A DNA stretch of 64,000 nt from Candidatus Stoquefichus sp. SB1 (GTDB lineage Bacteria > Bacillota_I > Bacilli_A > Erysipelotrichales > Coprobacillaceae). Under the pieces are notes generated by a model, which ran no database searches, was not told the DNA's origin, and saw nothing but the letters and a program-made list of their open reading frames with translations. Numbering within the stretch: the first letter of the stretch is position 1; each line of letters starts with the position of its first letter. The stretch is from the NCBI RefSeq assembly GCF_001244545.1, contig NZ_LN852694.1:713747-777746 (forward strand), in the 5' to 3' direction. The position numbers were made by a program, and so were the translations under genes. Shown one piece after another: positions 1 through 64,000 of this stretch.

Positions 1-597
1 TGAGAGTAATTAACTTAATTCATCAATATTTATATTATATTTAATAATAAGATAATATTAATTTATTTGTTATGTCTTTCTTTGACAATGTTATACACGC
101 CCATAGATTCATAAAGTTTGAATGAAGATATTTCATTGATTAATACTTTGAATTTTAAGTTAATATCTTAATCTTAATATTATTGTTGGATAGAAAATTA
201 AAAAAATTTTTTCACAATTTCTGTTTCCAAAAAAATAACTCATATTTCTAATTTTGGTTTTATAATTTTAAATGAGTATTCAATAGGTCATAGATTATAA
301 TAAACATTACTGATTATTTTTTATGTATAGTTGTTTCTGAAGTTATTAAAAGATTATATCTAAGAGTTATATTTTTTTTCATATTTGTTGTTTTAATAAT
401 GATTTTTTGTCCACATTCAAATTAAGAATTTTTAGTATAATAGTCATGAATAACTTATAAATTTTGATAATATCTACCAATAGAATGTATTTGAAATTAT
501 ATTGACTTATATAAATAGTTAGGTGTAAGATGTAGAAAGTAAGTAAAAAATTTTGAAACTTGGTTTTTATGTAGTCCTTATTAAATGTTTTTGTATA
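1..597. other. AT-rich gene-free stretch
   Basis: I see no supportable gene in this stretch. It is extremely AT-rich and its open frames are short and of low complexity. An open frame on the minus strand near 379-672 runs through an orphan CRISPR repeat and reads as composition-driven noise. The stretch looks like eroded sequence at the edge of the CRISPR island. Confidence 0.5.
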
Positions 598-627
598 ATT
601 TAATATCAACATATGATGTTTTGAAAT
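598..627 (+). repeat. Orphan CRISPR repeat
   Basis: This is a single 30-nt unit matching the repeats of the arrays downstream, except that its first base is A instead of G. At the two positions where arrays 1 and 2 differ it has T at position 9 (like array 1) and G at position 18 (like array 2). No second repeat lies at spacer distance on either side. It is probably the last trace of a lost array with the same orientation as the two intact ones. Confidence 0.8.
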
Positions 628-1118
628 ATAGATTATATTGTAATAAAGTGAAATGAAAATTAATAGTAACATGATGATGTATTGATGATTATTTATTGGA
701 AATGCAGGAGAAAAGGGTGAAAATTAGTTCTAATAATCAAAAATATTTGAAAGCATAAAATTTAATATTGTTAAAACTTATATAGAGTAAAATCTATCTT
801 TATGAAAGATAAAGAGAAAATTATTTTACAGAAATTACATCAGTGTGTAAGGAAGATGTTTGATAGCATTATTATGGAATGCAAAGATAAATTGATAGTC
901 CTTCGGATGAAGATAAGGCAAGTACTAATTGCTTTTTTAATAAGGAAACAAGTTTTCCTAACTAAATGTACGAGATAAATTTAAGTTTGGGATTAGCTTG
1001 AAAATTGTAGAATCTTTTTTTGTATACTGGTATAAAAAAATATATTTAATCAGTAATTAAATATAACTAAGAAAACAATTGAAGTTTAAAGGAGTAATAT
1101 ACGACAAATAATAATGAA
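628..1118. other. Decayed intergenic region
   Basis: No gene is recognised here. A 58-codon open frame (802-978, plus strand) lacks a convincing ribosome binding site, and a second frame continues a plausible coding pattern from about 890, so it may be a frameshifted relic. I cannot assign a family. The sequence leads directly into a broken DUF3990 gene, consistent with a region losing its genes. Confidence 0.35.
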
Positions 1119-1377
1119 ATGATTTTATATCATAGAAGTAAGCAAATAGTTGAATACCCTGAGATAAGAATTACAAAATATAATAAAGGTTTTTATTTTG
1201 GATTCTACTGCACTTCTTACGTAAAACAAGCAAAAAGATGGGCTGCGAATAGGTAAGGGTTATATAAACGAATATGTATATAATATAAATCCTACTCATC
1301 AAATAAGTTTTCATACGATTAGTGCTTTAAAAACATTAAAGTTTAAAGAAGGGTACGTGGTTACAGATGAAAAATAA
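1119..1377 (+). pseudogene. DUF3990 family gene, frameshifted and internally deleted
   Basis: Codons 1-45 from the ATG at 1119 read like the start of DUF3990 proteins (MILYHRSKQIVEYPEIRITK, then FYFGFYCT and QAKRWA). The frame then hits TAA at 1254-1256. In another frame the reading resumes at once with GYINEYVYNINP, followed by a typical family C-terminus (THQISFHTISALKTLKF) and a stop at 1375-1377. Against the family as I recall it, roughly 70 codons of the middle are missing. DUF3990 proteins are small and often sit beside a short partner in toxin-antitoxin-like pairs, which I know only as family context. The relic still overlaps the next gene by 11 bases, as an intact pair would. Confidence 0.7.
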
Positions 1378-1810
1378 CATTCAACTTTTTTATGTTTGCA
1401 GCCTTATCAAATATATTGGAAGAGTACAGAAAAGAAAAAGATCAGAAATTTTTACTTGTATGAAAAAGGAAACTCTTAAAAGAATATATAATCATGCTGA
1501 TGTTTTACATTGTGAACCAATAGAGAAGGTTGCGGAAGAGTTTATCTTATTGTGTCAAATTGATATGGGAGATTATGATAATATTTCTCAATCAAAATAC
1601 AAAGTTCTTGATTATTGGACAATCGGAGAGGTATACGAAAGATTGATTGAAGATATTGATGGAAATGATATTATTGGTATTTTGATAGAAGTTTATAATT
1701 CATGGATTAGTGATGTTATTTCAAATTATAATTCTGATTTTTATTATCAATCAAGAGAATATATATCAATGTTATCTTGCAGGAGAAATTCTTTAGTGTC
1801 AATTAGTTAA
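1367..1810 (+). CDS. DUF3990-partner (DUF3791-like) protein, probably frameshifted at its C-terminus
   Basis: This 147-residue protein starts inside the end of the DUF3990 relic, the usual arrangement for this pair. The segments RKRSEIF, ADVLHCEPIEKVAEEFI and YWTIGEVYERLIEDI resemble the DUF3791-like partner proteins I know; the family name is from memory. After residue 133 (REYISM) the frame ends in an unlike tail, while a neighbouring frame gives CYLAGEIL and a stop. A small deletion near 1772 therefore probably changed the last residues. No membrane segment is visible. With its partner destroyed, the gene may be in an early stage of decay or retained as an orphan antitoxin. Confidence 0.55.
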   Translation: MKNNIQLFYVCSLIKYIGRVQKRKRSEIFTCMKKETLKRIYNHADVLHCEPIEKVAEEFILLCQIDMGDYDNISQSKYKVLDYWTIGEVYERLIEDIDGNDIIGILIEVYNSWISDVISNYNSDFYYQSREYISMLSCRRNSLVSIS

Positions 1811-2070
1811 CATGAAAAATTAACTTTATAGAAATATCCTGAAGAATGCTGATTTTTGTTATTTAAAATATTAAAACGCTTATTTGATATTTTATTTTAC
1901 CAGGTGATGATTTTATATAAATAAAAAAAGCGTTGATTATATCAATATAATTTTAAATTTTATTGCCTATTTAGCAATTAGCAAAGACACTTGGTAAAAA
2001 AGTGGGAAAACATTGAATTTATTAAGATAATTTATATGTTTGTATTTTGAGATAGTACGTTTTTTCTAGG
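1811..2070 (+). promoter_or_regulatory. CRISPR array 1 leader
   Basis: This AT-rich sequence precedes the first repeat of array 1. Three blocks are shared with the leader of array 2: TTTACCAGG (1896-1904), GCGTTGATTATATC (1930-1943) and a TTGGTAAAA block (1991-1999). The first two begin 175 and 141 bases upstream of the first repeat, exactly as in leader 2, and the third lies about 80 bases upstream. Both leaders also end in CTAGG. Leader position agrees with the degenerate repeat at the far end of the array. The blocks are likely docking sites for adaptation proteins or promoter elements. Confidence 0.75.
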
Positions 2071-3074
2071 GTTTAATATCAACATATAATGTTTTGAAAT
2101 CAAAAAATATGTTGATCAAGGAAAAATTCCATCATGTTTAATATCAACATATAATGTTTTGAAATTAAAATTAGGTGTAATATCTAAAATGAGCGTAACA
2201 GTTTAATATCAACATATAATGTTTTGAAATAATTTATTGTAAGTGTCATAAATCTGATAATATTTGTTTAATATCAACATATAATGTTTTGAAATACCTG
2301 TATACCAGAGGAATGAATCTTTCTGAAGACGTTTAATATCAACATATAATGTTTTGAAATATTGTATATGTTTTTTTACCTTCAATACCCGAATATGTTT
2401 AATATCAACATATAATGTTTTGAAATTGAAAATGACAAAGGAACGCATGAAGAAAACCAATGGTTTAATATCAACATATAATGTTTTGAAATGAATGACA
2501 TTGATAAACTCATGCCTGCAATCAGCATGTTTAATATCAACATATAATGTTTTGAAATTAATTCTTCATCATATTTTAATTGCTCCAATAAAAGGTTTAA
2601 TATCAACATATAATGTTTTGAAATCTGGAAAGCTGAAAGTAGCTGCAGGAACAGTATTAGGTTTAATATCAACATATAATGTTTTGAAATGATAAAGAAC
2701 GCCGAACTCACCATTACTATAATTTTGTTTAATATCAACATATAATGTTTTGAAATTACTTAGCTTTTGAAACATATTCTCCACTAGCTAAGGTTTAATA
2801 TCAACATATAATGTTTTGAAATGACGTAGACAATGTTGTTAAGGTTGTGTTAGATGCCTGTTTAATATCAACATATAATGTTTTGAAATACCAATTTATA
2901 ATTTTTATTAATTCTGTTTAATATCAACATATAATGTTTTGAAATAATAGTCAACGTAACGATTACAAGAAGATTTAACTGTTTAATATCAACATATAAT
3001 GTTTTGAAATATGCCACTAGCATAAATTTTATCAATAATCTCTTTATTTTAATATCAACATAATGTTTTGAAAT
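2071..3074 (+). CRISPR. CRISPR array 1, type I-B, 16 repeats and 15 spacers
   Basis: Thirty-base repeats begin GTTTAATATC and end GTTTTGAAAT, with starts at 2071, 2136, 2201, 2266, 2331, 2397, 2463, 2529, 2595, 2661, 2727, 2793, 2860, 2916, 2981 and 3047. Spacers are 35-37 bases, except the one at 2890-2915, which is only 26. The last repeat (3047-3074) has lost its first G and two internal bases, marking the distal end. The terminal GAAAT of the repeat is typical of type I-B arrays. The array lies directly upstream of cas6 and in the same direction. Confidence 0.98.
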
Positions 3075-3140
3075 AATATAGTTCGTTGTATAAGTGATTA
3101 TTTAATAATATTTAGAAATGTAGTTAAAAAATATTAAATC

Positions 3141-3174
3141 AGAAAGGAGGTGATTCACATTGGTGATATGTTAA
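3141..3174 (+). other. Strong Shine-Dalgarno with a minimal reading frame
   Basis: The sequence AAAGGAGGTGATTCAC (3143-3158) is an almost ideal anti-16S complement, but no gene follows at normal spacing. The only frames are tiny: TTG GTG ATA TGT TAA from 3160, or GTG ATA TGT TAA from 3163. This lies between the distal repeat of array 1 and cas6. It could be the relic of a lost gene's start. It also has the layout of CreT-type tRNA-sequestering RNA toxins (strong ribosome site, very short frame, rare ATA codon) found in some type I-B cas operons. The second reading is speculative. Confidence 0.3.
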
Positions 3175-3205
3175 ATATATATTTTTGATGAACACTTAAA
3201 AAAGA

Positions 3206-3234
3206 TTTAGGTGGGTTGAAAAATATGATATAAT
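3206..3234 (+). promoter_or_regulatory. Likely promoter of the cas operon
   Basis: An extended -10 element TGATATAAT ends at 3234. Seventeen bases upstream is a weak -35 (TTTAGG, 3206-3211). The predicted start is near 3241, leaving a leader of about 35 bases before cas6. No other good promoter is visible before the eight tightly packed cas genes. Confidence 0.5.
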
Positions 3235-3276
3235 TTAGACAGAGTAAAAAAAGGTTTAAAGAAATGAGGAGTGATG

Positions 3277-3972
3277 ATGAAAGTATATGAATATAAGGTA
3301 AAAATAAAATTAAAGGAAGATTTAGAATACTGTCAGCTTGCTGAAAAAACAAGCTATTTTATTGATAGTGTATTAACTGAGAATAATGAATTTTTATCAT
3401 ATCATACAAGTACACAATATAAAGGATATGTCCATGATTTATTATATCCAATTGAAGAAACGGGGATATACAAGAAGAATAGAGTATATACTATGCGAAT
3501 TCGTATGATTGAAGAAAAAATAGTTAATTACATAATAGGAAAATTATCTTTTCATGAAACAAAAGAAATACAAGGTGTAGGAGGAGAAATTAAAATAATC
3601 CCCAAAAGAGATATCCAAAGAATATATTCTATAACACCAATTATTTTAAAGAGTCCTGGTCTTGGGTATTGGAGAGGTCATATGACATTAGAAGAGTTTG
3701 AAAAAAGATTAAAAGAAAATTTAATCAAAAAATATAAATTCTTTACTGGTAAAGATGTAGATGAGAGTTTGCCATTATATGATCTGATAGAGTTTAAAAA
3801 TAAAGTTCCAGTGAAAATGCCTTATAAAAATATTAATTTATTAGGTGATAAAATAGTTTTGGAAGTTGCTCAAAATCATCAAGCACAAGAGTTGGCTTAT
3901 TTAGCATTAGGCGTTGGTTTGTTAGAGAATAACAGTAGAGGATTTGGATTTGTTAATTTTAAATATTTATAG
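3277..3972 (+). CDS. cas6: CRISPR-associated endoribonuclease Cas6
   Basis: Cas6 cuts the CRISPR transcript within each repeat to release mature guide RNAs. This 231-residue protein has the two-ferredoxin Cas6 layout and ends with the glycine-rich loop LENNSRGFGFV (about residues 217-227) diagnostic of the family. The ATG at 3277 is chosen because GAGGAG ends about five bases upstream; GTG 3271 and ATG 3274 are too close to that site. It is the first gene of the cas operon and is followed 14 bases later by cas8b. Being next to array 1, it presumably processes both arrays, whose repeats differ at only two positions. Confidence 0.93.
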   Translation: MKVYEYKVKIKLKEDLEYCQLAEKTSYFIDSVLTENNEFLSYHTSTQYKGYVHDLLYPIEETGIYKKNRVYTMRIRMIEEKIVNYIIGKLSFHETKEIQGVGGEIKIIPKRDIQRIYSITPIILKSPGLGYWRGHMTLEEFEKRLKENLIKKYKFFTGKDVDESLPLYDLIEFKNKVPVKMPYKNINLLGDKIVLEVAQNHQAQELAYLALGVGLLENNSRGFGFVNFKYL

Positions 3973-3986
3973 AAAGGGGTGAAGAT

Positions 3987-5774
3987 ATGCTACAAGAGGC
4001 AGTAGAAGTCTTTGAAAAAAAATTGAGAAATAATGGTAGAATCATTATTGATTCACATACATTAAAAGATGGAACATATAGATTGATTGAAATAGGAGAT
4101 AATGATGATTGGAAAATCACAAAAACTTTAGATATTTATTTTGATAAAAAATCTAAAGAGATTGTTGGCAGTACAGATGAAGATTATTTATTTATTCAAG
4201 AACTAGATTATTACAGTAAACTTTTAGAAATGAATAAGCCAATTGATTCTAAAAAGATTATACATACAAATAACTATCTCACTATTGCTGTAAAAAAAGA
4301 AAGTATTATCAATGATAAACTCACTCCTGAAGTCATGAAAAACTTTTTTAATATACTTAGAAATCCTATTGTGAAGTATGAAAAAAAAGCCAAATCAAGA
4401 GAACTATACAAGAACATAGAAGAGAAACTTAGACAAGTAGATATTGATTTAATTGATAAGATAGAAAATTATGTTTTTAATCATGATATCTTTGAAGACA
4501 TTGATATGACTAAGAAAAACTATGTCAAAGTATTTTTTATTTTTACAGATAGAGATAAAACAATTGCTTATTATAAACAAGAAAGTGAACGTTATTTACT
4601 TCCTAATTTATACAATAGCAACGATTATAACTATAACGATGATGGGGTTATTTTAGGATTACCAAATAATAATATGGGAATGAATTCCAAAAAACCTTAT
4701 TTAGAAAATAAAACGCGTAAGGTTAAAGTCCCTTATTTATTGAATCAACAGAAAGCATTACTCCAATCACAATTCTTTGATTATTTATTAGGTGAAGTAT
4801 CTAAAGGTAAGTATAATTTTTATATTAATAATTTTGAAGGTAATGAAGATATAAAAGCCTATACGGATTTAGAAGAACCTGATGATATATTGAGTGGATA
4901 TTATTTGAGATGTCGTAAAGAAAAAAATGAAGTTGAAATCGTTCATGCAGATAGTATAACAAATTATTCAAAGACTTTAAATGAACCGTTTATTCTTAAA
5001 AATTATATAGGTATATCACAAAAAGATATAGACAAATCTACACTTCCTTATGATACTATGATAGATAATTTATGGCAGATTCGCCATTTGATTGATAGTG
5101 TATTTTTTGAAGGAAGATTACAGTTTAATTTTTATAGCAGAATAGAGGATATGCAAATCGATGATGCAGTATTAAAAAGTTGTTTATTAGAAAATCGTGG
5201 TGTTTTATCTGCTTGGTTTTATGAAAGCAAAGATAACTTAGTCAAATCATCAGTAGATAAGCTCTCAATGCAACTTATTAGAAATGCCATTATTAATGAC
5301 GAAACTTTTAAAGCACAAAGACAATTTAATTTAAGATGGTCTTTATTATCATATTTTAAAGATGAGAGGAGAATAGGCGAAAATATGGAAGATATACGAG
5401 AAAAACTTAGACAACACATAAATTCAGGAAAAGATGAAGAATGGACATTTGATAGTGACGAAGAATTTTCTTATGCAGTGGGACAGATTGCTGAATATTT
5501 CTTATCACTCAATAAATCTAATAACAAGTCAGCTGCATATATTAATACGTTTTTAAACGCAAAGAATGCTGCTTTAGTGAAAAAAAAGGTAGAGAATGCA
5601 TATAAGAAATATAGTTATTCAATTTATCCTTTTAAGAGTAGTAGAGTGCAACAATTGGTAGATCATATTATGATGTATAAGCCACACAAAATATATACTG
5701 AATATATTTTAGCTGGTTTTTGTGCTGCAATGTTAGTTTATGAAAAGAACAAGGAGGAAGATAATAATGAATAA
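3987..5774 (+). CDS. cas8b: Type I-B Cascade large subunit Cas8b (Csh1-like)
   Basis: Cas8b is the large subunit of the type I-B surveillance complex and helps recognise the PAM and load the target. The protein has 595 residues, the usual size, and its sequence is poorly conserved as expected for Cas8. Identity rests mainly on position between cas6 and a clear Csh2-type cas7. The middle part (NMGMNSKKPYLENKTRK, near residues 230-247) resembles Csh1 proteins. A good ribosome site (AAAGGGGTG) precedes the ATG. The gene overlaps cas7 by eight bases, implying coupled translation. Confidence 0.87.
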   Translation: MLQEAVEVFEKKLRNNGRIIIDSHTLKDGTYRLIEIGDNDDWKITKTLDIYFDKKSKEIVGSTDEDYLFIQELDYYSKLLEMNKPIDSKKIIHTNNYLTIAVKKESIINDKLTPEVMKNFFNILRNPIVKYEKKAKSRELYKNIEEKLRQVDIDLIDKIENYVFNHDIFEDIDMTKKNYVKVFFIFTDRDKTIAYYKQESERYLLPNLYNSNDYNYNDDGVILGLPNNNMGMNSKKPYLENKTRKVKVPYLLNQQKALLQSQFFDYLLGEVSKGKYNFYINNFEGNEDIKAYTDLEEPDDILSGYYLRCRKEKNEVEIVHADSITNYSKTLNEPFILKNYIGISQKDIDKSTLPYDTMIDNLWQIRHLIDSVFFEGRLQFNFYSRIEDMQIDDAVLKSCLLENRGVLSAWFYESKDNLVKSSVDKLSMQLIRNAIINDETFKAQRQFNLRWSLLSYFKDERRIGENMEDIREKLRQHINSGKDEEWTFDSDEEFSYAVGQIAEYFLSLNKSNNKSAAYINTFLNAKNAALVKKKVENAYKKYSYSIYPFKSSRVQQLVDHIMMYKPHKIYTEYILAGFCAAMLVYEKNKEEDNNE

Positions 5775-6696
5775 AAGAGTATATGGAGTTTTAGGAGTCA
5801 GTTCTATTATGGCAAATTGGAATGCTGATTTTACAGGATATCCAAAAAGTACAAGTAATGGAGATACTTATGGTAGTGATAAAGCTTTCAAATATCCTAT
5901 GAAAAAAATGTGGGAAAATCAGGGTGAAAAAGTCCTTTATATTAAATCAATGCAACTTTTATCAGATAAAAATGGAGAGACATATTTATCTCCCCTTAGT
6001 TTAAAAGAAAGATACGAGTATTTATTTAATGTTAATAATTTAAAAGATTGTAAAGATGCTTCAGAAGTTTTGAAAAATTTATTTAGTGCCATCGATGTTA
6101 AAAATTTTGGTGCTACCTTTGCTGAAGCCGGAATGAATATTTCTATACCAGGTGCTGTGCAATTCGGACAAGGATTTAATAAATATAGCGATACAGAACC
6201 TCTAGAACAACAGATTCTTTCTCCTTTCCGCGATGCTAATGATATGGAGGCAAAGAACTCAACTTTAGGAACAAAAATTGTTAGTGATGAAGCTCATTAT
6301 TTTTATCCATTTGTTGTCAATCCAGACGCCTATAATGAATTTGCAAGATTAAAAGTCACAGATGGTTATACTGATGATGATTATTTGAAGTTCAAAGAAA
6401 CATCACTTGTTTCAGCGACTGCTTTTGCAACAAATTCAAAAGAAGGCTGTGATAATGAATTTGGATTATTTGTAGAAACTGATAGTCATCTTTATTTACC
6501 AAATTTAACAGAATATATTGATTTTGAAAAAGGTGATAAGCAAAATATTATCAATATAAACTTAAAAGAAATCTTGAGTGGAGTAGAATCTCAAATTCAA
6601 ACAATAGAAGTTTATTATAATCCCGTAACAACAGTCATAAATTGTGATCTTGAAGGAGTTAAATATTTTAATATTGTGACTAGAAAAGAGGTATAA
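5767..6696 (+). CDS. cas7: Type I-B Cascade backbone subunit Cas7 (Csh2-like)
   Basis: Cas7 polymerises along the guide RNA to form the backbone of the interference complex. The N-terminus (RVYGVLGVSSIMANWNADFT) and the segment KAFKYPMKKMWENQGEKV match the Csh2 form found in type I-B systems. The protein has 309 residues, as expected. The start at 5767 follows AAGGAGGAAG within the end of cas8b. Only three bases separate it from cas5. No substitution or truncation is visible. Confidence 0.95.
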   Translation: MNKRVYGVLGVSSIMANWNADFTGYPKSTSNGDTYGSDKAFKYPMKKMWENQGEKVLYIKSMQLLSDKNGETYLSPLSLKERYEYLFNVNNLKDCKDASEVLKNLFSAIDVKNFGATFAEAGMNISIPGAVQFGQGFNKYSDTEPLEQQILSPFRDANDMEAKNSTLGTKIVSDEAHYFYPFVVNPDAYNEFARLKVTDGYTDDDYLKFKETSLVSATAFATNSKEGCDNEFGLFVETDSHLYLPNLTEYIDFEKGDKQNIININLKEILSGVESQIQTIEVYYNPVTTVINCDLEGVKYFNIVTRKEV

Positions 6697-6699
6697 TTT

Positions 6700-7404
6700 A
6701 TGAAAGCTTTGAAATTTACTTTAAAAGGGAAAACAGCTTTCTTTAAAAATCCAGAAGTAAATACTTATTACTATTTTACATATGGCAATATACATAAACC
6801 AGCCTTGTTAGGACTTTTTGGAGCTATACTTGGTTATCAAGGTTATGAAAGTGAATTCGATACTTATCCTCAATACTACAATAAACTAAAAGATCTCTCT
6901 ATTTCAATAGTTCCAAGTAAGGAAAATGGACACTTTTATCGCAAAATACAATATTTTAATAATTCTGTAGGATATGCATCTCAAGAACAAGGGGGTAACC
7001 TTGTTGTGAAAGAACAATGGTTAGAAAATCCAGAATGGCATATCTATGTTCAAATAAATAATGAAGAGAGTCAAAACTTAGCAGAAATGATTTTGAATAA
7101 GCAATGTATTTATACACCATATCTTGGTAAAAATGATCATCTTGCGATTATAGAAGATGCAAAATTAGTTGACCTTCATGAACAAGATTTAAAAGACATA
7201 CAGATACATAGTTTATCTTTGGCTTCAATGATAGAATATAATTGGCGAACAGCAATGTTTAAATATGAAGAATACTTGCCAATGAGTTTAAAAGAAAGTA
7301 CAAATCATTATCAGCTAGAAAAAATGTTATTAACTGATGCTGTAGTCAAAAATAGTCATGTTCCTATATTTTCTGATGGAGAAGAAAATGTTACATTTTA
7401 TTGA
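6700..7404 (+). CDS. cas5: Type I-B Cascade subunit Cas5
   Basis: Cas5 caps the 5' handle of the guide RNA in the Cascade complex. The N-terminal signature MKALKFTLKGKTAFFKNPEV and the following HKPALLGLFGAILGYQGY are characteristic of Cas5 of the Hmari/I-B type. The length of 234 residues is normal. The start is preceded by GAGGTATAATTT immediately after the cas7 stop. The 3' end overlaps the chosen start of cas3 by 17 bases. Confidence 0.95.
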   Translation: MKALKFTLKGKTAFFKNPEVNTYYYFTYGNIHKPALLGLFGAILGYQGYESEFDTYPQYYNKLKDLSISIVPSKENGHFYRKIQYFNNSVGYASQEQGGNLVVKEQWLENPEWHIYVQINNEESQNLAEMILNKQCIYTPYLGKNDHLAIIEDAKLVDLHEQDLKDIQIHSLSLASMIEYNWRTAMFKYEEYLPMSLKESTNHYQLEKMLLTDAVVKNSHVPIFSDGEENVTFY

Positions 7405-9922
7405 TTATAATGAAATTATCGATGAACATTCCCTATTCTATGCACATACTCATGATGATAAAAAAGAATTATTAAAAGAGCATATTGAGAAATGTCAAAA
7501 TTATTTTCAAAAACTATATGATGAAAAAAATGTAGAAAAAATTATTCAAAGATTTCAGCAAAATTTGCATTTTCAAAATGAGAATGCAAGTTTTGACTTT
7601 TTAAAAGAATTAATGATTCAACTTGTATCTTTTCATGATTTTGGAAAAATCAATCCTGAATTTCAAAGAATAAAGATGCATAATCGTGTTGGTAAAGCAT
7701 ATAGCGGATTGACAAAGTCAGAGCATTCATTTTTTTCAGCTATTATTTATTTGGATTATTTTCTTGATAAACTATCATTGAATAGTCAATTAGTACAGAA
7801 TGATAAATATATAATGGAAAGAATTATTTTTGAACATGCATATATTATTGCTAGACATCATAGCCACTTAGAAAATTTATTACAGTTTAAACAACGTTTA
7901 AAAGATAAACAAACACAATATTTCATTAAGAACTTATTATCAAATCCGTTAAATGGTTATAGTGGGCTAAAGTATATAAATGAAAGAAAGCTTTTATTAC
8001 TGGCAAATCATCTTTATGATGATCAACCAAAATATTCTTTTGAAGAATCAGCTGTGCATTATTTCTACTATCGTTTATCTTATTCACTTTTAGTCGCAAG
8101 TGATTACTATGCAACGAGTGAGTTTATGAATGGATATGATTATAACATTATAGGGGATGTGCTCTCTATTCAAGACTTTCAAAAAGAGTATGATAATTGT
8201 AATTTAATGAAATCAATAAGAGAATATGAAAAAAAAGATTATCAAGGAACAATTAAACATTTAGATGATATTACAGAGATGAATCATTTAAGAAGTGAAT
8301 TGTTTTTAGATGCAGAAAAAAGTTTATTGGATAATTTAGATGCATCTATATATTTTTTAGAGGCACCTACTGGTAGTGGTAAAAGCAACACAGCAGTTAA
8401 TCTTAGTTTTCATCTAATGGAAGGTAGAAGGAAAATGTTCTATATTTACCCTTTCAATACACTTGTAGAACAAAACAGACAAGAATTGAAGAAACTTTTT
8501 CCTGATAAAAAATATCAGAATCAAATTGTTGTTGTGAATTCATTGACACCACTTCCTCAAAGTAATATCCAATGTTTGGATATTGATGATTCATCAGATT
8601 TCTATCAAAAATTATTGTTGGATAGACAGTTTTTAAATTATCCTTTCATTTTATCGACACATGTCAGTTTTTTTAACTTGCTTTTTGGATTTCAAAAAGA
8701 AGATGTTATTGGATTTCATCAATTGTCTGAATCAGTGATTGTATTAGATGAAATACAGAGTTATAAAAATAAAATCTGGTCAGAGATGATTATTATGTTA
8801 AAAGCATGTGCAGATTTAATGGATATGAAAATTATTATTATGTCTGCTACACTTCCCAATTTAGAAGAATTATCTGGACAAAGTCATGTTATAAAACACT
8901 TATTACCTAATTGCCAATTATATTATCAGCATACTTTATTTAAAAATAGAGTAAAGCTTCATTATGAATTATTAGATGAAAAAATAGACTTAGAAAAACT
9001 AAAAAATCATATATTAAGCCATCAAAATAAGGATAAGAAAATATTAGTTGAATTTATATTAAAAGAGACAGCATATAAGTTCTATAAAATGTTATTAGAA
9101 TCTAAGGATATCACTGTGGATGTAAAATGCTTAACAGGAGATGATTCTCTTATAGAACGTGAAAAAATTTTAAAACCGATTAAATTAGGTAAAACATCTG
9201 GTCTTATTCTTGTTGCAACGCAAGTTATTGAAGCAGGTGTTGATATTGATATGGATATCGGATATAAAAATATTTCATTACTTGATAGTGAAGAGCAATT
9301 TCTTGGACGAATTAATCGCTCTTGTAATAATAGTGGTGATGTCTATTTTTTTGATTTAGATTCCTATAAGTTGCTTTATCGTGAAGATTTCAGAAATAGT
9401 GAATCTCTGACTTTAAAAAGTGATGAGATGAGAATGATTCTTTCACATAAAGATTTTCCTCAATATTATCATAGAGTTATGAAAACTATGAAGAATAATA
9501 GAAATGAAAGTACTGATGAAAATGGACTTGATTGTTTTTTTAATGAATTTGTGTATAAGTTAAATTTCCCACTGATATCTGAAAGAATGAAATTGATTGA
9601 CGATAATTATTGGTCTATAGATGTTGTTTTATGTAGAAAACTAGAATTAGAAGATGGTGAAATTCTAGATGGTTGGGATGTTTGGAATCGTTACAAAGAT
9701 TTATTATTTAATTGTGAAATGGATTATTCTGAGAAACAAGTGAAATTGATTGAAATTAGAAGTCAATTAAATTATTTCACATATCGATTAAAGAACAATG
9801 TTGATCTTCATTATAATGATATTATTGGTGAATTACGTTGTATTGAAGATGCAAGTGAATTTTTTATTGATGGAAAGTTAGATAGGGATAAAATAGGGAA
9901 ATTAAATTATGCTTTTATTTAA
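7388..9922 (+). CDS. cas3: CRISPR-associated helicase/nuclease Cas3
   Basis: Cas3 is the nuclease-helicase recruited to target DNA by Cascade. The N-terminal HD domain shows HDFGKINPEF with the metal-binding His-Asp at about residue 83, followed by ARHHSHL. The helicase part has Walker A PTGSGKS near residue 327, DEIQ at 454-457, MSATLP, and a motif VI region (EEQFLGRINRS). Both catalytic halves look complete in 844 residues. ATG 7388 is chosen over the upstream ATG at 7358 because GGAGAAG precedes it at good spacing. The stop is directly followed by cas4. Confidence 0.95.
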   Translation: MLHFIDYNEIIDEHSLFYAHTHDDKKELLKEHIEKCQNYFQKLYDEKNVEKIIQRFQQNLHFQNENASFDFLKELMIQLVSFHDFGKINPEFQRIKMHNRVGKAYSGLTKSEHSFFSAIIYLDYFLDKLSLNSQLVQNDKYIMERIIFEHAYIIARHHSHLENLLQFKQRLKDKQTQYFIKNLLSNPLNGYSGLKYINERKLLLLANHLYDDQPKYSFEESAVHYFYYRLSYSLLVASDYYATSEFMNGYDYNIIGDVLSIQDFQKEYDNCNLMKSIREYEKKDYQGTIKHLDDITEMNHLRSELFLDAEKSLLDNLDASIYFLEAPTGSGKSNTAVNLSFHLMEGRRKMFYIYPFNTLVEQNRQELKKLFPDKKYQNQIVVVNSLTPLPQSNIQCLDIDDSSDFYQKLLLDRQFLNYPFILSTHVSFFNLLFGFQKEDVIGFHQLSESVIVLDEIQSYKNKIWSEMIIMLKACADLMDMKIIIMSATLPNLEELSGQSHVIKHLLPNCQLYYQHTLFKNRVKLHYELLDEKIDLEKLKNHILSHQNKDKKILVEFILKETAYKFYKMLLESKDITVDVKCLTGDDSLIEREKILKPIKLGKTSGLILVATQVIEAGVDIDMDIGYKNISLLDSEEQFLGRINRSCNNSGDVYFFDLDSYKLLYREDFRNSESLTLKSDEMRMILSHKDFPQYYHRVMKTMKNNRNESTDENGLDCFFNEFVYKLNFPLISERMKLIDDNYWSIDVVLCRKLELEDGEILDGWDVWNRYKDLLFNCEMDYSEKQVKLIEIRSQLNYFTYRLKNNVDLHYNDIIGELRCIEDASEFFIDGKLDRDKIGKLNYAFI

Positions 9923-9939
9923 TGAAAGGAAGTCTGAAT

Positions 9940-10431
9940 ATGAAGGTGAATGGAACATTAATGAATTATTATATTCACTGTCCAAGACAATGTTATTTAC
10001 ATGCTCATAGGCTTAATTTAGAGAATAATAGTGAAGATGTCAAAATAGGAAAAGCATTGCATGAAAGTAAGTATTTAAATGATGAGAATGCTGAAATTGC
10101 TATTGAGAATATTAGATTGGATAAGTTGACAAAAGAATATCTTACAGAAACTAAAAAAAGTGATGCAGATGTAGAAGCAAGTCGTTGGCAATTAATTTTT
10201 TATCTATATAAACTCAAAGAAAAGGGAATAGAAAGAAAAGGTAAGTTGGAATTTGTTCAGAAAAATAAAGAAAAGAAAACTGTAATTATTGAATTAAATG
10301 CTCAATTAGAAAAAGAATTGTTCATAAAAATGAATGAAATTGAAAGTTTGTTAGAGAGTGAACAAGTTCCTGATGTCGTAGAAAAGAAACATTGTAAAAA
10401 ATGTGCTTATTACGAATATTGTTATATCTAG
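9940..10431 (+). CDS. cas4: CRISPR adaptation exonuclease Cas4
   Basis: Cas4 is an iron-sulphur RecB-like nuclease that trims new spacer precursors and sets their orientation and PAM. The small I-B form is seen here (163 residues). An N-terminal cysteine lies in YYIHCPRQCYLH, and a C-terminal cluster (HCKKCAYYEYC) completes the ligand set. The RecB-type segment around SRWQLIFYLYKL lies between them. The ATG at 9940 is preferred to the one overlapping the cas3 stop (9922) because GAAAGGAAG precedes it. The gene overlaps neither neighbour. Confidence 0.92.
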   Translation: MKVNGTLMNYYIHCPRQCYLHAHRLNLENNSEDVKIGKALHESKYLNDENAEIAIENIRLDKLTKEYLTETKKSDADVEASRWQLIFYLYKLKEKGIERKGKLEFVQKNKEKKTVIIELNAQLEKELFIKMNEIESLLESEQVPDVVEKKHCKKCAYYEYCYI

Positions 10432-10441
10432 GAGAAAGAAA

Positions 10442-11443
10442 ATGGGATCAACAAAGTATATTACAAGTATGGGTGAATTGAGTCGTAAAGATAATTCGTT
10501 ATGTTTTAGAAAAAATCAGAAGAATGTTTATTTGCCAATAGAAAACATCAAAGAAATTTATTGTATGAATGAGATTTCAATAAATACAAAGCTACTTGAT
10601 TATCTTTCTAGTAAAAATATAGTGATTCATTTTTTCAATTATTACGGATTTTATTCTGGAACGTTTTATCCAAGAGAACAGTATAACAGTGGAAGATTAT
10701 TGGTTAAAGAAGTTGAATCTTATCATTCAGAAAAAAGAATTATTATTGCACAGAAAATTGTAAAGGCTATTGCTGTCAATATTGATGAAGTTTTATATCA
10801 TTATTATAAACATGATGTCAAGGAGGTGAAACAAACTATAGATTGGATTCGTAAAGACTTTAAGAAATTATTGTTTGAACAAACAGATATTCAATCCATT
10901 ATGCTATTAGAAGGAGAGTTATGGCAACGATTCTATTCAACTTTCCAATTTATTTTACCTGATGATTTCATGCTTAATAAGCGTGTAAGAAGACCACCAG
11001 ATAATCCAATTAATGCTCTTATTTCATTTGGAAATTCTTTATTGTATACAAAGTGTATTTCTGTTATATATCAGACACATTTGAATCAAACAATTAGTTA
11101 TCTTCATGAACCAAGTGAAAGTAGATTTTCATTAAGCTTAGATATCAGCGAAATGTTTAAACCTATTATTGTTTTTAAAACAATATTTGATCTAGTTAAT
11201 AATAAAAAGTTAAGAGTAAAAGATCATTTTGAAAAGAAAGTTAATTATTGTATTCTTAATGAGTCAGGAAGACAAATATTTATTCAGGCTTTTGAAGAAA
11301 GATTAGATAAAACTTTTGTAAATAAGAAACTAAATCGTAAAATGACTTATAAAACTGCTATTAAAATGGATTGTTATAAATTAATTAAATACTTATTAGA
11401 AGATAGAGATTTTGAATTCTTTTCATTGAAAGAAGGTCAATAA
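10442..11443 (+). CDS. cas1: CRISPR adaptation integrase Cas1
   Basis: Cas1 is the integrase that inserts new spacers at the leader end of an array together with Cas2. The 333-residue protein begins with the typical beta-rich N-terminus (KYITSMGELSRKDNSLCF). The helical catalytic domain has LLEGELWQRFY with the metal-binding glutamate near residues 157-159, and RVRRPPDNPINALISFGNSL. The start follows GGAGAAAGAAA. The TAA stop shares one base with the cas2 start, so the two are translationally coupled. Confidence 0.97.
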   Translation: MGSTKYITSMGELSRKDNSLCFRKNQKNVYLPIENIKEIYCMNEISINTKLLDYLSSKNIVIHFFNYYGFYSGTFYPREQYNSGRLLVKEVESYHSEKRIIIAQKIVKAIAVNIDEVLYHYYKHDVKEVKQTIDWIRKDFKKLLFEQTDIQSIMLLEGELWQRFYSTFQFILPDDFMLNKRVRRPPDNPINALISFGNSLLYTKCISVIYQTHLNQTISYLHEPSESRFSLSLDISEMFKPIIVFKTIFDLVNNKKLRVKDHFEKKVNYCILNESGRQIFIQAFEERLDKTFVNKKLNRKMTYKTAIKMDCYKLIKYLLEDRDFEFFSLKEGQ

Positions 11444-11730
11444 TGAAGAAAAAGTATAATTATAATTATGCAATAGTATTTTATGATATTGGAGAAAAAC
11501 GTGTACAGAAGGTCTTTAAAATATGTAAAAAATATTTATCACATTTTCAATATTCTGTCTTTAGAGGTGATATTACTCCATCAAATTTGATTTCTTTAAA
11601 AACTGAACTGAACAATGTTATTGATAAGGATGAAGATTTTATATGTATTATAAAAACATTTAATGAAAATGTCTTTGATGAAGAAATTTTAGGAAATAAA
11701 AAGAGTGAGAGTGATGAATTAATCATATAA
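11443..11730 (+). CDS. cas2: CRISPR adaptation protein Cas2
   Basis: Cas2 forms the structural core of the Cas1-Cas2 integration complex. At 95 residues it has the normal size. Its ferredoxin-like strand with the conserved aspartate appears in YAIVFYDIGEKRVQKVFKIC, followed by FQYSVFRGDI. The start codon overlaps the cas1 stop. The gene ends exactly where the conserved leader of array 2 begins, so adaptation genes and the second array are adjacent. Confidence 0.96.
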   Translation: MKKKYNYNYAIVFYDIGEKRVQKVFKICKKYLSHFQYSVFRGDITPSNLISLKTELNNVIDKDEDFICIIKTFNENVFDEEILGNKKSESDELII

Positions 11731-11905
11731 TTTACCAGGCGAAATTAGTTTTATAATTGAAAAAGCGCTGAATATATCAAATAAATTTAGTTTTTTAGTG
11801 GTTGCTGACGTGATAGCCATTTTTACCTGGTAAAATATCTGAAAAGCGCTGATTATATCGGTGTTATTTGATTTGTGTTAATTGTAAAGTTATTGATTTA
11901 TCTAG
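11731..11905 (+). promoter_or_regulatory. CRISPR array 2 leader
   Basis: This leader runs from the cas2 stop to the first repeat of array 2. It carries TTTACCAGG (11731-11739), GCGCTGAATATATC (11765-11778), CCTGGTAAAA (11826-11835) and a second copy GCGCTGATTATATC (11846-11859). The first two lie 175 and 141 bases before the array, matching leader 1 exactly, while most other bases differ. The outer two blocks are inverted copies of each other (TTTACCAGG and CCTGGTAAA). The extra GCGCTGA copy is unique to this leader. Confidence 0.75.
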
Positions 11906-12326
11906 GTTTAATACCAACATATGATGTTTTGAAATCTGGTCAGCCCAAGTTCTTCGTTTGATGCCGCTGCGTTTAATACCAACATATGATGTTTTGAAAT
12001 AGCATATTTTTATAATCATAAATTCAAGGAAGATAAGTTTAATACCAACATATGATGTTTTGAAATTTTGTAATAATTTGTAAATATTAGGTTTAACAAG
12101 GTTTAATACCAACATATGATGTTTTGAAATCCAGTTGAGTCTATTTCTTCAATTGGTATATATAAGGTTTAATACCAACATATGATGTTTTGAAATAAAT
12201 TAAATTTCTGATTATTGTATGAGTCCAACATGTTTAATACCAACATATGATGTTTTGAAATTTCCTTTGACGATTTCTTCTTCCTGTACTTTTCCACGTT
12301 TAATACCAACATATGATGCTTTGAAT
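11906..12326 (+). CRISPR. CRISPR array 2, type I-B, 7 repeats and 6 spacers
   Basis: Thirty-base repeats start at 11906, 11971, 12037, 12101, 12167, 12232 and 12298, with spacers of 34-36 bases. The repeat differs from array 1 at two positions: C instead of T at position 9 and G instead of A at position 18. The last unit (12298-12326) has a T-to-C change and a lost A, so it is the leader-distal end. The shorter length suggests lower or more recent acquisition than array 1. The same cas set probably serves both. Confidence 0.98.
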
Positions 12327-12375
12327 CAAGTTTAATTTTAAAAAGTTATTAACCTGATTCGTAGAATAATAAAGA

Positions 12376-12419
12376 GAGAATACAAATTCTATTGATAAAC
12401 ACAATAGCTTTGAATTCTC
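12376..12419 (-). terminator. Hairpin, probable terminator of the methyltransferase gene
   Basis: Two nested stems are visible: GAGAAT pairs with ATTCTC (outer), and CTATTG pairs with CAATAG (inner). On the minus strand the hairpin is followed by a T-rich run (TCTTTATTATT). It lies between the end of array 2 and the 3' end of the minus-strand gene. Confidence 0.5.
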
Positions 12420-12483
12420 ATATTTTATTGCTATTTGAAATTACTCTATAAAATACTTTATGGTTTTATCTACTTAATATTTT

Positions 12484-13524
12484 TTATGCCTTTATTGCCC
12501 ATCTCATTTTTGTCGATTTCGCACGACTATTAATATGACATTCTTCTTTGCTAGGTCTTATAACATTTCTAGCAACATCACTATAAATACCAAGATTTTT
12601 CATTTCTTTGAAAGCTTTTTTAACAATTCTATCTTCACCAGAATGAAAAGTAAGTATTGCGACTCTTCCACCTGGTTTAAGAATAGAAGGAAGTTTTTCC
12701 ATAAATTCGATAAGGACATCAAATTCATTATTAACATCAATACGTAATGCTTGAAAAACTCTTGCAGCAGATTTTTTGACAGCTTCTTTTCTGTCGTTTA
12801 TAGAAATAAAAGAAAGACTTTTTTCTATAATTTTATATAAGTCAGTCGTTGTTTGAATTGGATGACCAGATTTTAAGAAAGAGTCAATATTTTTTGCTAT
12901 TTCTTTTGCATAAGGTTCATCTGAATTTTCAATAAAAAGTTGTTCTAATTGGTCTCTTGATAATTCCTGTAATCTTTGTGATGCGGGAATACCTTTTTGA
13001 GGATTCAATCTTAAATCTAATGGACCTTCTTTTTTATAAGAAAATCCTCTTACGGGATTATCTATTTGCATAGAAGAGACGCCCAGATCAGCTAACACAA
13101 AATCAAATAAACCCACTTCTCTTGATACATAATCTATATCTTTAAAGTTGCATTGTTTGATTGTAAGAACATCTTCACCGTATCCTTTATTAAAAAGTCT
13201 TTCTTTTGTTTTAACGCTTTCTATTGGATCTATATCTAAAGCATACATATGACCAGTATGATTCAAACATTCAAGTATCTTTAAAGTATGTCCTCCATAT
13301 CCTAAAGTACAATCCAATCCAATTTGACCTTCTTTTATATCTAAAAATTCCAAAATCTCATTAACCATGATAGATAAATGCATACCGACAGGTGTACTCC
13401 CTTTTTTTATAACTTTTTCAATTGTTTCAGGATATAAATCAGGGTTTAATTCTTTATATTTCTCATTAAATTTTTTTGGATGTGTTCCACTATATCTTAC
13501 TCTTCTTTTGTGTTTAGGTTCCAT
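12484..13524 (-). CDS. rsmH: RsmH-family 16S rRNA (cytosine-N4) methyltransferase
   Basis: RsmH methylates C1402 of 16S rRNA using S-adenosylmethionine. The protein has 346 residues, with the SAM-binding motif GLDCTLGYGGH, then LADLGVSSMQID, GPLDLRLNP and ILTFHSGEDRIVKKAF, all classic for the family. About 45 residues precede the usual start motif (PVGMHLSIMVNEIL), a basic extension rich in Lys and Arg (MEPKHKRRVRYSG). Standard RsmH genes lie in the division cluster beside ftsL and murein genes; this one stands alone, so it may be a second paralogue. The start follows AGAGAGG at good spacing on the minus strand. Confidence 0.88.
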   Translation of the reverse strand: MEPKHKRRVRYSGTHPKKFNEKYKELNPDLYPETIEKVIKKGSTPVGMHLSIMVNEILEFLDIKEGQIGLDCTLGYGGHTLKILECLNHTGHMYALDIDPIESVKTKERLFNKGYGEDVLTIKQCNFKDIDYVSREVGLFDFVLADLGVSSMQIDNPVRGFSYKKEGPLDLRLNPQKGIPASQRLQELSRDQLEQLFIENSDEPYAKEIAKNIDSFLKSGHPIQTTTDLYKIIEKSLSFISINDRKEAVKKSAARVFQALRIDVNNEFDVLIEFMEKLPSILKPGGRVAILTFHSGEDRIVKKAFKEMKNLGIYSDVARNVIRPSKEECHINSRAKSTKMRWAIKA

Positions 13525-13715
13525 AATAGTATGCCTCTCTTTATTTGTTATAATTACAAGAGATATATTATCATTTTAGAATCTCATATGTCTATAGTCA
13601 TTTTAAAGTTTATTCATAATACAATTATAATGTAGGATATATTTTGTTTCATTAAATTGGGTCCAACCATTTTCAATCTGATGATATAAATAATTTGTTT
13701 ATATATGAAACAAAT

Positions 13716-13745
13716 TTGATTTCTATATATCATTTGTGTTACAAT
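13716..13745 (+). promoter_or_regulatory. Promoter of the trigger-factor-like gene
   Basis: A -35 TTGATT (13716-13721) and a -10 TACAAT (13740-13745) are separated by 18 bases, with a ribosome site GAAAGGA shortly before the ATG at 13776. It lies in the divergent interval shared with the methyltransferase gene. Confidence 0.6.
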
Positions 13746-13775
13746 GGGCACATCTCAAATTGAAAGGAAATAGGT

Positions 13776-14726
13776 ATGGGAAAAGTTAATAAATTAGGTC
13801 AATACAAAGGAATTGAAGTAAAAGTAGAAAAACATATTGCGACTGATGAAGAAGTTAATCAACAAATTGAAGCAATGGTTGCACAAAATCCAACTTTTGT
13901 AGAAAAAGATGGAGAAGTTGCTCATGGAGATATGACAACAATTGATTTTGAAGGATTCAAAGATGGTGTTGCTTTTGAAGGTGGTAAAGCAGAAGGACAT
14001 CAATTAGAAATTGGTTCAGGTCAATTTATACCAGGATTTGAAGAACAAATGATTGGAATGAAAAAAGGTGAAACAAAAGATTTAAATCTTACATTCCCAG
14101 AGGATTATGGTATGGAAGATTTAGCTGGTGCTGATGTTGTCTTCAAAGTGAAATTACATAAAGTAGAAAATAAACAAGAATCTGAATTAAATGATGAGTT
14201 TGTTGCATCTTTAAATGTACCAGATATGCAAACAGTTGAAGATTTACAAAATCAAATGAAAGTTCAATTACAATCACAACATGATCAAAAATATAGAACT
14301 GATGTAGAAAATGCTATTTTTGATAAATTGATTCAAGATAGTGAAGTAGAAGTGAGTGATGAAGATATTCAAAGAGCAATGGAACAACATATCCAACATA
14401 TCCGTATGGAGTTAGCTCAACAAGGTATGCAATTAGAACAATATTTACAAATGACAGGTGCTAATGAAGAAGCCTTACGCCAACAATTAGAACCATCAGC
14501 TAAACAACAAGCTATTTTTGAAGCTATTATTGATGAAATTGTAACAGTTGAAAATTTAACAACAACTGATGAAGAAGTTGATCAACAAATTGAAATGATA
14601 GCTCAACAAAATCAAATGACTAAGGAAGATGTTTTAGCAAGAATTCAACCTGATGATTTAAAACGTGATTACAACCGTATGAAAGCAAGTCAACTGGTTA
14701 TTCAAAGTGCTCAAATTAGCAATTAA
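13776..14726 (+). CDS. Trigger-factor-like peptidyl-prolyl isomerase lacking the ribosome-binding domain
   Basis: Trigger factor normally has an N-terminal ribosome-binding domain, an FKBP-type isomerase domain and a C-terminal chaperone domain, about 430 residues in all. This protein has 316. It goes almost directly into the isomerase domain (GDMTTIDFEGFKDG, GSGQFIPGFEEQMIGMKKGE, about residues 45-130). A C-terminal domain rich in Gln and Glu follows (SELNDEFVASL onwards). The ribosome-docking signature GFRxGKxP is absent. It cannot bind ribosomes in the standard way, so it probably acts as a free cytosolic chaperone or isomerase. It stands alone with its own promoter and terminator. Confidence 0.88.
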   Translation: MGKVNKLGQYKGIEVKVEKHIATDEEVNQQIEAMVAQNPTFVEKDGEVAHGDMTTIDFEGFKDGVAFEGGKAEGHQLEIGSGQFIPGFEEQMIGMKKGETKDLNLTFPEDYGMEDLAGADVVFKVKLHKVENKQESELNDEFVASLNVPDMQTVEDLQNQMKVQLQSQHDQKYRTDVENAIFDKLIQDSEVEVSDEDIQRAMEQHIQHIRMELAQQGMQLEQYLQMTGANEEALRQQLEPSAKQQAIFEAIIDEIVTVENLTTTDEEVDQQIEMIAQQNQMTKEDVLARIQPDDLKRDYNRMKASQLVIQSAQISN

Positions 14727-14738
14727 ATATATATAACG

Positions 14739-14772
14739 AAAGATTCATTTCTAAGGAAGTGAGTCTTTTTCT
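14739..14772 (+). terminator. Terminator after the trigger-factor-like gene
   Basis: An inverted repeat (AAAGATTCATTTC against GAAGTGAGTCTTT) with a short loop is followed by a T-run. It lies about 12 bases after the stop codon. Confidence 0.75.
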
Positions 14773-15072
14773 TTTAAAAAAGGTTTTCTTTAAAGGAAAA
14801 TATATTAGATAATATCATACAATATTTGAAATCTATCATTTATCTTATGACTTATTAACAATGATAAAATAGATGCAGCCATAAATGTAAGGGTTTCCAT
14901 TATTGGAAACTTTTTTGCTTTCAATCTCTCTTTTTTCTATAATAAAGGTGAAAAGAGAGGGGAAATACATTTTATAAGAACTGATCACTCTTATGATAAG
15001 AAATAAAATAAATACAATAATGACATGTCAATATAAACTCTTTTCAAATCAAAATTATAGGAGGAAATAGAT
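14773..15072 (+). promoter_or_regulatory. PTS gene upstream region with an isolated terminator-like hairpin
   Basis: No gene is present. A compact hairpin, GTTTCC (14893-14898) paired with GGAAAC (14905-14910) and followed by six T, stands alone. A possible promoter just upstream would yield a transcript of only about 50 bases. It may end a small RNA or attenuate the PTS operon, but I see no BglG-type antiterminator sequence overlapping it. The ribosome site GGAGGAAA precedes the ATG at 15073. Confidence 0.4.
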
Positions 15073-16386
15073 ATGCAAGGTTTGAATCGTTTTTTTGAAA
15101 AGTATTTTATGCCTTTTGCAACAAAACTCAACAGTATCAAAGGATTGATTGCTATTCGTGATGCCTTTATACAAATCTTTCCACTTACATTTGTAGGATC
15201 GATAGTTGTTTGTATTAATGTTGTCTTACTGAGTTCAACAGGATTTATTGGTCAATTTTTAGTGAAGATTATTCCTCACTTAGATGATTTTCAAGCTATT
15301 CTTTCACCTGTTGGGAATGGCACTATTAATTTAATGGCTGTCTTTATTGTTTTCTTAATTGCTCGAAATATGGCTAATCAATATCATGAAGATGGCTTAA
15401 AGGCAGGTTTGACAGCTTTGGCAGCATTCTTTGTTTTATATCCGCCGAAGGTAGAAGGAATGTTAACAGATTCTTATTTAGGAGCTAATGGTATATTTGT
15501 TGCAATTATTGTTGGCTTGTTAATTGGGTATGGATTTGCTCGATTGGTTAAGGTTGATCAATTACAAATCAAAATGCCAGAACAAGTTCCACCAGAAGTT
15601 GCAAAATCGTTTATGGTAGCTGTTCCTTCGGCAATTCTCATTATTTTAGCATCTGTTTTATCATATTGTGTATCATTTATTGAACCATTAGGATTAAATG
15701 CTCTCATATATTCATTATTACAGGCACCAATTCAATCATTAGGAGCAACACCATTTACACCGTTATTACTGATTCTCATGGCAATGATTTTATGGTCAGT
15801 AGGAATTCATGGAACATTTACAGTTTCACCTATTTATTTAACACTCTATGCATCTATGAATATTGCAAATATATCTTATGCAGCAACTGCAGGTACAACT
15901 GCTGGTTCACCATATCCGTATACATGGTTTGCATTGTTTGAAAATTATGGATGTATTGGAGGAACAGGGAATACCCTAGCATTAATTGTTGCCATTCTCA
16001 TTTTATCTAGAAAAAAAGATTGGAAACGAGATGATTATACTAAGACAGCAAAAATCGGACTCATTCCAGGATTATTCTGTATTAATGAACCAATTATCTT
16101 TGGCTTACCAATTGTCTTAAATCCAATTCTTGTTATTCCATTTATTCTCAGTCCGATTGTATCAATGGGATTAGGAGCATTAATGATTTCTACAGGATTT
16201 GTTTTACCAGGTACATTGGATGTAGGATGGACAACACCACAGCCTATTAAAGCCTTTTTATCTGCGTCAGGTTCTTGGGAAACTGCAGTATCAGTTTGTA
16301 TTGTTTTTGTAATATGTGTACTCATTTATCTTCCATTTGTTAAAATGGCAAATAAACAAAATGTTGAAAGTTATGAAGGAGAATAA
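15073..16386 (+). CDS. PTS cellobiose/beta-glucoside transporter subunit IIC
   Basis: This 437-residue membrane protein is the sugar channel of a lactose/cellobiose-type phosphotransferase system. It has about ten hydrophobic segments and the family segments PIQSLGATPF, WSVGIHGTF and ICINEPIIFGLPIVLNP (read here as FCINEPIIFG), which line the sugar site. The substrate would be phosphorylated on import by IIA and IIB proteins, neither of which is adjacent. The gene is three bases upstream of a 6-phospho-beta-glycosidase, so a beta-linked glucoside is the likely substrate. A lone IIB gene at 55.2 kb could be a partner. Confidence 0.93.
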   Translation: MQGLNRFFEKYFMPFATKLNSIKGLIAIRDAFIQIFPLTFVGSIVVCINVVLLSSTGFIGQFLVKIIPHLDDFQAILSPVGNGTINLMAVFIVFLIARNMANQYHEDGLKAGLTALAAFFVLYPPKVEGMLTDSYLGANGIFVAIIVGLLIGYGFARLVKVDQLQIKMPEQVPPEVAKSFMVAVPSAILIILASVLSYCVSFIEPLGLNALIYSLLQAPIQSLGATPFTPLLLILMAMILWSVGIHGTFTVSPIYLTLYASMNIANISYAATAGTTAGSPYPYTWFALFENYGCIGGTGNTLALIVAILILSRKKDWKRDDYTKTAKIGLIPGLFCINEPIIFGLPIVLNPILVIPFILSPIVSMGLGALMISTGFVLPGTLDVGWTTPQPIKAFLSASGSWETAVSVCIVFVICVLIYLPFVKMANKQNVESYEGE

Positions 16387-17874
<1,488 letters not shown>

Positions 17875-17888
17875 AAAAACAGATAATG

Positions 17889-17919
17889 AAAACTCTTGTG
17901 TATATCTACAAGAGTTTTT
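17889..17919 (+). terminator. Terminator of the PTS/GH1 operon
   Basis: A perfect 11-base stem (AAAACTCTTGT with ACAAGAGTTTT) closes on an eight-base loop and is followed by a T-run. It separates the operon from the RpiR gene. Confidence 0.9.
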
Positions 17920-17956
17920 CCTGTATAATAAATGAAAAGAGGGAGAGGATAGCAAT

Positions 17957-18715
17957 ATGATTATTGATAAATTAAATGAAGTGCTTAATAGTGTTGATAC
18001 CCATACAACAATGTACGTCTTTTGTTACTATATTAAATCTCATATGAATGAAGTTGCTCATATGACAATTGATGAAGTCGCACAAAATTGTTATACATCT
18101 AAAGGTCAAATATCAAAATGTGCAAAACATCTTGGCTTCCATTCATATATAGAATTTAAAGATGCTTGTATTGATTATAGTCAATCATATCGAGATAAAC
18201 CTATCTTCTTTCATCAAGAATATGATTTGCCACAAAATGCAAAGCAGTTTGCTGATGGTATTTCACATGCAATTATTCATGTTGGAGAAACGATAAATTA
18301 TTCCGATCTCAATCGTCTTATTAATGATATTTTTTGTAGTCAAAAGGTTTATCTCTATGCACAAGGTGATAATCGCTCTCTTTGTAATGTCATTCAAGTT
18401 GAATTAAGTGCTTTGTATATTCCAGTTATTATTTGTGATGCTGATTTTATGAAAGAATACCGCTTTGAAAAAGGACATCTTTTATTAATTTTAAGTACCA
18501 ATGGCACAATATTTCAACTCAATAAAAGAATTATTTCTCGTCTTTTAAAAGCTGATGTCAAAACATGGCTAATCACTTGTAATGCTAGAATGCCTTTTTC
18601 TAAAAATCGACTTATCGTTCCTTCATATGATTTAAGATATAATAAGTTTGCCATTCGATATATTGTTGATATTCTTATTGCAAGTATGCAAATGATTTCA
18701 AAGGCAAAAAAATAA
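17957..18715 (+). CDS. MurR/RpiR family transcriptional regulator
   Basis: This 252-residue protein has an N-terminal helix-turn-helix of the RpiR type (MTIDEVAQNCYTSKGQISKCAKHLGF is one continuous region at about residues 35-60). A C-terminal SIS sugar-phosphate-binding domain spans about residues 110-240. Such proteins sense phosphosugars and control sugar uptake genes. Its position right after the beta-glucoside PTS operon makes that operon the likely target. It has its own ribosome site (GGGAGAGGA) and lies beyond the operon terminator, so it is probably transcribed separately. Confidence 0.88.
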   Translation: MIIDKLNEVLNSVDTHTTMYVFCYYIKSHMNEVAHMTIDEVAQNCYTSKGQISKCAKHLGFHSYIEFKDACIDYSQSYRDKPIFFHQEYDLPQNAKQFADGISHAIIHVGETINYSDLNRLINDIFCSQKVYLYAQGDNRSLCNVIQVELSALYIPVIICDADFMKEYRFEKGHLLLILSTNGTIFQLNKRIISRLLKADVKTWLITCNARMPFSKNRLIVPSYDLRYNKFAIRYIVDILIASMQMISKAKK

Positions 18716-18758
18716 ACGTATATATACATATTTGTAAATTATGTGTATATACGTTTTC
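18715..18758. terminator. Bidirectional terminator between convergent genes
   Basis: A long stem, ACGTATATATACAT (18716-18729) against ATGTGTATATACGT (18741-18754), sits between the RpiR gene and the minus-strand hypothetical gene, with T-rich flanks on both strands. Confidence 0.8.
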
Positions 18759-19064
18759 TTATTCATCAAATAGTGTAAACCCTAAATAATAGACAAGCGA
18801 ATCAAACATCTTGGTATTAAAACCATAACATATGCAATCATCAATCTCACCATCCCAATCATTATTCAATTGGTCAAGCAAAGGTTGAACTTGATTCTTT
18901 TGTAAGTCACAAGTGATATAAAATTCACTATGACCTTTTAATCCCATGTATTCACGACTAGGAGAAATTGAAAAATCGGAATTAATATTATACAATTCAT
19001 CTCTAACTTTTTGATAATCTGCTTCATCTTCACTTGCTAAAATAACATGTAATCTAGCTAACAT
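18759..19064 (-). CDS. Hypothetical protein, 101 residues
   Basis: I do not recognise this family. The start at 19064 (MLARLHVILASEDEADYQKV) is supported by TGAGGTGGAT seven to eight bases upstream; the longer open frame upstream is hydrophobic and lacks such a site. The protein is acidic, has no membrane segment and contains three cysteines. Its beginning looks like a beta-alpha-beta fold of the kind found in small regulatory or ligand-binding domains. It is transcribed convergently to the RpiR gene and divergently from the LytTR operon. Confidence 0.7.
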   Translation of the reverse strand: MLARLHVILASEDEADYQKVRDELYNINSDFSISPSREYMGLKGHSEFYITCDLQKNQVQPLLDQLNNDWDGEIDDCICYGFNTKMFDSLVYYLGFTLFDE

Positions 19065-19134
19065 AAAATTATCCACCTCACTTGATTTATTATAACATAA
19101 ACATATGAAAATAAAAAATAGATTTCTTAAGATG

Positions 19135-19202
19135 TCACTTAGTTGATATTTCATGTAAGTGAGTTTTCTTTTGTGGATTTTAAATGTGATTATGATTATA
19201 AT
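19135..19202 (+). promoter_or_regulatory. Promoter of the LytTR operon with an inverted-repeat operator
   Basis: A perfect 7-base inverted repeat, TCACTTA (19135-19141) and TAAGTGA (19156-19162), has arm starts 21 bases apart, so both arms face the same side of the helix. The -10 TATAAT is at 19197-19202. A pair of sites just upstream of the core promoter is the arrangement expected for LytTR regulators, several of which activate their own operon. Direct binding is inferred. Confidence 0.55.
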
Positions 19203-19223
19203 GCAAATAAGGAGTGTATAGAG

Positions 19224-19667
19224 ATGGAATTTAAAGATACGAACCCCCATGATTTATCAATCATCATTCAATTTGATGATGGCAATGAAAAACAAAAGAT
19301 TATATCATTACTGAATAATATAGGTACAAAAATTGTTGGTTATAAGCGTGGTAAGCAATATTTATTAGACATTGATTCTATTTATTATATTGATTTAATT
19401 GATAAACAAACATTCATTTATACTTATGATGATTGTTATGAATCATCATTATGGTTGTATCAGCTTGAAGAAAAATTAAATCATTATTTTGTCAGAGCCA
19501 ATAAATCTACTATTTTTAATATGAATCATATTGAAAGTTTAAAAGCAGATATTGGTTCGCGAATTATGGTTTACTTAGATAATGGTGATCAAATTTTAGT
19601 TTCAAGAACATACTCAAAAGAGTTTAAGAAAAAATTGAAAGGAGAAACATATGGAAACAGTGATTAA
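19224..19667 (+). CDS. LytTR family DNA-binding regulator
   Basis: This 147-residue protein has a LytTR DNA-binding domain without a receiver domain (about residues 45-140: YLLDIDSIYYIDLIDKQTF, FVRANKSTIFNMNHIESL, ILVSRTYSKEFKK). LytTR proteins contact two DNA sites through a beta-rich domain. The ATG at 19224 follows AAGGAGTGT. It overlaps the next gene by 17 bases. The pairing with a DUF3021 membrane protein and an ABC exporter is a recurring regulatory module in Firmicutes, where the membrane protein is thought to restrain the regulator. Confidence 0.92.
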   Translation: MEFKDTNPHDLSIIIQFDDGNEKQKIISLLNNIGTKIVGYKRGKQYLLDIDSIYYIDLIDKQTFIYTYDDCYESSLWLYQLEEKLNHYFVRANKSTIFNMNHIESLKADIGSRIMVYLDNGDQILVSRTYSKEFKKKLKGETYGNSD

Positions 19668-20136
19668 TACAATTGTTGGACTTATGAAGAAAACAGCAAT
19701 TTCATTTCTTGTATGCATTATGTTTATTTGTATTATAGGGAGTATTATGGGTGAACAACTTACTCCTATATCATCGCTTTTTCAAGAAGGGAGTATTCGT
19801 TATTCAACACTGTTTGAAGTCTTTTCTTTAAGTTTCATTATTGGAATTATTAATACGGTTTTTGATTATCCTCAATTTATGAAAAAGATGTTATTGCTTT
19901 ATAAAATTATATTACGTTTAATTATTGTTATTTTAATAACTATTGTTTATATTTATGTTTTTAATTGGTTCCCATTTTCAAATTTAGAAGCTTGGATTGG
20001 ATTTTTTGTGACTTTTGGGATTTGTTTTACAACTGCAGTCTCAATTAGTGTTTATACAACAAGAAGAAAAAACCGAGAATATCAGGAATTATTAAAAGAT
20101 TTTAAGAAAAGAGGACAATTAGATGAACGCCATTAA
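19651..20136 (+). CDS. DUF3021 family membrane protein
   Basis: This 161-residue protein has four transmembrane segments (about 13-33, 45-70, 80-105 and 115-135) and a basic C-terminal tail. DUF3021 proteins are encoded next to LytTR regulators and in studied cases act as their membrane-bound inhibitors. The gene overlaps the LytTR gene by 17 bases and the ABC ATPase gene by 14, so all are translated together. The start follows AAAGGAG. Confidence 0.88.
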   Translation: METVINTIVGLMKKTAISFLVCIMFICIIGSIMGEQLTPISSLFQEGSIRYSTLFEVFSLSFIIGIINTVFDYPQFMKKMLLLYKIILRLIIVILITIVYIYVFNWFPFSNLEAWIGFFVTFGICFTTAVSISVYTTRRKNREYQELLKDFKKRGQLDERH

Positions 20137-20968
20137 AATTGAAAATGTTCATAAAACATTTCATCAAAAACAAGTCTTAAATGATATTTGTATTGATATT
20201 GAAAAAGGAGAGATTTTTGGGTTACTTGGGCCATCTGGTGCGGGTAAAACAACATTGATTCAAATTCTAATAGGACAATATATTCCAGATAGTGGACATA
20301 CTTTTATTTTAGGAAAGGATTCATTAAAATTAGCGAAAGAAGATTATACGCAAATTGGATTGGTTTTAGATAAAGATGGGTTATATGATCGATTAAGCTG
20401 TTATGACAATTTACAGTTGTATGCCTCGATTTATCAGTTAGATAGCCAGAAAATTGAATCTGTTTTAAAACAAGTTCAACTTTATGATGATAGAAAAAAA
20501 GCAGTTAATCAATTGTCAAAAGGGATGAAGCAGCGATTAGTATTAGCCCGTGCTATCATGCATGAGCCGCAAATTCTTTTTTTAGATGAACCAACTTCTG
20601 GATTAGATCCAGCAACAACATTGAAAATTCATACTTTATTATTAGAATTAAGAGATCGAGGGACAGCCATTTTTTTAACAACTCATAATATGGAAGAAGC
20701 AGCGAAATTATGTCATCGTGTTGCTTTATTAAATGAAGGGAAAATCATTGAATGTGATACACCTACAGCAATTTGTGAAAAGCATAATGATTTAAATAAA
20801 GTAACAATTACAACAAAAGATCATCAAAAATATATTTTTAATAATAATAAAAAGGATGCTGAGCGAATTTATCAATTATTTCAGTCAGAAAATATTCAGT
20901 CTATTCATTCTTCTGAACCAACGCTTGGCAATGTCTTTATAGCTTTAACAGGAAAGGAGTTGGATTAA
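20123..20968 (+). CDS. ABC transporter ATP-binding protein
   Basis: This 281-residue ATPase has Walker A GPSGAGKTT, the signature QLSKGMKQRLVLARA and Walker B ILFLDEPTSGLDP. It is of the type that powers ABC-2 exporters (drug, peptide or lipid export). The C-terminal region has the extra beta domain common in this group. It lies between the DUF3021 gene and its permease in the LytTR operon. The substrate is unknown; export of a peptide or toxic compound under LytTR control is an inference. Confidence 0.93.
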   Translation: MNAIKIENVHKTFHQKQVLNDICIDIEKGEIFGLLGPSGAGKTTLIQILIGQYIPDSGHTFILGKDSLKLAKEDYTQIGLVLDKDGLYDRLSCYDNLQLYASIYQLDSQKIESVLKQVQLYDDRKKAVNQLSKGMKQRLVLARAIMHEPQILFLDEPTSGLDPATTLKIHTLLLELRDRGTAIFLTTHNMEEAAKLCHRVALLNEGKIIECDTPTAICEKHNDLNKVTITTKDHQKYIFNNNKKDAERIYQLFQSENIQSIHSSEPTLGNVFIALTGKELD

Positions 20969-21670
20969 ATGAGTTTACACATCATAGCAGCAATACTTGT
21001 CAAACAATTAAAAGAAACTTTTAAAAATAAAAGTGTTTTGATTCAATTTGTAATGTTCCCTGTAATTGCAGTTGTATTGACAAGTTCTGTTAACAATAAT
21101 ATGGTTCCAGCAGAATATTTTGTCATTCTTTTTGCCAGTATGTATGTTGGTATGACACCAATTATTGTTTTATCTAGTATTATGAGTGAAGAAAAAGAAA
21201 CGGGTAGTTTAAGTATGTTGATTATGTCTAATGTTAAGCCTATTGAATATATCTTAGGTATTAGTATTTATGTGATTGTTTGTTGTATTATTGGCTTACT
21301 TATCATGGGATTTGTTGGTGGGTATCAAGGCATGCAACTTATTTATTTTGTTGCAATTTGTAGTTTAGGAATGGTCATTTCTATTTTTATTGGAAGTGTT
21401 ATTGGTATGATTTCTAAAAATCAGATGGCAGCGAGTTCATTGTCTGTACCAGCCATGCTTATCTGCTCATTTGTACCAATGTTGTCGATGTTTAATGAAA
21501 GCATTAAAAAATGGTGTGGATTTCTTTATACACAGCAAATTAATGAATTATTAACACAACTCCCATTAACAAATTTTCCATTTCAGGCCATTTTAATTAT
21601 TCTTGTTAATTTATTTGTATTACTTGTTATTTATATCTATTTATTTCAAAAAAGAAAATTTTTATCATGA
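20969..21670 (+). CDS. ABC-2 type transporter permease
   Basis: This 233-residue protein has six hydrophobic segments and is the membrane partner of the ATPase directly upstream. The segment MSEEKETGSLSMLIMSNVKP is a typical cytoplasmic loop of ABC-2 permeases. It starts immediately after the ATPase stop, with AAAGGAG as ribosome site, and is the last gene before a terminator. One permease implies a homodimer. Confidence 0.88.
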   Translation: MSLHIIAAILVKQLKETFKNKSVLIQFVMFPVIAVVLTSSVNNNMVPAEYFVILFASMYVGMTPIIVLSSIMSEEKETGSLSMLIMSNVKPIEYILGISIYVIVCCIIGLLIMGFVGGYQGMQLIYFVAICSLGMVISIFIGSVIGMISKNQMAASSLSVPAMLICSFVPMLSMFNESIKKWCGFLYTQQINELLTQLPLTNFPFQAILIILVNLFVLLVIYIYLFQKRKFLS

Positions 21671-21673
21671 TTG

Positions 21674-21700
21674 AGTAGTCTTCATAAGGCTACTTTTTTT
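21674..21700 (+). terminator. Terminator of the LytTR-ABC operon
   Basis: The stem AGTAGTCTT with AAGGCTACT closes on CATA and is followed by a run of T. Confidence 0.8.
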
Positions 21701-21792
21701 AGTTAGTTTTTGCTTAAACATATTTCAAAAGTCAATACAAGCATGCCAGTTTGATTATGTTTTGATGATAAGTTGATTTATTGCTATATAAG

Positions 21793-21846
21793 AAAATGTC
21801 TAAAAAGTAATATATATTTGACATAATGACATTTTTATTATACTAT
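21793..21846 (+). promoter_or_regulatory. Promoter and operator of the XRE gene
   Basis: A near-consensus promoter has TTGACA (21818-21823), a 17-base spacer and TACTAT (21841-21846). It overlaps an 8-base inverted repeat, AAAATGTC (21793-21800) with GACATTTT (21828-21835). A second GACAT lies inside the -35. The repeat arms bracket the -35, as expected for repression by the XRE protein encoded next. Confidence 0.65.
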
Positions 21847-21863
21847 ATAGGTGGAGGTAGGAT

Positions 21864-22064
21864 ATGAAAAATCTTAAAATGAAATCTGCTCGTGTGAGTA
21901 AAGATTTAAGTCAGAAAGAGTTAGCAGAGTTCATAGGTGTTTCACGTCAGACAATTAATCTTATTGAAAAAGGTGATTATAATCCAAGTATTCAATTATG
22001 TATTGCTATATGTAAAGCATTGGATGTAACACTAAATGATTTGTTTTGGGAGGAGGAAAGGTAA
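21864..22064 (+). CDS. XRE family transcriptional regulator
   Basis: This 66-residue protein is almost entirely a helix-turn-helix domain (LSQKELAEFIGVSRQTINLIEKGDYNPS) of the small YozG-like type. It ends one base inside the start of the next gene, so the two are translated together. Such short regulators often pair with a membrane protein of unknown role and repress their own promoter. The inverted repeat over its promoter fits that. Confidence 0.92.
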   Translation: MKNLKMKSARVSKDLSQKELAEFIGVSRQTINLIEKGDYNPSIQLCIAICKALDVTLNDLFWEEER

Positions 22065-22498
22065 TGAAAAAACAAATAATTGATGAAAGACAAGAACATG
22101 ATATGTATGTGATTGAACACTATGGTTTTTGGATGGCTTTTTGGGGCTTACTTGCTATGATTTTAATTCAACTCATTTTGGGAAAACCATCAGAAAGTTT
22201 TATTTATGAATGGTTATTATTTATGATTTTAGCAGTAAGTATGACTGTAGGTTGTGCTAAAAAAGGAATTTGGAGTCCGAAAGCAAAACCGAGCCAAAAG
22301 GAGTATATAAAAACTGCTATTATTGTTTTTGGTGCAGTTGTATGTTTGTTATTATTTATCCAAGCATTTCGAGGTGAAGCATTTGATCTGTTTACAATTA
22401 TGGTTGATTTGGGATGTGGTTTGTTTGGTGCAATTGTGGCTTATAGTGTTTCATTTATGTTAGGTGAAAAAATAAAGAAGGATGAAGAAAAAGAATAA
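22064..22498 (+). CDS. DUF6773-like membrane protein
   Basis: This 144-residue protein has four predicted membrane segments (about 19-39, 46-62, 83-103 and 111-134) and begins MKKQIIDERQEHDMYVIEHY, a pattern I associate with the DUF6773 family encoded beside small XRE regulators. The stop of the regulator and this start overlap by one base, with AGGAGGAAAG upstream. The function is unknown. The family assignment is from memory. Confidence 0.65.
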   Translation: MKKQIIDERQEHDMYVIEHYGFWMAFWGLLAMILIQLILGKPSESFIYEWLLFMILAVSMTVGCAKKGIWSPKAKPSQKEYIKTAIIVFGAVVCLLLFIQAFRGEAFDLFTIMVDLGCGLFGAIVAYSVSFMLGEKIKKDEEKE

Positions 22499-22504
22499 TA
22501 TTTT

Positions 22505-22535
22505 AAAAACATCAAGAATAAGTCTTGGTGTTTTT
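22505..22535 (+). terminator. Terminator after the XRE operon
   Basis: The stem AAAACATCAAGA with TCTTGGTGTTTTT is followed by T-rich sequence, just after the stop codon. Confidence 0.8.
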
Positions 22536-22633
22536 ATTTGGATATGTATAAAAAGATAATCATTACATTCTTTTTATAGGTGATTTTTTTGTTAAAAAGT
22601 GGTAGAATATGCACATATGTGAGGAGTGAAAGT

Positions 22634-23614
22634 ATGATTAAAATTGGAATTGTAGGTTATGGTAACCTTGGACGTGGTGTGGAATGTGCAGTTCACCATA
22701 GTCAAGATATGGAACTAGCAGGTGTTTTTACAAGAAGAAATCCTGAAACAGTCAAGACACATACAGATGTGCCAGTTTATGATATGGAAAAACTTTATGA
22801 TATGCAAGGGGAGATTGATGTTCTTGTATTATGTGGTGGAAGTGCAAATGATTTACCTAAACAAACAGTGGAATTAGCTCAATATTTTAATGTTGTAGAT
22901 AGTTTTGATACCCATGCGAAAATCCCTGAACATTTTTCAAATGTCAATCAGTCAAGTGAAAAAGGAAAACATATTAGTATTATTTCTGTTGGTTGGGATC
23001 CAGGTTTATTTTCATTAAATCGTTTATATGGACAAGCGATTTTACCACATGGTAACGATTATACATTCTGGGGAAAAGGTGTTAGTCAAGGACATTCTGA
23101 TGCGATAAGAAGAATTGAAGGTGTTAAAGATGCAAGACAATATACCATTCCTGTCGATGCAGCATTGGAAAGTGTTCGTAATGGTGAAAATCCAACTTTA
23201 ACAACACGAGAAAAACATACACGTGAATGTTTTGTTGTGGCAGAAGAAGGGGCAGATTTAAAAGTCATTGAAGAAACTATTAAAACAATGCCAAACTATT
23301 TTGCTGATTATGACACAACAGTTCATTTTATTAGTGAAGAAGAATTAATGAGAGATCATCAAGGAATTCCTCATGGTGGTGTTGTTTTAAGAAGTGGAAC
23401 AACAGGATTTGATTATGAAAACAAACATGTTATTGAATATAAATTAACATTAGATTCAAATCCAGAATTTACATCTAGTGTGTTGGTTGCTTATGCAAGA
23501 GCTGCTTATCACCTGCATCAAGAAGGACAATGTGGCTGCAAGACAGTCTTTGATATTGCACCTGCTTATTTGCATGTTGAATCTGGCGAAGAATTACGTA
23601 AAAAGTTATTATAA
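22634..23614 (+). CDS. ddh: meso-Diaminopimelate D-dehydrogenase
   Basis: This enzyme makes meso-diaminopimelate in one NADPH-dependent step from tetrahydrodipicolinate, feeding lysine and peptidoglycan synthesis. The 326-residue protein has the dinucleotide motif GIVGYGNLGRG at its N-terminus and the family segments SVGWDPGLFSLNR, GKGVSQGHSDAIRRI and IPHGGVVLRSG. The ATG at 22634 follows GAGGAGTGA. The upstream in-frame start gives a tail unlike the family. It is a single gene with a terminator on each side. Its presence implies a diaminopimelate-type cell wall or lysine pathway. Confidence 0.96.
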   Translation: MIKIGIVGYGNLGRGVECAVHHSQDMELAGVFTRRNPETVKTHTDVPVYDMEKLYDMQGEIDVLVLCGGSANDLPKQTVELAQYFNVVDSFDTHAKIPEHFSNVNQSSEKGKHISIISVGWDPGLFSLNRLYGQAILPHGNDYTFWGKGVSQGHSDAIRRIEGVKDARQYTIPVDAALESVRNGENPTLTTREKHTRECFVVAEEGADLKVIEETIKTMPNYFADYDTTVHFISEEELMRDHQGIPHGGVVLRSGTTGFDYENKHVIEYKLTLDSNPEFTSSVLVAYARAAYHLHQEGQCGCKTVFDIAPAYLHVESGEELRKKLL

Positions 23615-23634
23615 TGAATGAAGAATGATTATGA

Positions 23635-23670
23635 AAAAAGAGGATCTTTGTTTTAGAGATCCTTTTCTTT
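23635..23670. terminator. Terminator after ddh
   Basis: GGATCT (23642-23647) pairs with AGATCC (23657-23662), extended by A- and T-rich flanks. It lies between convergent genes and could serve both strands. Confidence 0.8.
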
Positions 23671-23698
23671 ATGAACAAACATATTCATTTTCATTGCT

Positions 23699-24331
23699 TT
23701 AACATTGTGAGTAAGGTATAAGAAATGTTGGGATGCCTGTAGAATGTGGGGCAATATCATATAAGGCAAAGAAAACAACGACTCCTTCACTTGTTAAATA
23801 AAAGTTCTGTGGGTGAAAAGTCTCTTCAATCAAACTAGGATAATTATCAAAATAGAGACTTGGATCATCACTTGTTTTTATTTGTTTAATGATGTTATTT
23901 TTAACACAAGTTTCACAATTCTTTTTATCCATCAGAAAGTCACATAAATGTTTGATTTGACCAGTGAATGTATTGATTGTTTGACCAATTCTTGTTGTTT
24001 GACCATTAGCACCGCCTGTATATAGATATTCCTGTTGATAAAAACTTAAAATTTCATTTGTTTGCAATGTCAATGTTATTGTCACTATCATCTCATAAGG
24101 AAATGCTTTTGAACCTTGTAAAAAAGCTTGAACTGCATTAGGGTATAAGACATGCGTACAATAGTCTTTTTTCTTGATTGCTTGTAAATAATATTGATTA
24201 TTAAGAGTATCTAGTGCCGGATTATGTCCAGTCAATTGAGGATAAAAAAGAGAACATGATACCACCTTAATTCCTGCATAATAATAATCTTCATGAATTT
24301 CAAATCGTTTCATACAAGTTAATCCATCCAT
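23699..24331 (-). CDS. DUF3298 domain protein
   Basis: This 210-residue protein resembles the C-terminal part of RsiV-like proteins (DUF4163 plus DUF3298). The segments QEYLYTGGANGQTTRIGQTI and FTGQIKHLCDF, then YLTSEGVVVFFALYDIAPHS, are typical. No signal peptide or membrane segment is visible with the chosen start at 24331, which follows GGAGGGATTAAT. That is unusual, since related proteins are anchored anti-sigma factors or secreted. Its role is unknown. It stands alone, convergent with ddh. Confidence 0.72.
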   Translation of the reverse strand: MDGLTCMKRFEIHEDYYYAGIKVVSCSLFYPQLTGHNPALDTLNNQYYLQAIKKKDYCTHVLYPNAVQAFLQGSKAFPYEMIVTITLTLQTNEILSFYQQEYLYTGGANGQTTRIGQTINTFTGQIKHLCDFLMDKKNCETCVKNNIIKQIKTSDDPSLYFDNYPSLIEETFHPQNFYLTSEGVVVFFALYDIAPHSTGIPTFLIPYSQC

Positions 24332-24493
24332 ATTAATCCCTCCAATACATATACATATGATAAAGGTCTTCAATATAGCATGATTATCATTTGAATATGA
24401 GATAAATTGTTTATAAACAATGATGAAATTGATTTGAGTGAAATCATAAGTATGATATAATTTTATTACCAATCATCATTTGGAGGATAAACT

Positions 24494-25057
24494 ATGAGTA
24501 AACCATTATATTTTCAAACACGTGAAGATTTTAGAAAGTGGTTATCTCAGAATTGCCAATCACATGAAGGGGTATGGTTATTGTTTTTTAAAACCAAAGA
24601 ACAACAAACATTAAAAGCTAGTGAGGCTTTGGAAGAAGCCCTCTGTTATGGCTGGATTGATGGATTAATGAAGAAAATTGATGATGATTCTTATAAAAAA
24701 TATTTTGCAGCACGTCAACCTCACAGCAAGTGGTCTTTAAAAAATAAGGAACTTGCTGAGAGTTTAGAACAAAAAGGAATCATGACTGATTTTGGAAGAA
24801 TAAAAATTGAGGAAGCAAAGAAAAATGGTCAGTGGAATCTTGCAACAAGACCATCAGCTGTTACAGAAAAACAAATAAATGAAGTCGTAGAATTACTTAA
24901 GAAAAGTCAATTGGCATATACCAATTTTTTAAACATGTCTTTATCTGTTCAAAAGACTTATACAAGAGCATACTTTGATGCAAAAACTGATGCTGGTCGT
25001 GCTAAGCGTTTAACTTGGATGCTAGAACGTTTAGAAAAGAACTTAAAACCTATGTAA
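24494..25057 (+). CDS. YdeI/OmpD-associated family protein
   Basis: This 187-residue cytosolic protein belongs to the YdeI family, seen in the N-terminal REDFRKWLSQNCQSHEGVWL, CYGWIDGLMKKID and ARQPHSKWSLKNKELAE. The C-terminal segment RAKRLTWMLERLEKNLKPM is also typical. Members are linked loosely to antimicrobial-peptide resistance, but the molecular activity is not known. The start follows TGGAGGATAAA. It is monocistronic, with a hairpin terminator after it. Confidence 0.87.
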   Translation: MSKPLYFQTREDFRKWLSQNCQSHEGVWLLFFKTKEQQTLKASEALEEALCYGWIDGLMKKIDDDSYKKYFAARQPHSKWSLKNKELAESLEQKGIMTDFGRIKIEEAKKNGQWNLATRPSAVTEKQINEVVELLKKSQLAYTNFLNMSLSVQKTYTRAYFDAKTDAGRAKRLTWMLERLEKNLKPM

Positions 25058-25071
25058 AAGAGAATGATTTC

Positions 25072-25110
25072 AAAAGAAGGAGTTGATATTTTTATGAACT
25101 TCTTTTTTTA
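25072..25110 (+). terminator. Terminator after the YdeI-like gene
   Basis: AAAGAAGGAGTT can pair with AACTTCTTT with one bulge, followed by T7. Confidence 0.65.
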
Positions 25111-25247
25111 TATGAAGCAATTTGAAAATGAAAAATTGTCGATTTATAGACAAATTCTGGTGATTATGATAAAAAATAATAGCGTAATGGGGTGAATTAT
25201 ATTATAATAGCACTGTATATTAATATGAAAGTCAGGAAGGTACTTAT

Positions 25248-26438
25248 ATGGATAGAAGAGTAGGAACTATTTCAAGAGGAATTCGTTGTCCAATCATTAG
25301 AGAAGGAGACGACTTATGTAAAATTGTTGTAGACAGTGTTATGGAAGCAGCATATAGTGAAGGTTTTGGTTTAAGAGATCAAGATGTTATTTCTTTAACA
25401 GAATCAATTGTTGCAAGAGCACAAGGAAATTATGCATCAATTCAAGATATTGCTGATGATGTGAAAGCAAAATTAGGTGGAGAAACAATAGGGGTTATTT
25501 TCCCAATTATGTCACGTAACCGTTTTGCGATTTGCTTAAAAGGAATTGCTATGGGGGCTAAAAAAGTTGTATTGATGTTAAGTTATCCTAGCGATGAAGT
25601 AGGAAATGCATTATTAACTTATGATCAATTAGATGATGCTGGAATCAATCCTTATAGTGATGTTTTAACATTAGAGAAATATCGTGAATTGTTTGGCGAA
25701 AACAAACATGAATTTACAGGTGTTGACTATGTACAATATTATTCAGATATTATTACTGAAGCCGGTGCAGAAGTAGAAATTATTTTTGCTAATCGTGCAC
25801 AAGAAATTGTCAAATATACTGATTGTGTCTTAACTTGTGATATACATACACGTGCAAGAACAAAACGTCTATTAAAAGAAGCAGGAGCAAAAGCTGTATG
25901 TGGTTTAGATGATATCTTAACTGCATCTGTTAATGGAAGTGGATATAATGAAAAATATGGTTTATTAGGTTCTAATAAATCTACTGAAGATAAGATTAAA
26001 TTATTCCCAAGAGAATGTCAGGACTTGGTTGAAAATATTCAAAAAGAAATTTTACAATTAACGGATAAACATGTTGAAGTTATGGTCTATGGTGACGGGG
26101 CTTTTAAAGATCCTCAAGGAAAGATTTGGGAATTAGCTGATCCTGTTGTTTCACCTGCTTATACAAAAGGATTAATTGGAACACCTAATGAATTAAAATT
26201 AAAATATTTAGCTGATAATGATTTTAAGGATTTAAGTGGTAAAGAATTAAGAGATGCTATTGCAAAGAGTATTAAAGAAAAAGAAGATAATTTGGTTGGA
26301 AATATGGCCTCTCAAGGAACAACACCAAGACAATTAACTGATTTGATTGGTTCATTATGTGATTTGACAAGTGGTTCTGGTGATAAAGGAACGCCAATTG
26401 TATTGGTTCAAGGTTATTTTGATAATTTCACAGATTAA
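25248..26438 (+). CDS. CofE-like coenzyme F420-0:L-glutamate ligase family protein
   Basis: CofE adds glutamate to coenzyme F420-0 using GTP. This 396-residue protein has the family N-terminus (GIRCPIIREGDDLCKIV, DVISLTESIVARAQGN) and GTIS at the start. It is longer than archaeal CofE, with an extra C-terminal part (QDLVENIQKEILQLTDKHVEVMVYGDGAFKDP onward is one region). No F420 biosynthesis gene is visible, and gut Firmicutes of this kind are not known to make F420. The true substrate is therefore probably another acid-amine pair. It lies 12 bases upstream of a GMP synthase gene that lacks a working glutaminase domain, and the two are surely one operon. Confidence 0.82.
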   Translation: MDRRVGTISRGIRCPIIREGDDLCKIVVDSVMEAAYSEGFGLRDQDVISLTESIVARAQGNYASIQDIADDVKAKLGGETIGVIFPIMSRNRFAICLKGIAMGAKKVVLMLSYPSDEVGNALLTYDQLDDAGINPYSDVLTLEKYRELFGENKHEFTGVDYVQYYSDIITEAGAEVEIIFANRAQEIVKYTDCVLTCDIHTRARTKRLLKEAGAKAVCGLDDILTASVNGSGYNEKYGLLGSNKSTEDKIKLFPRECQDLVENIQKEILQLTDKHVEVMVYGDGAFKDPQGKIWELADPVVSPAYTKGLIGTPNELKLKYLADNDFKDLSGKELRDAIAKSIKEKEDNLVGNMASQGTTPRQLTDLIGSLCDLTSGSGDKGTPIVLVQGYFDNFTD

Positions 26439-26450
26439 GGAGAAGAAGAA

Positions 26451-27752
26451 ATGAAACAAGATATGATTGTCATTTTAGATTTAGGTAGTCACGAAAATAC
26501 AACAGTTGCACGTTGTATTAGAGATTTAGGTGTTTATAGTGAAATTAAACCACATGATATCACTGTTGATGAATTAAATGCTTTAGCAAATGTAAAAGGT
26601 GTTATTATTAATGGTGGTCCAAATAATGTTATTGATGGACAAGAAATTGATGTGGTTAGTGAATTATATACTGCTGGATATCCAATTCTTGCATTTGAAC
26701 ATAAGTTGGCTCAAGTCGATAATAGAACATATCCTGCTAATGAAGATGAGTTAAAAGATATTTTATCTGATTTTGTTTTCAATGAATGCCATGCTCAAAA
26801 GAATTGGAATATGAAAAACTTTATTAATGATCAAGTTGAGATTATTAGAAATCAAGTTGGTGATAAAAAAGTTTTACTTGCTTTATCAGGTGGAGTTGAT
26901 TCATCAGTTGTTGCTGCTTTATTAGTGAAAGCAATTGGTAAACAATTATATTGTGTACATGTGAATCATGGTTTAATGCGTAAGGGTGAATCTGAAGATG
27001 TTGTGGAAGTTTTCCAAAATCAATTAGATGCAAACTTGGTATATGTTGATGCAACAGAACGTTTCTTAACAAAGTTAGAAAATGTTGATGATCCTGAACA
27101 AAAACGTAAGATTATTGGTGCTGAATTTATTCGTGTTTTTGAAGAAGAAGCGAGAAAATTAGATGGTATTGAGTTCTTAGCTCAAGGAACTATCTATCCT
27201 GATATCATTGAATCTGGAACAAAGACTGCTAAGATGGTAAAATCACATCACAATGTTGGTGGACTACCAGAAGATTTACAATTTGAATTGGTTGAACCTT
27301 TATTCCAATTATTCAAAGATGAAGTTCGTGCTTGTGGTGTTGAACTTGGTTTACCATATGAAATGGTTTATAGACAACCATTCCCAGGTCCAGGACTTGG
27401 TGTACGTTGCTTAGGTGCAATCACAAGGGATCGTTTAGAAGCAGTAAGAGAAAGTGATGCTATTTTAAGAGATGAATTTGCGAAAGCAGGTTTAGATAAA
27501 AAAGTATGGCAATATTTCACAGTTGTCCCTGATTTTAAATCAGTTGGTGTAAAAAATAATGCCCGTAGTTATGATTATCCAGTTATTATTCGTGCAGTTA
27601 ATACTGTGGATGCAATGACTGCAACTGTTGAACAAATTGATTGGCCTATCTTAATGAAGATTACTAATCGTATTTTGGCTGAAGTGCCTAATGTCAATCG
27701 TGTATGTTATGACATGTCACCTAAACCATGTGCGACAATTGAATGGGAATAG
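26451..27752 (+). CDS. guaA: GMP synthase with a degenerate, shortened glutaminase domain
   Basis: GuaA converts XMP to GMP using ATP and ammonia, normally taken from glutamine by an N-terminal class I glutaminase. This protein has 433 residues against about 515. The C-terminal part is intact: PP-loop LALSGGVDSS, the lid region HHNVGGLPEDLQFELVEPL, and RQPFPGPGLGVRCLG and VCYDMSPKPCATIEWE at the dimer/XMP end. The N-terminal domain keeps its first half (ILDLGSHENTTVARCIRDLG, VIINGGPNNV). Where the catalytic cysteine motif (GICYGMQ in the family) belongs, it reads ILAFEHKLAQ. The later His-Glu region is gone. Ammonia or a partner must supply nitrogen. It is cotranscribed with the CofE-like gene. 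Confidence 0.93.
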   Translation: MKQDMIVILDLGSHENTTVARCIRDLGVYSEIKPHDITVDELNALANVKGVIINGGPNNVIDGQEIDVVSELYTAGYPILAFEHKLAQVDNRTYPANEDELKDILSDFVFNECHAQKNWNMKNFINDQVEIIRNQVGDKKVLLALSGGVDSSVVAALLVKAIGKQLYCVHVNHGLMRKGESEDVVEVFQNQLDANLVYVDATERFLTKLENVDDPEQKRKIIGAEFIRVFEEEARKLDGIEFLAQGTIYPDIIESGTKTAKMVKSHHNVGGLPEDLQFELVEPLFQLFKDEVRACGVELGLPYEMVYRQPFPGPGLGVRCLGAITRDRLEAVRESDAILRDEFAKAGLDKKVWQYFTVVPDFKSVGVKNNARSYDYPVIIRAVNTVDAMTATVEQIDWPILMKITNRILAEVPNVNRVCYDMSPKPCATIEWE

Positions 27753-27833
27753 TATATAAATTTACTAAAAATTCACAAAAAAACAAGACGTAATGATGTA
27801 TGTTGTAGTTCCGTGTCAAGAGTGGAGGGTAGA

Positions 27834-27867
27834 GGAATAACTATTGAAAAATAGGGATTCCTTTTTT
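27834..27867 (+). terminator. Terminator of the cofE-like/guaA operon
   Basis: GGAAT and CTATT pair with AATAG and ATTCC across small bulges, with loop GAAA, then six T. The hairpin overlaps the end of the transposase relic, so it may have belonged to the element. Confidence 0.65.
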
Positions 27868-28566
27868 GTCTTTATAAGTAAAAGTATAACTATATCCAAG
27901 ATGTAAAAATATGCGTTTTCTTAAATTGTAGAAATATCTAAAAACCATATGGATTCCTTTTGACAAGTTTGATTTTATTATTCATTCCTTCAATGAATCC
28001 ATTATTAAAGCTCGTTCTATATGATTTGTTTCTTTTTTTGTATATGGTTGTATAGGATAATGAACATAAAAGAGGAATAAACCATCTCTTTCTAAAGTTT
28101 TTAGCAGTTATCTGATAATAACTATTTTGAGTATCAAAGATATAATCAAGCCATCTGTTTAATTCTTTTTTGTAGTCATTATGTTTTTCATGTATAAGTT
28201 TCAATAGATTCTGATAGATTTCATAGTTATCAAGCATTTCTAAAATGACAAGAGAATCGAACATAGTATTATTATCACAGTCATTTCTGCAGAATTTGCA
28301 TGATCTGCATAGCTTAGGCTTTTTGAGTTTGCAGGAATCACAGACAAATTTTTTTGACAGGTACCACGATGGATGCAGTTGTTGAAGATACGACCGTAAC
28401 AGGAAATATCACGCAGAACCATATTATGACGAATTTCTTTGGATATGGTAGTACAGTCCTTATCGACTTTTAGGGCAATAGCCTTAAAGGAAAGGTTAAT
28501 GTTTAAGCTGTTTTCAATGATAATTCTATCATGCTGGTTTAAATGTTTGTTTTTCATAGATTTCAC
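27841..28566 (-). pseudogene. Transposase remnants, IS30-type start joined to ISL3-type end
   Basis: From 28566 the minus strand reads an IS30-like N-terminal helix-turn-helix (KHLNQHDRIIIENSLNINLS, CTTISKEIRHN) and FNNCIHRGTCQK. At a run of seven A the frame shifts; the alternative frame gives a Cys-rich stretch (VCDSCKLKKPKLCRSC). From 28264 the reading changes to the C-terminal part of an ISL3-type DDE transposase (SFNNGFIEGMNNKIKLVKR, NPYGF). It then shifts again near 27940 to VFRYFYNLRKRI and stops at 27841-27843. The central catalytic core is missing. It is an inactive mosaic of two elements. Confidence 0.75.
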
Positions 28567-28799
28567 GCTCCAAAGATAACAAACAAAGGATATCCAATAA
28601 TATGATAAAGCTTTGTAGGATTAAAATCCATATAAATATTTGAAGAATTAAATTCCACTCAAATCAGCTTAGGGGTGGAATTTAGTTTTTCAATTGAGTT
28701 GTAGTATTAAATATTCATGTGAGTATTATTTGTATATATTTATTGTTATATGAATGATATAATTATTATTAATAAACAAAAACTTGTGAGGTGTTAAAA

Positions 28800-29795
28800 A
28801 TGGGATTTGGTAAAGATTTAAGTGATGAATTTAAAGATATGAGTAAAGGCGTATCAGATGAAGTTGGATTATTCTATGCTTTAAAACACTGTTTTGTGAA
28901 TTTGAAAAAATATTCCACATTATATGATATTACTATTCTTCATAAAGATGAAGGACAAATTATTTATGAAAATTCAAGTAAAGGTATACTTAGAAAACGT
29001 ATGACTGGAATCTTTACAGTAGCGGGTAGAACTTCAGAAATTCTTAATGTCAGTCCATCATCAATAAACTTTCAATGTGAATTATCTGATTTAGCTTTTA
29101 TTATATATTCAAAAAAAGGTATTAAAATAACATATATGCAGAATAAATTTCAAAAAGCATTCGATCCTCATCTTGGGAAATTTCATGTAGATGTTGATCA
29201 ATTTGCTTTATTAAAAGGACGCCCAATTTTTAAGGTTAAATGTAAAGATAAAATGGTTGGGAAGTGGACAGTTAATGATATTTTATATAATGCAGATATA
29301 GAGTCAGTATCCTCATATGGAGTTTTTTATAAATGTAAATCATCTTATGATATGTATTATTGCCCTGCTGATTTACTATCATATACTAATATGAAATTGA
29401 CAAGAAAATTGAATTCTGCGGGGACGAGATATAAAAAGGTAAGTTCAAAGATTGTTAAATATTCAGATAAAAATGTTGCCAAAGGAACACCAATTAAAGG
29501 TAATTACCGATATTATAAGAGTCCAACATATAAAGATTGTTTATATGCATATAACTTACAACAATTTGGAGATAATCTTATAAAGTTTCATATTGGAACA
29601 TTATTAAATAAATCAACAATTTTACAACTTTTAGAGAATTTAAAAGTTCTTGATCAAGTAGACCTTTATAATAAAATTTATAGTACTTTGGATAAAACTG
29701 ATTATCATAGAATAGATAATTTCCAAAATATTGAAAATAACAATTTTTCTTTTGATGGTGCTAAAATGTATGTGTTTATTAGAAGTCAAGAATAG
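28800..29795 (+). CDS. Hypothetical protein, 331 residues
   Basis: I do not recognise this protein. ATG 28800 is chosen because GTGAGGTG ends about seven bases before it; GTG 28791 lacks a site. The sequence starts MGFGKDLSDEFKDMSKGVSD and is rich in Lys, Tyr and Ser, with no signal peptide or membrane segment. Alternating hydrophobic and polar stretches suggest mostly beta structure, with a helical C-terminus. It lies between transposase debris and a degenerate CRISPR remnant, in AT-rich DNA, which points to an acquired accessory gene. No partner gene is adjacent. Confidence 0.65.
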   Translation: MGFGKDLSDEFKDMSKGVSDEVGLFYALKHCFVNLKKYSTLYDITILHKDEGQIIYENSSKGILRKRMTGIFTVAGRTSEILNVSPSSINFQCELSDLAFIIYSKKGIKITYMQNKFQKAFDPHLGKFHVDVDQFALLKGRPIFKVKCKDKMVGKWTVNDILYNADIESVSSYGVFYKCKSSYDMYYCPADLLSYTNMKLTRKLNSAGTRYKKVSSKIVKYSDKNVAKGTPIKGNYRYYKSPTYKDCLYAYNLQQFGDNLIKFHIGTLLNKSTILQLLENLKVLDQVDLYNKIYSTLDKTDYHRIDNFQNIENNNFSFDGAKMYVFIRSQE

Positions 29796-29973
29796 TTTTG
29801 TTTTAAATAATGGTTATTAAAATGAGTGTAAATTATACAGTTAAGATTGAAGATATTTATATAAGGTTGTGGATTTTTTGTTTTTACTTACTCATTATGT
29901 TTTAATATACTAATTTTTTAGTTTATCAATAAAATCTAAAGAATTGCTTAATACTTTTCCATATGCTTATAGT

Positions 29974-30136
29974 CATCTAAATTACAATATGATGTTTTGA
30001 AATTTCAAGACCCTAATTGTTCTATGAAACTTAGTCTCGATTTAATATCAACATATGATGTTTTGAAATCCCAGCAAATTCACAGTACCTACTTCAAGCA
30101 AACTGAATTTAATATCAACATATCTAATATTTTGTC
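29974..30136 (+). CRISPR. Degenerate three-repeat CRISPR remnant
   Basis: Three repeat-like units at 29974-30003, 30040-30069 and 30107-30136 are separated by 36-37 base pseudo-spacers, the same spacing as in the main arrays. The middle one matches over 29 of 30 bases; the outer two are heavily mutated. The middle unit shows T at position 9 and G at position 18, the same version as the other orphan repeats. No leader blocks (TTTACCAGG, GCGYTGA) lie upstream and no cas gene is near. The rest of the 29796-30302 gap holds nothing I recognise. Confidence 0.85.
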
Positions 30137-30302
30137 ATGTCTATGAGTAATGAAAGTTATAAATATTTTTTTGGGATACTGATTAATGGAAAATTTGAAT
30201 ATAAACAGAGCATATTAATATTATTTTTTAAACTTAAGAAAGCACAATTGAAATATGAATATCAATACTAAGTTGAGTGTAATGAATAAGAGGTGAAATT
30301 TT

Positions 30303-31205
30303 ATGAAAGATAATAGATATTTTCAAATGATTTATCTTTTGCTACAAAAAGGTCATATGACTGCACCAGAATTGGCTGAACATTTTGAGGTATCCGTGAG
30401 AACTATTTATAGAGACATTGATATATTAAGTTTAGCAGGAATACCAGTATATGCTGCACAAGGCAAAGGTGGTGGAATATTTATTCAAGAAAATTTTGTA
30501 CTTAATAAATCTATTCTAAGTGAAGAAGAACAGAAACAAATCTTGATGGCTTTACAAGGAATCAGAATTATAGAAGAAGGGGATACAGATGCTCTTTTAG
30601 CAAAACTTAGTAGTGTGTTTCAAAAACAAAATACAAATTGGTTTGAATTTGATTTTTCAAGTTGGACAAAAAGTGGTGCAAGAAAAGAAGTTTTTCATAT
30701 ATTACAAAGTGCAATCTTTAAAAATAAAAAAGTATCATTTCAATATTATAATGGGAAAGGAGAATGTATTAAGCGTGTGGTTGAACCGCTTAAACTTGTT
30801 TTCAAGTCTTATGATTGGTATTTGTATGGATATTGTTCTATACGAAATGACTATCGTTTTTTCAAGTTAATCCGTATTCGCGATTTAGAGATGACAGATG
30901 ATGAATTTATACGTAATATACCAAATGAGATTTTTATAAGAACAGAAAAATTTGAAATGGAAATGATTCAAGTTACACTTTTATTTGATAAAAGTATGTC
31001 AGTTCAGGTTTACGAGAAGTTTGATGATGAAGTCACTAAAAATCAAGACGGAAGTTTATTAGTGGAAACACTTATGCCCAATAATGAACTGTTATTTAGT
31101 TATATTCTTTCTTGTGGTGATAACGTAGAAGTCATTTCCCCACAAAGTGTTCGTAATATTATATCTGAAAGAGCTAAGAAAATCCAAGAAAAATATAGAA
31201 CATGA
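30303..31205 (+). CDS. YafY-type WYL domain transcriptional regulator
   Basis: This 300-residue protein has an N-terminal winged helix (HMTAPELAEHFEVSVRTIYR, residues about 18-37) and GIPVYAAQGKGGGIFI. A WYL ligand-binding domain (about 135-215, with VSFQYYNGKGE and YDWYLYGYC) and a C-terminal extension follow. WYL domains sense nucleic acids or small ligands and often regulate stress and defence genes. It lies about 165 bases downstream of a CRISPR remnant. No obvious target operon is adjacent; the next gene (isochorismatase-like) is about 270 bases downstream. Confidence 0.92.
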   Translation: MKDNRYFQMIYLLLQKGHMTAPELAEHFEVSVRTIYRDIDILSLAGIPVYAAQGKGGGIFIQENFVLNKSILSEEEQKQILMALQGIRIIEEGDTDALLAKLSSVFQKQNTNWFEFDFSSWTKSGARKEVFHILQSAIFKNKKVSFQYYNGKGECIKRVVEPLKLVFKSYDWYLYGYCSIRNDYRFFKLIRIRDLEMTDDEFIRNIPNEIFIRTEKFEMEMIQVTLLFDKSMSVQVYEKFDDEVTKNQDGSLLVETLMPNNELLFSYILSCGDNVEVISPQSVRNIISERAKKIQEKYRT

Positions 31206-31473
31206 CACGCTGTTGCAAGTTATAAATGATATGATAGTTTTAACATATTTAATGTAAAATGCTTTTATTAATAAATGGACTATTTAAGTAAAAATAAAGT
31301 ATAGGAAAGAAAGTAGGGATTGAAAAATTTATCAATTTTCCATTGTTTTGTGAAAATAGAGATATCAGAGTTAAAAAAGCATTAAAGTATTAAATATGTT
31401 GATTATTGACAAAGTCAACACATTCATAATGGTGTGCTGATAATATCTATTTATAAGAAAGAGAGAGCATGCA

Positions 31474-31965
31474 ATGGAAAAAGCATTAGTAGTCATAGAT
31501 ATTCAAAATGATATCACAAAGAATTATAAGGAAATTATTGATAATATTAATAAATCAATAGATTGGGCAGTTAAAAATAATATTCATGTTGTTTACATAA
31601 GACATTATAATTTATCAGCAGGAACAAGAACTTTTAAACCTAATACATTTGGATCTGAATTGGTTTCTGATTTAAAAATAGTATCAGATAATATTTTTAT
31701 AAAATCTAAAGGAAATGCATTAACGAGTGAGGAGTTTAAAGGATTTATAACTAAAAATCAAATATGTGAATTTTATATTACAGGAGCAGATGCTGTTGCT
31801 TGTGTGAAATCAACGACTTATAATTTACGTAAGGCAGATTATAAAGTGAACGTCTTATCTGATTGTATTACAAGTTATGATAAAAAGAAGATTAATGAAA
31901 TGCTTCACTATTATGAAAGTAAAGGATGTAAACTTATGAGTTTAAATGATTTGATAAATTTATAA
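31474..31965 (+). CDS. Isochorismatase-like cysteine hydrolase
   Basis: This 163-residue protein has the cysteine hydrolase fold. Asp9 lies in ALVVIDIQND, a lysine lies in IFIKSKGNAL (residue 77 or 79) and the nucleophile Cys110 in TGADAVACVKSTTYN, together giving the usual Asp-Lys-Cys triad. Family members hydrolyse amides such as nicotinamide or isochorismate; the substrate cannot be told here. The start follows GAAAGAGAGAG. The gene appears to be transcribed alone. Confidence 0.88.
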   Translation: MEKALVVIDIQNDITKNYKEIIDNINKSIDWAVKNNIHVVYIRHYNLSAGTRTFKPNTFGSELVSDLKIVSDNIFIKSKGNALTSEEFKGFITKNQICEFYITGADAVACVKSTTYNLRKADYKVNVLSDCITSYDKKKINEMLHYYESKGCKLMSLNDLINL

Positions 31966-32302
31966 TTTGATGTAATTCTGAAAGGAAAGGTTTAGAATAT
32001 AAATATTAATTTGTATACATTAAAATGGTTTAAAGTCATTGATACCAAAAATTATATACTTAGTAAATTTCCATAATAAGAATAACACAATAGATGCTAT
32101 CATTGATTCTAATTAGTATCTATATAGTTTTGAAGATGATGAAATAATCAAAGTTAAATATTAAGTTTTTCTATTTTTTAATAGATTCAATAGAGATATT
32201 ATCACAAAAACTATAAATGAAAGTTATATAAAATAATGTGTATATTTCTAGATAAATATGGTAACATAATAAGTAAGATAATAAGCAAGTTGAGGTCAAA
32301 AG
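31966..32302. other. Gap with a possible decayed small gene
   Basis: No intact gene is present. In one frame NLYTLKWFKVIDTKNYILSK reads well from about 32008; after stops, another frame continues with NNTIDAIIDSN and YLYSFEDDEIIKVKY to about 32160. This looks like the relic of a protein of about 75 residues that I cannot name. Downstream, AT-rich sequence leads to GTTGAGGTC before the Fic gene. Confidence 0.3.
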
Positions 32303-33295
32303 ATGAAAGAATATAAACCACCCTATTCAATAACAGAAGATATGCTAAACTTAGTTTCTTCTATATCTGAAAAAATGGGTAAAATTGATGTATATCATAA
32401 TTTAGATGCAAAGCCACATTTAAGAAGAAACAACCGAATTAAGTCAATCCATTCATCCTTAAAAATAGAAGCAAATTCATTATCAATAGGTGAAGTAAAA
32501 GATGTTATTGATGGTAGAATTGTTTTTGGGGCAAAGCGAGAAATTCAGGAAGTAAAAAATGCATACGAAGCTTATAATATGATACGAAAGTTAGATCCAT
32601 TCAGTTTAAAAGATTTGAAAAGAATTCATGGGATAATGGAAAAATTCTTAGAAGAAAAAGCTGGTGAATTTCGACATGGAGAAGAAGGAGTATTTAATGG
32701 AGATGAATGCATTTTTGTAGCACCACCACCTCATCTTGTCCCAGGACTTATGACAGATTTATTTTCATGGATGAAAAAAAATAAAAAGAAAGTTCATCCT
32801 CTGATTATGAGTGCAGTGTTTCACTATGAATTTGTATTTATTCATCCTTTTTCAGACGGAAATGGAAGAACAGCGAGATTATGGCATACAGCTATTTTAG
32901 CTCAATGGAATTCACTATTTGAATATATACCAATTGAGAGTCAAATTGAGAAATTTCAAAGTGAATATTATAAAGTTATTGCAGAGTGTCATGTAAATGG
33001 TCAGTCCAATCTATTCATTGAATTTATGTTAAAACAAATTAATATAATCTTAGATGAAATTATTATTCAGATTCGTAAACCAGATGATATATTATCTGAA
33101 TATACAAAAAAGTTACTTGATGTTATGGATTTTGGAGTACCATACAGTACAATTGCACTTATGAAATTATTAGGTATTAAATCTAGAGAGACTTTTCGTA
33201 AAAACTATCTTGACCCTGCACTGAAATTGGAAATGGTTATACGAACAATTCCAGATAAACCAAATAGTAAAAACCAGAGATATATTAAAAAATAA
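32303..33295 (+). CDS. Fic family protein
   Basis: Fic enzymes transfer AMP or other phosphate-containing groups to hydroxyl side chains of target proteins. The 330-residue protein has a complete Fic motif HPFSDGNGRTAR beginning at His181. An N-terminal segment HSSLKIEANSLS resembles the autoinhibitory helix of class II Fic proteins, though an Ala follows the Glu where Gly or Asn is usual. A C-terminal winged-helix-like region follows (about 275-330). Substrate and role are unknown. It is a single gene followed by a terminator, in an accessory stretch. Confidence 0.92.
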   Translation: MKEYKPPYSITEDMLNLVSSISEKMGKIDVYHNLDAKPHLRRNNRIKSIHSSLKIEANSLSIGEVKDVIDGRIVFGAKREIQEVKNAYEAYNMIRKLDPFSLKDLKRIHGIMEKFLEEKAGEFRHGEEGVFNGDECIFVAPPPHLVPGLMTDLFSWMKKNKKKVHPLIMSAVFHYEFVFIHPFSDGNGRTARLWHTAILAQWNSLFEYIPIESQIEKFQSEYYKVIAECHVNGQSNLFIEFMLKQINIILDEIIIQIRKPDDILSEYTKKLLDVMDFGVPYSTIALMKLLGIKSRETFRKNYLDPALKLEMVIRTIPDKPNSKNQRYIKK

Positions 33296-33313
33296 GTTTT
33301 ATATTTTCAAATT

Positions 33314-33348
33314 GTTCTTAAAGAGGAATATTTTTAAGAACTTTTTTT
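33314..33348 (+). terminator. Terminator after the Fic gene
   Basis: GTTCTTAAA pairs with TTTAAGAAC around a short loop and is followed by seven T. Confidence 0.8.
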
Positions 33349-33439
33349 CTATGAAATAGCAGAAAATATCATGAAGAACTTTCTCTCATTTGATAAGATG
33401 AATACAGCAAAGACCTAAAAGAAAGGAAATACAAAGTGA

Positions 33440-33915
33440 ATGAAAACTCTACAATGCACAATGACTTCATTAACATACAGCCAAGTTAGAGTTACTGGTG
33501 CTATTATGCTAAATCATCATGTATATGCTGAATTAATTTGAGACAGAATACATATTTCTTATCTTGCTACTCAAATATTATTGAAAAAGAAAATCGTTCT
33601 CATTACTGATTTTGTACAAACAGAAGGTTTATATGATGATGTTCATAATTTATCAATGGGAACTGCCTATGTCAAAGATTATCAAGCTAGATGAGAAGAT
33701 AGAACTTTAGCTGGAAGCCATGTTGATTTAAACTAATGTGTTAAAAATGTATATAAACATTTTGATTTAACTTTAAATGAAGCAATGAATTTAACAAATT
33801 AGAATCTAGCACAAAGTATTGGTGAAGAGAAACGTGAAGAATTGAAAGTAGGCAATTATGCAGATATTGTAGTTTTTAGTAATGACATACAAATTTATAA
33901 AACAATGGGAGGATG
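33440..33915 (+). pseudogene. nagA: N-acetylglucosamine-6-phosphate deacetylase remnant
   Basis: One frame reads the C-terminal 150-160 residues of a NagA-like amidohydrolase: VTGAIMLNHHVYAELI then DRIHIS, KIVLITD, LAGSHVDLN, LNEAMNLT, LAQSIG, LKVGNYADIVVFSNDIQIY. It is interrupted by TGA (33538), TGA (33692), TAA (33734) and TAG (33800). The N-terminal half with the metal-binding histidines is absent. The relic ends just inside the ribosome site of the next gene. Confidence 0.82.
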
Positions 33916-33920
33916 GAATG

Positions 33921-35033
33921 ATGTTAACAATACAAACACGTACATTAAATTTAAGTGGAAGTCACTATGAAATTGGTTATCAATTAGGAAAGATGGTTGC
34001 TGATAATGAACATTTAAAAGCAAAATATGTAGTCAAAACAACTGTCGATAGGAAGCAGATGAAAGAGACCAATGATTTACTGGATCAATGGTGTCCAGGT
34101 CTTACTGAAGAATTACAAGGATTTGCTATGGCATTAGGAGTGAAATTAGAATCTTTATTTTTCTATAATATGACATGTTATGTCCCACATTGCAGTCACA
34201 TTGCACTCCTTTCACATAAGACTGATGAAAATCAACCCATACTTGCACGTAACTATGAATTCTCTAATGAATTAGAAGATTTTTGTCTGATGAGAACTGA
34301 AGTTGAAGGGAAGTATACACATATAGGGACATCTATGTTACAATTTGGACGTGATGATGGCTTTAATGAACATGGACTTGCAGTGACAATCAGTTCATGT
34401 GGTTTACCAGTTGCCAATTTGCCACATATGCAAAAACCTCAGTTTAATGGATTACAGTACTGGATTGTTGTACGAGCACTTTTAGAAAATTGTAAAAATG
34501 TTGAAGAAGCATTGGCTTATTTAAAAGATATGCCTATTGTCTTTAATATGAATATGATTTTATTAGATAAAACAGATCATGGAGCACTTGTCCAAACGAT
34601 GAATGGACATATTGCTTTTCGCCAAATTGATTCTGGAAGTCATGAACAAATGCTACATGCAACAAATCATACAGTATTACCAGAATTTGTGCATTTAGAA
34701 AAACAAGCTTTTTCGCACAGTATAGGACGATATCAGTATATAAAAAACGAATTAGGGGATAAGACACATATCACAAAATCTCAATTAAAAGATATGTTAC
34801 TCACAAAATATCCTCAAGGTCTTTGTTTTCATAATTATGCTGAAAGTTTTGGAACAACCAAAAGTATGATTATCTCTCCACGTAATGGGACTATTGAAAT
34901 ATGTTGGGGAGGACGAGCAGAAAACACTTGGAATATATATAATATTTTTCAGCCTATTCCTTCTGGTACCAAGGAGATTCAAATTGAATTTGATCAGATA
35001 GAAAAAGGATTGTTTGATTGGCAATCACGATAG
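33921..35033 (+). CDS. C45 family (acyltransferase-type) Ntn hydrolase
   Basis: This 370-residue protein resembles the acyl-CoA:6-aminopenicillanate acyltransferase/C45 peptidase group, which cleaves linear amides. The candidate nucleophile is the cysteine in YVPHCSHIALL, followed by QPILARNYEFS and FNEHGLAVTISSCG. It starts at ATG 33921 because GGGAGGA lies seven bases upstream; ATG 33918 is also possible. No signal peptide is seen, so it is probably cytosolic. Eighteen bases separate it from the AraC-GyrI regulator, so they are likely cotranscribed. It may act on an acylated compound sensed by that regulator. Confidence 0.82.
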   Translation: MLTIQTRTLNLSGSHYEIGYQLGKMVADNEHLKAKYVVKTTVDRKQMKETNDLLDQWCPGLTEELQGFAMALGVKLESLFFYNMTCYVPHCSHIALLSHKTDENQPILARNYEFSNELEDFCLMRTEVEGKYTHIGTSMLQFGRDDGFNEHGLAVTISSCGLPVANLPHMQKPQFNGLQYWIVVRALLENCKNVEEALAYLKDMPIVFNMNMILLDKTDHGALVQTMNGHIAFRQIDSGSHEQMLHATNHTVLPEFVHLEKQAFSHSIGRYQYIKNELGDKTHITKSQLKDMLLTKYPQGLCFHNYAESFGTTKSMIISPRNGTIEICWGGRAENTWNIYNIFQPIPSGTKEIQIEFDQIEKGLFDWQSR

Positions 35034-35051
35034 AGAGGAAAAATAAAAACA

Positions 35052-35927
35052 ATGAATTATCAAAAAGCATTAGAACAAGCTATTCTTTATATTGAAAATC
35101 ATTTACAAGAAGACATAAAAGTAGAAGACGTTGCTCACTTTGTCGGTTATTCTTACTTTCACTTAAATAGACAGTTCAATGCTATTATTGGTGAAAGTGT
35201 TGGTAACTATATTAAGAAACGTCGTTTAGCAAATGCTGCCCATCAACTGCTCTATACAGATAACAAAATCATTGATATTGCAATGGAAAATAACTTTGAA
35301 TCTGCTGAAGCATTTAGCCGTGCTTTTAAATTTGCATATAAAGTCAGTCCTCTTAACTATCGTAAAAATCGCATACATACTTTTGTATCAAGTAAAGAAT
35401 GTTTAAATCATTATTTCATGAATCACTTACTCAATCATGTAACAGTTCATCCTCGAATTGTAGAAATACCAGAAATAAAAGTCATGGGATTACGAGAAGA
35501 GACAGAATTAAAACCTGAAAGAATTAAAGAATTATGGGAAAAGTTAGCTATTATGAAAAAGGAGTTTCCGAGTTTACCTTCACATCACCGTCAATTTGGC
35601 ATTTATGAGTCTTATCAGGAAGATATCCATTATATCGCTAATGAAGATATGAAATGTTATGAAGTCGTTGGTATAGAAGTTGAATTCTTTGATAATGTAA
35701 AACCTCCTTTTGTAAGAAAAGTAATACCAGGAGGAAAGTATGCTGTTTTTACACATCATGGAAGCTTAGAAACACTCTCCCAAACAATTGACTATATTTG
35801 GGGAACATGGCTTCTCACTACGAAAGAAGAAATTGATTTTAGAGAAACGTTTGAACTGCAAGATGAACGGTTCTTAGGATATCATCATCCTGAATCTGAA
35901 ATGGACATATATATTCCTATTCGATAA
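35052..35927 (+). CDS. AraC family regulator with GyrI-like effector domain
   Basis: This 291-residue protein has two AraC helix-turn-helix motifs at the N-terminus (about residues 1-110: VEDVAHFVGYSYFHLNRQF, ALFSRAFKFAYKVSPLNYRK-like reading AEAFSRAFKFAYKVSPLNYR). A GyrI-like domain (about 130-291) ends in MDIYIPIR. Proteins of this layout bind bulky hydrophobic or cationic drugs and activate resistance genes. It lies between the C45 hydrolase and a UvrA-like gene with a regulated promoter, which makes a toxin-response role plausible. Confidence 0.92.
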   Translation: MNYQKALEQAILYIENHLQEDIKVEDVAHFVGYSYFHLNRQFNAIIGESVGNYIKKRRLANAAHQLLYTDNKIIDIAMENNFESAEAFSRAFKFAYKVSPLNYRKNRIHTFVSSKECLNHYFMNHLLNHVTVHPRIVEIPEIKVMGLREETELKPERIKELWEKLAIMKKEFPSLPSHHRQFGIYESYQEDIHYIANEDMKCYEVVGIEVEFFDNVKPPFVRKVIPGGKYAVFTHHGSLETLSQTIDYIWGTWLLTTKEEIDFRETFELQDERFLGYHHPESEMDIYIPIR

Positions 35928-35972
35928 ATATGTAATAAATATTGTTATAATAAAAAAAGATAAAATGACTCC

Positions 35973-36003
35973 TTGACTCTTCCCTAACAGGAAGGTTTAT
36001 GAT
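35973..36003 (+). promoter_or_regulatory. MerR-type promoter upstream of the UvrA-like gene
   Basis: A -35 TTGACT (35973-35978) and -10 TATGAT (35998-36003) are 19 bases apart, two more than optimal. The spacer contains the dyad CTTCC (35979-35983) and GGAAG (35990-35994). A 19-base spacer with a central dyad is the hallmark of promoters activated by DNA-twisting MerR family proteins such as TipA or BmrR. No MerR gene is in this window; the adjacent regulator is of the AraC type. Confidence 0.7.
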
Positions 36004-36058
36004 GAATATGATACAGACTGGTATCAAAAATATTATGAATAAAGAGAGGAGTTTTTTT

Positions 36059-38311
36059 ATGTCTCATAAAGATTACATAACAATTCAAGGATTAACTCAA
36101 AACAACTTAAAAAATGTATCTTTAAAAATACCTAAAGAGAAAATTGTTGTTTTTACAGGGGTCTCAGGATCAGGAAAATCAAGTATCGTTTTTGATACAA
36201 TCGCAGCAGAAAGTCAGCGACAAATGAATGAAACATATACAGCATTTATTCGAGGAAGATTACCAAAATATAGAAAACCAAAAGTTGAGTTGATTGATAA
36301 CTTATCTCCATCAGTGATTATCGATCAGGCACGTTTAGGTGGAAATGCACGTTCAACTGTTGGAACAATTAGTGATATGTATTCTGCACTACGTTTGCTT
36401 TTTTCACGTATTGGCGTCCCACATGTAGGAAGTGCATCACATTTTTCATTTAACAATCCTAATGGCATGTGTCCAACATGTTCGGGAATCGGAAAAGTAT
36501 TAGATATTGATATTAATGAAGTCATTGACTTAGAAAAGAGTTTAAATGAAGACATGTTAGATTTACCCGCTTATCATGTTGGAAATTGGTATTGGAAACA
36601 ATATGCTGAAAGTGGTTTATTTGATCTTGATAAAAAATGGAAAGATTATACTCAACAGGAAAAAAACTTACTCCTTTATGGTTCTTATGAAAAAAACGGT
36701 GAGCGTGTAAATAAAAAGATAGAAGGAATCTATAATCATTTCAATCGTTTATTAATCAAAAGAGATTTATCACATTCTAGTGACACAACACTCTTAAAAT
36801 TAAAAAGAATTGTCAAAGAATATGAATGTCCAGATTGTCATGGGAAACGTTTGAATTCCTTATCACTTACATGTCAAATTCAAGGTTATCATATCATGGA
36901 TATGTGTGATATGGAATTTACCAAACTGCGAGATGTTTTAAAAGATATAACAGATCCACGTGCTGAAACAATTATCCAAACATTAATTGCAACATTGACA
37001 AGAATGATTGATATTGGATTACCTTATTTAAGCCTTAATCGTGAGACAACAACCCTTTCAGGTGGTGAAGCACAACGATTAAAATTAGTAAGATATATGG
37101 GTAGTTCATTAACTGGTCTTATTTATATATTTGATGAACCTAGCACTGGAATGCATCCACGTGATGTATATCGCATGACAAAACTTCTGCAAAGTTTAAG
37201 AAACAAAGGAAATACTGTTCTGGTTGTAGAACATGATAAAGATGTGATTTCTATCGCAGATGAAATTATTGATGTTGGACCTCATGCTGGTCGATACGGT
37301 GGAGAAATCTTATATCAGGGAAGTTATCATCAACTTTTAGAATCAAATACATTAACAGGAAATGCTATGCGTGAACATATCGGTATTAAAGAAAATCCAA
37401 GACCTGTACACTCATATCTCCCTATCCGCAATGCTCAATTGCATAATCTTAAAAATGTATCTGTAGATATTCCTGAAAATGTATTATGTGTTGTAACAGG
37501 CGTTGCTGGTTCTGGTAAATCCAGTCTGTTTAGAAATGTGTTTGCTAAGGAATATGAAGAACGTGTTATCATTGTTGATCAATCTTCAGTCACAGCAACC
37601 AATCGTTCAACACCTGTTTCTTTCATGGGCTTTTTTGATGATATTAGAAAACTCATGGCACAAGAGAATCAAGTATCAGCTTCGCTCTTTTCGTTTAATA
37701 GTAAAGGAGCATGCCCAGTGTGTAAAGGAAAAGGTAAAATCACTGTTGAACTTGTTTATATGGATCCAGTCACAACAACTTGTGAAGCATGCAACGGAAA
37801 TCGTTATAGTGAGGAAGCTTTGTCATACCAATATCATGGAAAAAATATTATGGAAATTTTAAAGATGACAGTCGAAGAAGCAGCAGAATTCTTCTTGGAA
37901 CATCAAAAGATTGCAAAGAAAATCAATGCCATGATGGAAGTTGGATTATCTTATCTCTCTCTTGGTCAACCTCTTTCAACGCTTTCTGGAGGTGAACTGC
38001 AAAGAATCAAGTTAGCTAAACATCTTAATCAAAAAGGAAATATTTACTTGTTAGATGAACCAACCACAGGATTACATGCTTCTGACGTTAAAAATATTAT
38101 GAAACTTTTAGATCAATTTGTTGTTCAAGGAAATACAGTCATTGTGATTGAACATAATCTTGATGTTATGAAATTAGCAGATTATATTATTGATGTAGGA
38201 CCAGATGGAGGAACAGCAGGGGGAGAAGTCGTTTTCACTGGAACACCACAGGAAATGGTTGAAACTGCTCAAACAATCACTGCTAAATATCTTAGAAGAT
38301 CTTTGCAATAA
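36059..38311 (+). CDS. UvrA-like (UvrA2/DrrC-type) ABC ATPase
   Basis: This 750-residue protein is a UvrA paralogue, shorter than UvrA (about 940). It has two ABC units: Walker A GVSGSGKSS near the start with signature TTLSGGEAQRLKLVR, and a second Walker A GVAGSGKSS with STLSGGELQRIKLAKHL and LLDEPTTGLH. Zinc modules are seen as CPTCSGIGK, CPDCHGK, CPVCKGKGK and CEACNGNR. Short UvrA2 proteins are linked to resistance against DNA-damaging drugs (daunorubicin DrrC type) rather than general repair. ATG 36059 follows GAGAGGAG. The promoter upstream is of MerR type, and the flanking genes encode GyrI-like domains. Confidence 0.93.
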   Translation: MSHKDYITIQGLTQNNLKNVSLKIPKEKIVVFTGVSGSGKSSIVFDTIAAESQRQMNETYTAFIRGRLPKYRKPKVELIDNLSPSVIIDQARLGGNARSTVGTISDMYSALRLLFSRIGVPHVGSASHFSFNNPNGMCPTCSGIGKVLDIDINEVIDLEKSLNEDMLDLPAYHVGNWYWKQYAESGLFDLDKKWKDYTQQEKNLLLYGSYEKNGERVNKKIEGIYNHFNRLLIKRDLSHSSDTTLLKLKRIVKEYECPDCHGKRLNSLSLTCQIQGYHIMDMCDMEFTKLRDVLKDITDPRAETIIQTLIATLTRMIDIGLPYLSLNRETTTLSGGEAQRLKLVRYMGSSLTGLIYIFDEPSTGMHPRDVYRMTKLLQSLRNKGNTVLVVEHDKDVISIADEIIDVGPHAGRYGGEILYQGSYHQLLESNTLTGNAMREHIGIKENPRPVHSYLPIRNAQLHNLKNVSVDIPENVLCVVTGVAGSGKSSLFRNVFAKEYEERVIIVDQSSVTATNRSTPVSFMGFFDDIRKLMAQENQVSASLFSFNSKGACPVCKGKGKITVELVYMDPVTTTCEACNGNRYSEEALSYQYHGKNIMEILKMTVEEAAEFFLEHQKIAKKINAMMEVGLSYLSLGQPLSTLSGGELQRIKLAKHLNQKGNIYLLDEPTTGLHASDVKNIMKLLDQFVVQGNTVIVIEHNLDVMKLADYIIDVGPDGGTAGGEVVFTGTPQEMVETAQTITAKYLRRSLQ

Positions 38312-38462
38312 AGTACTCATTTATATCATCAATCATAAGTTATTTAGTAAAAATCCATATGTTTGAATATTCATTTGAAAATAGGAGAGTGAATTGTGTT
38401 ATAATCTCATAAGATATATTAAGTAAGCAATCATGATGAAGTTTAAGAAAGTGAGTAGAATA

Positions 38463-38954
38463 ATGAATTATAGAATACAAACATTGGATGAGTTTTTAAT
38501 CATTGGTCAAGAGATAGAATTGACAAATTCACAAAGACAAAACATACAAATAAGCACCTCATTTTGGAGACGATTTAATACAAATTTAAAGACATTTCAT
38601 TTGTCACAATCTGGGCATTGGATCAAGTATGCATTAATGGAAAGACGACAAGGAAGATTATACTATTTTTGTGCAATTCCACAAACGTCATATATTCCTC
38701 ATGGATTTGTATCAAGACGCATACAATCACATCAATATATGATCGTTGAACATATTGGTCCTATGAATCAAATTTATCAAACATATGGTAAAATATATGA
38801 AAAGATACTGCCTGAAAGTCAGTATATACCTATCAAAAATGATTTTATCCACTTTGAAAAATATGATTATCGTTTTCATTGGAACAGAAATGATTCAGTT
38901 ATTGAAATATGGATACCAGTACAAGATAAAAACATTGATAATATATTGAAATAA
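38463..38954 (+). CDS. Stand-alone GyrI-like small-molecule-binding protein
   Basis: This 163-residue protein is a GyrI-like domain without DNA-binding part. It begins MNYRIQTLDEFLIIGQEIEL, has WIKYALMERRQG and ends with the family strand VIEIWIPV. Such proteins bind toxic small molecules, and some GyrI-like proteins hydrolyse cyclopropane-containing DNA alkylators. It follows the UvrA-like gene by about 150 bases and is followed by a terminator. ATG 38463 is preferred; an in-frame ATG at 38433 would add ten residues. Its location beside a UvrA2 and an AraC-GyrI regulator suggests a shared genotoxin response. Confidence 0.8.
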   Translation: MNYRIQTLDEFLIIGQEIELTNSQRQNIQISTSFWRRFNTNLKTFHLSQSGHWIKYALMERRQGRLYYFCAIPQTSYIPHGFVSRRIQSHQYMIVEHIGPMNQIYQTYGKIYEKILPESQYIPIKNDFIHFEKYDYRFHWNRNDSVIEIWIPVQDKNIDNILK

Positions 38955-38955
38955 G

Positions 38956-38980
38956 AACTAACTTAAGGGTTAGTTTTTTT
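38956..38980 (+). terminator. Terminator after the GyrI-like gene
   Basis: AACTAAC (38956-38962) pairs with GTTAGTT (38969-38975), followed by a T-run. Confidence 0.8.
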
Positions 38981-39031
38981 GACAAAATAAAAGTATATAC
39001 CTCAAGATATATACTTATTGTCAATTGAAAT

Positions 39032-39937
39032 TTATTGATAAAACGCTTTTAAGAATTTCATATATTTAATTATCCAATCTGATTTCCACCAGTTCTTAGT
39101 GATAGCCCATTGTTCAGGATAATCATCCCATGACCATGTAATTGCCCAAGTTCCATCAGCTTCTTGAGTATCTAAAATAAACTCACATTCAAACTGACAT
39201 ATCTTTTGATTATATTCATAGAAATCACTTGTTTGAGAACTTATAAATAGGGATGGTTTACAGACATATTCAATTGCCCATTTTGAAGTATCATAAGTGA
39301 TAATATGTTGAATTTGTTGTGTTAATAATGTTTTCAATTCTTTCATGTCTAAAAGTTCAGTAAGTTGACACTCTTGCAGATATTCATATAATTCTACGAA
39401 ACATGAAACAGTGTGCATAGATTCTAATGGGAAATGGTCTTTAAAATAACTGAATGCTTCTTGAGCTAATTGGCAAGCCAAGATATAAATCTGACTGTCT
39501 TCATTTGCATATTTAAGAATAAATCCAATAAGACATGCAGTTGGATTATATGAAAGCTCTTGCTGCGAGTCATAATCCCACCATGGAGCATGAGGATAGT
39601 CATTGTTACTCACAACAGTATTAGCCCAAGTATGTCCATTAAAATCTTTCCCAGATGACAGATATTTAAGAATGCCTAAAACAATAGGGTGATTTTTATC
39701 CTCTAACTGAATTTCTTTAATGATTTCTGTAGCTACCCATGTTTGAACTGGTGCAGAATGAGGATTCCAGCAATCAGGTTCTAATGCATGAGCAAACCCA
39801 CCATCCTCATTTTGATATGTAGACAACGCTTCTAAAACCGCTTCTTTTGAGCCATTTTCAAATAAATATTTCCATCTTGCTATATCAATAGGTCTTGCAT
39901 TTTTATAAATAAAATCTCTTGCTTTTTCATAGTACAT
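39032..39937 (-). CDS. Prenyltransferase/squalene-cyclase-like alpha-toroid protein
   Basis: This 301-residue protein has repeats of the QEDGGFAH kind found in alpha/alpha toroid folds (TYQNEDGGFAHALEPDCWNP, DTQEADGTWAITWSWDDYP). These are typical of terpene-cyclase-like proteins in Firmicutes that lack known substrates. It has no signal peptide. No catalytic DxDD motif of squalene cyclases is evident, so a cyclase reaction cannot be claimed. The start at 39937 follows GGAGGTTAT eight bases upstream. It forms the end of a minus-strand group. Confidence 0.75.
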   Translation of the reverse strand: MYYEKARDFIYKNARPIDIARWKYLFENGSKEAVLEALSTYQNEDGGFAHALEPDCWNPHSAPVQTWVATEIIKEIQLEDKNHPIVLGILKYLSSGKDFNGHTWANTVVSNNDYPHAPWWDYDSQQELSYNPTACLIGFILKYANEDSQIYILACQLAQEAFSYFKDHFPLESMHTVSCFVELYEYLQECQLTELLDMKELKTLLTQQIQHIITYDTSKWAIEYVCKPSLFISSQTSDFYEYNQKICQFECEFILDTQEADGTWAITWSWDDYPEQWAITKNWWKSDWIIKYMKFLKAFYQ

Positions 39938-39967
39938 GTTTATAACCTCCATTGATTCATTATAGCA

Positions 39968-40690
39968 TTAAAATAATCTTTTTCCATTTAGAATATTGAT
40001 ACCAAATTCTTTTGCAACAGTTGTTTGTTGAAATGGATTGATTTTTTTGATTATATCATTTTGTTTAAAAAGTGAACCAGTGTTCTTAAACCAAAAAGTT
40101 ACATTTGCTTGGATACATTGTTCACGAATATCAAGAATTCAATCATAATCACAAATGCGTGCTTCTTTTGCTGTTTCACCACCAACTGTCACATGTTCTA
40201 CACCTTCAAGATAGGGTATTAAATCAATGGCTTCTAAAAGTGGTGCACAGGCAATAAAACGTCTTTTTATAGGATAAGATAAAAACAATGGCAGTCTATA
40301 ATCAGCAATTTCCTGATTTTCAACAGTACATCCAATATTGACATTATCATATCCTTCACCCCAATCTGATGGCAGTGAGACAAGAAAACGATCAATTCTT
40401 TTTGTTAAAATTAAAAATTCTATATCTTGTCTTTGTTTAATGATTTGCCAAACTTCTTTACGCCATTCATCTGCTTCAGGAAGAAAAAAGTCAGTTGCAA
40501 AACATGTTGCAAGAATCTTATTTCCCTTAATATTATATTCACCTTTTGCATTCATTCTTATAGGCCAATCAAATTTATCTGTCTTTGTTATAGTATTTTG
40601 ACCATAACGCTTAGCATGCGGTCCATAGTAATAACAATTTGTACATCCATCACTGATTTGATGACATCCACTCCATGGTTCCCAATTCAT
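39968..40690 (-). pseudogene. DUF5131 (phage Gp37/Gp68-like) radical-SAM-type protein, interrupted by TGA
   Basis: From 40690 the reading is a clear DUF5131 protein: MNWEPWSGCHQISDGCTNCY with three cysteines of a likely iron-sulphur site, FATDFFLPEADEWR, ILTKRIDRF, NVNIGCTVENQEIADYRLP and VTVGGETAKEAR. After CDYD a TGA (40139-40141) replaces the tryptophan expected in the family (DYDW then LDIR). The same frame continues with a normal family C-terminus (LDIREQC, NVTFWFKNTGSLF) to TAA at 39968-39970. It is a single-base nonsense mutation in an otherwise complete gene, or a base error. Confidence 0.85.
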
Positions 40691-40742
40691 AGATAGCCTC
40701 CTTTTTGATTAATTGCATTTTCATGATGATAAGGATAATTGA

Positions 40743-41150
40743 CTATACTCCTGATGCATCATTTAATTCAAATAAATTCCCCTCAGGATCTCTAAAATAA
40801 GTACAACGCATACCCCAATCTTCAATATATTGAGGTTCACCTATAAATGGAACACCCGCTTCTTTTAAACGCAAATAATCTCCATCTAAATCATGTGATG
40901 GAATCACTGCCACAAGAGTGTCTGTAGGTCTATCACCATCTGGTTGCTGATAACCTTGAAACATCGGCATGGCATCACCTAAAAATATAGCAAAACATGG
41001 TGGTGTATCAGGACTCACTGCAAATGAAGTATAAGGTCCATTTCTATCGCCCCAAACAGGTATCAAACCCATTTTCTCAGTATAAAAATCATAACACTCA
41101 CCATAATTTTTTCTAACTAGAATACGAACAGTTGTTTCATTAAATTTCAT
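40743..41150 (-). CDS. VOC (glyoxalase/bleomycin resistance) superfamily protein
   Basis: This 135-residue protein has the paired beta-alpha-beta-beta-beta modules of the VOC fold. The segments KNYGECYDFYTEKMGLIPVW, DLDGDYLRLKEAGVPFIGEP and CTYFRDPEGNLFELND are typical, with the last containing the metal-site glutamate. The exact activity (glyoxalase, drug binding or dioxygenase) cannot be told. The start follows GAGAGATTATAGAG. It is transcribed in the same direction as the DUF5131 gene. Confidence 0.9.
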   Translation of the reverse strand: MKFNETTVRILVRKNYGECYDFYTEKMGLIPVWGDRNGPYTSFAVSPDTPPCFAIFLGDAMPMFQGYQQPDGDRPTDTLVAVIPSHDLDGDYLRLKEAGVPFIGEPQYIEDWGMRCTYFRDPEGNLFELNDASGV

Positions 41151-41309
41151 CTCTATAATCTCTCTTTCTTTTTAGCTTATAGAAATATTATAACGTAATC
41201 AATTCTTTGATTTATTGTAAAAATTGGACATATTATTCTAAAATACAATTACCAACCTTTATCCTAATATCAGAAAGTAGAAGCAACATATTCGCATAAA
41301 ATCAAACTG

Positions 41310-41339
41310 ATTTCAAAACATCATATGTTGATATTAAAC
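41310..41339 (-). repeat. Orphan CRISPR repeat, minus orientation
   Basis: Read on the minus strand this is a full 30-base repeat, with T at position 9 and G at position 18, the hybrid version shared by the other orphan repeats. It is unmutated but has no neighbours at spacer distance. It lies in a 250-base gap between two minus-strand genes that otherwise holds nothing I recognise. Confidence 0.85.
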
Positions 41340-41403
41340 AATATGAAAGCGATGATTATCCAATTATATATCATGCCATCAACTGAATGTTTCTATAAAA
41401 TCA

Positions 41404-41934
41404 CTATTCATCTATCTTTATTTTCCATAAACGTCTTTTGGTTTTCACTGCATATTTGAGTTCATATGAACTCTCACCTTTTTTCATAGCAGTCATGATG
41501 TCTTGGATTTCTTTTTTGATATTCTCTTCATTATCATACCAGCCTAAAACTGTCGTATGTTCACCCCAAAATGAATTGCCATCAACACCAAATAAAGCAT
41601 ATTTAGGTTCATTGTCTTTGGTTTTAAACATATGTGAAGATAATATTTTATAACAATTGACAATAGACTTTCCATCATAAGAAGAAATTAAAATCCTACC
41701 TGAACAATCATTCTCTTGATGCTGACTATTATTGATAATCTCATCTGCCATTAAGCTGTCCAAAGAAATATTCAATTGACTTGATAAAACTAATAATTTT
41801 TCTACTTCTGGATAGCCAATACCTTGTTCCCACTTAGAAACTGCCTGACGACTTACATTTAATAAATCAGCCAGTTCTTCTTGAGAAAGACCTTTTTTCT
41901 TTCTCATCTCTTTTAAATTATCTGCGAATGCCAT
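41404..41934 (-). CDS. XRE family transcriptional regulator
   Basis: This 176-residue protein has an N-terminal helix-turn-helix (KGLSQEELADLLNVSRQAVS) with KWEQGIGYPEVEKLLVLS. An unidentified C-terminal domain (about 75-176) contains GRILISSYDGKSIVNCYKI and GEHTTVLGWYDNEENIKKE, probably a sensor part. The start follows GGAGGAATG. No target gene is evident; it is divergent from the ROK-like regulator. Confidence 0.9.
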   Translation of the reverse strand: MAFADNLKEMRKKKGLSQEELADLLNVSRQAVSKWEQGIGYPEVEKLLVLSSQLNISLDSLMADEIINNSQHQENDCSGRILISSYDGKSIVNCYKILSSHMFKTKDNEPKYALFGVDGNSFWGEHTTVLGWYDNEENIKKEIQDIMTAMKKGESSYELKYAVKTKRRLWKIKIDE

Positions 41935-42186
41935 ATTTCATTCCTCCATCCTTTTTCATATCTCATTATAACTGAAAAGAGACAATCTATCTACCAACTT
42001 GAAATTGCATTGACGCAACTTGAAGTTGTAGTGGGACATTGTTATCCTTTTATCATATATACTTCAATATGCTGAAGATGAAATCATAATCTTTTTCATT
42101 TTATGAAATTATATATGCATTCTTTTATAAACAATGTATACTATGTATATAAAGATTCGTCAAGTGTTGATGAAAGGTGGTGAACT

Positions 42187-43164
42187 ATGTATAAGTCAAA
42201 AGGATTAAAAAATATTAGTATTCAAAAAGTAAAAGATTATTTTATTGAAAACAAATATGCTACCAAAAATCAAATTGCTGAAGAAACACATCTGTCACAT
42301 GCAACAATTACCAATATTCTTAAAGAACTTTTAGAAAATCAATTTATTGTGAGAGTTGAAGATTGTGAATCAACGGGTGGCAGAAAAGCAAAGCAATATA
42401 AAATCTGTGGTTCATTTATGTCATTTGGTCTTATTGATTTAAGAGTACAAAATCAAATGATCCATGTTGAATGTCAAATTGTAGATTTAGACTTTGTCAT
42501 CATAGAAAGACTGAAATATCAGTTTGATACTTTAGATCTGAATATGTTGACACACTTGATTCAGGAGATTAATGAAAAGCATCATATTCAATATCTTGGA
42601 ATGTCTTTGCCAGCAATTGTCGCCAATGGAAAAATTGAGAAATCTGATATAGAATCACTTGATGGTGTAGAATTACAAAAACATATAGAATCAGTTTGTG
42701 GGATTCATACAAGAATTGAAAATGATGTCAATACAGTTATGCTTGGGTACATTCATACCCATGTTATAGAAAGTCAGTCAATCGCTTTTGTTTATCAGCC
42801 TGATAACCATCATAGTGGCTGTGGGTTATATATCAATAATTCAATTCTCTATGGAGCAACACATTTTGCTGGTGAACTGGCTTATTTACCTAATGGAACA
42901 TTAGAGGAACAGGAAAAGTTATTAAAAAATGAACCATTATCATTACTTGTGAAACAAGTTGCAAGTATTATTGCAATTATCAATCCTTCGTTATTAATTC
43001 TCTATACACCTTGTGTAGAAAAGACTGCTTTTTTAGAGGCTATTCAAAAATGTATTCCTATTCAGCATCTTCCAGAGTTTCAGTTTATCAATGAAATGGA
43101 GAGTTATGTTTTTGAAGGATTATCATCTTTATGTATAGAAAGTTCAAGATATCAAAGAAAATAA
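42187..43164 (+). CDS. ROK-like transcriptional regulator
   Basis: This 325-residue protein has an N-terminal winged helix (NKYATKNQIAEETHLSHATI, residues about 18-45) and a ROK-type C-terminal domain (GMSLPAIVANGKIE, HFAGELAYLPNG). The ATP-site DxGGT motif and the zinc cluster CxCGxxGC are missing, so it should bind a sugar ligand but have no kinase activity. The ribosome site AAAGGTGGTG is strong. It precedes a PHP-domain gene and a HAD phosphatase gene and probably regulates them. Confidence 0.85.
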   Translation: MYKSKGLKNISIQKVKDYFIENKYATKNQIAEETHLSHATITNILKELLENQFIVRVEDCESTGGRKAKQYKICGSFMSFGLIDLRVQNQMIHVECQIVDLDFVIIERLKYQFDTLDLNMLTHLIQEINEKHHIQYLGMSLPAIVANGKIEKSDIESLDGVELQKHIESVCGIHTRIENDVNTVMLGYIHTHVIESQSIAFVYQPDNHHSGCGLYINNSILYGATHFAGELAYLPNGTLEEQEKLLKNEPLSLLVKQVASIIAIINPSLLILYTPCVEKTAFLEAIQKCIPIQHLPEFQFINEMESYVFEGLSSLCIESSRYQRK

Positions 43165-43178
43165 AAGGAGAGAAGAAA

Positions 43179-44069
43179 ATGAAAAATTATATCGATTTAC
43201 ACATGCATTCAAAATATTCAGATGATGGACAGTTTACACCATCAGAGTTGGTTCATCAATGTGTAGAAGCAGGAATTAAGATTATGGCTATTGCTGATCA
43301 CAATAGTGTAAAAGCCATTGATGAAGAAATTAAATGTTGTCAAGAATTAGGTATCAAGTGCATTCCAGCCGTAGAAATTGATTGTACATTTCAAGGTGTT
43401 AATTTACATGTTGTAGGATATGGTATGGATTATCATCAAGAAGAGATCAAAGCATTAGAAGAAAATGTTCTTAAACAAGAATTAAGTTGCTCAAATCAAA
43501 AATTAGAATTAACAAATGCTTTAGGGTTTGATTTAAAGAAAGAAGATTTAGATGCAGTGAGTGATAATGGTGTTTGGACAGGAGAAATGTTTGGAGAAGT
43601 CCTTTTAGCAAAAGAAGAATATAAAGACCATGAGTTGTTAAAACCATATCGAGAAGGTGGAGAAAGAAGTGATAATCCATTTGTTAATTTCTATTGGGAT
43701 TTCTATGCTCAAGGAAAGCCTTGTTATACTGAAATTGTTTTTCCAACGCTTCAAGAAACAATTGATCTGATTCATAAATTTGGTGGAAAAGCTGTTTTGG
43801 CTCATCCCGGTAATAACTTAAAAGATAAATATGAATTGTTTGATGAAATGGTGAAAATCGGGCTTGATGGAGTGGAAGCATTTAGCAGTTATCATAGTCT
43901 AGAAGCAATTGAATACTTCTATAACAAAAGCAAAGAATATAATCTTTTAGTGACTTGTGGGAGTGATTATCATGGGAAAACAAAGCCATCTATTCACTTA
44001 GGTGGGTCACAATGTTCAATTGATCAGTCTTTGATTGAAGAACAACTCAAACAAAATGGTTTATTATAA
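43179..44069 (+). CDS. PHP domain metal-dependent phosphoesterase
   Basis: This 296-residue protein has the PHP motifs YIDLHMHSKYSDDGQF, MAIADHNSV, VEIDCTF, VLAHPG and VTCGSDYHGK, a full set of metal ligands. Family members hydrolyse phosphorylated nucleotides or sugars. The start at 43179 follows AGGAGAGAAG and overlaps neither neighbour. It lies between a ROK-like regulator and a HAD phosphatase, suggesting a small sugar-phosphate pathway. Confidence 0.92.
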   Translation: MKNYIDLHMHSKYSDDGQFTPSELVHQCVEAGIKIMAIADHNSVKAIDEEIKCCQELGIKCIPAVEIDCTFQGVNLHVVGYGMDYHQEEIKALEENVLKQELSCSNQKLELTNALGFDLKKEDLDAVSDNGVWTGEMFGEVLLAKEEYKDHELLKPYREGGERSDNPFVNFYWDFYAQGKPCYTEIVFPTLQETIDLIHKFGGKAVLAHPGNNLKDKYELFDEMVKIGLDGVEAFSSYHSLEAIEYFYNKSKEYNLLVTCGSDYHGKTKPSIHLGGSQCSIDQSLIEEQLKQNGLL

Positions 44070-44081
44070 GGAGACAAGAAT

Positions 44082-44897
44082 ATGAGTGTTAAAGTCATTG
44101 CAGTAGATATGGATGGAACTTTCTTAACAAGTGACAACCAGTATAATAAAGAAAAGTTTATGCAACAATATGCATATATGAAAGAAAATGATATACATTT
44201 TGTTGTTGCAAGTGGAAATCAATATTATCAGCTTCGTTCTTTCTTTCCAGAAATTCAAAAAGAAATCACTTTTATTGCTGAAAATGGGGGTTATATCGTT
44301 GATCAAGATGAAGATATCTTTGTAGCTCAATTAAAAGCAGGAGAATTAGAACAAGTTCTAGATGCAATTGAACAATATCCTGAAATCAAGAAAATTGTTT
44401 GTGGGAAAAACAGTGCATATATCAATGAGTCAGTAGATGACGATTATTTTCATCGTTTAAATTTCTATTATCCAAGAATGAAACGTGTAGCTCATTTTAA
44501 AGATTTAAATGATTCTATTTTTAAAGTTTTCTTGAGTTGTAATGAGGATAATTTTGAAATGATTTTAAATGAATTAAAAGAAAAAATTGGACATATTATG
44601 ACACCTGTGGATTGTGGTCATTTTGGAATTGATTTGATTATCCCAGGAATTAATAAAGCGCATGGTATTCAACTGTTAATGGAAAAGTGGAATATTGCTG
44701 ATGAAGATGTTATGGCTTTTGGAGATAGCGGAAATGATATAGAGATGCTAGAACATGCAACATATAGTTTTGCAATGGCTAATGCTAAAGACTCAGTCAA
44801 AGCTGTTTCTAAGTATACGATTTCATCAAATAATGATGGTGGTGTTTTAGAGGCTATTGATTGGCTTATCAATAAAGAGCAGATGTTTCAAGACTAA
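44082..44897 (+). CDS. Cof-type HAD family phosphatase
   Basis: This 271-residue protein has the HAD nucleophile motif AVDMDGTFLTSDN, motif II in FVVASGNQYYQL, and motif IV FGDSGNDIEMLEHA. The long C2 cap domain (about residues 85-195) marks the Cof subgroup, which acts on sugar phosphates or flavin precursors. It lies 12 bases after the PHP gene with GGAGACAAG as ribosome site, so it is the last gene of that operon before a terminator. Confidence 0.93.
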   Translation: MSVKVIAVDMDGTFLTSDNQYNKEKFMQQYAYMKENDIHFVVASGNQYYQLRSFFPEIQKEITFIAENGGYIVDQDEDIFVAQLKAGELEQVLDAIEQYPEIKKIVCGKNSAYINESVDDDYFHRLNFYYPRMKRVAHFKDLNDSIFKVFLSCNEDNFEMILNELKEKIGHIMTPVDCGHFGIDLIIPGINKAHGIQLLMEKWNIADEDVMAFGDSGNDIEMLEHATYSFAMANAKDSVKAVSKYTISSNNDGGVLEAIDWLINKEQMFQD

Positions 44898-44911
44898 TCA
44901 ATATTAAATTT

Positions 44912-44946
44912 GACTTATGAGATTGAAAACTTATAAGTCTTTTTTA
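44912..44946 (+). terminator. Terminator of the ROK-PHP-HAD operon
   Basis: GACTTAT (44912-44918) pairs with ATAAGTC (44933-44939), followed by a T-run. Confidence 0.75.
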
Positions 44947-45119
44947 TTGTACTAATTGTGTTAACATAAGTAACATATAAATTGGATAATTAAAAAAATT
45001 TCATCTTACTTTTTATATTCATGAATAAGATCAATATCATTAGGATGTTTTTTGATTTCTAAATCATTAACACTCATCATCAAAAGTAAGATGAATATCA
45101 CTTTTATAAAAAGATATTT

Positions 45120-45740
45120 TTACGGTGTAATTATAAAATAAGGAAAATCCCAGATACTATCAATATGATTCCAAAGTTTCTTAAACTTTGTTATTTCAGT
45201 TTTACGGTTATATATTAAACCTGATTGATCTTTACAATTTGCTAAATAATCGAGACTTTCAGCAAAATAGAAATAATCTTTATCATAACCGACAATAGGA
45301 ACATAATGCGTAGCATGAGGATTATCATAAGGTTCTTCGACATGGATAAAAACAATCACTGGTGCACCTTTGGCAATTTCAGATTTAAGACCATCAATCG
45401 TACCATTTACAACATATTCTGCTTGATACCCTTGACTTTTAAAGAATTCAGTCACACCAGCTGGTCGGACTCCACCACTCGAGAGTTTACCAGGAAAAGT
45501 TTCAAATAGTTTTAATCCTTCTGCTTCCTGGCCGTAGTAACGCAAAAGGTATGCAGATGAAAAAGCTGCACATTCTAAACCAGGTTGATAATCAAAATAA
45601 TTGTCTGTCTTTATCATATATGAGTCTGGATAGTTTGATATTTGAGATGAGTTCTCAGAATGTGTCTTTGGTAAAAGAAGTAAACAAATAGAAACAATAA
45701 ATATAATAATAGTACCTAGAATTGCTATTCTTTTCTTCAT
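45120..45740 (-). CDS. Membrane-anchored or secreted C39-like cysteine peptidase
   Basis: This 206-residue protein has an N-terminal hydrophobic segment (residues 5-23) that would serve as signal or anchor. A papain-like C39 domain follows: YQPGLECAAFSSAYLLRYYG with candidate catalytic Cys57, and HYVPIVGYDKDYFYFAES with the histidine. Related proteins are stand-alone C39-like peptidases of unknown target. The start follows GGAGGATAT on the minus strand. It is a single gene, so it is not evidently part of a bacteriocin exporter. Confidence 0.82.
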   Translation of the reverse strand: MKKRIAILGTIIIFIVSICLLLLPKTHSENSSQISNYPDSYMIKTDNYFDYQPGLECAAFSSAYLLRYYGQEAEGLKLFETFPGKLSSGGVRPAGVTEFFKSQGYQAEYVVNGTIDGLKSEIAKGAPVIVFIHVEEPYDNPHATHYVPIVGYDKDYFYFAESLDYLANCKDQSGLIYNRKTEITKFKKLWNHIDSIWDFPYFIITP

Positions 45741-46013
45741 AGAATATCCTCCATATTATTTTCATCATTATTATAACATAAATCATTTAAAGATATGTTA
45801 TTTAGAATAAGCAGCAATAACATAATATAGATAGTATAAATGAGCAATAAACCAACAGGATATTTTTAATAAATAGAAACAAGTATATAAAAATATTTTT
45901 TAATTTATTAATTACAGTTATAATGAATTGAAATAAACTTTTAAAAAGATTTTAATTTAAGGATTTTTTAATAATTGATTCTTTATAATGAAGTTGGATA
46001 AAGGAGAGAGATT

Positions 46014-48395
46014 ATGTTATTACAAATACTCAAAAAAGATATGATGAAAAGAAAAGGTGTCAATATGATCCTATTTCTCTTTATCACATTATCAACAGTT
46101 TTTTTAGCAAGCAGTATCAATAATATTATGGTCATCAGTTCAGCAGTTGATTATTATATGGATTATGCTCATGTGCCAGATGTTAATATCATTATGAATT
46201 CAAAAGAGGATATTCATAAGATTAATGATTGGCTAGATCAAAAAAAGGATAAAGGAGATATTGATGATTATCAATATAATAAGATTCTTGAAATATCAGA
46301 TAAATCAGTTACTATGAAAAAAGATGGAAAAACTTCTGCTTTTGATAATAAAGGTGCGAGTCTATTCCTATCAACAGATAATGTTGATTATTGTAAGGTG
46401 TTTGATACAGAGGGAAAAAATATTCATCTTCAAAAAGGAGAAATTGCAATTTCTGTCAATATTCAAGATAAAACCAATTTACAAGTTGGTGATTATTTGA
46501 TTATTCATCAAAATGGTATTGAAAAAGAATTAATGATAAAAGCCATTGTTAAAGATGCTGCTTATGGTAGTGATATGGTTGGCATGATTCGATTTATGTT
46601 AAGTCAAGAAGACTATAATGATTATGAAAAAGTCTCATCTCAGCTTGGGCTATATTATATCAATTCTGATTTAGGTTCAAAGATTGCTGATCAAATGAAT
46701 AATGAAGGTTTTCAAGGGATTATGAATACGATTACGATTGATACGTATAAACTGGTTTATTCTTTTGATATGATTATGGCAGGATTGCTTATCTTAATTG
46801 GTGTATGTTTGATTTTAATTGCTTTACTTGTATTAAGATTTACACTTGTCTTCTCATTAGAAGAACAATATCAGGAAATAGGCATATTAAAGGCGATTGG
46901 TTTACGAAATTATGCGATTAAGAAAATATATTTGGTTAAATATCTAGCAATTGTTATTGTGGGATCAACAATAGGGGCTTTTATCAGTGTCCCTGTCAGT
47001 CAAATGATGATTGAGAGTGTTAATAAAAATATGATTATGGCAAGCAGTGAATTGAATATTGGTATCAATATCTTATGTGCTTTATTTATTATTGGGTTAG
47101 TGTTGGCATTTTGTTATTTGTGTACAAGAAAGCTAAATAAAGTTTCAGCAATTACAGCTATACGTGGAGGTTATACGGGCGAACGATTCCATAATGGAAG
47201 AGGGATAAGTTTATCACGTTTTTCTCATTTACCAGTTTCACTCTATCTTGGTTTGAATGATATCACAAGTCATGTAACACGCTATATTGTCTTAATTATT
47301 ACTTTCTGTATCAGTTTTATTTTAATTACGATTCCTTTAAATACAATTAATACAATGAATAGTTCTGAAATGGTTAGGAAGTTTCAACTTGATCCTGACA
47401 CATCAGTCTGTGTTCGTAAAATAGAAGAAGGAGAATCAGAAAAATATAATAATTCTAAAACATTAATGGAAGGTGTCAAAAGACTTCAACATGAGATGAA
47501 AGAGAAAGGGTATGAAGCTCAAATGACAGCTTTACCTATTTACTTTATCAGTTATGAAACAAAGGATTCAACAACGAAAAACAATATTATGTCTATTCAG
47601 GTTTTGGGAAAAGAACGCTCATATGCTGAATATAGTGAAGGAAAAGCACCGATGCTGGAAAATGAAATTGCTTTTTCTCAAACAATTATGAAAGAAAATT
47701 CATGGGTTATTGGAGACTATGTGAGTGCGACAATTAATGGCGAAAAGAAAGATTTTGTGATTACAGGAGCATATAGTGACTATATGCAGTTAGGGAAAAG
47801 TGCTCGTTTAAATCCATTAGTGAATTGCGAAAAAGAAATGATGTTTGACTATTGGGCCATTATGGTTGATCTTGATATAGATAAGTCACAAAGTGAAGTT
47901 GCCAAAATGATGCAAACAGAATTTCCAAATTATGAATGGCGTACAGTTCAAGACATGGTTAATCAAAATGTTGGTGGTATTCAAGATATGTTATCGCAAT
48001 TCTTATTACCAATGACAGGTCTTTTGTGTGCGGTGATTATGTTAATAACATTATTGATGGAAAAATTGTTTATCACACGTGAAAAAGGTGAGATTGCAAT
48101 GATGAAAAGTGTTGGCTTTAGACAAGCAACAATTCGTCATTGGCAGTTGATGCGTATGATCTTTGTTGCTTTTGTTTCAATGATTATATCTATTCCATTG
48201 TCATTAATCAGTAATCAGTATTTACTAAAGCCAATCTTTGCGATTATGGGTGCCGATGTTGCGATTCAAGTGAATCCATTACAAGCTTATTTGATTTATC
48301 CTGGTATCTTATTGATTGGTATTATGGTTGCAACTGCAATCGCAACCTTTGGAGTTAAAAAAATAAATATTCGTGAAATGAATAATTTAGAATAG
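46014..48395 (+). CDS. FtsX-like ABC transporter permease
   Basis: This 793-residue permease has an N-terminal membrane segment (about 18-38), a large extracytoplasmic part (about 40-245) and two FtsX-type membrane clusters. These lie near residues 250-400 and 660-790, with LEEQYQEIGILKAIGLRNY and REKGEIAMMKSVGFRQA as the matching coupling loops. Together with the next gene it forms a MacB-like or peptide-antibiotic exporter. It is followed by a response regulator and sensor kinase, the usual arrangement for sensing and expelling antimicrobial peptides. Confidence 0.9.
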   Translation: MLLQILKKDMMKRKGVNMILFLFITLSTVFLASSINNIMVISSAVDYYMDYAHVPDVNIIMNSKEDIHKINDWLDQKKDKGDIDDYQYNKILEISDKSVTMKKDGKTSAFDNKGASLFLSTDNVDYCKVFDTEGKNIHLQKGEIAISVNIQDKTNLQVGDYLIIHQNGIEKELMIKAIVKDAAYGSDMVGMIRFMLSQEDYNDYEKVSSQLGLYYINSDLGSKIADQMNNEGFQGIMNTITIDTYKLVYSFDMIMAGLLILIGVCLILIALLVLRFTLVFSLEEQYQEIGILKAIGLRNYAIKKIYLVKYLAIVIVGSTIGAFISVPVSQMMIESVNKNMIMASSELNIGINILCALFIIGLVLAFCYLCTRKLNKVSAITAIRGGYTGERFHNGRGISLSRFSHLPVSLYLGLNDITSHVTRYIVLIITFCISFILITIPLNTINTMNSSEMVRKFQLDPDTSVCVRKIEEGESEKYNNSKTLMEGVKRLQHEMKEKGYEAQMTALPIYFISYETKDSTTKNNIMSIQVLGKERSYAEYSEGKAPMLENEIAFSQTIMKENSWVIGDYVSATINGEKKDFVITGAYSDYMQLGKSARLNPLVNCEKEMMFDYWAIMVDLDIDKSQSEVAKMMQTEFPNYEWRTVQDMVNQNVGGIQDMLSQFLLPMTGLLCAVIMLITLLMEKLFITREKGEIAMMKSVGFRQATIRHWQLMRMIFVAFVSMIISIPLSLISNQYLLKPIFAIMGADVAIQVNPLQAYLIYPGILLIGIMVATAIATFGVKKINIREMNNLE

Positions 48396-48407
48396 GAGAG
48401 AATCAGA

Positions 48408-49178
48408 ATGGAAAGTTTAAAAGTTTCAAACTTATGTAAAACATATATCGTGAATAAACGTCAAAATAATGTTTTAAGAAATGTCAATTTAGAAATTAAA
48501 AGTGGTGAAATGGTGGCGGTCATGGGGCCATCAGGCTCTGGAAAAACCACATTATTATATACAGTGAGCGGAATGGATGAAGCAAGTGCAGGTAAAGTCG
48601 ATTTCTTTGGGAAAGAATTAACCAACTTAAAAGCCAATGAAATGAGTGATTTGCGTTTACAAGAGATGGGATTTGTTTTCCAGCAAATGTATATGCTGAA
48701 AAATTTATCAGTTTATGATAATATTATATTACCAGCATATCAGGCGTCTCATGATCATAAGACATCTTCACGTCATGAAATCAAAGAGCGTGCGAAAATG
48801 TTAATGCAAAAACTAGGTATCAGTGATGTTGCGGATAATGCGGTTACCGAAGTCTCTGGTGGTCAATTACAACGTGCTTGTATTTGTAGAAGTTTAATCA
48901 ATCAACCTAAAATTATCTTTGCTGATGAACCAACAGGTGCTTTAAATAAACAAAATTCAATTGATGTGATGCGTGAATTAACAAATATTAATGCTGAAGG
49001 AACAAGTATTATGCTTGTAACCCATGATATGAAAGTGGCTTCACAGTGTGAGCGAGTATTATATATTGAAGATGGAGACATTAGAGATGAAATCTCTTTA
49101 GGAAAGTATCAAGTCACTGATGATATGCGTACAAGAGAAAGAAAACTCAATGACTGGTTAATTAAGTTGGGGTGGTAA
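48408..49178 (+). CDS. ABC transporter ATP-binding protein (MacB/BceA-like)
   Basis: This 256-residue ATPase has Walker A GPSGSGKTT, the signature VSGGQLQRACICRSL and Walker B IIFADEPTGALN, plus the GALN turn typical of the LolD/MacB/BceA subgroup. It lies 12 bases after the permease and three before the response regulator, so all four genes form one operon. The substrate is unknown; bacitracin- or lantibiotic-like peptides are the usual clients of such modules. Confidence 0.95.
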   Translation: MESLKVSNLCKTYIVNKRQNNVLRNVNLEIKSGEMVAVMGPSGSGKTTLLYTVSGMDEASAGKVDFFGKELTNLKANEMSDLRLQEMGFVFQQMYMLKNLSVYDNIILPAYQASHDHKTSSRHEIKERAKMLMQKLGISDVADNAVTEVSGGQLQRACICRSLINQPKIIFADEPTGALNKQNSIDVMRELTNINAEGTSIMLVTHDMKVASQCERVLYIEDGDIRDEISLGKYQVTDDMRTRERKLNDWLIKLGW

Positions 49179-49181
49179 AAC

Positions 49182-49862
49182 ATGAAAGACATTTTACTTG
49201 TCGAAGACAATCAAGAATTAGCAGAATTAATCCAAGCCTTTCTACGTAAGGAAGGCTTTTCCTACTATCATGCATTATCCTCTGAAAAGGCCTTTGTTTG
49301 GTTGAAATCACATCATCCTCAAGTGATTGTTTTAGATATTATGTTGCCTGGTCAAGATGGATATGCATTATGTCAATCTGTACGTCAAACAAGTGATGTT
49401 CCAATTTTGATGATGAGTGCGAAATCAGCGAAATCAGATAAATTAATGGGCTTTGAATTAGGGGCAGATGATTATATGGAAAAACCAATTGATCCAGATA
49501 TTTTATGTGCAAAAATACGTGCTATCCTTTCAAGACATGCAAAAGAGAAAACAAAAGATTCCATCGTTCGTTCAGGTTCTCTTTGTATAGATGCCGCTGC
49601 GCATAAAGTTTTTCTTAAAAATAAATTGCTTGATTTAAATGTGAAAGAGTATGAGTTATTGATGTTGTTTATAGAAAATACTGGAAAGACATTGCATAAA
49701 GATTATCTTTTTAACCAAATATGGGGTATGCATAGTGAGAGTGAGAATCAAACTTTGACAGTGCATATCAAAATGTTACGTTCTAAAATTGAAGAAGATT
49801 CACGTCATCCCAAGCGTATTCAAACGGTTTGGGGTATAGGGTATCGTTATGAAGAAGTATAA
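49182..49862 (+). CDS. OmpR/PhoB family response regulator
   Basis: This 226-residue protein has a receiver domain (LVEDNQELAEL, phospho-acceptor in VIVLDIMLPG, and MSAKSAKSDK with the conserved lysine). A winged-helix DNA-binding domain follows (about 130-226, ending VWGIGYRYEEV). It overlaps the sensor kinase gene by 14 bases. It is expected to control the ABC genes upstream in the same operon, giving positive feedback on exposure to the substrate. Confidence 0.95.
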   Translation: MKDILLVEDNQELAELIQAFLRKEGFSYYHALSSEKAFVWLKSHHPQVIVLDIMLPGQDGYALCQSVRQTSDVPILMMSAKSAKSDKLMGFELGADDYMEKPIDPDILCAKIRAILSRHAKEKTKDSIVRSGSLCIDAAAHKVFLKNKLLDLNVKEYELLMLFIENTGKTLHKDYLFNQIWGMHSESENQTLTVHIKMLRSKIEEDSRHPKRIQTVWGIGYRYEEV

Positions 49863-51120
49863 TCGTATCATTCTTTGTTCAATTTTGCTTTATCTTTTGG
49901 TTGCTGCTGGTTTAGCGAGCTTTCTTTTTCATGCTGAAAACCAAAAGGATCATTCTTATCGTGTAGAGGCAAATCGTATTTTGACAAAACTAGAAAATGA
50001 TGAATCAATTGATAAGATAAATCTTGCAGAATACGAGACAATTTGGAAACTTGATTTTTTAAGTAAAGAAGTTCATAATCAGGAAACTATCAAAAGTTTT
50101 TTTCAAGAAGACAATACCAATAACATTTACATCCAACCTTTTTATATCAATAACGATTTAAAGGGATATATCAAGTTTATCTATCAAATACCAGGTTTTA
50201 ATGTGCAAAATATATTTGTGCTTTCAGAGATATGTTTATTGGTTTTAGAAATCTTTATTATGATTATTTTGATATATATGAAGAAAAAAGTCGTTGAGCC
50301 ATTTCAACGTTTAAGTGAATTACCAGTTCAACTTGCTAAAGGGCATTTAAAAGGTCCTGTCAAAGAAGAAAAGAGCCGATATCTAGGAAAATTTATGTGG
50401 GGAATGGGACAGTTAAAAGATTCGCTTGACACTTCTCGACAAAGACAGATTGAACTTATGAAAGAACAAAAGACAATGTTATTATCACTTTCTCATGATA
50501 TTAAGACTCCTTTGAATCTTATAAAACTTTACAGTAAAGCATTGGAAGAAGATATTTATACTCAGGAACAAGATAAAAGAAACGCTATGCATCAAATAGG
50601 TGAAAAGAGTCATGAAATAGAAAAATACGTTGAAGAAATTATTCAATCTTCTCGAGAAGACATTCTTGATTTACCTGTTCATAATTCTGAATTTTATCTT
50701 CAAGATCTTTTATACAAAGTGATTCATGTGTATGCTGAACAATGTGCACTCAGACATATTGATTTAAAGATTGGTGATTTTGAAAATCGTCTGTTAAAAG
50801 GTGATATTGAAAGATGTCAAGAAGTCTTAGAAAATCTATTTGAAAATGCTTTTAAGTATGGTGATGGAGGTCGCATTGAAATATCTTTTTACGAAGAAGA
50901 TTATTGTCAATTGATTCGCTTGTTTAGTTCTGGTTCAACCGTTACTGATAATGAATTTAATCATATTTTTGAAAGTTTCTTTAGAGGTTCAAATGCTCAA
51001 GGAATAAAAGGGAGTGGACTTGGGTTATATATTTGTAAAGAATTAATGCAAAAGATGGATGGTGCTATTTTTGCTGAAAAGTGTGAAGATGGAATGGCAT
51101 TTATCATGGTTTTAAGATAG
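49849..51120 (+). CDS. Sensor histidine kinase
   Basis: This 423-residue kinase has two membrane segments (about 6-27 and 123-145) around a small extracellular sensor, then a HAMP-like part. The phospho-acceptor histidine is in SLSHDIKTPLNLIKLYSKAL, the N box in LENLFENAFKYG, and the G2 box in IKGSGLGLYICKEL. The G1 box is weak (LFSSGSTVTDNEFNHIFE instead of DxGxG), as in several related kinases. It ends three bases before a convergent gene with no room for a hairpin terminator. Confidence 0.92.
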   Translation: MKKYNRIILCSILLYLLVAAGLASFLFHAENQKDHSYRVEANRILTKLENDESIDKINLAEYETIWKLDFLSKEVHNQETIKSFFQEDNTNNIYIQPFYINNDLKGYIKFIYQIPGFNVQNIFVLSEICLLVLEIFIMIILIYMKKKVVEPFQRLSELPVQLAKGHLKGPVKEEKSRYLGKFMWGMGQLKDSLDTSRQRQIELMKEQKTMLLSLSHDIKTPLNLIKLYSKALEEDIYTQEQDKRNAMHQIGEKSHEIEKYVEEIIQSSREDILDLPVHNSEFYLQDLLYKVIHVYAEQCALRHIDLKIGDFENRLLKGDIERCQEVLENLFENAFKYGDGGRIEISFYEEDYCQLIRLFSSGSTVTDNEFNHIFESFFRGSNAQGIKGSGLGLYICKELMQKMDGAIFAEKCEDGMAFIMVLR

Positions 51121-51123
51121 GAT

Positions 51124-52737
51124 TTAAAATAGTTTTGTGTTGTTATAATATTCTTTTATCTGTTCTTTTTGTAACTTTATTAAGGCATTAATTTTATAAC
51201 TCTCATCATATATTTCATTTAACAGATTTAACCACTTTTGACTTAGATATTTGTCAAATATTTTGTCTGTTATTTTTTTCTCCTTATAATATAACTCGCT
51301 TTTAGTATACTGAGTTTCAGAAAGAACTTGATGTCCAAATTCATCAATATCTTCTATTATAGGATAATAATTATCAACTATCCTATAATATTCTAAGGCT
51401 TTAATTGCTTTATTTATTTTGTTTTCTAAATCAGTTAAATCTATTTTTAAATTGTATATATTATTGATATATGATTTTAAAAATTCTAAGTCATTTTTAC
51501 TTTTTTTTAGAATATTGTTACAGTCATATAACATTATATCTGGTGCTTTAGGAAGGCAATAGTACAACTCAGTTCTTTCAATCATATCATATTCAAGGAT
51601 ATCAAAATTTATATAGTCAGATATATCTAATTTTTTTTGATAAATTTCTTTTAAATTTAATATTGAATTATATAATTTTTTCATATTTTCTTTTTTCTTA
51701 TTACTATAAATTTGATAAATTAAAATAATCAAACCAGTTAATAGTCCACTGGCTATACTTAAAAAAATCGACATTATAATTTGATTTTTAAGTTCTAAAA
51801 AAGCACAAATAAAAGAAAGAATAATGAGGGATATAATAATGATTAAAAAATATTTAGTAAGTAAATAGTTTTGTTTAAATTCATATAGACTTGGCGTTTT
51901 CTTGTGTTGTATGATAGTCTGATTTCTAGTTAGTCTTTTTACATTGGTGCACCCATCTTTTATATCGTTATATATGTTATTCCACTCTATTTGATACATG
52001 GCAATAATGGTTATTAATAAAGCGTTAATTAGTATTGAATTTTCTTCTGATAGAGATGCATTTGTCCAAAAAATATATACATAATAACTAAAATATAGTA
52101 AGAAATAAAGAAAATATACATAATTTTTTAAATCATTTTTATCTATCTTTTTTTCCATTGATATTGTATCTAAACTAAAAAAATATTTACTAATTTTATC
52201 ACATGCTTGCACACCAGTTAAATAGTATATTGCCATAAAAAGAACAATGTTTATATATAAAACTATGTACAAATTATTATTTAATAGTACATTAAATAAT
52301 GTACTATTAAATAGATTTATAGTTACTATTAAGGCCATTAAAGTATAAATGCATGCTAATACAAATATTAAAAAACCTTTCTTTAATATAATTGTAAAAA
52401 CAATCGCCATCACTGTGCAAATAGCAAATAATAACTGCATCATAGGTGTATTACTATAAACTACAGTAATAAATATTAATATACAAATTATCGTAAAAAA
52501 TATTTTTGATTGAATTAATTTGAGATTTAGCGAGAAAACTATTAATAGAATACCAAAATAACTTACAATTGATAAATATGAATATGTCATAAATAAAGTT
52601 TCTATTTCTTTTGGAGAATAAATTCTATTAAAAATAAATGTTCCACTAAGAAACATTATTATACCACATAAAATACAAATTATATTCTTCTTCATTTTAT
52701 TATTCTGGTTGAAATAATTAGAAAATTTATCGTTCAT
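51124..52737 (-). CDS. Large hypothetical membrane protein
   Basis: I do not recognise this 537-residue protein. It has about eight hydrophobic segments in residues 15-250, two more near 290-345, and then a long polar, probably coiled-coil cytoplasmic region (about 345-537). There are no transporter signatures that I can name. It is noticeably more AT-rich, and richer in Ile, Asn and Lys, than the neighbouring operons. It stands alone on the minus strand between two plus-strand operons. Foreign origin is likely. The start follows TAGGAGGGAAT. Confidence 0.7.
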   Translation of the reverse strand: MNDKFSNYFNQNNKMKKNIICILCGIIMFLSGTFIFNRIYSPKEIETLFMTYSYLSIVSYFGILLIVFSLNLKLIQSKIFFTIICILIFITVVYSNTPMMQLLFAICTVMAIVFTIILKKGFLIFVLACIYTLMALIVTINLFNSTLFNVLLNNNLYIVLYINIVLFMAIYYLTGVQACDKISKYFFSLDTISMEKKIDKNDLKNYVYFLYFLLYFSYYVYIFWTNASLSEENSILINALLITIIAMYQIEWNNIYNDIKDGCTNVKRLTRNQTIIQHKKTPSLYEFKQNYLLTKYFLIIIISLIILSFICAFLELKNQIIMSIFLSIASGLLTGLIILIYQIYSNKKKENMKKLYNSILNLKEIYQKKLDISDYINFDILEYDMIERTELYYCLPKAPDIMLYDCNNILKKSKNDLEFLKSYINNIYNLKIDLTDLENKINKAIKALEYYRIVDNYYPIIEDIDEFGHQVLSETQYTKSELYYKEKKITDKIFDKYLSQKWLNLLNEIYDESYKINALIKLQKEQIKEYYNNTKLF

Positions 52738-53017
52738 TTTAAATTCCCTCCTAATAGATTATATCAAAATAGTTATTGAATAACATCTTCTTTTTAAAGT
52801 GTGAAATATAATAATTATAAAATTCAATATTAATTTAACTCTTTGTTTGCATGAATAGTCTCTTTTTAGTATGAAAATTCTTATTTATAAGTTTCATAGA
52901 CATTTATAAATGTTAAAAATCATTTTATATAAGCTCTATTTTCCAATCTAAATATAAATTTATTATATCTAATTATTAGAAATATTATTAACTTAACAAA
53001 TAATATATAAATAAAGA

Positions 53018-53076
53018 GCTAATTATAATTGACGGCTAATGAATATTAGCTTATAATAAAGCTAACAAGTATTAGC
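53018..53076 (+). promoter_or_regulatory. Self-regulated TetR promoter with two or three palindromic operators
   Basis: The promoter TTGACG (53029-53034), 17-base spacer, TATAAT (53052-53057) is overlapped by operators. Box 1 (GCTAAT, GAAT, ATTAGC; 53035-53050) is a perfect palindrome filling the spacer. Box 2 (GCTAAC, AAGT, ATTAGC; 53061-53076) lies just downstream of the -10. A weaker third box (GCTAAT, TATA, ATTGAC; 53018-53033) overlaps the -35. Binding by the TetR protein encoded 18 bases downstream would block the polymerase. The rest of the 52738-53093 gap is AT-rich and shows nothing else. Confidence 0.85.
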
Positions 53077-53093
53077 CTAAGGAGGGGTGTTAA

Positions 53094-53729
53094 ATGAATG
53101 AAGAATTAACAACAAAACAAAAAATTAGAGATCAAGCTTTGAATTTATTTTCAACTAAGGGATTTGAAAGTGTCAGTGTAGCTGAAATTGCAAGTGCTGT
53201 TGGCATAAAAGCTCCATCATTATACAAACATTATGCAAGTAAACAAAAAATTTTGGAAGCCATTGTTGAAGAGATGAATAATCGTTATCATCAATATGTA
53301 TCTTCAATGCAAATGGATGGGAGCCATGCTTCAAAAGATGTTCCTCTCTTTTTAAATATTGATGAAGAGCGTTTAATTGAGATGGGGAAGGGCATGTTTC
53401 TTTTCTTTTTACATGATGAATATACGAAGCAATTTCGTAAACTTTTAACGATTGAACAATTTCATAATCCTGAATTAGGAGAGATGCTTAAACAACAATA
53501 TATGATTGAACCTTTACTTTATCAAGAAGTTATCTTTGGACAATTAGTTCATACCCAATTTTTTAAATCCTTAGATTCACAAATTACAGCACTCCATTTT
53601 TATGCCCCATTACGTCTTTTGATAGAGTTATGTGATGTCGAACCAACCAAAGAAGCAGAAGCACTTGTGATGTTAGAACGTCATATTCGCCAGTTTAATC
53701 AACTTTATCGATTAGAAAGCAAGTGCTAG
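53094..53729 (+). CDS. TetR family transcriptional regulator
   Basis: This 211-residue protein has the TetR DNA-binding helices (KIRDQALNLFSTKGFESVSV, AEIASAVGIKAPSLYKHYAS, residues about 9-55) and an unrelated C-terminal ligand domain. It starts 18 bases after a double palindromic operator, with AAGGAGGGG as ribosome site, and is surely autoregulated. It ends one base before the flavodoxin-like gene, so three genes form one operon. Confidence 0.95.
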   Translation: MNEELTTKQKIRDQALNLFSTKGFESVSVAEIASAVGIKAPSLYKHYASKQKILEAIVEEMNNRYHQYVSSMQMDGSHASKDVPLFLNIDEERLIEMGKGMFLFFLHDEYTKQFRKLLTIEQFHNPELGEMLKQQYMIEPLLYQEVIFGQLVHTQFFKSLDSQITALHFYAPLRLLIELCDVEPTKEAEALVMLERHIRQFNQLYRLESKC

Positions 53730-53730
53730 T

Positions 53731-54429
53731 ATGAAAGTGACAATCATTCATGGACAAAATCATAAGGAATCTTCTTACCATGCTGGACGATTTTTTATAG
53801 AACAATTAAATGATGTTGAAGATATTCATGAATTTTTCTTACCAAAAGATTTACCTGCCTTTTGCATGGGATGTTATCGTTGTATGCATGAAGGTGAAGA
53901 CCATTGTCCACACTATCAATATTTAAAACCAATAACCAAAGCAATTGAATCATCAGATTTATTAATTTTTACAACACCTGTTTATTGTCTCCATGTTTCA
54001 GCATCTATGAAAGCTTTATTAGATCATTACTTTACTTGGTGGTATACTCATCGTCCTAAAGCAATCATGTATAAGAAACAAGCTATTATTATTTCATCTG
54101 GTGCAGGAGCAGGGATGAAAAGCACTATAAAAGATATCAAAACGAGTTTATCACATTGGGGAATTTCAAATATAAAAACATGTGGTTTTCGTTCTCAAGC
54201 CATTCATTGGAACGAAGTGAATGAAAAGAATAAACAAAATATTCAAAAGAAATTGATTCATATTGCCCATTCTTTAAAACAACCACATATAACAATCAAA
54301 ATCAAAATAATGTTTATGATGATGCGATTTATGCAAATTAAAAAATGGTCAGCTTGTCAGAAAGATTATGATTATTGGAAAGAACAAGGATGGTTAAACC
54401 ATAAACGTCCATGGAAATTATATGAATAG
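53731..54429 (+). CDS. Flavodoxin-fold NAD(P)H-dependent oxidoreductase
   Basis: This 232-residue protein has the FMN-binding flavodoxin-like fold: an N-terminal beta-strand with GQNHKESSYHAG for the FMN phosphate, TTPVYCLHVSASMKALLDHY and a conserved cysteine cluster FCMGCYRCMHEGEDHCPHY. Proteins of this group reduce quinones, azo compounds or metals. The four closely spaced cysteines suggest a bound iron-sulphur cluster or metal. It is the second gene of the TetR operon and overlaps the next by eight bases. Confidence 0.88.
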   Translation: MKVTIIHGQNHKESSYHAGRFFIEQLNDVEDIHEFFLPKDLPAFCMGCYRCMHEGEDHCPHYQYLKPITKAIESSDLLIFTTPVYCLHVSASMKALLDHYFTWWYTHRPKAIMYKKQAIIISSGAGAGMKSTIKDIKTSLSHWGISNIKTCGFRSQAIHWNEVNEKNKQNIQKKLIHIAHSLKQPHITIKIKIMFMMMRFMQIKKWSACQKDYDYWKEQGWLNHKRPWKLYE

Positions 54430-55138
54430 GATACGTGTTTTGACTTCTGGAACGTTATTTCTATTTGCTTTATATTGTTTGTTTTTCAATCCCACATTAC
54501 CGTTTTCATTACCAATTGAAATTGATATCATTGCGTTTATTTATTTTGCTTTTTTTCCAATGAAAGATATGCTTTCGATAGCCAATCCATCATTATATAA
54601 AGGTAGGCAATTTAAAAAGCATTATATCCCTAATCATGAACTTCAACAGCAGGAGTTTATAGAAATGAAACGTCGCTATGATTATCGAGCTATTTCGGCT
54701 TTTGTTTTCTGGATGATATTTATGGCAGTGCCAGGTAGTTTATATTTATTAGGATATATTGATAAAATATGGATATTTGTATTTTTTGCATTGTCAAATT
54801 TTTCAGTTTTCTTTGCTATATTTGGATGGTGTCCATTTCATTCAATTTTTATCAAACCAGAGTGTTGCATGGAATGTCGTATCTATAATTGGGATTCATT
54901 TTTTCAATATAGTTTTCTTATCTTTATTCCTAATGTCATGACAGTTATACTTTTTCTCTTAGGACTTCTTTCTCTTATTGAGTGGGAAATGACATATGCT
55001 AAACATCCAGAAAGATTCTATAAAATGAGTAATGCGAATTTAACCTGTGAACATTGTGATTTGGATGCTTGTCGTCAACATAAGAAAAAAAGATTTCATA
55101 AAACACTTAAAGAAGAATATTATCAAAATAAGATATAA
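54422..55138 (+). CDS. Cysteine-rich membrane protein of unknown function
   Basis: This 238-residue protein has five likely membrane segments (about 6-24, 30-48, 95-118, 120-140 and 160-186). Cysteine groups lie between and after them: CPFHSIFIKPECCMECRIYN and CEHCDLDACRQHKKKRFHK. Pairs of CxxC at the membrane face suggest metal or iron-sulphur binding or electron transfer. It overlaps the flavodoxin-fold gene by eight bases, so they are probably partners in one redox process. I cannot name the family. Confidence 0.75.
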   Translation: MNRIRVLTSGTLFLFALYCLFFNPTLPFSLPIEIDIIAFIYFAFFPMKDMLSIANPSLYKGRQFKKHYIPNHELQQQEFIEMKRRYDYRAISAFVFWMIFMAVPGSLYLLGYIDKIWIFVFFALSNFSVFFAIFGWCPFHSIFIKPECCMECRIYNWDSFFQYSFLIFIPNVMTVILFLLGLLSLIEWEMTYAKHPERFYKMSNANLTCEHCDLDACRQHKKKRFHKTLKEEYYQNKI

Positions 55139-55156
55139 GTCAGTCACTCATTATAT

Positions 55157-55194
55157 AAAAACGCATCTTTGAAATCATTTCTAAGATGCGTTTT
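55157..55194. terminator. Bidirectional terminator
   Basis: A perfect 12-base stem, AAAACGCATCTT (55157-55168) with AAGATGCGTTTT (55183-55194), lies between the TetR operon and the convergent PTS IIB gene. It has T-rich flanks on both sides. Confidence 0.92.
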
Positions 55195-55199
55195 CTTCT

Positions 55200-55502
55200 T
55201 TATTGATGCAGAATATTTAAAATATTATTAAAAATATTTTTACCATTCATTAAGCCATAATCCTTAATAGATATTTCAATAACTGGAATAGGTGAAACCA
55301 TTTTTTCTATTTGTTTCTTTGCATATTTGACTTGAGGAGCAATTAAAATCACATCAACATCTTTTGTTTCCTCTTCGATTTCACGAACTGCCTTCGCCCA
55401 AACATTCATTTGAATACCTTGCCTTTGAGCTTCTTCCATCATCTTATTCACAAGTAAACTTGTTGACATGGCAGCACTGCAACATAATGTAATATTTAAC
55501 AT
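55200..55502 (-). CDS. PTS lactose/cellobiose subunit IIB
   Basis: This 100-residue protein is a IIB phospho-carrier. The phosphorylated cysteine is in NITLCCSAAMSTSLLVNKM, with the P-loop-like serine-rich turn following. It passes phosphate from IIA to the sugar held in IIC. The start at 55502 follows GTGAGGAGA. It stands alone, with no IIA or IIC next to it. The IIC at 15.1 kb has no IIB beside it and could be the partner, as lone subunits are known to be shared. Confidence 0.92.
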   Translation of the reverse strand: MLNITLCCSAAMSTSLLVNKMMEEAQRQGIQMNVWAKAVREIEEETKDVDVILIAPQVKYAKKQIEKMVSPIPVIEISIKDYGLMNGKNIFNNILNILHQ

Positions 55503-55707
55503 TCTCCTCACCTCACAATTTAGTATAACCATTATATCATATGTTATTTCATAAATTATGATTTTACTGATTGAGTAAGAAATTGATTTTATCTTTTTAT
55601 CATATTTATTTTCACTTATTGAAATTTGTGAAAAAATAAAATAAATGTATTTATAATAAAGATGAAGTTCTGTATAATATTCAAGTATTTATAGGGGAGG
55701 GAAATGG

Positions 55708-57075
55708 ATGAAGAAGGATATGACAAGTGGAAGTCCATGGAAACTTATTATTGCATTTGGAATTCCGTTAGTGATTGGAAATATTTTTCAACAGTTTTAT
55801 AACATGGTAGATAGTATTATTGTTGGAAAATATGTTGGAAAGGTCGCATTGGCAGCAGTTGGGTCAACTGGATCATTGAATTTTATGATTATTGGTTTTG
55901 GGATTGGAATCTGTAGTGGATTTGGGATTCCAATAGCGCAAAGCTTTGGTGGTAAGAAAATCAAGCAAATGAAAGAGTATATTATCAATTCTTTTTATCT
56001 CTGTACGATAATTACGATTATTATGACAGTGATCACAGTTATTGCATTACCAACAATATTAACCTGGATGCAAACACCAGCAAATATTTATGATCAGGCT
56101 TATAGTTATATTGTTGTGATTTTTATAGGTTTATTTGCAACGATGATTTATAATATGTTAGCAAGTATTTTACGGGCTATTGGTGACTCGAGAACTCCAC
56201 TTTATTTTTTGATTTTATCATCTGTGATTAATATTGCACTAGATTTGTTTTTTATTACTCAGTTGAATATGGGAGCAGCTGGGGCTGCTTATGCAACTGT
56301 TATTGCTCAATTTATTTCAGGTATTGCCTGCTTTGTATATATGAAAAAGAAAACAGATATCTTAACATTTGAACATGATGAAAAAAGATTTCAAAAGGCA
56401 CATTGCTTCAAATTATTACAATTAGGATTACCAATGGCTCTGCAGTTTTCAATTACTGCGATTGGAAGTGTGGTTATTCAATCTGCTGTGAATACTTTAG
56501 GTTCAGATGTTGTTGCAGCAGTGACAGCAGCCATCAAGATTTCTGTGATGTTAACACAACCACTTGAAACATTAGGTTTAACCATGGCAACATATGGGGG
56601 ACAAAATCTTGGTGCCAATCAGGTTGAACGTATTTTCCAGGGGTTGAAAGTCAGTTGCATTATTGGTGCTATTTACTGTGCATTTGCGTTTATCTTTGTG
56701 TATTTGACATCTGATTATTTGTCCTTATTATTTATAGATGCGAGTGAAACTGCCATTATAGCAGATATTAAACAATATCTTTTATATAATTCATCTTGTT
56801 ATTATATTTTAAGTATTTTATTTATTTTAAGAAATCTATTACAAGGTTTAGGTTATAGTTTCTTGGCTATGTTTGGTGGCGTTGCTGAAATGATTGCACG
56901 TTGTATTGTTGCATTCTGTTTTGTGGGAATGTTTGGTTTTAGCGCTATCTGTTTTGCAAATCCAATGGCTTGGGTTTTTGCAGACGTTGTCTTTATTGGT
57001 GGCTGGCTATATAAACGTAAAGAATTAAAATTAATGATGAATCAAAAAAATGAATGTGTTGAAATGCATTCATAA
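55708..57075 (+). CDS. MATE family efflux transporter
   Basis: This 455-residue protein has twelve membrane segments in two matching halves. The first half shows GIPLVIGNIFQQFYNMVDSI (residues about 17-36) and SIVGKYVG; the second shows LGLPMALQFSITAIGSVVIQ. MATE proteins exchange cations for drugs or metabolites. It is followed 23 bases later by the Tet(M)-like fusion gene, so a shared transcript is possible. The start follows GGGGAGGG. Confidence 0.95.
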   Translation: MKKDMTSGSPWKLIIAFGIPLVIGNIFQQFYNMVDSIIVGKYVGKVALAAVGSTGSLNFMIIGFGIGICSGFGIPIAQSFGGKKIKQMKEYIINSFYLCTIITIIMTVITVIALPTILTWMQTPANIYDQAYSYIVVIFIGLFATMIYNMLASILRAIGDSRTPLYFLILSSVINIALDLFFITQLNMGAAGAAYATVIAQFISGIACFVYMKKKTDILTFEHDEKRFQKAHCFKLLQLGLPMALQFSITAIGSVVIQSAVNTLGSDVVAAVTAAIKISVMLTQPLETLGLTMATYGGQNLGANQVERIFQGLKVSCIIGAIYCAFAFIFVYLTSDYLSLLFIDASETAIIADIKQYLLYNSSCYYILSILFILRNLLQGLGYSFLAMFGGVAEMIARCIVAFCFVGMFGFSAICFANPMAWVFADVVFIGGWLYKRKELKLMMNQKNECVEMHS

Positions 57076-57098
57076 ATTGATAAAAAAGGAGGTGGCAT

Positions 57099-59651
57099 AT
57101 GAAAAAGTGTGTCATTGGAACATTAGCTCATGTTGATGCTGGGAAAACAACTTTAACAGAGAGCCTTTTGTATCTTACAGGAAGTATTCGTAAGTTAGGG
57201 AGAGTTGATCATGGAGATGCATTTTTAGATTATGATCATCAGGAAAGAGAAAGAGGAATTACAATTTTTTCTAAACAGTCTCTTTTACAATATCAGGATG
57301 TTGAGATCACTTTAATAGATACACCAGGTCATGTTGATTTTTCAGCTGAAATGGAAAGAACATTACAGGTTTTAGATTATGCAATTCTGGTTATTAGTGG
57401 ATTAGATGGAGTACAGGCACATACTCAAACAATTTGGAATCTTTTAAAGACATATCATATTCCTACTTTCTTATTTATTAATAAAATGGATATTTCTCAT
57501 TATCAGAAAAGTGATTTAATGAAAGAATTAAAAGAGAAATTAGATGAGCGATGTGTTGATTTGACTTCACAAAATGACTTTTATGAGGAAATAGCCTTAT
57601 GTGATGAAACATTATTAGATTATTATTTAGAACATCAAAGTCTTACAGAGATAATGATTCAAGATGCTATTATACAAAGACAAGTTTTTCCTTGTTTCTT
57701 TGGTTCAGCATTAAAAATGCAAGAAGTAGATTCTTTTTTAGAATCTTTATCACTTTATACAAAAGAAAAAAATTATCCTGCTGATTTTGGTGCAAAAGTT
57801 TATAAAATTACAAGAGATGAACAAGGACAACGTTTAACCCATTTGAAAATAATGGGTGGGTCATTGCATGTCAAGACACAGTTTGGTGATGAGAAAGTTG
57901 ATCAAATTAGAAAATATTCTGGTCATAAATATACTGTTGTGAATGAAGTTTATGCTGGTGACATATGTGCAGTCAAAGGTTTAAAAGCAATTCAGGCTGG
58001 AAGTGGGTTGGGATTTGAAGAACATGCTTTTCAGCCACATCTTACACCTTATATGAATTATCGGATTGTTTTGCCATCAGATTGTGATCGTTTTCAAGCC
58101 ATGTCTCAGTTACGTCAATTATCTGAAGAAGATCCAGAATTGCATATGACATATCATGAAGAAACGCAAGATATGACTGTTCAATTGATGGGGGAAATTC
58201 AAATAGATGTTTTAAAGAAAATGATTGCAGAACGTTTTCATCTTGATGTTGATTTTGATCAAGGACAGATTATTTATAAAGAAACAATATTAGAAACAGT
58301 TGAAGGTGTTGGGCATTTTGAACCATTGCGTCATTATGCTGAAGTCCATCTTTTATTAGAACCTGCACCTTTAGGAAGTGGATTACAATTTTCAACCAAT
58401 TGCTCTGAAAATATGCTAGATAAACATTGGCAAAGATTAATTTTGACACATCTTGAAGAGAAAGAACATATTGGTGTTTTAGCTGGTTTTCCGATTACCG
58501 ATATGAAAATCACAATATTGGCTGGGAAGGCTCATCAAAAACATACCGAAGGTGGAGATTTTAGACAGGCCACTTATCGTGCTTTAAGACAGGGATTAAA
58601 ATCAACTCAATGTCAACTCTTAGAACCTTATTATCAATTTTATCTTGATATTCCTGCTGAATATTTAAGTAAAGCAATCTATGATATAGAATCAATGGAT
58701 GGTGAATTTATTTTGCCAGAAACAATGGATCAAAATGTTGTGATTGAAGGAAAAGCCCCAGTTGCGAAAATGCGTCATTATCAATTAGAGGTGACACATT
58801 ATACCAAAGGCAAAGGGCGAATGTATTGTTCTTTGAAAGGGTATGAACCATGTCTTCATCAAGATGATGTTATTCAAAGTATCCAATATGATAGTGAAAA
58901 AGATATCAATAATCCTACTGGGTCTGTCTTTTGTTCACATGGTGCAGGCTTTTATGTCAAATGGGATGAAGTCAAAGATTATATGCATATTGATTTTCAA
59001 TATTCACCAAAACTTACTCAAGAATATCAGAAAGAATCTTATGCTTCCTCACTGCATGGAGATGAAGAATTGGAGGAGATTTTCAAACGCACGTATGGTG
59101 AAATCAAACGTCGGACTTTTCATGATTTTCAACCTGCTTTAAAAGAACACGTTCCTTCAATGACCTCACAACCAAAAGCAGAGTGTATATTAGTCGATGG
59201 ATATAATGTTATTCATGCATGGCCTGAATTAAAAGATCTCGCAAAAGATAACTTAGATGGCGCAAGATTTCGCTTACTCGATATGATGTGTAATTATCAG
59301 GGGTATAAAAAGTGTTTATTAATTGTTGTTTTTGATGCTTATCAAGTCAAACAGAATTTAGGATCAAGTGAACAATATCATAATATCCATGTTGTTTATA
59401 CCAAAGAATCACAAACAGCCGATATGTACATAGAAAGAGTAACGCATGAAATGGCTAATCAGTATCATATAACAGTTGTGACATCTGATGCGTTAGAACA
59501 ATTGATTGTCACTGGTGCAGGTGCTTATCGTATGTCATCTCGAGAACTGAAATTAGATTTAGAGAGATTGAATAAGGAGCATCACAATCATCAACAAGCA
59601 ACCAGTCGCAACTATCTTTTAGAAGATATCAAAAATTTTAAAAATGATTAA
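57099..59651 (+). CDS. Tet(M)-like translation GTPase fused to a YacP/NYN domain
   Basis: The first 650-680 residues form an EF-G-like ribosomal protection protein: G1 AHVDAGKTT, G2 region RERGITIFSK, G3 DTPGHVDFSAEM and G4 NKMD. Domains II-V follow, with KHTEGGDFRQATYRA in domain IV. Residues about 690-830 add an NYN domain of the YacP/Rae1 type, starting ILVDGYNVIHAWPEL and containing VVFDAYQVK, ESQTADMYIERV and VVTSDALEQLI. YacP-type domains are ribosome-linked endoribonucleases. At 850 residues the protein is about 200 longer than Tet(M). The ribosome site AAAGGAGG is near-ideal. It may remove drugs or rescue stalled ribosomes while cutting mRNA. Confidence 0.92.
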   Translation: MKKCVIGTLAHVDAGKTTLTESLLYLTGSIRKLGRVDHGDAFLDYDHQERERGITIFSKQSLLQYQDVEITLIDTPGHVDFSAEMERTLQVLDYAILVISGLDGVQAHTQTIWNLLKTYHIPTFLFINKMDISHYQKSDLMKELKEKLDERCVDLTSQNDFYEEIALCDETLLDYYLEHQSLTEIMIQDAIIQRQVFPCFFGSALKMQEVDSFLESLSLYTKEKNYPADFGAKVYKITRDEQGQRLTHLKIMGGSLHVKTQFGDEKVDQIRKYSGHKYTVVNEVYAGDICAVKGLKAIQAGSGLGFEEHAFQPHLTPYMNYRIVLPSDCDRFQAMSQLRQLSEEDPELHMTYHEETQDMTVQLMGEIQIDVLKKMIAERFHLDVDFDQGQIIYKETILETVEGVGHFEPLRHYAEVHLLLEPAPLGSGLQFSTNCSENMLDKHWQRLILTHLEEKEHIGVLAGFPITDMKITILAGKAHQKHTEGGDFRQATYRALRQGLKSTQCQLLEPYYQFYLDIPAEYLSKAIYDIESMDGEFILPETMDQNVVIEGKAPVAKMRHYQLEVTHYTKGKGRMYCSLKGYEPCLHQDDVIQSIQYDSEKDINNPTGSVFCSHGAGFYVKWDEVKDYMHIDFQYSPKLTQEYQKESYASSLHGDEELEEIFKRTYGEIKRRTFHDFQPALKEHVPSMTSQPKAECILVDGYNVIHAWPELKDLAKDNLDGARFRLLDMMCNYQGYKKCLLIVVFDAYQVKQNLGSSEQYHNIHVVYTKESQTADMYIERVTHEMANQYHITVVTSDALEQLIVTGAGAYRMSSRELKLDLERLNKEHHNHQQATSRNYLLEDIKNFKND

Positions 59652-59751
59652 ATATAAAGTTTATGTAAAAACGATGTTAAGAATATGTTAAGTGTATATA
59701 CTTCAAAATCAGAGTGTACTATAATATGGAAAATTTGGAGGACTCGAGATC

Positions 59752-62097
59752 ATGAAAGATACACCTAAATATAATGAATATGGTTTAACATCACAAGAAG
59801 TTCAAGAACGAAAAGCAGCTGGTCAACAAAATGGTTTGAGTCAGCCAGCCAGTCAAAGTTATTCACAGATTATCAAAAAGAATATCTTGACACTTTTTAA
59901 TCTCTTGAACTTTTTGATATTTCTTGCTTTGGTTTTTGTTAAAGCATGGTCAAATCTTATTTTTATGGCTATTATTCTTGTTAATGCAGGGATTGGGATT
60001 CTGCAGGAAATCAATGCTAAACGTTTGGTTGACAAACTTTCAATTTTAACCAAACCAACTTTACATGTCATGCGTGATGGAAAACCACAAATTGTTGATA
60101 TTCAAGACATTGTTTTGGACGACTTATTGATATTGGAGAGTGGTGATCAAGTCTGTAATGATGCGATTGTTGTGACAGGAAGTATTGAAGCCAATGAATC
60201 TTTACTTACTGGTGAATCAGATCCTGTCTATAAACAACGAGATGCATCACTTTTATCTGGCAGTAGTATTATCGCCGGGAAATGTTATGCAAGAGTTGTA
60301 AAAGTTGGAAAAGAGAATTATGCAACGGCCCTGATTCAGCAGGCTCAAGTGGCCAAGAAACAAAAATCAGAACTGTTAGAGTCTATGAATAAGGTGACAC
60401 GTGTGACAACTTTTATGATCATTCCTTTAGGAATTTTGCTTTTTATAGAAGCATTATGGATGCGTCATGATACAATGTTTTTATCAGTTGTCAGTACATC
60501 GGCTGGATTATTAGGGATGTTACCTAAAGGTTTGGTTTTATTAATGAGTGTTTCTTTAGCAAATGGAGTTATCCGTTTAGCCAAACGAGAAGTTCTTGTT
60601 CAAGACTTGTATTCATTAGAAACACTATCCCATATTGATGTTTTGTGCTTAGATAAAACAGGAACGATAACGGATGGACAGATGAAAGTTGAACATATGC
60701 TCACATATGGGATTGTTTGCCATTTGCCTAATAAAGAGATAATGGGTTCATACTTACATGCCTGTGATGACAACAATGTCACATTTCAAGCTATGAATGC
60801 TTATTTTAAACCCAATAACATTTTAAATCCTATCCAGAAAATTCCTTTTTCCTCATTGCGAAAATGGAGCGCTATTGAATTTGAAAGTTTTGGAACTGTT
60901 GTTGTGGGAGCAGCTGAAAAACTGATGAAAGAAGATTTACCGAGTGAAGTCAAAGATTATATTCATCAAGGAATGCGTGCAATTGCAGTTGGCTTTACAA
61001 AGGAAAATGTTGATGATAATCAGCTTTTACCAGAACTTGATATTTTAATGATTTTGATTTTATCAGATAATTTAAGAAAAAATACAAAGGAAACATTGGA
61101 TTACTTTTATAAAGAGGGGATTGAAACAAAGATTATTTCTGGAGATCATGTTGAAACAGTCGCTGCCATTGCTAAAAAAGCTGGTGTCAAAAATTATGAC
61201 AAATGGATTGATATGTCAATGGTTCCAGATGAACAGATTGCTGTGTCAGTTCAAGAGAATACAGTGTTTGGAAGAGTCACACCTGATCAAAAGAAACGAA
61301 TTGTTGAAGAACTCCAAAAAGCTGGACATCATGTTGCGATGACAGGTGATGGAGTCAATGATTTACTGGCATTAAAGAAAGCAGATTGCTCTATTGCGCT
61401 TGCTGATGGAAGTGATGCATCTAAACAAATCTCTCAAGTGGTTTTATTGAATAATGATTTTACATGTTTACCAGATGTCCTTTTAGAAGGTCGAAAGGTT
61501 GTTAATAATGTCACACGTGTTGCAGGTGTTTTCTTTATCAAAACCATTTATACTATTTTATTATCAATAATTTGTGTTTTAACAAATACACCATTCCCTT
61601 TTATCCCATTACAAATCACCCTTATTGATTTATTCATTGAAGCAATGCCATCCTTTTTAACAATGTTTGAATCAGATACAAGCAAAATCAAAGGTTCATT
61701 TTTACCACAAGTCTTTTCAAAAGCAATTCCAAATGGAATGAGTATTATTATTTGTTTTATGCTGATTATGATCTTTTATCCAAAATTTTCATTTGATTAT
61801 CAAGAAGCCATGACAATCATGTATATTGTTTTAGGCGTCATCAGTATGGTTGCAGTGATGCGTACTTGCGTTCCTTTTACAAATTTAAGAGTGATTGTTT
61901 GTACTTTTATGATTTTAGGCTTTGGCAGTGCTATTCTATTCGCAACGACATGGCTTCATTTGGTGCAAATAACACTACGTATAGGTGTTTATGCTGCTGG
62001 TGTAAGTCTGATAGGATTGATTATCGAAAGATTATTTTATTTCTATATTTATAAAAATGACAAAGCTTTACAGGAAATTCCATATATTTCTCAATAA
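59752..62097 (+). CDS. P-type cation-transporting ATPase
   Basis: This 781-residue pump has the TGES loop in SLLTGESDPVY, the phosphorylation motif CLDKTGTITDG, GDGVND near residue 532, and about ten membrane segments. In membrane segment 4 the usual PEGL ion-binding motif reads PKGL (MLPKGLVLLMSVSLANGV): the acidic residue is replaced by lysine. This may alter ion selectivity or coupling; related Ca2+ pumps need the glutamate. The gene is monocistronic with a TATAAT at 59720-59725 and a hairpin terminator downstream. Confidence 0.93.
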   Translation: MKDTPKYNEYGLTSQEVQERKAAGQQNGLSQPASQSYSQIIKKNILTLFNLLNFLIFLALVFVKAWSNLIFMAIILVNAGIGILQEINAKRLVDKLSILTKPTLHVMRDGKPQIVDIQDIVLDDLLILESGDQVCNDAIVVTGSIEANESLLTGESDPVYKQRDASLLSGSSIIAGKCYARVVKVGKENYATALIQQAQVAKKQKSELLESMNKVTRVTTFMIIPLGILLFIEALWMRHDTMFLSVVSTSAGLLGMLPKGLVLLMSVSLANGVIRLAKREVLVQDLYSLETLSHIDVLCLDKTGTITDGQMKVEHMLTYGIVCHLPNKEIMGSYLHACDDNNVTFQAMNAYFKPNNILNPIQKIPFSSLRKWSAIEFESFGTVVVGAAEKLMKEDLPSEVKDYIHQGMRAIAVGFTKENVDDNQLLPELDILMILILSDNLRKNTKETLDYFYKEGIETKIISGDHVETVAAIAKKAGVKNYDKWIDMSMVPDEQIAVSVQENTVFGRVTPDQKKRIVEELQKAGHHVAMTGDGVNDLLALKKADCSIALADGSDASKQISQVVLLNNDFTCLPDVLLEGRKVVNNVTRVAGVFFIKTIYTILLSIICVLTNTPFPFIPLQITLIDLFIEAMPSFLTMFESDTSKIKGSFLPQVFSKAIPNGMSIIICFMLIMIFYPKFSFDYQEAMTIMYIVLGVISMVAVMRTCVPFTNLRVIVCTFMILGFGSAILFATTWLHLVQITLRIGVYAAGVSLIGLIIERLFYFYIYKNDKALQEIPYISQ

Positions 62098-62121
62098 CCT
62101 AGTCTTATAGCTAGGTTTTTT
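62096..62121 (+). terminator. Terminator of the P-type ATPase gene
   Basis: AACCTAG (62096-62102) pairs with CTAGGTT (62111-62117), followed by T6. Confidence 0.88.
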
Positions 62122-62152
62122 GTTTTCTCAAGTGTTTAGGTGTTGATACAAT

Positions 62153-62185
62153 AACATTGTAGAATAATGTTGCTTATGATATAAT
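62153..62185 (+). promoter_or_regulatory. Promoter and possible operator of the uptake operon
   Basis: A -35 TTGTAG (62157-62162) and an extended -10 TGATATAAT (62177-62185) are 17 bases apart. The inverted repeat AACATT (62153-62158) with AATGTT (62166-62171) overlaps the -35. Its position suits a repressor, plausibly a metal-responsive one, given the uptake genes that follow. The resulting leader of about 95 bases precedes the first gene. Confidence 0.5.
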
Positions 62186-62287
62186 AATGTCGCTTTTAAG
62201 CACAATGGAAATAAAAGGGAATTTGTTTTTTTATGCAAAGAAAGGATGTTTTTTCAATTGAATCATTATTGAAAAAATTTTTTATGT

Positions 62288-62815
62288 ATGGAAATGATAA
62301 GAAATATTTTGATAACTGGAAATCGTCAAGTTGGCAAATCAACATTATTAAATCACATTTTAACTGAGTGTCAAAAAGAGTATGTTGGATATCGCACCTT
62401 TCCTCATATTGCTGTATCCATTGGCTATACATATGTGATGCAAGATATAACAACACAAGAAACAATGCCTATCTCTTTTTATGATGGAAAGAAAATGATT
62501 GGGATTGATGATACGTTTTCTGACTTGGGTGTCAGATGTTTAAAACATGCTTTAGTGTGTTCAAGTGAGATTGTTGTTCTTGATGAATTGGGACGTTTTG
62601 AACAAAACAATCAAGCCTTTATTCAAGCAGTTCATGATTTATTAGATAGTGAAAAATGGGTGTTTGCGATTATTAAAAATGAACCCATAGCTTATCTTGA
62701 ACAAATCAAACAGCGAAAAGATTGCCAGTTATATGATTTAAATATTCTTTCTTTCAAAGAGGCAAAACAAATGATTATTTCAAAAATACATATGAAGGGA
62801 GACTATGATGAATAA
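62288..62815 (+). CDS. THEP1-like nucleoside-triphosphatase
   Basis: This 175-residue protein has an N-terminal P-loop (NILITGNRQVGKST) and a Walker B-like IVVLDELGRFEQNN, typical of the THEP1/NTPase_1 family. It hydrolyses nucleotides in vitro, but its role in cells is unclear. It overlaps the lipoprotein gene by 11 bases and heads an operon with a metal or cofactor ABC importer, so it may support handling of that substrate. The ribosome site is weak; ATG 62294 is an alternative start. Confidence 0.85.
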   Translation: MEMIRNILITGNRQVGKSTLLNHILTECQKEYVGYRTFPHIAVSIGYTYVMQDITTQETMPISFYDGKKMIGIDDTFSDLGVRCLKHALVCSSEIVVLDELGRFEQNNQAFIQAVHDLLDSEKWVFAIIKNEPIAYLEQIKQRKDCQLYDLNILSFKEAKQMIISKIHMKGDYDE

Positions 62816-63827
62816 GGGCGTATGCAAAAAAATCGTAAGTGTCATAGCGTGTTTGGCAATGGTTTTCTCTTTGTTGGGATGTACATCTCAGCAAACACCA
62901 CCACAAACACAGATTGAATTAACTGATCAGGCAGGGAGAACAGTCACGCTCAAAGAGCCTGCTTGCAAGATTGTGAGTTGTTATTATATTACAACTTATG
63001 CAACTTTGGCTTTAGGAATAAGTGATCGTCTAATAGGGATTGAAAAGAAGGCCGAAACAAGACCTATTTATCAAATGGCAAATAAAAAGTTATTGGAGTT
63101 AAAACAAGTAGGAAGCTTAAAAGAGTTAAATATTGAGGCAATTGCAGAATTGAAACCTGATCTTGTTTTGATGCCAATGAAACTCAAAGATAAAGCGCAG
63201 CTATTAACCGATTTAGGAATTCAAGTCTTGGTTGTCAATCCTGAAACTCATGAACAATTGGTAGAGATGTTAACGTTAATTGGAAAAGCATGTGGAGTGG
63301 AAGATAAAGCCAAAGAATTAACAAGTTATTATCAAATGCAAATGGATAAAATGGCAAAGACATCTCATCAAGAGAAACAAAGTGTTTATATAGGAAGTAA
63401 TTCTTCTTATTTAGAAACAGCTCCACAAACAATGTATCAAAGTACATTGATTGAAACTGCTGGTGGTGAAAATGTAGCAGCAAAACTAGAGGGAAACTAT
63501 TGGACAAAAGTCTCATATGAAACATTATTAAAAATGAATCCAGATATGATCATTATTCCTTCAGGCGCAAGTTATTCAGTTGAAGATATAAGGAATGATC
63601 AACAATTAAAATCTTTAAAGGCTGTTCAACATCAAACCATTTATCAAATGCCAAAAGGAATTGAAGAATGGGATTCCCCAATTCCTTCAGGAATTCTAGG
63701 GACAATGTGGTTATATAGTTTATTGCATAATGATATTTATTCTCATGATGCATTTGTTAAAGATGTTAAAGATTTTTATAAAACATTTTATGGCTTTGAT
63801 ATTGATGAAAGTTTATTAAAGAAATAA
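62805..63827 (+). CDS. ABC transporter substrate-binding lipoprotein (Fe3+/cobalamin/heme type)
   Basis: This 340-residue protein has a signal peptide ending in the lipobox LLGC (Cys near residue 26), so it is lipid-anchored outside the cell. The mature part has the helical-backbone metal receptor layout (EPACKIVSCYYITTYATLAL, IAELKPDLVLMPMK, YETLLKMNPDMIIIPSGA), as in BtuF/FhuD/TroA-like binding proteins. The substrate is likely a siderophore, heme or corrinoid. It shares one base with the permease start. ATG 62808 is an equally good start. Confidence 0.9.
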   Translation: MMNKGVCKKIVSVIACLAMVFSLLGCTSQQTPPQTQIELTDQAGRTVTLKEPACKIVSCYYITTYATLALGISDRLIGIEKKAETRPIYQMANKKLLELKQVGSLKELNIEAIAELKPDLVLMPMKLKDKAQLLTDLGIQVLVVNPETHEQLVEMLTLIGKACGVEDKAKELTSYYQMQMDKMAKTSHQEKQSVYIGSNSSYLETAPQTMYQSTLIETAGGENVAAKLEGNYWTKVSYETLLKMNPDMIIIPSGASYSVEDIRNDQQLKSLKAVQHQTIYQMPKGIEEWDSPIPSGILGTMWLYSLLHNDIYSHDAFVKDVKDFYKTFYGFDIDESLLKK

Positions 63828-64000
63828 TGAAAAAAAGATCTTTATTATTTGTGATGATTGTCTTATTAGTCATTGTGTTTGGGATATCTTTAACAGTTGG
63901 CAGTTATTCTTTATCATTATCTGAAATTGGACATTTGTTATGTGGTGGCATGAGTGATGAGATGGCTCAACAGGTTTTCTTTCAGCTGCGTGTTCCTCGT
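63827..64000 (+). CDS. FecCD-family ABC transporter permease, cut by the window end
   Basis: The first 58 residues are present (MKKRSLLFVMIVLLVIVFGI and on to FFQLRVPR). A first membrane segment is followed by the LSLSEIGHLL stretch and the QLRVPR motif that open FecCD/BtuC permeases. The start overlaps the lipoprotein stop (TAATG). The rest, and presumably an ATPase gene, lie beyond the window. Confidence 0.9.
   Translation, partial: MKKRSLLFVMIVLLVIVFGISLTVGSYSLSLSEIGHLLCGGMSDEMAQQVFFQLRVPR

Follow-up and report, generated by a model that had tools for sequence, protein, structure and literature searches.

A gene of Candidatus Stoquefichus sp. SB1, lying in the 64,000-nucleotide stretch of DNA analysed here (hereafter the window), encodes an 850-residue protein in which the five domains of an EF-G/Tet-type GTPase (residues 5-585) are followed by a C-terminal NYN domain of the YacP/Rae1 type (residues 697-838). 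We read this protein as a candidate chromosomal ribosome-associated translational GTPase with a Rae1-type endoribonuclease built into it, one that may have taken over the role of the separate rae1/yacP gene, a proposal for which belief and doubt are about evenly balanced. The fusion as such was already known; as far as could be checked, the replacement of yacP, the separate subfamily and a natural deletion series are new, although a 2018 work by Condon on the distribution of Rae1 may already describe the replacement of yacP by the fusion. A fusion that substitutes for Rae1 in many gut Firmicutes suggests a physical partner, an EF-G-like GTPase, and makes it testable how nucleases such as Rae1 are brought to paused ribosomes. 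Moreover, widespread genes annotated as TetM-family tetracycline resistance would probably be a chromosomal translation factor, a point that matters for surveys of resistance genes in the gut.

Atkinson 2015 (PMC4342817) describes a YacP-like NYN domain on Tet proteins of ten Clostridiales species, presented as Tet proteins that acquired an RNase domain, perhaps as a new resistance mechanism. The window protein, with the same architecture of a Tet-type GTPase and then a C-terminal YacP-like NYN domain, is a member of this group; compared with that set, however, the family reported here is far wider and chromosomal, falls beyond the Tet clade and excludes a separate yacP. Within the literature searched, from which subscription papers are mostly absent, PMC4342817 was the only source found to mention the fusion, and no functional study of it was found.

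The first-pass annotation had claimed that a Tet(M)-like GTPase and a YacP/Rae1 domain are joined in one protein of 850 residues, and the fusion is real: a single uninterrupted open reading frame runs on the forward strand from the ATG at 57099 to a stop ending at 59651, and Pfam recognizes the domains in it. The gene and its parts are laid out as follows.

55708-57075: MatE-family drug-efflux-type transporter gene, ending 23 bp upstream of the fusion gene
57087-57092, forward: AGGAGG, likely ribosome-binding site, about 6 nt 5' of the fusion ATG (sequence reading)
57099-59651, forward: fusion gene, EF-G/Tet-type translational GTPase plus YacP/Rae1-type NYN nuclease, 850 aa (open reading frame, Pfam)
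57111-57761, forward: G domain, residues 5-221, with AHVDAGKTT, RGITI, DTPGH and NKMD (Pfam GTP_EFTU, 172.6 bits)
57789-58004, forward: domain II, residues 231-302 (Pfam, 25.1 bits, slightly under the cut-off of 27)
58047-58256, forward: domain III, residues 317-386 (Pfam EFG_III)
58263-58604, forward: domain IV, residues 389-502 (Pfam EFG_IV)
58311-58349, forward: domain-IV loop GHFEPLRHYAEVH, subfamily-specific (alignment)
58539-58565, forward: domain-IV tip KHTEGGDFR (alignment)
58614-58853, forward: domain V, residues 506-585 (Pfam EFG_C)
58854-58988, forward: ordered C-terminal extension, residues 586-630, with the SVFCSHGAG motif (alignment, AlphaFold2 model)
58989-59177, forward: linker, residues 631-693, mostly disordered (AlphaFold2 model, alignment)
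59061-59105, forward: linker helix DEELEEIFKRTYGEI, retained in nuclease-only derivatives of genus g16 (AlphaFold2 model)
59187-59612, forward: NYN_YacP nuclease domain, residues 697-838 (Pfam; PDB 5mq8/5mq9)
59196-59198, forward: catalytic-type aspartate D700, in DGYN (alignments)
59334-59336, forward: catalytic-type aspartate D746, in VFDAY (alignments)
59421-59423, forward: catalytic-type aspartate D775, in TAD (alignments)
59487-59489, forward: catalytic-type aspartate D797, in TSD (alignments)

The G motifs together with domains II to V, of which domain II falls barely below its cut-off, place the protein among the EF-G-type translational GTPases (EF2 family), and residues K16, T17, D74, G77, H78 and D131 of its G domain are found in 115/115 aligned proteins. 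An AlphaFold2 model built on a 59-row alignment (mean pLDDT 84.6, pTM 0.66) packs residues 586-628 as an ordered extension on the GTPase end and folds the NYN domain apart from it, with residues 639-654 and 670-690 disordered and a helix (655-666) between them. When the whole model was searched with Foldseek, EF-G and TetM structures were ranked, and the NYN part was absent from the 50 matches listed. The linker measures 58-120 aa (median 76) across 114 fused proteins. Mean identity to the window protein is 55.5% for the GTPase, 53.9% for the NYN domain and 25% for the linker; by this measure the nuclease is conserved as strongly as the GTPase part, and the linker is not.

The NYN_YacP match (PF05991) scores 171 bits against a Pfam cut-off of 24.6, which places the domain in this family, and residues 696-827 find YacP/Rae1 of Bacillus subtilis as their PDB sequence relative (5mq8/5mq9, E 1.3e-25). 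Rae1 is described as a translation-dependent endoribonuclease that cuts mRNA at the ribosomal A site (PMC6613710, PMC10100781), and for another NYN enzyme PMC11346440 identifies three clustered aspartates as the active site, where mutating one abolishes activity. Aspartates D700, D746, D775 and D797 are present in 114/114 aligned relatives with the NYN domain in the same open reading frame and, in a separate NYN set, in 37/37 fused and 20/20 separate YacP domains. The active-site pattern of the fused domain is thus intact, and the loss of catalytic residues that the first-pass annotation had named as a ground for abandoning its proposal is not what we find, since all four positions are invariant. 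The fusion thus shares with B. subtilis Rae1/YacP an NYN domain and its conserved aspartates, whereas Rae1 stands alone as a protein of about 170-180 aa and the NYN domain described here sits in a chain of 850 aa.

The genomic distribution of these domains points to mutual exclusion of the fusion and a separate yacP, and to the fusion standing in for the separate Rae1 gene. The fusion is the only NYN_YacP in the window's own genome and the only one over the cut-off in ten named genomes. Among 291 Clostridia genomes, 188 carry NYN_YacP over the cut-off; counted by frame length, with broken genes left unresolved, they comprise 100 fused, 84 separate and 4 ambiguous cases, while about 29 genomes with both would be expected if the two forms were independent. 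Contig breaks or frameshifts interrupt the fused genes of G716, G587, G757 and G606, as well as that of G760, initially counted as separate, and G751 and G675 were counted as fused because their domain-IV matches share the open frame at the contig start. After the broken genes were resolved, the Clostridia hold 105 fused, 83 separate and 0 with both, counts that are uncorrected for shared ancestry; second NYN_YacP matches in three of these genomes lie below the cut-off, and one genome (G669) has two fused copies. The 82 genomes of Desulfitobacteriia give 29 fused, 9 separate, 2 ambiguous fragments and again 0 with both, likewise uncorrected for ancestry.

An empty yacP slot provides evidence independent of these counts. 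Separate YacP relatives are located between rlmB and sigH, whereas the fusion gene lies elsewhere, and in 6/6 fusion genomes examined (the window's genome G000, G025, G339, G175, G531 and G530, the last with one additional open reading frame before rlmB) the cluster cysS-mrnC-rlmB-sigH occurs without yacP. In genome G704, yacP still fills the place between rlmB and sigH. The domain that defines Rae1/YacP as a separate gene of the rlmB-sigH cluster is here found within the fusion, with its usual slot empty.

In the window's class, the NYN domain passes the cut-off in 38/395 genomes, of which 37 have it in a frame of at least 600 aa; in the 38th (G250), the fusion gene is split into two overlapping reading frames. 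The window's family retains the fusion in 16/17 listed genomes. A scan of named genomes, which favoured fused loci, returned at least 589 encoding loci, the best 80 of which come mostly from Lachnospiraceae, Oscillospiraceae and relatives and belong without exception (80/80) to the fused family, two of them cut by contig ends. Those two (L123, L141) are left out of the family alignment of the 80 named loci, and L069, whose gene is split, enters it without an NYN column. The fusion is no assembly accident, and the family is a widespread chromosomal gene. At locus L293 (G908), the fusion gene is broken into four reading-frame fragments, probably as a pseudogene or through poor assembly.

A natural deletion series was found in a genus of the same order as the window (g16), where 32 genomes with the NYN domain were examined and most carry frames of 810-872 aa. 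Proteins of 594 and 603 aa in G058 (L068) and G1003 (L290), 64% identical to each other, join window residue 386 to 647, so that domains IV-V are gone. These two loci encode a GTPase-nuclease formed of the G domain, domain II-III and NYN, from which the A-site-reaching part has been lost. Six of the 32 genomes (G998, G1013, G1020, G1021, G1025 and G1028) encode nuclease-only proteins of 201-218 aa whose start corresponds to roughly window residue 656 (in G1020, to 671), and therefore five of the six clearly retain the linker helix; the stretches examined around these genes, short for G1025, showed no remnant of the GTPase. Genomes G1023 and G1024 have shorter frames and were left out of these classes. 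A tree of NYN domains, from which a motif filter excluded 7/30 g16 loci (L302, L303, L304, L309, L318, L319 and L320) and to which three further matches without a locus did not contribute, groups the pair lacking domains IV-V (branch values 100/98) and the nuclease-only rows sampled in it (4 of the 6) with fused g16 relatives, apart from the ancestral separate YacP. As read from these sequences, reduction in g16 retained the nuclease and lost the A-site-reaching part first, and the occurrence of nuclease-only forms indicates that some lineages can do without the GTPase.

The GTPase also exists without its nuclease. Seventeen Clostridia genomes carry it without NYN, 10 of them with a separate YacP and 7 with none, a co-occurrence that is not significant (10/17 genomes, Fisher p 0.21), and nuclease-less forms are found on a Ligilactobacillus salivarius plasmid and on a viral-collection contig. 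Because the GTPase without NYN persists in several lineages, it has a role of its own, and as the parts have been separated both ways in nature, their coupling is not obligatory. These unfused sister proteins, of about 640-690 aa (one of 724) and present in Clostridia, Paenibacillus and Ligilactobacillus, are named by NCBI either TetM/W/O/S family or "translation factor GTPase family protein"; they have the same domain-IV loops as the fusion and lack both the linker helix and the nuclease. In the six whose ends were inspected, an SxFCxxG extension is followed by a stop, in some a few residues later, and most unfused relatives terminate within a few residues of the close of this extension, which locates the point of fusion at about window residue 630. 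Carriage by phages was considered and rejected, with 2 relatives among 55 viral-collection pattern matches, both matching without the NYN part. The one of the two that was read, a high-GC contig (L276), starts with an unfused member of 726 aa beside a lysin-like gene and may represent host DNA flanking a prophage.

The idea of Atkinson 2015 would make of this protein a ribosomal protection factor, with a GTPase that clears tetracycline or a different drug of the A site and an NYN domain that modifies resistance, and we consider it quite improbable. TetM is indeed the closest PDB relative of residues 2-584, and NCBI product names assign some relatives to the TetM/TetW/TetO/TetS family, so that calling the GTPase "Tet(M)-like" is justified in part, but identity is 30% to TetM (29-32% to Tet(M)/Tet(O)/Tet(W)/Tet(S)/TetB(P)) and the protein stands outside the Tet clade. 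In a quick-search tree of 61 GTPase parts, the fused and unfused sister set (54 subfamily rows) forms one group (100), while the five Tet(M/O/W/S/B(P)) rows form their own (99). The score of the fusion GTPase against NF012153, the curated model of tetracycline-resistance ribosomal protection proteins, is 430.9 bits, well under the cut-off of 775. Although both share the five-domain EF-G-like plan, the fusion differs from the Tet proteins in its C-terminal extension and domain-IV loops: the tip of domain IV reads KHTxGGDFR in the subfamily (KHTEGGDFR in the window) and SPVSTPADFR or SPASTPADFR in the five Tet proteins, where S-P-V/A-STPADFR is the drug-contact loop. Residues H406, E408, H412, Y413 and E415 of the other loop, GHFEPLRHYAEVH, are found in 115/115 fused and 19/19 unfused rows. 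Three plasmid-borne relatives in PLSDB have no predicted_resistance_gene row, unlike tet(M/O/W/S) and tetB(P). The drug-efflux-type MatE gene 23 bp upstream, which is probably co-transcribed with the fusion gene in the window, would fit a protection role, but this arrangement is not a conserved one, a MatE homologue occupying position -1 in 3/118 loci. In the 110 nt upstream, terminator-like hairpins occur somewhat more often at fusion loci (27/108) than at other genes (127/864), with 10/108 in a stricter scan; leader attenuation, which would have hinted at induction by a drug, was discarded, the enrichment being weak and the gap upstream of the window gene 23 bp. The fusion is thus probably not an ordinary tetracycline-resistance gene, and the first-pass interpretation is supported in part: a rescue factor rather than tetracycline resistance agrees with a chromosomal gene that scores below the curated cut-off, has a domain-IV tip unlike that of Tet proteins and takes the place of yacP.

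We also give little probability to an NYN domain that trims or degrades rRNA or tRNA instead of mRNA, with the GTPase as an assembly or recycling factor. An earlier proposal about NYN domains, which Atkinson 2015 cites, and the many ribosomal states on which EF-G-type GTPases act would suit such a role; however, Rae1, the only studied close relative, is described in PMC6613710 and PMC10100781 as a translation-dependent mRNA cutter, and fused and separate domains have the same motifs. Somewhat less improbable, though still unlikely, is that the fusion mainly serves genetic convenience, one chain holding two ribosome-linked proteins that act independently of each other. The survival of both parts on their own (the nuclease in 6/32 g16 genomes, the GTPase in its own clades) and a linker of great and variable length, for the most part disordered, would agree with this, but retention in 16/17 genomes of the window's family argues against it, as does the tree of 61 rows, where the fused label needs no more than two changes, one of them due to the nuclease-less Ligilactobacillus plasmid protein amid fused rows, consistent with one origin and one loss.

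Our preferred reading, a GTPase that brings its own Rae1-type nuclease to the ribosome, can be drawn as a sequence of steps. EF-G and Tet proteins insert domain IV into the A site. By its EF-G/Tet fold, the GTPase part would bind ribosomes with an empty or blocked A site, which its domain IV would probe; after GTP hydrolysis or domain-IV withdrawal, the NYN domain could reach the A-site mRNA on its flexible linker of about 60 residues and, by analogy with Rae1, cut it, and the message on the paused ribosome would be destroyed. We infer sequential, GTP-gated action because one A site should not have room for domain IV and a Rae1-like nuclease at once. A more specific version, which we put forward as rather doubtful, is a "probe, then cut" surveillance where the domain-IV loops GHFEPLRHYAEVH and KHTxGGDFR would sense an unusual, non-tetracycline state of the A site and GTP hydrolysis would gate the swap to the tethered nuclease; if true, it would represent a GTP-controlled decay of A-site mRNA replacing free Rae1 across many gut Firmicutes.

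No conserved operon or neighbour of the fusion family was found among 118 loci, where the most frequent neighbour groups, ABC-type ATPases and histidine-kinase-like proteins, each occur in at most 14. Elsewhere in the window there are two CRISPR arrays (2071-3033 and 11906-12346) with nearly identical 30-nt repeats in 15 and 7 copies, the last repeat of the second being degenerate, and between them a cas gene set with Cas7, Cas3 and Cas1 (genes at 3271-11443), which we take to be probably of type I-B. A GMP synthase gene (26451-27752), beginning 12 bp after an F420-0:gamma-glutamyl ligase-like gene (25248-26438), has a truncated glutamine amidotransferase domain that stops after profile position 76 of 190, and this shortened enzyme is perhaps an ammonia-dependent form.
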